DNA of 23,901 nucleotides from Saccoglossus kowalevskii (taxonomy: Eukaryota > Hemichordata > Enteropneusta > Harrimaniidae): positions 1-23,901 of the forward strand of contig NW_003149665.1 of NCBI RefSeq assembly GCF_000003605.2, in the 5' to 3' direction. Under the pieces are notes generated by a model. That model made no database searches. It saw nothing but the letters and a program-made list of their open reading frames with translations, and was not told the DNA's origin. The translations under genes were made by a program, and so were the position numbers. This document shows positions 1 through 23,901 of this stretch, one piece after another. Positions within the stretch are counted from its first letter, which is position 1; every line of letters begins with the position of its first letter.

Positions 1-60
1 TCATCATCTGTGCATGCTTTTATTGTCTGGATCATGAAACCTGCATCATGAGGAAAATAC
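1..60. repeat. Irregular first monomer
   Basis: The first marker monomer reads CATGAGGAAAATACC, where the six other marker monomers have CATGGGAAATACC, a net gain of two A residues. Bases 1-10 (TCATCATCTG) also depart from the usual CCCTCATCTG. The changes are confined to the first 60 bases. Confidence 0.7.
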
Positions 61-552
61 CACTCATCTTTGCATGCTTATATTGTCTGCATCATGAAAC
101 CTGCATCATGGGAGATACCCCTCATCTGTGCATGCTTCTATTGTCAGCATCATGAAACCTGCATCATGGGAGATACCACTCATCTCTGCATGCTTATATT
201 GTCTGCATCATGAAACCTGCATCATGGGAGATATCCCTCATTTGTGCATGCTTATATTGTCTGCATCATGAAACCTGCATCATGGGAGATACCACTCATC
301 TGTGCATGCTTCTATTGTCTGCATCATGAAACCTGCATCATGGGAGATATCCCTCATGTGTTCATGCTTTTATTGTCTGCATCATGAAACCTGTATCATG
401 AGAGATACCACTCATCTGTGCATGCTTCTATTGTCTGCATCATGAAACCTGCATCATGGGAGATATCCCTCATGTGTGCATGCTTCTATTGTCTACATCA
501 TGAAACCTGCATCATGGGAGATACCACTCATCTGTGCATGCTTCTATTGTCT

Positions 553-610
553 GCATCATGAAACCTGCATCATGGGAGATACCACTCATCTGTGCATGCT
601 TCTATTGTCT
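553..610 (+). repeat. Canonical B-type monomer (reference copy)
   Basis: This is a representative 58-bp unit. It contains two copies of GCATCATG exactly 14 bp apart (553 and 567), the palindrome GCATGC (a SphI site), TCATGA (a BspHI site) and no CpG. The second half carries the class-defining positions: ATACCAC/ATATCCC/ATACCCC, CTGTGC/GTGTTC/TTTGTGC and CTTCT/CTTAT/CTTTT. The choice of first base is arbitrary in a circularly permuted repeat. Confidence 0.95.
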
Positions 611-668
611 GCATCATGAAACCTGCATCATGGGAGATATCCCTCATGTGTTCATGCTTTTATTGTCT

Positions 669-730
669 GCATCTCCCATGAAACCTGTATCATGGGAGAT
701 ACCACTCATCTGTGCATGCTTCTATTGTCT
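669..730 (+). repeat. 62-bp monomer with TCCC insertion, copy 1 (perfect hairpin)
   Basis: The normal GCATCATGAAACC reads GCATCTCCCATGAAACC here; the extra TCCC is 674-677. ATCTCCCATG (671-680) is the exact reverse complement of CATGGGAGAT (691-700), with a 10-nt loop between. In ordinary monomers the same arms pair only as ATC/ATG against CAT/GAT, with GGGA bulged out. The insertion is exactly the complement of that bulge. Confidence 0.95.
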
Positions 731-962
731 ACATCATGAAACCTGCATCATGGGAGATACCACTCATCTGTGCATGCTTATATTGTCTGCATCATGAAAC
801 CTGCATCATGGGAGATATCCCTCATCTGTGCACGCTTCTATTGTCTGCATCATGAAACCTGCATCATGGGAGATACCACTCATCTATGCATGCTTATATT
901 GTCTGCATCATGAAACCTGCATCATGGGAGATACCACTCATCCGTGCATGCTTCTATTGTCT

Positions 963-1019
963 GCATCATGAAACTTGCATCATGGGAGATATCCTCATGT
1001 GTTCATGCGTTTATTGTCT
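963..1019 (+). repeat. 57-bp monomer (one C lost), copy 1
   Basis: GATATCCCTCATG is shortened to GATATCCTCATG. The monomer also carries ACTTGC and GCGTTT. The same ACTTGC/GCGTTT monomer without the deletion occurs at about 8,230, 13,160, 19,840, 22,335 and 23,785, so the deletion arose inside an existing subfamily. Confidence 0.9.
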
Positions 1020-1399
1020 GCATCATGAAACCTGTATCATGGGAGATACCACTCATCTGTGCATGCTTCTATTGTCTGCATCATGAAACCTGCATCATGG
1101 GAGATATCCCTCATCTGTGCATGCTTTTATTGTCTGGATCATGAAACCTGCATCATGGGAAATACCACTCATCTGTGCATGCTTCTATTGTCTGCATCAT
1201 GAAACCTGCATCATGGGAGATTCCCCTCATCTGTGCATGCTTCTATTGTCTGCATCATGAAACCTGCATCATGGGAGATACCACTCATCTCTGCATGCTT
1301 ATATTGTCTGCATCATGAAACCTGCATCATGGGAGATATCCCTCATTTGTGCATGCTTATATTGTCTGCATCATGAAACCTGCATCATGGGAGATACCA

Positions 1400-2268
1400 C
1401 TCATCTGTGCATGCTTCTATTGTCTGCATCATGAAACCTGCATCATGGGAGATATCCCTCATGTGTTCATGCTTTTATTGTCTGCATCATGAAACCTGCA
1501 TTATGGGAGATACCACTCATCTGTGCATGCTTCTATTGTCTGCATCATGAAACCTGCATCATGGGAGATATCCATCATGTGTTCATGCTTTTATTGTCTG
1601 CATCATGAAACCTGCATCATGGGAGATACCACTCATCTGTGCATGCTTCTATTGTCTGCATCATGAAACCTGCATCATGGGAGATATCCCTCATGTGTTC
1701 ATGCTTTTATTGTCTGCATCATGAAACCTGCATTATGGGAGATACCACTCATCTGTGCATGCTTATATTGTCTGCATCATGAAACCTGCATCATGGGAGA
1801 TATCCCTCATCTGTGCATGCTTCTATTGTCTGCATCATGAAACCTGCCTTATGGGAGATATCCCTCATGTGTTCATGCTTTTATTGTCTGCATCATGAAA
1901 CCTGCATCATGGGAGATACCACTCATCTGTGCATGCTTCTATTGTCTGCATCATGAAACCTGCATCATGGGAGATATCCCTCATGTGTTCATGCTTTTAT
2001 TGTCTGCATCATGAAACCTGCATTATGGGAGATACCACTCATCTGTGCATGCTTTTATTGTCTGCATCATGAAACCTGTATCATGGGAGATACCACTCAT
2101 CTGTGCATGCTTATATTGTCTGCATCATGAAACCTGCATCATGGGAGATACCACTCATATGTGCATGCTTATATTGTCTGCATCATGAAACCTGCATCAT
2201 GGGAGATACCACTCATCTGTGCATGCTTTTATTGTCTGCATCATGAAACCTGCATCATGGGAGATACC
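1400..2268. repeat. 869-bp block shared with 20,095-20,963
   Basis: Matches at an offset of 18,695 bp over 15 monomers at every position I compared. The block holds CCATCATG (about 1,571), GCCTTA (1,846) and CATATG (about 2,156). To the right, this copy continues with CCGTGC, while the 20.9-kb copy continues with an ATACCCC/GTGTTC monomer. Confidence 0.85.
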
Positions 2269-2731
2269 ACTCATCCGTGCATGCTTCTATTGTCTGCATC
2301 ATGAAACCTGCATCATGGGAGATACCACTCATATGTGCATGCTTTTATTGTCTGCATCATGAAACCTGCATCATGGGAGATACCACTCATCTGTGCATGC
2401 TTCTATTGTCTGCATCATGAAACCTGCATCATGGGAGATATCACTCATGTGTTCATGCTTTTATTGTCTGCATCATGAAACCTGCATTATGGGAGATACC
2501 ACTCATCTGTGCATGCTTATGTTGTCTGCATCATGAAACCTGCATTATGGGAGATATCCCTCATGTGTTCATGCTTTTATTGTCTGCATCATGAAACCTG
2601 CATTATGGGAGATACCACTCATCTGTGCATGCTTCTATTGTCTGCATCATGAAACCTGCATCATGGGAGATATCCCTCATGTGTTCATGCTTATATTGTC
2701 TGCATCATGAAACCTGCATCATGGGAGATAC

Positions 2732-4122
2732 CCCTCATGTGTTCATGCTTATATTGTCTGCATCATGAAACCTGCATCATGGGAGATACCCCTCATGTGT
2801 TCATGCTTATATTGTCTGCATCATGAAACCTGCATCATGGGAGATATCCCTCATCTGTGCATGCTTCTATTGTCTGCATCATGAAACCTGCATCATGGGA
2901 GATATCCCTCATGTGTTCATGCTTTTATTGTCTGCATCATGAAACCTGCATTATGGGAGATACCACTCATCTGTGCATGCTTCTATTGTCTGCATCATGA
3001 AACCTGCATCATGGGAGATACCACTCATCTATGCATGCTTTTATTGTCTGCATCATGAAACCTGCATCATGGGAGATACCCCTCATCTGTGCATGCTTGT
3101 ATTGTCTGCATCATGAAACCTGCATCATGGGAGATACCACTCATCTCTGCATGCTTCTATTGTCTGCATCATGAAACCTGCATCATGGGAGATATCCCTC
3201 ATGTGTGCATGCTTCTATTGTCTGCATCATGAAACCTGCATCACGGGAGATATCCCTCATGTGTGCATGCTTCTATTGTCTACATCATGAAACCTGCATC
3301 ATGGGAGATACCACTCATCTGTGCATGCTTCTATTGTCTGCATCATGAAACCTGCATCATGGGAGATACCACTCATCTGTGCATGCTTCTACTGTCTGCA
3401 TCATGAAACCTGCATCATGGGAGATATCCCTCATGTGTTCATGCTTTTATTGTCTGCATCATGAAACCTGTATCATGGGAGATACCACTCATCTGTGCAT
3501 GCTTCTATTGTCTACATCATGAAACCTGCATCATGGGAGATACCACTCATCTGTGCATGCTTATATTGTCTGCATCATGAAACCTGCATCATGGGAGATA
3601 TCCCTCATCTGTGCATGCTTTTATTGTCTGCATCATGAAACCTGTATCATGGGAGATACCACTCATCTGTGCATGCTTCTATTGTCTGCATCATGAAACC
3701 TGCATCATGGGAGATACCACTCATCTGTGCATGCTTATATTGTCTGCATCATGAAACCTGTATCATGGGAGATACCACTCATCTGTGCATGCTTCTATTG
3801 TCTGCATCATGAAACCTGCATCATGGGAGATATCCCTCATGTGTTCATGCTTTTATTGTCTGCATCATGAAACCTGCAACATGGGAGATACCACTCATCT
3901 GTGCATGCTTCTATTGTCTGCATCATGAAACCTGCATCATGGGAGATACCACTCATCTGTGCATGCTTATGTTGACTGCATTATGAAACCTGCATCATGG
4001 GAGATATCCCTCATGTGTTCATGCTTATATTGTCTGCATCATGAAACCTGCATCATGGGAGATACCCCTCATGTGTTCATGCTTATATTGTCTGCATCAT
4101 GAAACCTGCATCATGGGAGATA
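2732..4122. repeat. 1,391-bp duplicated block, copy 1
   Basis: A line-by-line comparison with 15,217-16,607 (offset 12,485) showed no difference. Shared private markers include CTTGT (3,096), TCACGGG (3,241), CTACTG (about 3,390), GCAACATG (3,876) and CTTATGTTGAC (3,966). The first mismatches outside are C/T at 2,731/15,216 and C/T at 4,123/16,608. Confidence 0.92.
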
Positions 4123-4876
4123 CCCCTCATGTGTTCATGCTTATATTGTCTGCATCATGAAACCTGCATCATGGGAGATATCCCTCATCTGTGCATGCTT
4201 CTATTGTCTGCATCATGAAACCTGCATCATGGGAGATATCCCTCATGTGTTCATGCTTTTATTGTCTGCATCATGAAACCTGCATTATGGGAGATACCAC
4301 TCATCTGTGCATGCTTCTATTGTCTGCATCATGAAACCTGCATCATGGGAGATATCCCTCATCTGTGCATGCTTTTATTGTCTGCATCATGAAACCTGCA
4401 TCATGGGAGATACCACTCATCTGTGCATGCTTCTATTGTCTGCATCATGAAACCTGCATCATGGGAGATACCACTCATCTGTGCATGCTTATGTTGTATG
4501 CATTATGAAACCTGCATCATGGGAGATATCCCTCATGTGTTCATGCTTATATTGTCTGCATCATGAAACCTGCATCATGGGAGATACCCCTCATGTGTTC
4601 ATGCTTATATTGTCTGCATCATGAAACCTGCATCATGGGAGATACCCCTCATGTGTTCATGCTTATATTGTCTGCATCATGAAACCTGCATCATGGGAGA
4701 TATCCCTCATCTGTGCATGCTTCTATTGTCTGCATCATGAAACCTGCATCATGGGAGATATCCCTCATGTGTTCATGCTTTTATTGTCTGCATCATGAAA
4801 CCTGCATTATGGGAGATACCACTCATCTGTGCATGCTTCTATTGTCTGCATCATGAAACCTGCATCATGGGAGATA
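3880..4876. repeat. 522-bp (9-monomer) local tandem duplication
   Basis: 3,880-4,354 matches 4,402-4,876 at a shift of 522 bp, except for two adjacent bases: GTTGACTGCA at 3,971 against GTTGTATGCA at 4,493. The usual sequence is GTTGTCTGCA, so each copy carries its own change at a different base of the pair. This duplication is therefore older than the perfect ones. Confidence 0.85.
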
Positions 4877-6819
4877 CCACTCATCTATGCATGCATTTAT
4901 TGTCTGCATCATGAAACCTGCATCATGGGAGATACCCCTCATCTGTGCATGCTTGTATTGTCTGCATCATGAAACCTGCATCATGGGAGATACCACTCAT
5001 CTCTGCATGCTTATATTGTCTGCATCATGAAACCTGCATCATGGGAGATATCCCTCATCTGTGCATGCTTATATTGTCTGCATCATGAAACCTGCATCAT
5101 GGGAGATACCACTCATCTGTGCATGCTTCTATTGTCTGCATCATGAAACCTGCATCATGGGAGATATCCCTCACGTGTTCATGCTTTTATTGTCTGCATC
5201 ATGAAACCTGTATCATGGGAGATACCACTCATCTGTGCATGCTTCTATTGTCTGCATCATGAAACCTGCATCATGGGAGATATCCCTCATGTGTGCATGC
5301 TTCTATTGTCTACATCATGAAACCTGCATCATGGGAGATACCACTCATCTGTGCATGCTTCTATTGTCTGCATCATGAAACCTGCATCATGGGAGATACC
5401 ACTCATCTGTGCATGCTTCTATTGTCTGCATCATGAAACCTGCATCATGGGAGATATCCCTCATGTGTTCATGCTTTTATTGTCTGCATCATGAAACCTG
5501 TATCATGGGAGATACCACTCATCTGTGCATGCTTCTATTGTCTACATCATGAAACCTGCATCATGGGAGATACCACTCATCTGTGCATGCTTATATTGTC
5601 TGCATCATGAAACCTGCATCATGGGAGATATCCCTCATCTGTGCATGCTTCTATTGTCTGCATCATGAAACCTGCATCATGGGAGATACCACTCATCTGT
5701 GCATGCTTATATTGTCTGCATCATGAAACCTGCATCATGGGAGATACCACTCATCTGTGCATGCTTCTATTGTCTGCATCATGAAACCTGCATCATGGGA
5801 GATATCCCTCATGTGTTCATGCTTTTATTGTCTGCATCATGAAACCTGCAACATGGGAGATACCACTCATCTGTGCATGCTTCTATTGTCTGCATCATGA
5901 AACCTGCATCATGGGAGATACCACTCAACTGTGCATGCTTATGTTGTCTGCATTATGAAACCTGCATCATGGGAGATATCCCTCATGTGTTCATGCTTAT
6001 ATTGTCTGCATCATGAAACCTTCATCATGGGAGATACCCCTCATGTGTTCATGCTTATATTGTCTGCATCATGAAACCTGCATCATGGGAGATACCCCTC
6101 ATGTGTTCATGCTTATATTGTCTGCATCATGAAACCTGCATCATGGGAGATATCCCTCATCTGTGCATGCTTCTATTGTCTGCATCATGAAACCTGCATC
6201 ATGGGAGATATCCCTCATGTGTTCATGCTTTTATTGTCTGCATCATGAAACCTGCATTATGGGAGATACCCCTCATCTGTGCATGCTTCTATTGTCTGCA
6301 TCATGAAACCTGCATCATGGGAGATACCACTCATCTCTGCATGCTTATATTGTCTGCATCATGAAACCTGCATCATGGGAGATATCCCTCATCTGTGCAT
6401 GCTTATATTGTCTGCATCATGAAACCTGCATCATGGGAGATACCACTCATCTGTGCATGCTTCTATTGTCTGCATCATGAAACCTGCATCATGGGAGATA
6501 TCCCTCACGTGTTCATGCTTTTATTGTCTGCATCATGAAACCTGTATCATGGGAGATATCCCTCATGTGTTCATGCTTTTATTGTCTGCATCATGAAACC
6601 TGCATCATGGGAGATATCCCTCATGTGTGCATGCTTCTATTGTCTACATCATGAAACCTGCATCATGGGAGATACCACTCATCTGTGCATGCTTCGATTG
6701 TCTGCATCATGAAACCTGCATCATGGGAGATACCACTCATCTGTGCATGCTTCTATTGTCTGCATCATGAAACCTGCATCATGGGAGATATCCCTCATGT
6801 GTTCATGCTTTTATTGTCT

Positions 6820-6882
6820 GCATCATGAAACCTGTATCATGGGAGATACCACTCATCTGTGCATGCTTCTATTATATTGTCT
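6820..6882 (+). repeat. 63-bp monomer with 5-bp insertion, copy 1
   Basis: CTTCTATTGTCT reads CTTCTATTATATTGTCT here; one placement of the extra five bases is 6,874-6,878. The sequence can also be read as the start of a CTTCTA monomer joined to the TTATATTG end of a CTTAT monomer. That would make it a slightly misaligned exchange between two monomer classes instead of a simple insertion. Confidence 0.9.
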
Positions 6883-7556
6883 ACATCATGAAACCTGCAT
6901 CATGGGAGATACCACTCATCTGTGCATGCTTATATTGTCTGCATCATGAAACCTGCATCATGGGAGATATCCCTCATCTGTGCACGCTTCTATTGTCTGC
7001 ATCATGAAACCTGCATCATGGGAGATACCACTCATCTATGCATGCTTATATTGTCTGCATCATGAAACCTGCATCATGGGAGATACCACTCATCCGTGCA
7101 TGCTTCTATTGTCTGCATCATGAAACTTGCATCATGGGAGATATCCTCATGTGTTCATGCGTTTATTGTCTGCATCATGAAACCTGTATCATGGGAGATA
7201 CCACTCATCTGTGCATGCTTCTATTGTCTGCATCATGAAACCTGCATCATGGGAGATATCCCTCATCTGTGCATGCTTTTATTGTCTGGATCATGAAACC
7301 TGCATCATGGGAAATACCACTCATCTGTGCATGCTTATATTGTCTGCATCATGAAACCTGCATCATGGGAGATTCCCCTCATCTGTGCATGCTTCTATTG
7401 TCTGCATCATGAAACCTGCATCATGGGAGATACCACTCATCTCTGCATGCTTATATTGTCTGCATCATGAAACCTGCATCATGGGAGATATCCCTCATTT
7501 GTGCATGCTTATATTGTCTGCATCATGAAACCTGCATCATGGGAGATACCACTCAT
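6879..7556. repeat. 678-bp block identical to 10,830-11,507
   Basis: Identical at an offset of 3,951 bp. The left edge abuts the ATATT insertion of the 6,820 monomer, and the TCCC hairpin lies just left of the other copy. The right edge is C/A (CTGTGC against ATGTGC). The first 458 bp also match 727-1,184. Confidence 0.88.
7115..7171 (+). repeat. 57-bp monomer (one C lost), copy 2
   Basis: Same deletion and same linked variants as at 963-1,019, offset 6,152 bp, within a 458-bp block identical to 727-1,184. Confidence 0.9.
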
Positions 7557-8067
7557 CTGTGCATGCTTCTATTGTCTGCATCATGAAACCTGCATCATGG
7601 GAGATATCCCTCATGTGTTCATGCTTTTATTGTCTGCATCATGAAACCTGTATCATGAGAGATACCACTCATCTGTGCATGCTTCTATTGTCTGCATCAT
7701 GAAACCTGCATCATGGGAGATATCCCTCATGTGTGCATGCTTCTATTGTCTACATCATGAAACCTGCATCATGGGAGATACCACTCATCTGTGCATGCTT
7801 CTATTGTCTGCATCATGAAACCTGCATCATGGGAGATACCACTCATCTGTGCATGCTTCTATTGTCTGCATCATGAAACCTGCATCATGGGAGATATCCC
7901 TCATGTGTTCATGCTTTTATTGTCTGCATCTCCCATGAAACCTGTATCATGGGAGATACCACTCATCTGTGCATGCTTCTATTGTCTACATCATGAAACC
8001 TGCATCATGGGAGATACCACTCATCTGTGCATGCTTATATTGTCTGCATCATGAAACCTGCATCATG
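7404..8067. repeat. 664-bp block identical to 147-810
   Basis: Second copy of the 664-bp block. It diverges at 8,068, where the next monomer reads CATGAGAGATATCC. Confidence 0.88.
7926..7987 (+). repeat. 62-bp monomer with TCCC insertion, copy 2
   Basis: Same insertion (7,931-7,934) and same perfect hairpin (7,928-7,957) as copy 1, inside a block identical to 147-810. It is copied by array turnover and is not an independent mutation. Confidence 0.95.
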
Positions 8068-10713
8068 AGAGATATCCCTCATCTGTGCATGCTTCTATTG
8101 TCTGCATCATGAAACCTGCATCATGGGAGATACCACTCATCTGTGCATGCTTATATTGTCTGCATCATGAAACCTGCATCATGGGAGATACCACTCATCC
8201 GTGCATGCTTCTATTGTCTGCATCATGAAACTTGCATCATGGGAGATATCCCTCATGTGTTCATGCGTTTATTGTCTGCATCATGAAACCTGTATCATGG
8301 GAGATACCACTCATCTGTGCATGCTTCTATTGTCTACATCATGAAACCTGTATCATGGAAGATACCACTCATCTGTGCATGCTTCTATTGTCTACATCAT
8401 GAAACCTGCATCATGGGAGATATCCCTCATCTGTGCATGCTTCTATTGTCTGCATCATGAAACCTGCATCATGGGAGATATCCCTCATGTGTTCATGCTT
8501 TTATTGTCTGCATCATGAAACCTGCATTATGGGAGATACCACTAATCTCTGCATGCTTCTATTGTCTGCATCATGAAACCTGCATCATGGGAGATACCAC
8601 TCATCTGTGCATGCTTCTATTGTCTGCATCATGAAACCTGCATCATGGGAGATACCCCTCATCTGTGCATGCTTATATTGTCTGCATCATGAAACCTGCA
8701 TCATGGGAGATACCACTCATCTGTGCATGCTTCTATTGTCTGCATCATGAAACCTGCATCATGGGAGATATCCATCATGTGTTCATGCTTTTATTGTCTG
8801 CATCATGAAACCTGCATCATGGGAGATACCAGTCATCTGTGCATGCTTCTATTGTCTGCATCATGAAACCTGCATCATGGGAGATATCCCTCATCTGTGC
8901 ATGCTTCTATTGTCTGCATCAGGAAACCAGCATCATGGGAGATATCCCTCATGTGTTCATGCTTTTATTGTCTGCATCATGAAACCTGTATCATGGGAGA
9001 TACCACTCATCTGTGCATACTTCTATTGTCTGCATCAGGAAACCTGCATCATGGGAGATATCCCTCATGTGTGCATGCTTCTATTGTCTACATCATGAAA
9101 CCTGCATCATGGCAGATACCACTCATCTGTGCATGCTTCTATTGTCTGCATCATGAAACCTGCATCATGGGAGATACCACTCATCTGTGCATGCTTCTAT
9201 TGTCTGCATCATGAAACCTGCATCATGGGAGATATCCCTCATGTGTTCATGCTTTTATTGTCTGCATCATGAAACCTGTATCATGGGAGATACCACTCAT
9301 CTGTGCATGCTTCTATTGTCTACATCATGAAACCTGCATCATGGGAGATACCACTCATCTGTGCATGCTTATATTGTCTGCATCATGAAACCTGCATCAT
9401 GGGAGATATCCCTCATCTGTGCATGCTTCTATTGTGTGCATCATGAAACCTGCATCATGGGAGATACCACTCATCTGTGCATGCTTATATTGTCTGCATC
9501 ATGAAACCTGCATCATGGGAGATACCACTCATCTGTGCATGCTTATATTGTCTGCATCATGAAACCTGCATCATGGGAGATACCACTCATCTGTGCATGC
9601 TTCTATTGTCTGCATCATGAAACCTGCATCATGGGAGATATCCCTCATGTGTTCATGCTTTTATTGTCTGCATCATGAAACCTGTATCATGGGAGATACC
9701 TCTCATCTGTGCATGCTTCTATTGTCTACATCATGAAACCTGCATCATGGGAGATACCACTCATCTGTGCATGCTTATATTGTCTGCATCATGAAACCTG
9801 CATCATGGGAGATACCACTCATCTGTGCATGCTTCTATTGTCTGCATCATGAAACCTGCATCATGGGAGATATCCCTCATGTGTTCATGCTTTTATTGTC
9901 TGCATCATGAAACCTGTATCATGGGAGATACCACTCATCTGTGCATGCTTCTATTGTCTACATCATGAAACCTGCATCATGGGAGATATCCCTCATCTGT
10001 GCATGCTTCTATTGTCTGCATCATGAAACCTGCATCATGGGAGATATCCCTCATGTGTTCATGCTTTTATTGTCTGCATCATGAAACCTGCATTATGGGA
10101 GATACCCCTCATCTGTGCATGCTTATATTGTCTGCATCATGAAACCTGCATCATGGGAGATACCACTCATCTGTGCATGCTTCTATTGTCTGCATCATGA
10201 AACCTGCATCATGGGAGATATCCCTCATGTGTTCATGCTTTTATTGTCTGCATCATGAAACCTGCATCATGGGAGATACCACTCATCTGTGCATGCTTCT
10301 ATTGTCTGCATCATGAAACCTGCATCATAGGAGATATCCCTCATGTGTTCATGCTTTTATTGTCTGCATCATGAAACCTGCATTATGGGAGATACCACTC
10401 ATCTGTGCATGCTTATATTGTCTGCATCATGAAACCTGCATCATGGGAGATATCCCTCATCTGTGCATGCTTCAATTGTCTGCATCATGAAACCTGCATT
10501 ATGGGAGATATCCCTCATGTGTTCATGCTTTTATTGTCTGCATCATGAAACCTGCATCATGGGAGATACCCCTCATCTCTGCATGCTTCTATTGTCTGCA
10601 TCGTGAAACCTGCATCATGGGAGATACCACTCATCGGTGCATGCTTCTATTGTCTGCATCAGGAAACCTGCATCATGGGAGATATCCCTCATGTGTTCAT
10701 GCTTTTATTGTCT

Positions 10714-10771
10714 GCATCATGAAACCTGTATCATGGGAGATACCACTCATGTGTTCATGCTTTTATTGTCT
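10714..10771 (+). repeat. Hybrid monomer at a recombination junction
   Basis: This is the only monomer I found that joins ATACCACTCAT (B class) to GTGTTCATGCTTTT (A class). The left side continues the CATCAGGAAA block related to 8,900-9,050; the right side is the TCCC-insertion block. It reads as the crossover point between a B monomer and an A monomer in register. Confidence 0.75.
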
Positions 10772-10833
10772 GCATCTCCCATGAAACCTGTATCATGGGA
10801 GATACCACTCATCTGTGCATGCTTCTATTGTCT
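10772..10833 (+). repeat. 62-bp monomer with TCCC insertion, copy 3
   Basis: Same insertion (10,777-10,780) and hairpin (10,774-10,803). The upstream neighbour differs from the other three copies: it is a hybrid monomer (10,714-10,771), so this copy sits next to a recombination junction. Confidence 0.95.
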
Positions 10834-11507
10834 ACATCATGAAACCTGCATCATGGGAGATACCACTCATCTGTGCATGCTTATATTGTCTGCATCATGA
10901 AACCTGCATCATGGGAGATATCCCTCATCTGTGCACGCTTCTATTGTCTGCATCATGAAACCTGCATCATGGGAGATACCACTCATCTATGCATGCTTAT
11001 ATTGTCTGCATCATGAAACCTGCATCATGGGAGATACCACTCATCCGTGCATGCTTCTATTGTCTGCATCATGAAACTTGCATCATGGGAGATATCCTCA
11101 TGTGTTCATGCGTTTATTGTCTGCATCATGAAACCTGTATCATGGGAGATACCACTCATCTGTGCATGCTTCTATTGTCTGCATCATGAAACCTGCATCA
11201 TGGGAGATATCCCTCATCTGTGCATGCTTTTATTGTCTGGATCATGAAACCTGCATCATGGGAAATACCACTCATCTGTGCATGCTTATATTGTCTGCAT
11301 CATGAAACCTGCATCATGGGAGATTCCCCTCATCTGTGCATGCTTCTATTGTCTGCATCATGAAACCTGCATCATGGGAGATACCACTCATCTCTGCATG
11401 CTTATATTGTCTGCATCATGAAACCTGCATCATGGGAGATATCCCTCATTTGTGCATGCTTATATTGTCTGCATCATGAAACCTGCATCATGGGAGATAC
11501 CACTCAT
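10830..11507. repeat. 678-bp block identical to 6,879-7,556
   Basis: Second copy; it ends where segment 4 switches to the CATATG series. Confidence 0.88.
11066..11122 (+). repeat. 57-bp monomer (one C lost), copy 3
   Basis: Same deletion and linked variants, 3,951 bp after copy 2, within the 678-bp block 10,830-11,507 that is identical to 6,879-7,556. Confidence 0.9.
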
Positions 11508-12920
11508 ATGTGCATGCTTATATTGTCTGCATCATGAAACCTGCATCATGGGAGATACCACTCATCTGTGCATGCTTTTATTGTCTGCATCATGAAACCT
11601 GCATCATGGGAGATACCACTCATCCGTGCATGCTTCTATTGTCTGCATCATGAAACCTGCATCATGGGAGATACCACTCATATGTGCATGCTTTTATTGT
11701 CTGCATCATGAAACCTGCATCATGGGAGATACCACTCATCTGTGCATGCTTCTATTGTCTGCATCATGAAACCTGCATCATGGGAGATATCACTCATGTG
11801 TTCATGCTTTTATTGTCTGCATCATGAAACCTGCATTATGGGAGATACCACTCATCTGTGCATGCTTATGTTGTCTGCATCATGAAACCTGCATTATGGG
11901 AGATATCCCTCATGTGTTCATGCTTTTATTGTCTGCATCATGAAACCTGCATTATGGGAGATACCACTCATCTGTGCATGCTTCTATTGTCTGCATCATG
12001 AAACCTGCATCATGGGAGATATCCCTCATGTGTTCATGCTTATATTGTCTGCATCATGAAACCTGCATCATGGGAGATACCCCTCATGTGTTCATGCTTA
12101 TATTGTCTGCATCATGAAACCTGCATTATGGGAGATATCCCTCATCTGTGCATGCTTCTATTGTCTGCATCATGAAACCTGCATCATGGGAGATATCCCT
12201 CATGTGTTCATGCTTTTATTGTCTGCATCATGAAACCTGCATTATGGGAGATACCACTCATCCGTGCATGCTTCTATTGTCTGCATCATGAAACCTGCAT
12301 CATGGGAGATATCCCTCATTTGTGCATGCTTATGTTGTCTGCGTCATGAAACCTGCATCATGGGAGATACCCCTCATGTGTTCATGGTTATATTGTCTGC
12401 ATCATGAAACCTGCATCATGGGAGATATCCCTCATCTGTGCATGCTTCTATTGTCTGCATCATGAAACCTGCATCATGGGAGATATCCCTCATGTGTTCA
12501 TGCTTTTATTGTCTGCATCATGAAACCTGTATCATGAGAGATACCACTCATCTGTGCATGCTTCTATTGTCTGCATCATGAAACCTGCATCATGGGAGAT
12601 ATCCCTCATGTGTGCATGCTTCTATTGTCTACATCATGAAACCTGCATCATGGGAGATACCACTCATCTGTGCATGCTTCTATTGTCTGCATCATGAAAC
12701 CTGCATCATGGGAGATACCACTCATCTGTGCATGCTTCTATTGTCTGCATCATGAAACCTGCATCATGGGAGATATCCCTCATGTGTGCATGCTTTTATT
12801 GTCTGCATCATGAAACCTGCATCATGGGAGATATCCCTCATCTGTGCATGCTTTTATTGTCTGCATCATGAAACCTGCATCATGGGAGATATCCCTCATC
12901 TGTGCATGCTTTTATTGTCT
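11239..12920. repeat. Higher-order segment 4 (29 monomers)
   Basis: It opens with marker, GATTCCCC, CTCTGC and TTTGTGC monomers as in segment 3. At about 11,508 it switches to the CATATG-CCGTGC-CATATG-ATATCAC-TTATGTTG series seen at about 2,150-2,600. The usual GAGAG/TCCC block is therefore skipped, which indicates an internal unequal exchange. It ends with A- and C-type monomers that lead into the next marker at 12,921. Confidence 0.75.
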
Positions 12921-14312
12921 GGATCATGAAACCTGCATCATGGGAAATACCACTCATCTTTGCATGCTTATATTGTCTGCATCATGAAACCTGCATCATG
13001 GGAGATATCCCTCATCTGTGCACACTTCTATTGTCTGCATCATGAAACCTGCATCATGGGAGATACCACTCATCTGTGCATGCTTATATTGTCTGCATCA
13101 TGAAACCTGCATCATGGGAGATACCACTCATCCGTGCATGCTTCTATTGTCTGCATCATGAAACTTGCATCATGGGAGATATCCCTCATGTGTTCATGCG
13201 TTTATTGTCTGCATCATGAAACCTGTATCATGGGAGATACCACTCATCTGTGCATGCTTCTATTGTCTGCATCATGAAACCTGCATCATGGGAGATATCC
13301 CTCATTTGTGCATGCTTATGTTGTCTGCATCATGAAACCTGCATCATGGGAGATACCCCTCATGTGTTCATGCTTATATTGTCTGCATCATGAAACCTGC
13401 ATCATGGGAGATATCCCTCATCTGTGCATGCTTCTATTGTCTGCATCATGAAACCTGCATCATGGGAGATATCCCTCATGTGTTCATGCTTTTATTGTCT
13501 GCATCATGAAACCTGCATTATGGGAGATACCACTCATCTGTGCATGCTTCTATTGTCTGCATCATGAAACCTGCATCATGGGAGATATCCATCATGTGTT
13601 CATGCTTTTATTGTCTGCATCATGAAACCTGCATCATGGGAGATACCACTCATCTGTGCATGCTTCTATTGTCTGCATCATGAAACCTGCATCATGGGAG
13701 ATATCCCTCATGTGTTCATGCTTTTATTGTCTGCATCATGAAACCTGCATCATGGGAGATACCCCTCATCTGTGCATGCTTCTATTGTCTGCATCATGAA
13801 ACCTGCATCATGGGAGATACCACTCATCTCTGCATGCTTATATTGTCTGCATCATGAAACCTGCATCATGGGAGATATCCCTCATCTGTGCATGCTTATA
13901 TTGTCTGCATCATGAAACCTGCATCATGGGAGATACCACTCATCTGTGCATGCTTCTATTGTCTGCATCATGAAACCTGCATCATGGGAGATATCCCTCA
14001 CGTGTTCATGCTTTTATTGTCTGCATCATGAAACCTGTATCATGGGAGATACCACTCATCTGTGCATGCTTCTATTGTCTGCATCATGAAACCTGCATCA
14101 TGGGAGATATCCCTCATGTGTGCATGCTTCTATTGTCTACATCATGAAACCTGCATCATGGGAGATACCACTCATCTGTGCATGCTTCTATTGTCTGCAT
14201 CATGAAACCTGCATCATGGGAGATACCACTCATCTGTGCATGCTTCTATTGTCTGCATCATGAAACCTGCATCATGGGAGATATCCCTCATGTGTTCATG
14301 CTTTTATTGTCT

Positions 14313-14375
14313 GCATCATGAAACCTGTATCATGGGAGATACCACTCATCTGTGCATGCTTCTATTATATTGTCT
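14313..14375 (+). repeat. 63-bp monomer with 5-bp insertion, copy 2
   Basis: Identical 5-bp insertion (14,367-14,371), 7,493 bp downstream of copy 1. The surrounding blocks also share a TCACGTG variant at the same relative position (6,505 and 13,998), so the two are copies of one event. Confidence 0.9.
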
Positions 14376-15129
14376 ACATCATGAAACCTGCATCATGGGA
14401 GATACCACTCATCTGTGCATGCTTCTATTGTCTGCATCATGAAACCTGCATCATGGGAGATATCCCTCATCTGTGCATGCTTCTATTGTCTGCATCATGA
14501 AACCTGCATCATGGGAGATACCACTCATCTGTGCATGCTTATATTGTCTGCATCATGAAACCTGCATCATGGGAGATACCACTCATCTGTGCATGCATCT
14601 ATTGTCTGCATCATGAAACCTGCATCATGGGAGATATCCCTCATGTGTTCATGCTTTTATTGTCTGCATCATGAAACCTGTATCATGGGAGATACCACTC
14701 ATCTGTGCATGCTTCTATTGTCTACATCATGAAACCTGCATCATGGGAGATATCCCTCATCTGTGCATGCTTCTATTGTCTGCATCATGAAACCTGCATC
14801 ATGGGAGATATCCCTCATGTGTTCATGCTTTTATTGTCTGCATCATGAAACCTGCATTATGGGAGATTCCACTAATCTCTGCATGCTTCTATTGTCTACA
14901 TCATGAAACCTGCATCATGGGAGATACCACTCATCTGTGCATGCTTATATTGTCTGCATCATGAAACCTGCATCATGGGAGATACCCCTCATCTGTGCAT
15001 GCTTCTATTGTCTGCATCATGAAACCTGCATCATGGGAGATACCCCTCATCTGTGCATACTTATATTGTCTGCATCATGAAACCTGCATCATGGGAGATA
15101 CCACTCATCTGTGCATGCTTCTATTGTCT

Positions 15130-15186
15130 GCATCATGAAACTGCATCATGGGAGATACCACTCATCTGTGCATGCTTATGTTGACT
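15130..15186 (+). repeat. 57-bp monomer, private single-base deletion
   Basis: GAAACCTGCATC reads GAAACTGCATC here (one C lost near 15,140). I saw no other copy, so it is either a recent mutation or a sequencing error. It shifts the short + strand frame that starts at 15,111. Confidence 0.85.
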
Positions 15187-15216
15187 GCATTATGAAACCT
15201 GCATCATGGGAGATAT

Positions 15217-16607
15217 CCCTCATGTGTTCATGCTTATATTGTCTGCATCATGAAACCTGCATCATGGGAGATACCCCTCATGTGTTCATGCTTATATTGT
15301 CTGCATCATGAAACCTGCATCATGGGAGATATCCCTCATCTGTGCATGCTTCTATTGTCTGCATCATGAAACCTGCATCATGGGAGATATCCCTCATGTG
15401 TTCATGCTTTTATTGTCTGCATCATGAAACCTGCATTATGGGAGATACCACTCATCTGTGCATGCTTCTATTGTCTGCATCATGAAACCTGCATCATGGG
15501 AGATACCACTCATCTATGCATGCTTTTATTGTCTGCATCATGAAACCTGCATCATGGGAGATACCCCTCATCTGTGCATGCTTGTATTGTCTGCATCATG
15601 AAACCTGCATCATGGGAGATACCACTCATCTCTGCATGCTTCTATTGTCTGCATCATGAAACCTGCATCATGGGAGATATCCCTCATGTGTGCATGCTTC
15701 TATTGTCTGCATCATGAAACCTGCATCACGGGAGATATCCCTCATGTGTGCATGCTTCTATTGTCTACATCATGAAACCTGCATCATGGGAGATACCACT
15801 CATCTGTGCATGCTTCTATTGTCTGCATCATGAAACCTGCATCATGGGAGATACCACTCATCTGTGCATGCTTCTACTGTCTGCATCATGAAACCTGCAT
15901 CATGGGAGATATCCCTCATGTGTTCATGCTTTTATTGTCTGCATCATGAAACCTGTATCATGGGAGATACCACTCATCTGTGCATGCTTCTATTGTCTAC
16001 ATCATGAAACCTGCATCATGGGAGATACCACTCATCTGTGCATGCTTATATTGTCTGCATCATGAAACCTGCATCATGGGAGATATCCCTCATCTGTGCA
16101 TGCTTTTATTGTCTGCATCATGAAACCTGTATCATGGGAGATACCACTCATCTGTGCATGCTTCTATTGTCTGCATCATGAAACCTGCATCATGGGAGAT
16201 ACCACTCATCTGTGCATGCTTATATTGTCTGCATCATGAAACCTGTATCATGGGAGATACCACTCATCTGTGCATGCTTCTATTGTCTGCATCATGAAAC
16301 CTGCATCATGGGAGATATCCCTCATGTGTTCATGCTTTTATTGTCTGCATCATGAAACCTGCAACATGGGAGATACCACTCATCTGTGCATGCTTCTATT
16401 GTCTGCATCATGAAACCTGCATCATGGGAGATACCACTCATCTGTGCATGCTTATGTTGACTGCATTATGAAACCTGCATCATGGGAGATATCCCTCATG
16501 TGTTCATGCTTATATTGTCTGCATCATGAAACCTGCATCATGGGAGATACCCCTCATGTGTTCATGCTTATATTGTCTGCATCATGAAACCTGCATCATG
16601 GGAGATA
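15217..16607. repeat. 1,391-bp duplicated block, copy 2
   Basis: Identical by eye to 2,732-4,122, covering 24 monomers. Perfect identity over this length between loci 12.5 kb apart points to a recent duplication or conversion, since neighbouring monomers of the same class differ at several positions. Confidence 0.92.
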
Positions 16608-16674
16608 TCCCTCATCTGTGCATGCTTCTATTGTCTGCATCATGAAACCTGCATCATGGGAGATATCCCTCATG

Positions 16675-18541
16675 TGTGCATGCTTCTATTGTCTGCATCA
16701 TGAAACCTGCATCATGGGAGATATCCCTCATGTGTTCATGCTTTTATTGTCTGCATCATGAAACCTGCATTATGGGAGATACCACTCATCTGTGCATGCT
16801 TTTATTGTCTGCATCATGAAACCTGTATCATGGGAGATACCACTCATCTGTGCATGCTTATATTGTCTGCATCATGAAACCTGCATCATGGGAGATACCA
16901 CTCATATGTGCATGCTTATATTGTCTGCATCATGAAACCTGCATCATGGGAGATACCACTCATCTGTGCATGCTTTTATTGTCTGCATCATGAAACCGGC
17001 ATCATGGGAGATACCCCTCATGTGTTCATGCTTCTATTGTCTGCATCATGAAACCTGCATCATGGGAGATACCACTCATATGTGCATGCTTTTATTGTCT
17101 GCATCATGAAACCTGCATCATGGGAGATACCACTCATCTGTGCATGCTTCTATTGTCTGCATCATGAAACCTGCATCATGGGAGATATCACTCATGTGTT
17201 CATGCTTTTATTGTCTGCATCATGAAACCTGCATTATGGGAGATACCACTCATCTGTGCATGCTTATGTTGTCTGCATCATGAAACCTGCATTATGGGAG
17301 ATATCCCTCATGTGTTCATGCTTTTATTGTCTGCATCATGAAACCTGCATTATGGGAGATACCACTCATCTGTGCATGCTTCTATTGTCTGCATCATGAA
17401 ACCTGCATCATGGGAGATATCCCTCATGTGTTCATGCTTATATTGTCTGCATCATGAAACCTGCATCATGGGAGATACCCCTCATTTGTTCATGCTTATA
17501 TTGTCTGCGTCATGAAACCTGCATTATGGGAGATATCCCTCATCTGTGCATGCTTCTATTGTCTGCATCATGAAACCTGCATCATGGGAGATATCCCTCA
17601 TGTGTTCATGCTTTTATTGTCTGCATCATGAAACCTGCATTATGGGAGATACCACTCATCTGTGCATGCTTTTATTGTCTGCATCATGAAACCTGTATCA
17701 TGGGAGATACCACTCATCTGTGCATGCTTATATTGTCTGCATCATGAAACCTGCATCATGGGAGATACCACTCATATGTGCATGCTTATATTGTCTGCAT
17801 CATGAAACCTGCATCATGGGAGATACCACTCATCTGTGCATGCTTTTATTGTCTGCATCATGAAACCGGCATCATGGGAGATACCCCTCATGTGTTCATG
17901 CTTCTATTGTCTGCATCATGAAACCTGCATCATGGGAGATACCACTCATATGTGCATGCTTTTATTGTCTGCATCATGAAACCTGCATCATGGGAGATAC
18001 CACTCATCTGTGCATGCTTCTATTGTCTGCATCATGAAACCTGCATCATGGGAGATATCACTCATGTGTTCATGCTTTTATTGTCTGCATCATGAAACCT
18101 GCATTATGGGAGATACCACTCATCTGTGCATGCTTATGTTGTCTGCATCATGAAACCTGCATTATGGGAGATATCCCTCATGTGTTCATGCTTTTATTGT
18201 CTGCATCATGAAACCTGCATTATGGGAGATACCACTCATCTGTGCATGCTTCTATTGTCTGCATCATGAAACCTGCATCATGGGAGATATCCCTCATGTG
18301 TTCATGCTTATATTGTCTGCATCATGAAACCTGCATCATGGGAGATACCCCTCATTTGTTCATGCTTATATTGTCTGCGTCATGAAACCTGCATTATGGG
18401 AGATATCCCTCATCTGTGCATGCTTCTATTGTCTGCATCATGAAACCTGCATCATGGGAGATATCCCTCATGTGTTCATGCTTTTATTGTCTGCATCATG
18501 AAACCTGCATTATGGGAGATACCACTCATCTGTGCATGCTT
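16675..18541. repeat. 870-bp (15-monomer) perfect tandem duplication
   Basis: Every line from 16,675 to 17,671 matches the sequence 870 bp downstream without a difference, giving about 2.15 copies of a 15-monomer unit. Private markers occur in both units: ACCGGC (16,996 and 17,866), and TTTGTT followed by TGCGTC (about 17,485-17,510 and 18,355-18,380). Similarity fails at G16,674/C17,544 on the left and T17,671/C18,541-18,542 on the right. Confidence 0.92.
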
Positions 18542-19536
18542 CTATTGTCTGCATCATGAAACCTGCATCATGGGAGATATGCCTCATTTGTGCATGCTTA
18601 TGTTGTCTGCATCATGAAACCTGCATCATGGGAGATACCCCTCATGTGTTCATGCTTATATTGTCTGCATCATGAAACTTGCATCATGGGAGATATCCCT
18701 CATCTGTGCATGCTTCTATTGTCTGCATCATGAAACCTGCATCATGGGAGATATCCCTCATGTGTTCATGCTTTTATTGTCTGCATCATGAAACCTGCAT
18801 TATGGGAGATACCACTCATCTGTGCATGCTTCTATTGTCTGCATCATGAAACCTGCATCATGGGAGATATCCCTCATCTGTGCATGCTTTTATTGTCTGG
18901 ATCATGAAACCTGCATCATGGGAAATACCACTCATCTGTGCATGCTTATATTGTCTGCATCATGAAACCTGCATCATGGGAGATACCCCTCATCTGTGCA
19001 TGCTTCTATTGTCTGCATCATGAAACCTGCATCATGGGAGATACCACTCATCTCTGCATGCTTATATTGTCTGCATCATGAAACCTGCATCATGGGAGAT
19101 ATCCCTCATTTGTGCATGCTTATATTGTCTGCATCATGAAACCTGCATCATGGGAGATACCACTCATCTGTGCATGCTTCTATTGTCTGCATCATGAAAC
19201 CTGCATCATGGGAGATATCCCTCATGTGTTCATGCTTTTATTGTCTGCATCATGAAACCTGTATCATGAGAGATACCACTCATCTGTGCATGCTTCTATT
19301 GTCTGCATCATGAAACCTGCATCATAGGAGATATCCCTCATGTGTGCATGCTTCTATTGTCTACATCATGAAACCTGCATCATGGGAGATACCACTCATC
19401 TGTGCATGCTTCTATTGTCTGCATCATGAAACCTGCATCATGGGAGATACCACTCATCTGTGCATGCTTCTATTGTCTGCATCATGAAACCTGCATCATG
19501 GGAGATATCCCTCATGTGTTCATGCTTTTATTGTCT

Positions 19537-19598
19537 GCATCTCCCATGAAACCTGTATCATGGGAGATACCACTCATCTGTGCATGCTTCTATTGTCT
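19537..19598 (+). repeat. 62-bp monomer with TCCC insertion, copy 4
   Basis: Same insertion (19,542-19,545) and hairpin (19,539-19,568). The following segment has lost the corresponding monomer in a seven-unit deletion. Confidence 0.95.
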
Positions 19599-19928
19599 AC
19601 ATCATGAAACCTGCATCATGGGAGATACCACTCATCTGTGCATGCTTATATTGTCTGCATCATGAAACCTGCATCATGGGAGATATCCCTCATCTGTGCA
19701 CGCTTCTATTGTCTGCATCATGAAACCTGCATCATGGGAGATACCACTCATCTGTGCATGCTTATATTGTCTGCATCATGAAACCTGCATCATGGGAGAT
19801 ACCACTCATCCGTGCATGCTTCTATTGTCTGCATCATGAAACTTGCATCATGGGAGATATCCCTCATGTGTTCATGCGTTTATTGTCTGCATCATGAAAC
19901 CTGTATCATGGGAGATACCACTCATCTA

Positions 19929-20990
19929 TGCATGCTTCTATTGTCTGCATCATGAAACCTGCATCATGGGAGATATCCCTCATTTGTGCATGCTTATGTT
20001 GTCTGCATCATGAAACCTGCATCATGGGAGATACCCCTCATGTGTTCATGCTTATATTGTCTGCATCATGAAACCTGCATCATGGGAGATATCCCTCATC
20101 TGTGCATGCTTCTATTGTCTGCATCATGAAACCTGCATCATGGGAGATATCCCTCATGTGTTCATGCTTTTATTGTCTGCATCATGAAACCTGCATTATG
20201 GGAGATACCACTCATCTGTGCATGCTTCTATTGTCTGCATCATGAAACCTGCATCATGGGAGATATCCATCATGTGTTCATGCTTTTATTGTCTGCATCA
20301 TGAAACCTGCATCATGGGAGATACCACTCATCTGTGCATGCTTCTATTGTCTGCATCATGAAACCTGCATCATGGGAGATATCCCTCATGTGTTCATGCT
20401 TTTATTGTCTGCATCATGAAACCTGCATTATGGGAGATACCACTCATCTGTGCATGCTTATATTGTCTGCATCATGAAACCTGCATCATGGGAGATATCC
20501 CTCATCTGTGCATGCTTCTATTGTCTGCATCATGAAACCTGCCTTATGGGAGATATCCCTCATGTGTTCATGCTTTTATTGTCTGCATCATGAAACCTGC
20601 ATCATGGGAGATACCACTCATCTGTGCATGCTTCTATTGTCTGCATCATGAAACCTGCATCATGGGAGATATCCCTCATGTGTTCATGCTTTTATTGTCT
20701 GCATCATGAAACCTGCATTATGGGAGATACCACTCATCTGTGCATGCTTTTATTGTCTGCATCATGAAACCTGTATCATGGGAGATACCACTCATCTGTG
20801 CATGCTTATATTGTCTGCATCATGAAACCTGCATCATGGGAGATACCACTCATATGTGCATGCTTATATTGTCTGCATCATGAAACCTGCATCATGGGAG
20901 ATACCACTCATCTGTGCATGCTTTTATTGTCTGCATCATGAAACCTGCATCATGGGAGATACCCCTCATGTGTTCATGCTTCTATTGTCT
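19929..20990. repeat. 1,062-bp duplicated block, copy 1
   Basis: Identical by eye to 22,423-23,484 at an offset of 2,494 bp (43 monomers). It includes the CCATCATG, GCCTTATG and CATATG markers. With one base difference at 19,928 (A against G), the similarity extends left to 19,812. Confidence 0.92.
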
Positions 20991-22305
20991 GCATCATGAA
21001 ACCTGCATTATGGGAGATACCACTCATCTGTGCATGCTTATGTTGTCTGCATCATGAAACCTGCATTATGGGAGATATCCCTCATGTGTTCATGCTTTTA
21101 TTGTCTGCATCATGAAACCTGCATTATGGGAGATACCACTCATCTGTGCATGCTTCTATTGTCTGCATCATGAAACCTGCATCATGGGAGATATCCCTCA
21201 TGTGTTCATGCTTATATTGTCTGCATCATGAAACCTGCATCATGGGAGATACCCCTCATGTGTTCATGCTTATATTGTCTGCATCATGAAACCTGCATTA
21301 TGGGAGATATCCCTCATCTGTGCATGCTTCTATTGTCTGCATCATGAAACCTGCATCATGGGAGATATCCCTCATGTGTTCATGCTTTTATTGTCTGCAT
21401 CATGAAACCTGCATTATGGGAGATACCACTCATCTGTGCATGCTTCTATTGTCTGCATCATGAAACCTGCATCATGGGAGATATCCCTCATTTGTGCATG
21501 CTTATGTTGTCTGCATCATGAAACCTGCATCATGGGAGATACCCCTCATGTGTTCATGCTTATATTGTCTGCATCATGAAACCTGCATCATGGGAGATAT
21601 CCCTCATCTGTGCATGCTTCTATTGTCTGCATCATGAAACCTGCATCATGGGAGATATCCCTCATGTGTTCATGCTTTTATTGTCTGCATCATGAAACCT
21701 GCATTATGGGAGATACCACTCATCTGTGCATGCTTCTATTGTCTGCATCATGAAACCTGCATCATGGGAGATATCCCTCATCTGTGCATGCTTTTATTGT
21801 CTGGATCATGAAACCTGCATCATGGGAAATACCACTCATCTTTGCATGCTTATATTGTCTGCATCATGAAACCTGCATCATGGGAGATACCCCTCATCTG
21901 TGCATGCTTCTATTGTCAGCATCATGAAACCTGCATCATGGGAGATACCACTCATCTCTGCATGCTTATATTGTCTGCATCATGAAACCTGCATCATGGG
22001 AGATATCCCTCATTTGTGCATGCTTATATTGTCTGCATCATGAAACCTGCATCATGGGAGATACCACTCATCTGTGCATGCTTCTATTGTCTGCATCATG
22101 AAACCTGCATCATGGGAGATATCCCTCATGTGTTCATGCTTTTATTGTCTGCATCATGAAACCTGTATCATGAGAGATACCACTCATCTGTGCATGCTTC
22201 TATTGTCTGCATCATGAAACCTGCATCATGGGAGATATCCCTCATGTGTGCATGCTTCTATTGTCTACATCATGAAACCTGCATCATGGGAGATACCACT
22301 CATCT

Positions 22306-22335
22306 GTGCATGCTTCTATTGTCTGCATCATGAAA
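22306..22335. repeat. Junction of a seven-monomer deletion
   Basis: Left of this interval the sequence follows segment 6 at offset 2,904; right of it, at offset 2,494. The 410-bp difference is seven monomers plus the 4-bp insertion, so the TCCC hairpin and the GCACGC and CCGTGC monomers were lost. The exchange falls within 30 bp where both parents are identical. Confidence 0.85.
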
Positions 22336-22422
22336 CTTGCATCATGGGAGATATCCCTCATGTGTTCATGCGTTTATTGTCTGCATCATGAAACCTGTAT
22401 CATGGGAGATACCACTCATCTG

Positions 22423-23484
22423 TGCATGCTTCTATTGTCTGCATCATGAAACCTGCATCATGGGAGATATCCCTCATTTGTGCATGCTTATGTTGTCTGC
22501 ATCATGAAACCTGCATCATGGGAGATACCCCTCATGTGTTCATGCTTATATTGTCTGCATCATGAAACCTGCATCATGGGAGATATCCCTCATCTGTGCA
22601 TGCTTCTATTGTCTGCATCATGAAACCTGCATCATGGGAGATATCCCTCATGTGTTCATGCTTTTATTGTCTGCATCATGAAACCTGCATTATGGGAGAT
22701 ACCACTCATCTGTGCATGCTTCTATTGTCTGCATCATGAAACCTGCATCATGGGAGATATCCATCATGTGTTCATGCTTTTATTGTCTGCATCATGAAAC
22801 CTGCATCATGGGAGATACCACTCATCTGTGCATGCTTCTATTGTCTGCATCATGAAACCTGCATCATGGGAGATATCCCTCATGTGTTCATGCTTTTATT
22901 GTCTGCATCATGAAACCTGCATTATGGGAGATACCACTCATCTGTGCATGCTTATATTGTCTGCATCATGAAACCTGCATCATGGGAGATATCCCTCATC
23001 TGTGCATGCTTCTATTGTCTGCATCATGAAACCTGCCTTATGGGAGATATCCCTCATGTGTTCATGCTTTTATTGTCTGCATCATGAAACCTGCATCATG
23101 GGAGATACCACTCATCTGTGCATGCTTCTATTGTCTGCATCATGAAACCTGCATCATGGGAGATATCCCTCATGTGTTCATGCTTTTATTGTCTGCATCA
23201 TGAAACCTGCATTATGGGAGATACCACTCATCTGTGCATGCTTTTATTGTCTGCATCATGAAACCTGTATCATGGGAGATACCACTCATCTGTGCATGCT
23301 TATATTGTCTGCATCATGAAACCTGCATCATGGGAGATACCACTCATATGTGCATGCTTATATTGTCTGCATCATGAAACCTGCATCATGGGAGATACCA
23401 CTCATCTGTGCATGCTTTTATTGTCTGCATCATGAAACCTGCATCATGGGAGATACCCCTCATGTGTTCATGCTTCTATTGTCT
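22423..23484. repeat. 1,062-bp duplicated block, copy 2
   Basis: Identical by eye to 19,929-20,990. The right edge (23,485, CTACATC instead of CTGCATC) coincides with the jump to the block copied from 19,557 onward. Confidence 0.92.
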
Positions 23485-23901
23485 ACATCATGAAACCTGC
23501 ATCATGGGAGATACCACTCATCTGTGCATGCTTCTATTGTCTACATCATGAAACCTGCATCATGGGAGATACCACTCATCTGTGCATGCTTATATTGTCT
23601 GCATCATGAAACCTGCATCATGGGAGATATCCCTCATCTGTGCACGCTTCTATTGTCTGCATCATGAAACCTGCATCATGGGAGATACCACTCATCTGTG
23701 CATGCTTATATTGTCTGCATCATGAAACCTGCATCATGGGAGATACCACTCATCCGTGCATGCTTCTATTGTCTGCATCATGAAACTTGCATCATGGGAG
23801 ATATCCCTCATGTGTTCATGCGTTTATTGTCTGCATCATGAAACCTGTATCATGGGAGATACCACTCATCTATGCATGCTTCTATTGTCTGCATCATGAA
23901 A
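23485..23901. repeat. Start of a reiterated 25-monomer (1,450-bp) unit
   Basis: 23,501-23,901 is identical by eye to 19,557-19,957 (offset 3,944, 68 monomers). It follows directly on a block copied from 19,929-20,990. The order GCACGC (23,643), CCGTGC (23,754), ACTTGC (23,785), GCGTTT (23,820) thus reappears 1,450 bp after the ACTTGC-GCGTTT at 22,335-22,372. Confidence 0.8.

Follow-up and report, generated by a model that had tools for sequence, protein, structure and literature searches.

The window (the whole stretch of 23,901 nucleotides of Saccoglossus kowalevskii DNA analysed here) is occupied from end to end by a single 58-bp satellite array whose units follow one another head-to-tail:

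4 to 23901, + strand: 58-bp tandem (satellite) array; Tandem Repeats Finder gives period 58, 411.6 copies and 92% matches.

Wrap-around alignment of the window to the 58-bp consensus resolved 413 units, counting the fragment at each end, with few indels, of about five kinds. The array is called a satellite on the ground that 411.6 copies of 58 bp form a long head-to-tail run of similar non-coding units; a single open reading frame of at least 100 aa (105 aa) is found in the window. Searches for known elements and relatives were negative within their scope: the window has no Rfam match at the gathering threshold, window positions 1-3000 used as a query had no match in plasmids, no relative was found in viral contigs or prokaryote genome contigs, and neither of two 27-base strings of the unit occurred in the papers searched.

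When lags of 1 to 204 units were examined, no regular higher-order repeat stood out; the best lag, 158 units, gave 11.9% identical units vs a mean of 4.8%. Exact runs of at least 500 bp are present at 13 lags, and three exact duplications inside the array measure 1391 bp (2732-4122 and 15217-16607), 1062 bp (19929-20990 and 22423-23484) and 997 bp (16675-17671 and 17545-18541, the copies overlapping at a 15-unit lag). The base counts of the window are skewed, with 7889 T vs 5741 A and 5757 C vs 4514 G, as is expected because the array has a single orientation. The bases on the two sides of a unit boundary go together: at 68 junctions a unit with TC in columns 55/57 precedes one with G-T-T in columns 5/9/17, and at 6 junctions the G-T-T comes after CA in columns 55/57. 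An imperfect palindrome distinct from the one treated below, CATGGGA-GATATC-CCTCATG, lies at unit boundaries (for example at 339-358) and arises where a unit ending in ATATCCC precedes a unit starting with TCATG. Finally, the first full unit has a cluster of changes at 49-55, reading CATGAGGAAAATACC instead of CATGGGAGATACC, and these seven bases have no other occurrence in the window on either strand.

Four of the 413 units carry an extra 4 nt in the wrap-around alignment, the placement being ambiguous between TCCC and, equivalently, CTCC. A search of the window, in line with a check that the earlier note had suggested, found the diagnostic string ATCTCCCATG at four + strand sites of the window only (671, 7928, 10774 and 19539), and these mark four perfect hairpins:

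671 to 700, + strand: perfect hairpin copy 1, with arms 671-681 and 690-700, loop 682-689 and TCCC at 674-677 (or CTCC at 673-676).
7928 to 7957, + strand: perfect hairpin copy 2, in a unit of the same type as copy 1.
10774 to 10803, + strand: perfect hairpin copy 3, with the unit type and right flank of copy 1 and a left flank that differs from 32 bases before the insert.
19539 to 19568, + strand: perfect hairpin copy 4, in a unit of the same type as copy 1.

The ancestral arms are ATC-ATGA and TCAT-GGGA-GAT, and the imperfect form ATC-ATGA N8 TCAT-GGGA-GAT is found exactly at 325 places, the filled form at 4. The gain of TCCC, the exact complement of the unpaired GGGA, had been claimed for these four monomers from the sequence alone and proved correct. 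The sites given for them (669, 7,926, 10,772 and 19,537) were also right, with the hairpins starting two bases later; the stem was rightly called perfect and its dimensions needed correction, since the filled hairpin, ATCTCCCATGA-AACCTGTA-TCATGGGAGAT, has a stem of 11 bp, not 10, and a loop (AACCTGTA) of 8 nt, not 10. Perfect stems of at least 9 bp with a loop of 3-40 nt number eight in the window and all of them involve the four inserts, each insert pairing both with the arm of its own unit and with the arm of the preceding unit; no such stem exists in the window without them. The predicted DNA fold of an empty unit (5479-5519) has an energy of -3.2 kcal/mol on the + strand and -2.1 kcal/mol on the - strand, vs -10.5 and -10.9 kcal/mol for the filled unit at 662-706, and on neither strand did any of 200 shuffles reach the stability of the filled unit.

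The array also retains the allele from before the event. Fourteen units share the unit haplotype of the carriers, 4 of them filled and 10 empty, and the 10 empty ones are identical to the carriers over all 58 bases. Over its flanks, the closest of them is the following:

5488 to 5513, + strand: closest empty (pre-insertion) allele, the carriers' 58-bp unit without TCCC.

In a comparison of 18 rows drawn from the closest empty units rather than from all 413, this allele differed at 5 positions from copy 1, at 4 from copy 2 and at 5 from copy 4 over about 590 flanking bases, and copies 1, 2 and 4 differed among themselves at 2 to 3 of about 590 flanking positions; copy 3 differed from everything at 23 positions or more, because of its left flank. 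Given 4 filled units, 325 imperfect forms and 10 identical empty units, insertion is the parsimonious direction of change.

Quasipalindrome correction by template switching, the process that the earlier note had named, is the best-supported explanation of the insert: the new bases are the exact complement of GGGA, no longer match exists on the same strand, and the array holds alleles that predate the event. Our full reading, that such a switch took place in one unit of the array and that its product was then copied to four places by duplication and exchange, is very probably correct. In the models proposed for E. coli and yeast, a nascent strand that has stalled either folds back or moves over to the sister template, and the partner arm is copied before the strand returns (PMC7202029, PMC3820800). 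In the satellite, the 3' end TCATG would fold back during minus-strand synthesis and pair with CATGA of the just-made arm, leaving an 8-nt loop; the polymerase would then add GGGA by copying what was left unpaired in its own strand and would rejoin the normal template at the common GAT / ATC, whereupon the plus strand would gain TCCC and the stem would become perfect. Were it instead the plus strand that switched, to the sister template, the product would be identical and the two routes indistinguishable; what we say of the strand and of the timing in replication is what we infer. On either route the switch would be primed by 5 bp (TCATG/CATGA), four bases would be copied and the return would go through ATC/GAT. 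The empty unit has short complementarity on both sides, TCATG/CATGA (5 bp) towards the loop and ATC/GAT (3 bp) towards the outside, and the 5-bp stem is present in its predicted fold. Because the mismatched bases just outside the stem are unchanged, the copied tract would have measured 4 to 11 nt.

The flanks of the insert bear on its origin and spread. Two exact duplications run through it:

147 to 810, + strand: 664-bp block with copy 1, repeated exactly at 7404-8067 with copy 2.
643 to 1184, + strand: 542-bp block with copy 1, repeated exactly at 10746-11287 with copy 3.

By ungapped count, the left flank of copy 1 matches that of copy 2 for 527 bases vs 272 for the best empty unit; to the right, the best empty unit matches copy 1 for 155 bases, an ungapped figure that misses a gapped match at the empty unit 6822. 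There, once a TATTA is skipped, the right flank equals that of copy 1 for 507 bases, the same length over which copy 3 matches copy 1, and that of copy 3 for 727 bases. TATTA is a 5-nt insertion present in two units, at 6870-6874 and 14363-14367 (CTTCTATTG to CTTCTATTATATTG), and nowhere else in the window; the sequence bearing it resembles a join of the CTTCTATT and CTTATATTG unit types. The two empty units concerned, 6822 and 14315, have TATTA in common and differ in their right flanks, that of 14315 being of the empty type. The significance of the flank sharing was assessed by permutation over all choices of four among the 14 same-type units, the observed choice included: with TATTA skipped, 24, 7 and 48 of 1001 choices reached the carriers' sharing on three measures, and with TATTA not skipped, 5, 4 and 22 of 1001 did. 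The support from this permutation is consequently only moderate once TATTA is skipped.

The tree of flanking monomers that had been proposed as a check on a single origin came out differently on the two sides. In the left-flank tree, which like the right-flank tree was built on 15 rows chosen from the closest empty units rather than all 413 and left out 14315 and 14842, copies 1, 2 and 4 group together (87/85, not a starred branch, as its support is short of the tool's criterion), copy 3 falls with the empty units 3458 and 15943 (81/86), and the empty unit 6822 groups with the empty unit 5488 (88/75). In the right-flank tree, the empty units 6822 and 23487 fall among the carriers and a single clade of the four TCCC carriers is rejected (p-AU 0.0123). 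A comparison of site patterns over 11 rows, covering right-side sites to +312 only, showed that +266 C and +298 T are common to all four carriers, 6822 and 23487. The unit 23487 has a different left flank, and copy 3 directly follows an empty unit of the carriers' type at 10716.

One origin followed by spread by exchange within the array appears likely from these comparisons, though not proven. It is likely because the exact 664-bp and 542-bp duplications carry the insert; it is not proven because 6822 shares the right flank and the right-flank tree rejects a TCCC clade. The earlier note had reached the same view by another road, reasoning that all four copies share a TGTATC loop side, and this reason is too weak, since the T is present in 41 units and the insert is absent from 10 that are full 58-bp matches. 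TATTA would tag an exchange at 6822, and an exchange of the right flank after the insertion would fit the pattern of 6822 and 23487 with no second origin; alternatively, the insert may have been lost from 6822. We infer a single origin, and likewise the number of exchange events, with this reservation. The rival that fares best, a recurrent correction in which similar units gained the insert at one site on separate occasions, is improbable. The imperfect form at 325 places would offer it the same substrate each time, and the differing left flank of copy 3, the rejection of one clade on the right and the right flank that 6822 shares with copies 1 and 3 are all in its favor. However, all four inserts occur in one unit haplotype that is common to 14 units, the exact blocks pass through the insert in copies 1 and 3 (542 bp) and in copies 1 and 2 (664 bp), and 6822 and 23487, the two empty units responsible for breaking the clade, carry left flanks that are of the empty type or different, as exchange predicts.

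Does the insert come from the opposite strand? The insert and its flanks match the opposite strand over 11 nt (ATCTCCCATGA, 340 sites), whereas the match on the same strand is of 4 nt only, the insert itself; nowhere in the window does a match on that strand reach a single base beyond the insert. The new bases exactly complement those left unpaired in the partner arm, and the window offers no longer source for them on the same strand. As only four bases are new, complementarity by itself carries limited weight, and Monttinen and Loytynoja warn that short reverse-complement matches have little statistical power (PMC8794818). We considered every distinct 4-nt insertion into an empty unit: 2 of 11,200 would create a local perfect stem of at least 11 bp, and 22 of 11,200 would match the opposite strand, at any place in the array, over 11 nt or more. 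An ordinary random insertion of 4 nt, by end joining or as polymerase filler, that matched the partner arm by luck is accordingly very unlikely. Four bases are short, and the masked array has 154 same-strand occurrences of TCCC; against this, the local stem arises in so few of the possible insertions that the chance, after allowing for the about five indel kinds of the array, is about 0.001.

Marginally less probable still is an origin on the same strand, in which slippage, unequal crossover or a junction filler would have brought in TCCC from the ATATCCCTCATG boundary found in another unit. Boundaries reading ATATCCC, with T in column 55 and C in column 57, are common in the array, but the longest same-strand match in the window ends at 4 nt with no flanking base covered. 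Same-strand copying, slippage and chance insertion were all disfavored on this match and on the 2 of 11,200 and 22 of 11,200 counts. Other traces of template switching were sought in the array: an opposite-strand source was lacking for all 14 of the clustered substitution pairs tested in rare units, and the 325 imperfect copies were accompanied by no other type of corrected unit.

A more active role for the hairpin was also considered. If the perfected hairpin promoted exchange or duplication, for example by fork stalling, the TCCC allele would spread and recombine more than its empty siblings; we regard this as very unlikely. There are two hints of it: copy 3 has its left-flank change no more than 32 bases from the insert, and copy 3 and the empty unit 6822 have 727 bases in common to the right, yet only copy 3 has the insert and their left flanks diverge from 31 bases outward; against it, the empty pair 3458/15943 is an equally clean and longer duplication with no hairpin. 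Hairpins are prone to deletion, and on that account one might imagine a perfect ancestral hairpin that stem deletions stripped of TCCC in the other units. The absence of TCCC from all but 4 of 413 units, in many haplotypes, would then have to be the derived state, reached through the same exact loss again and again or through a sweep that was nearly complete, and the idea was rejected on these counts as the least credible of the explanations.

The conversion of a quasi-palindrome into a perfect one by template switching is known in E. coli and yeast (PMC7202029, PMC3820800). At the lacZ QP5/QP6 sites and the thyA hotspot of E. coli and at LYS2 of yeast, as in the satellite, the partner arm is copied and an imperfect repeat is perfected, and the yeast work includes the insertion of a T complementary to a base that interrupts the other arm, much like the satellite insert (PMC7202029, PMC3820800). 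Those cases concern reporter genes under selection, the lacZ reporters scoring the removal of a 4-bp frameshift, whereas the satellite shows a gain of 4 nt in natural non-coding DNA. The nearest published parallel that we found is in insect rRNA genes (PMC8794818, Fig. 2E-F), where a template-switch insertion likewise occurred in a multicopy family and where a mismatch with the phylogeny was attributed to recombination among copies, as proposed for the array; the rRNA is a functional gene that was compared along a phylogeny, and the satellite case plays out within one array. The short-range template switches described in great apes belong to the same class of mutation (PMC7954356). That study calls quasipalindrome-to-palindrome conversion the hallmark of the traditional prokaryotic event, finds many such conversions non-significant by its own method and requires an alternate template that is not masked by RepeatMasker (PMC7954356); from this last rule, arrays like the 58-bp satellite are probably out of its reach. 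In the literature on template switching and repeats, no report of a quasipalindrome correction in a satellite was evident from titles and the opening of abstracts, which is weak evidence of absence.

The class of mutation is already known from textbooks, and the satellite insert is a further example of it. Corrections of this kind are hard to prove in natural genomes because few bases change; in the satellite, the direction and the exact change are clear because the array keeps many pre-event copies, some of them identical over 58 bases. Satellites with a built-in imperfect hairpin could act as natural counters of template-switch mutation, the reading of this counter being one retained kind of corrected unit vs 325 uncorrected copies. 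What distinguishes the satellite from the E. coli, yeast, insect and great ape cases is that the alleles from before and after the event stand side by side in one array.
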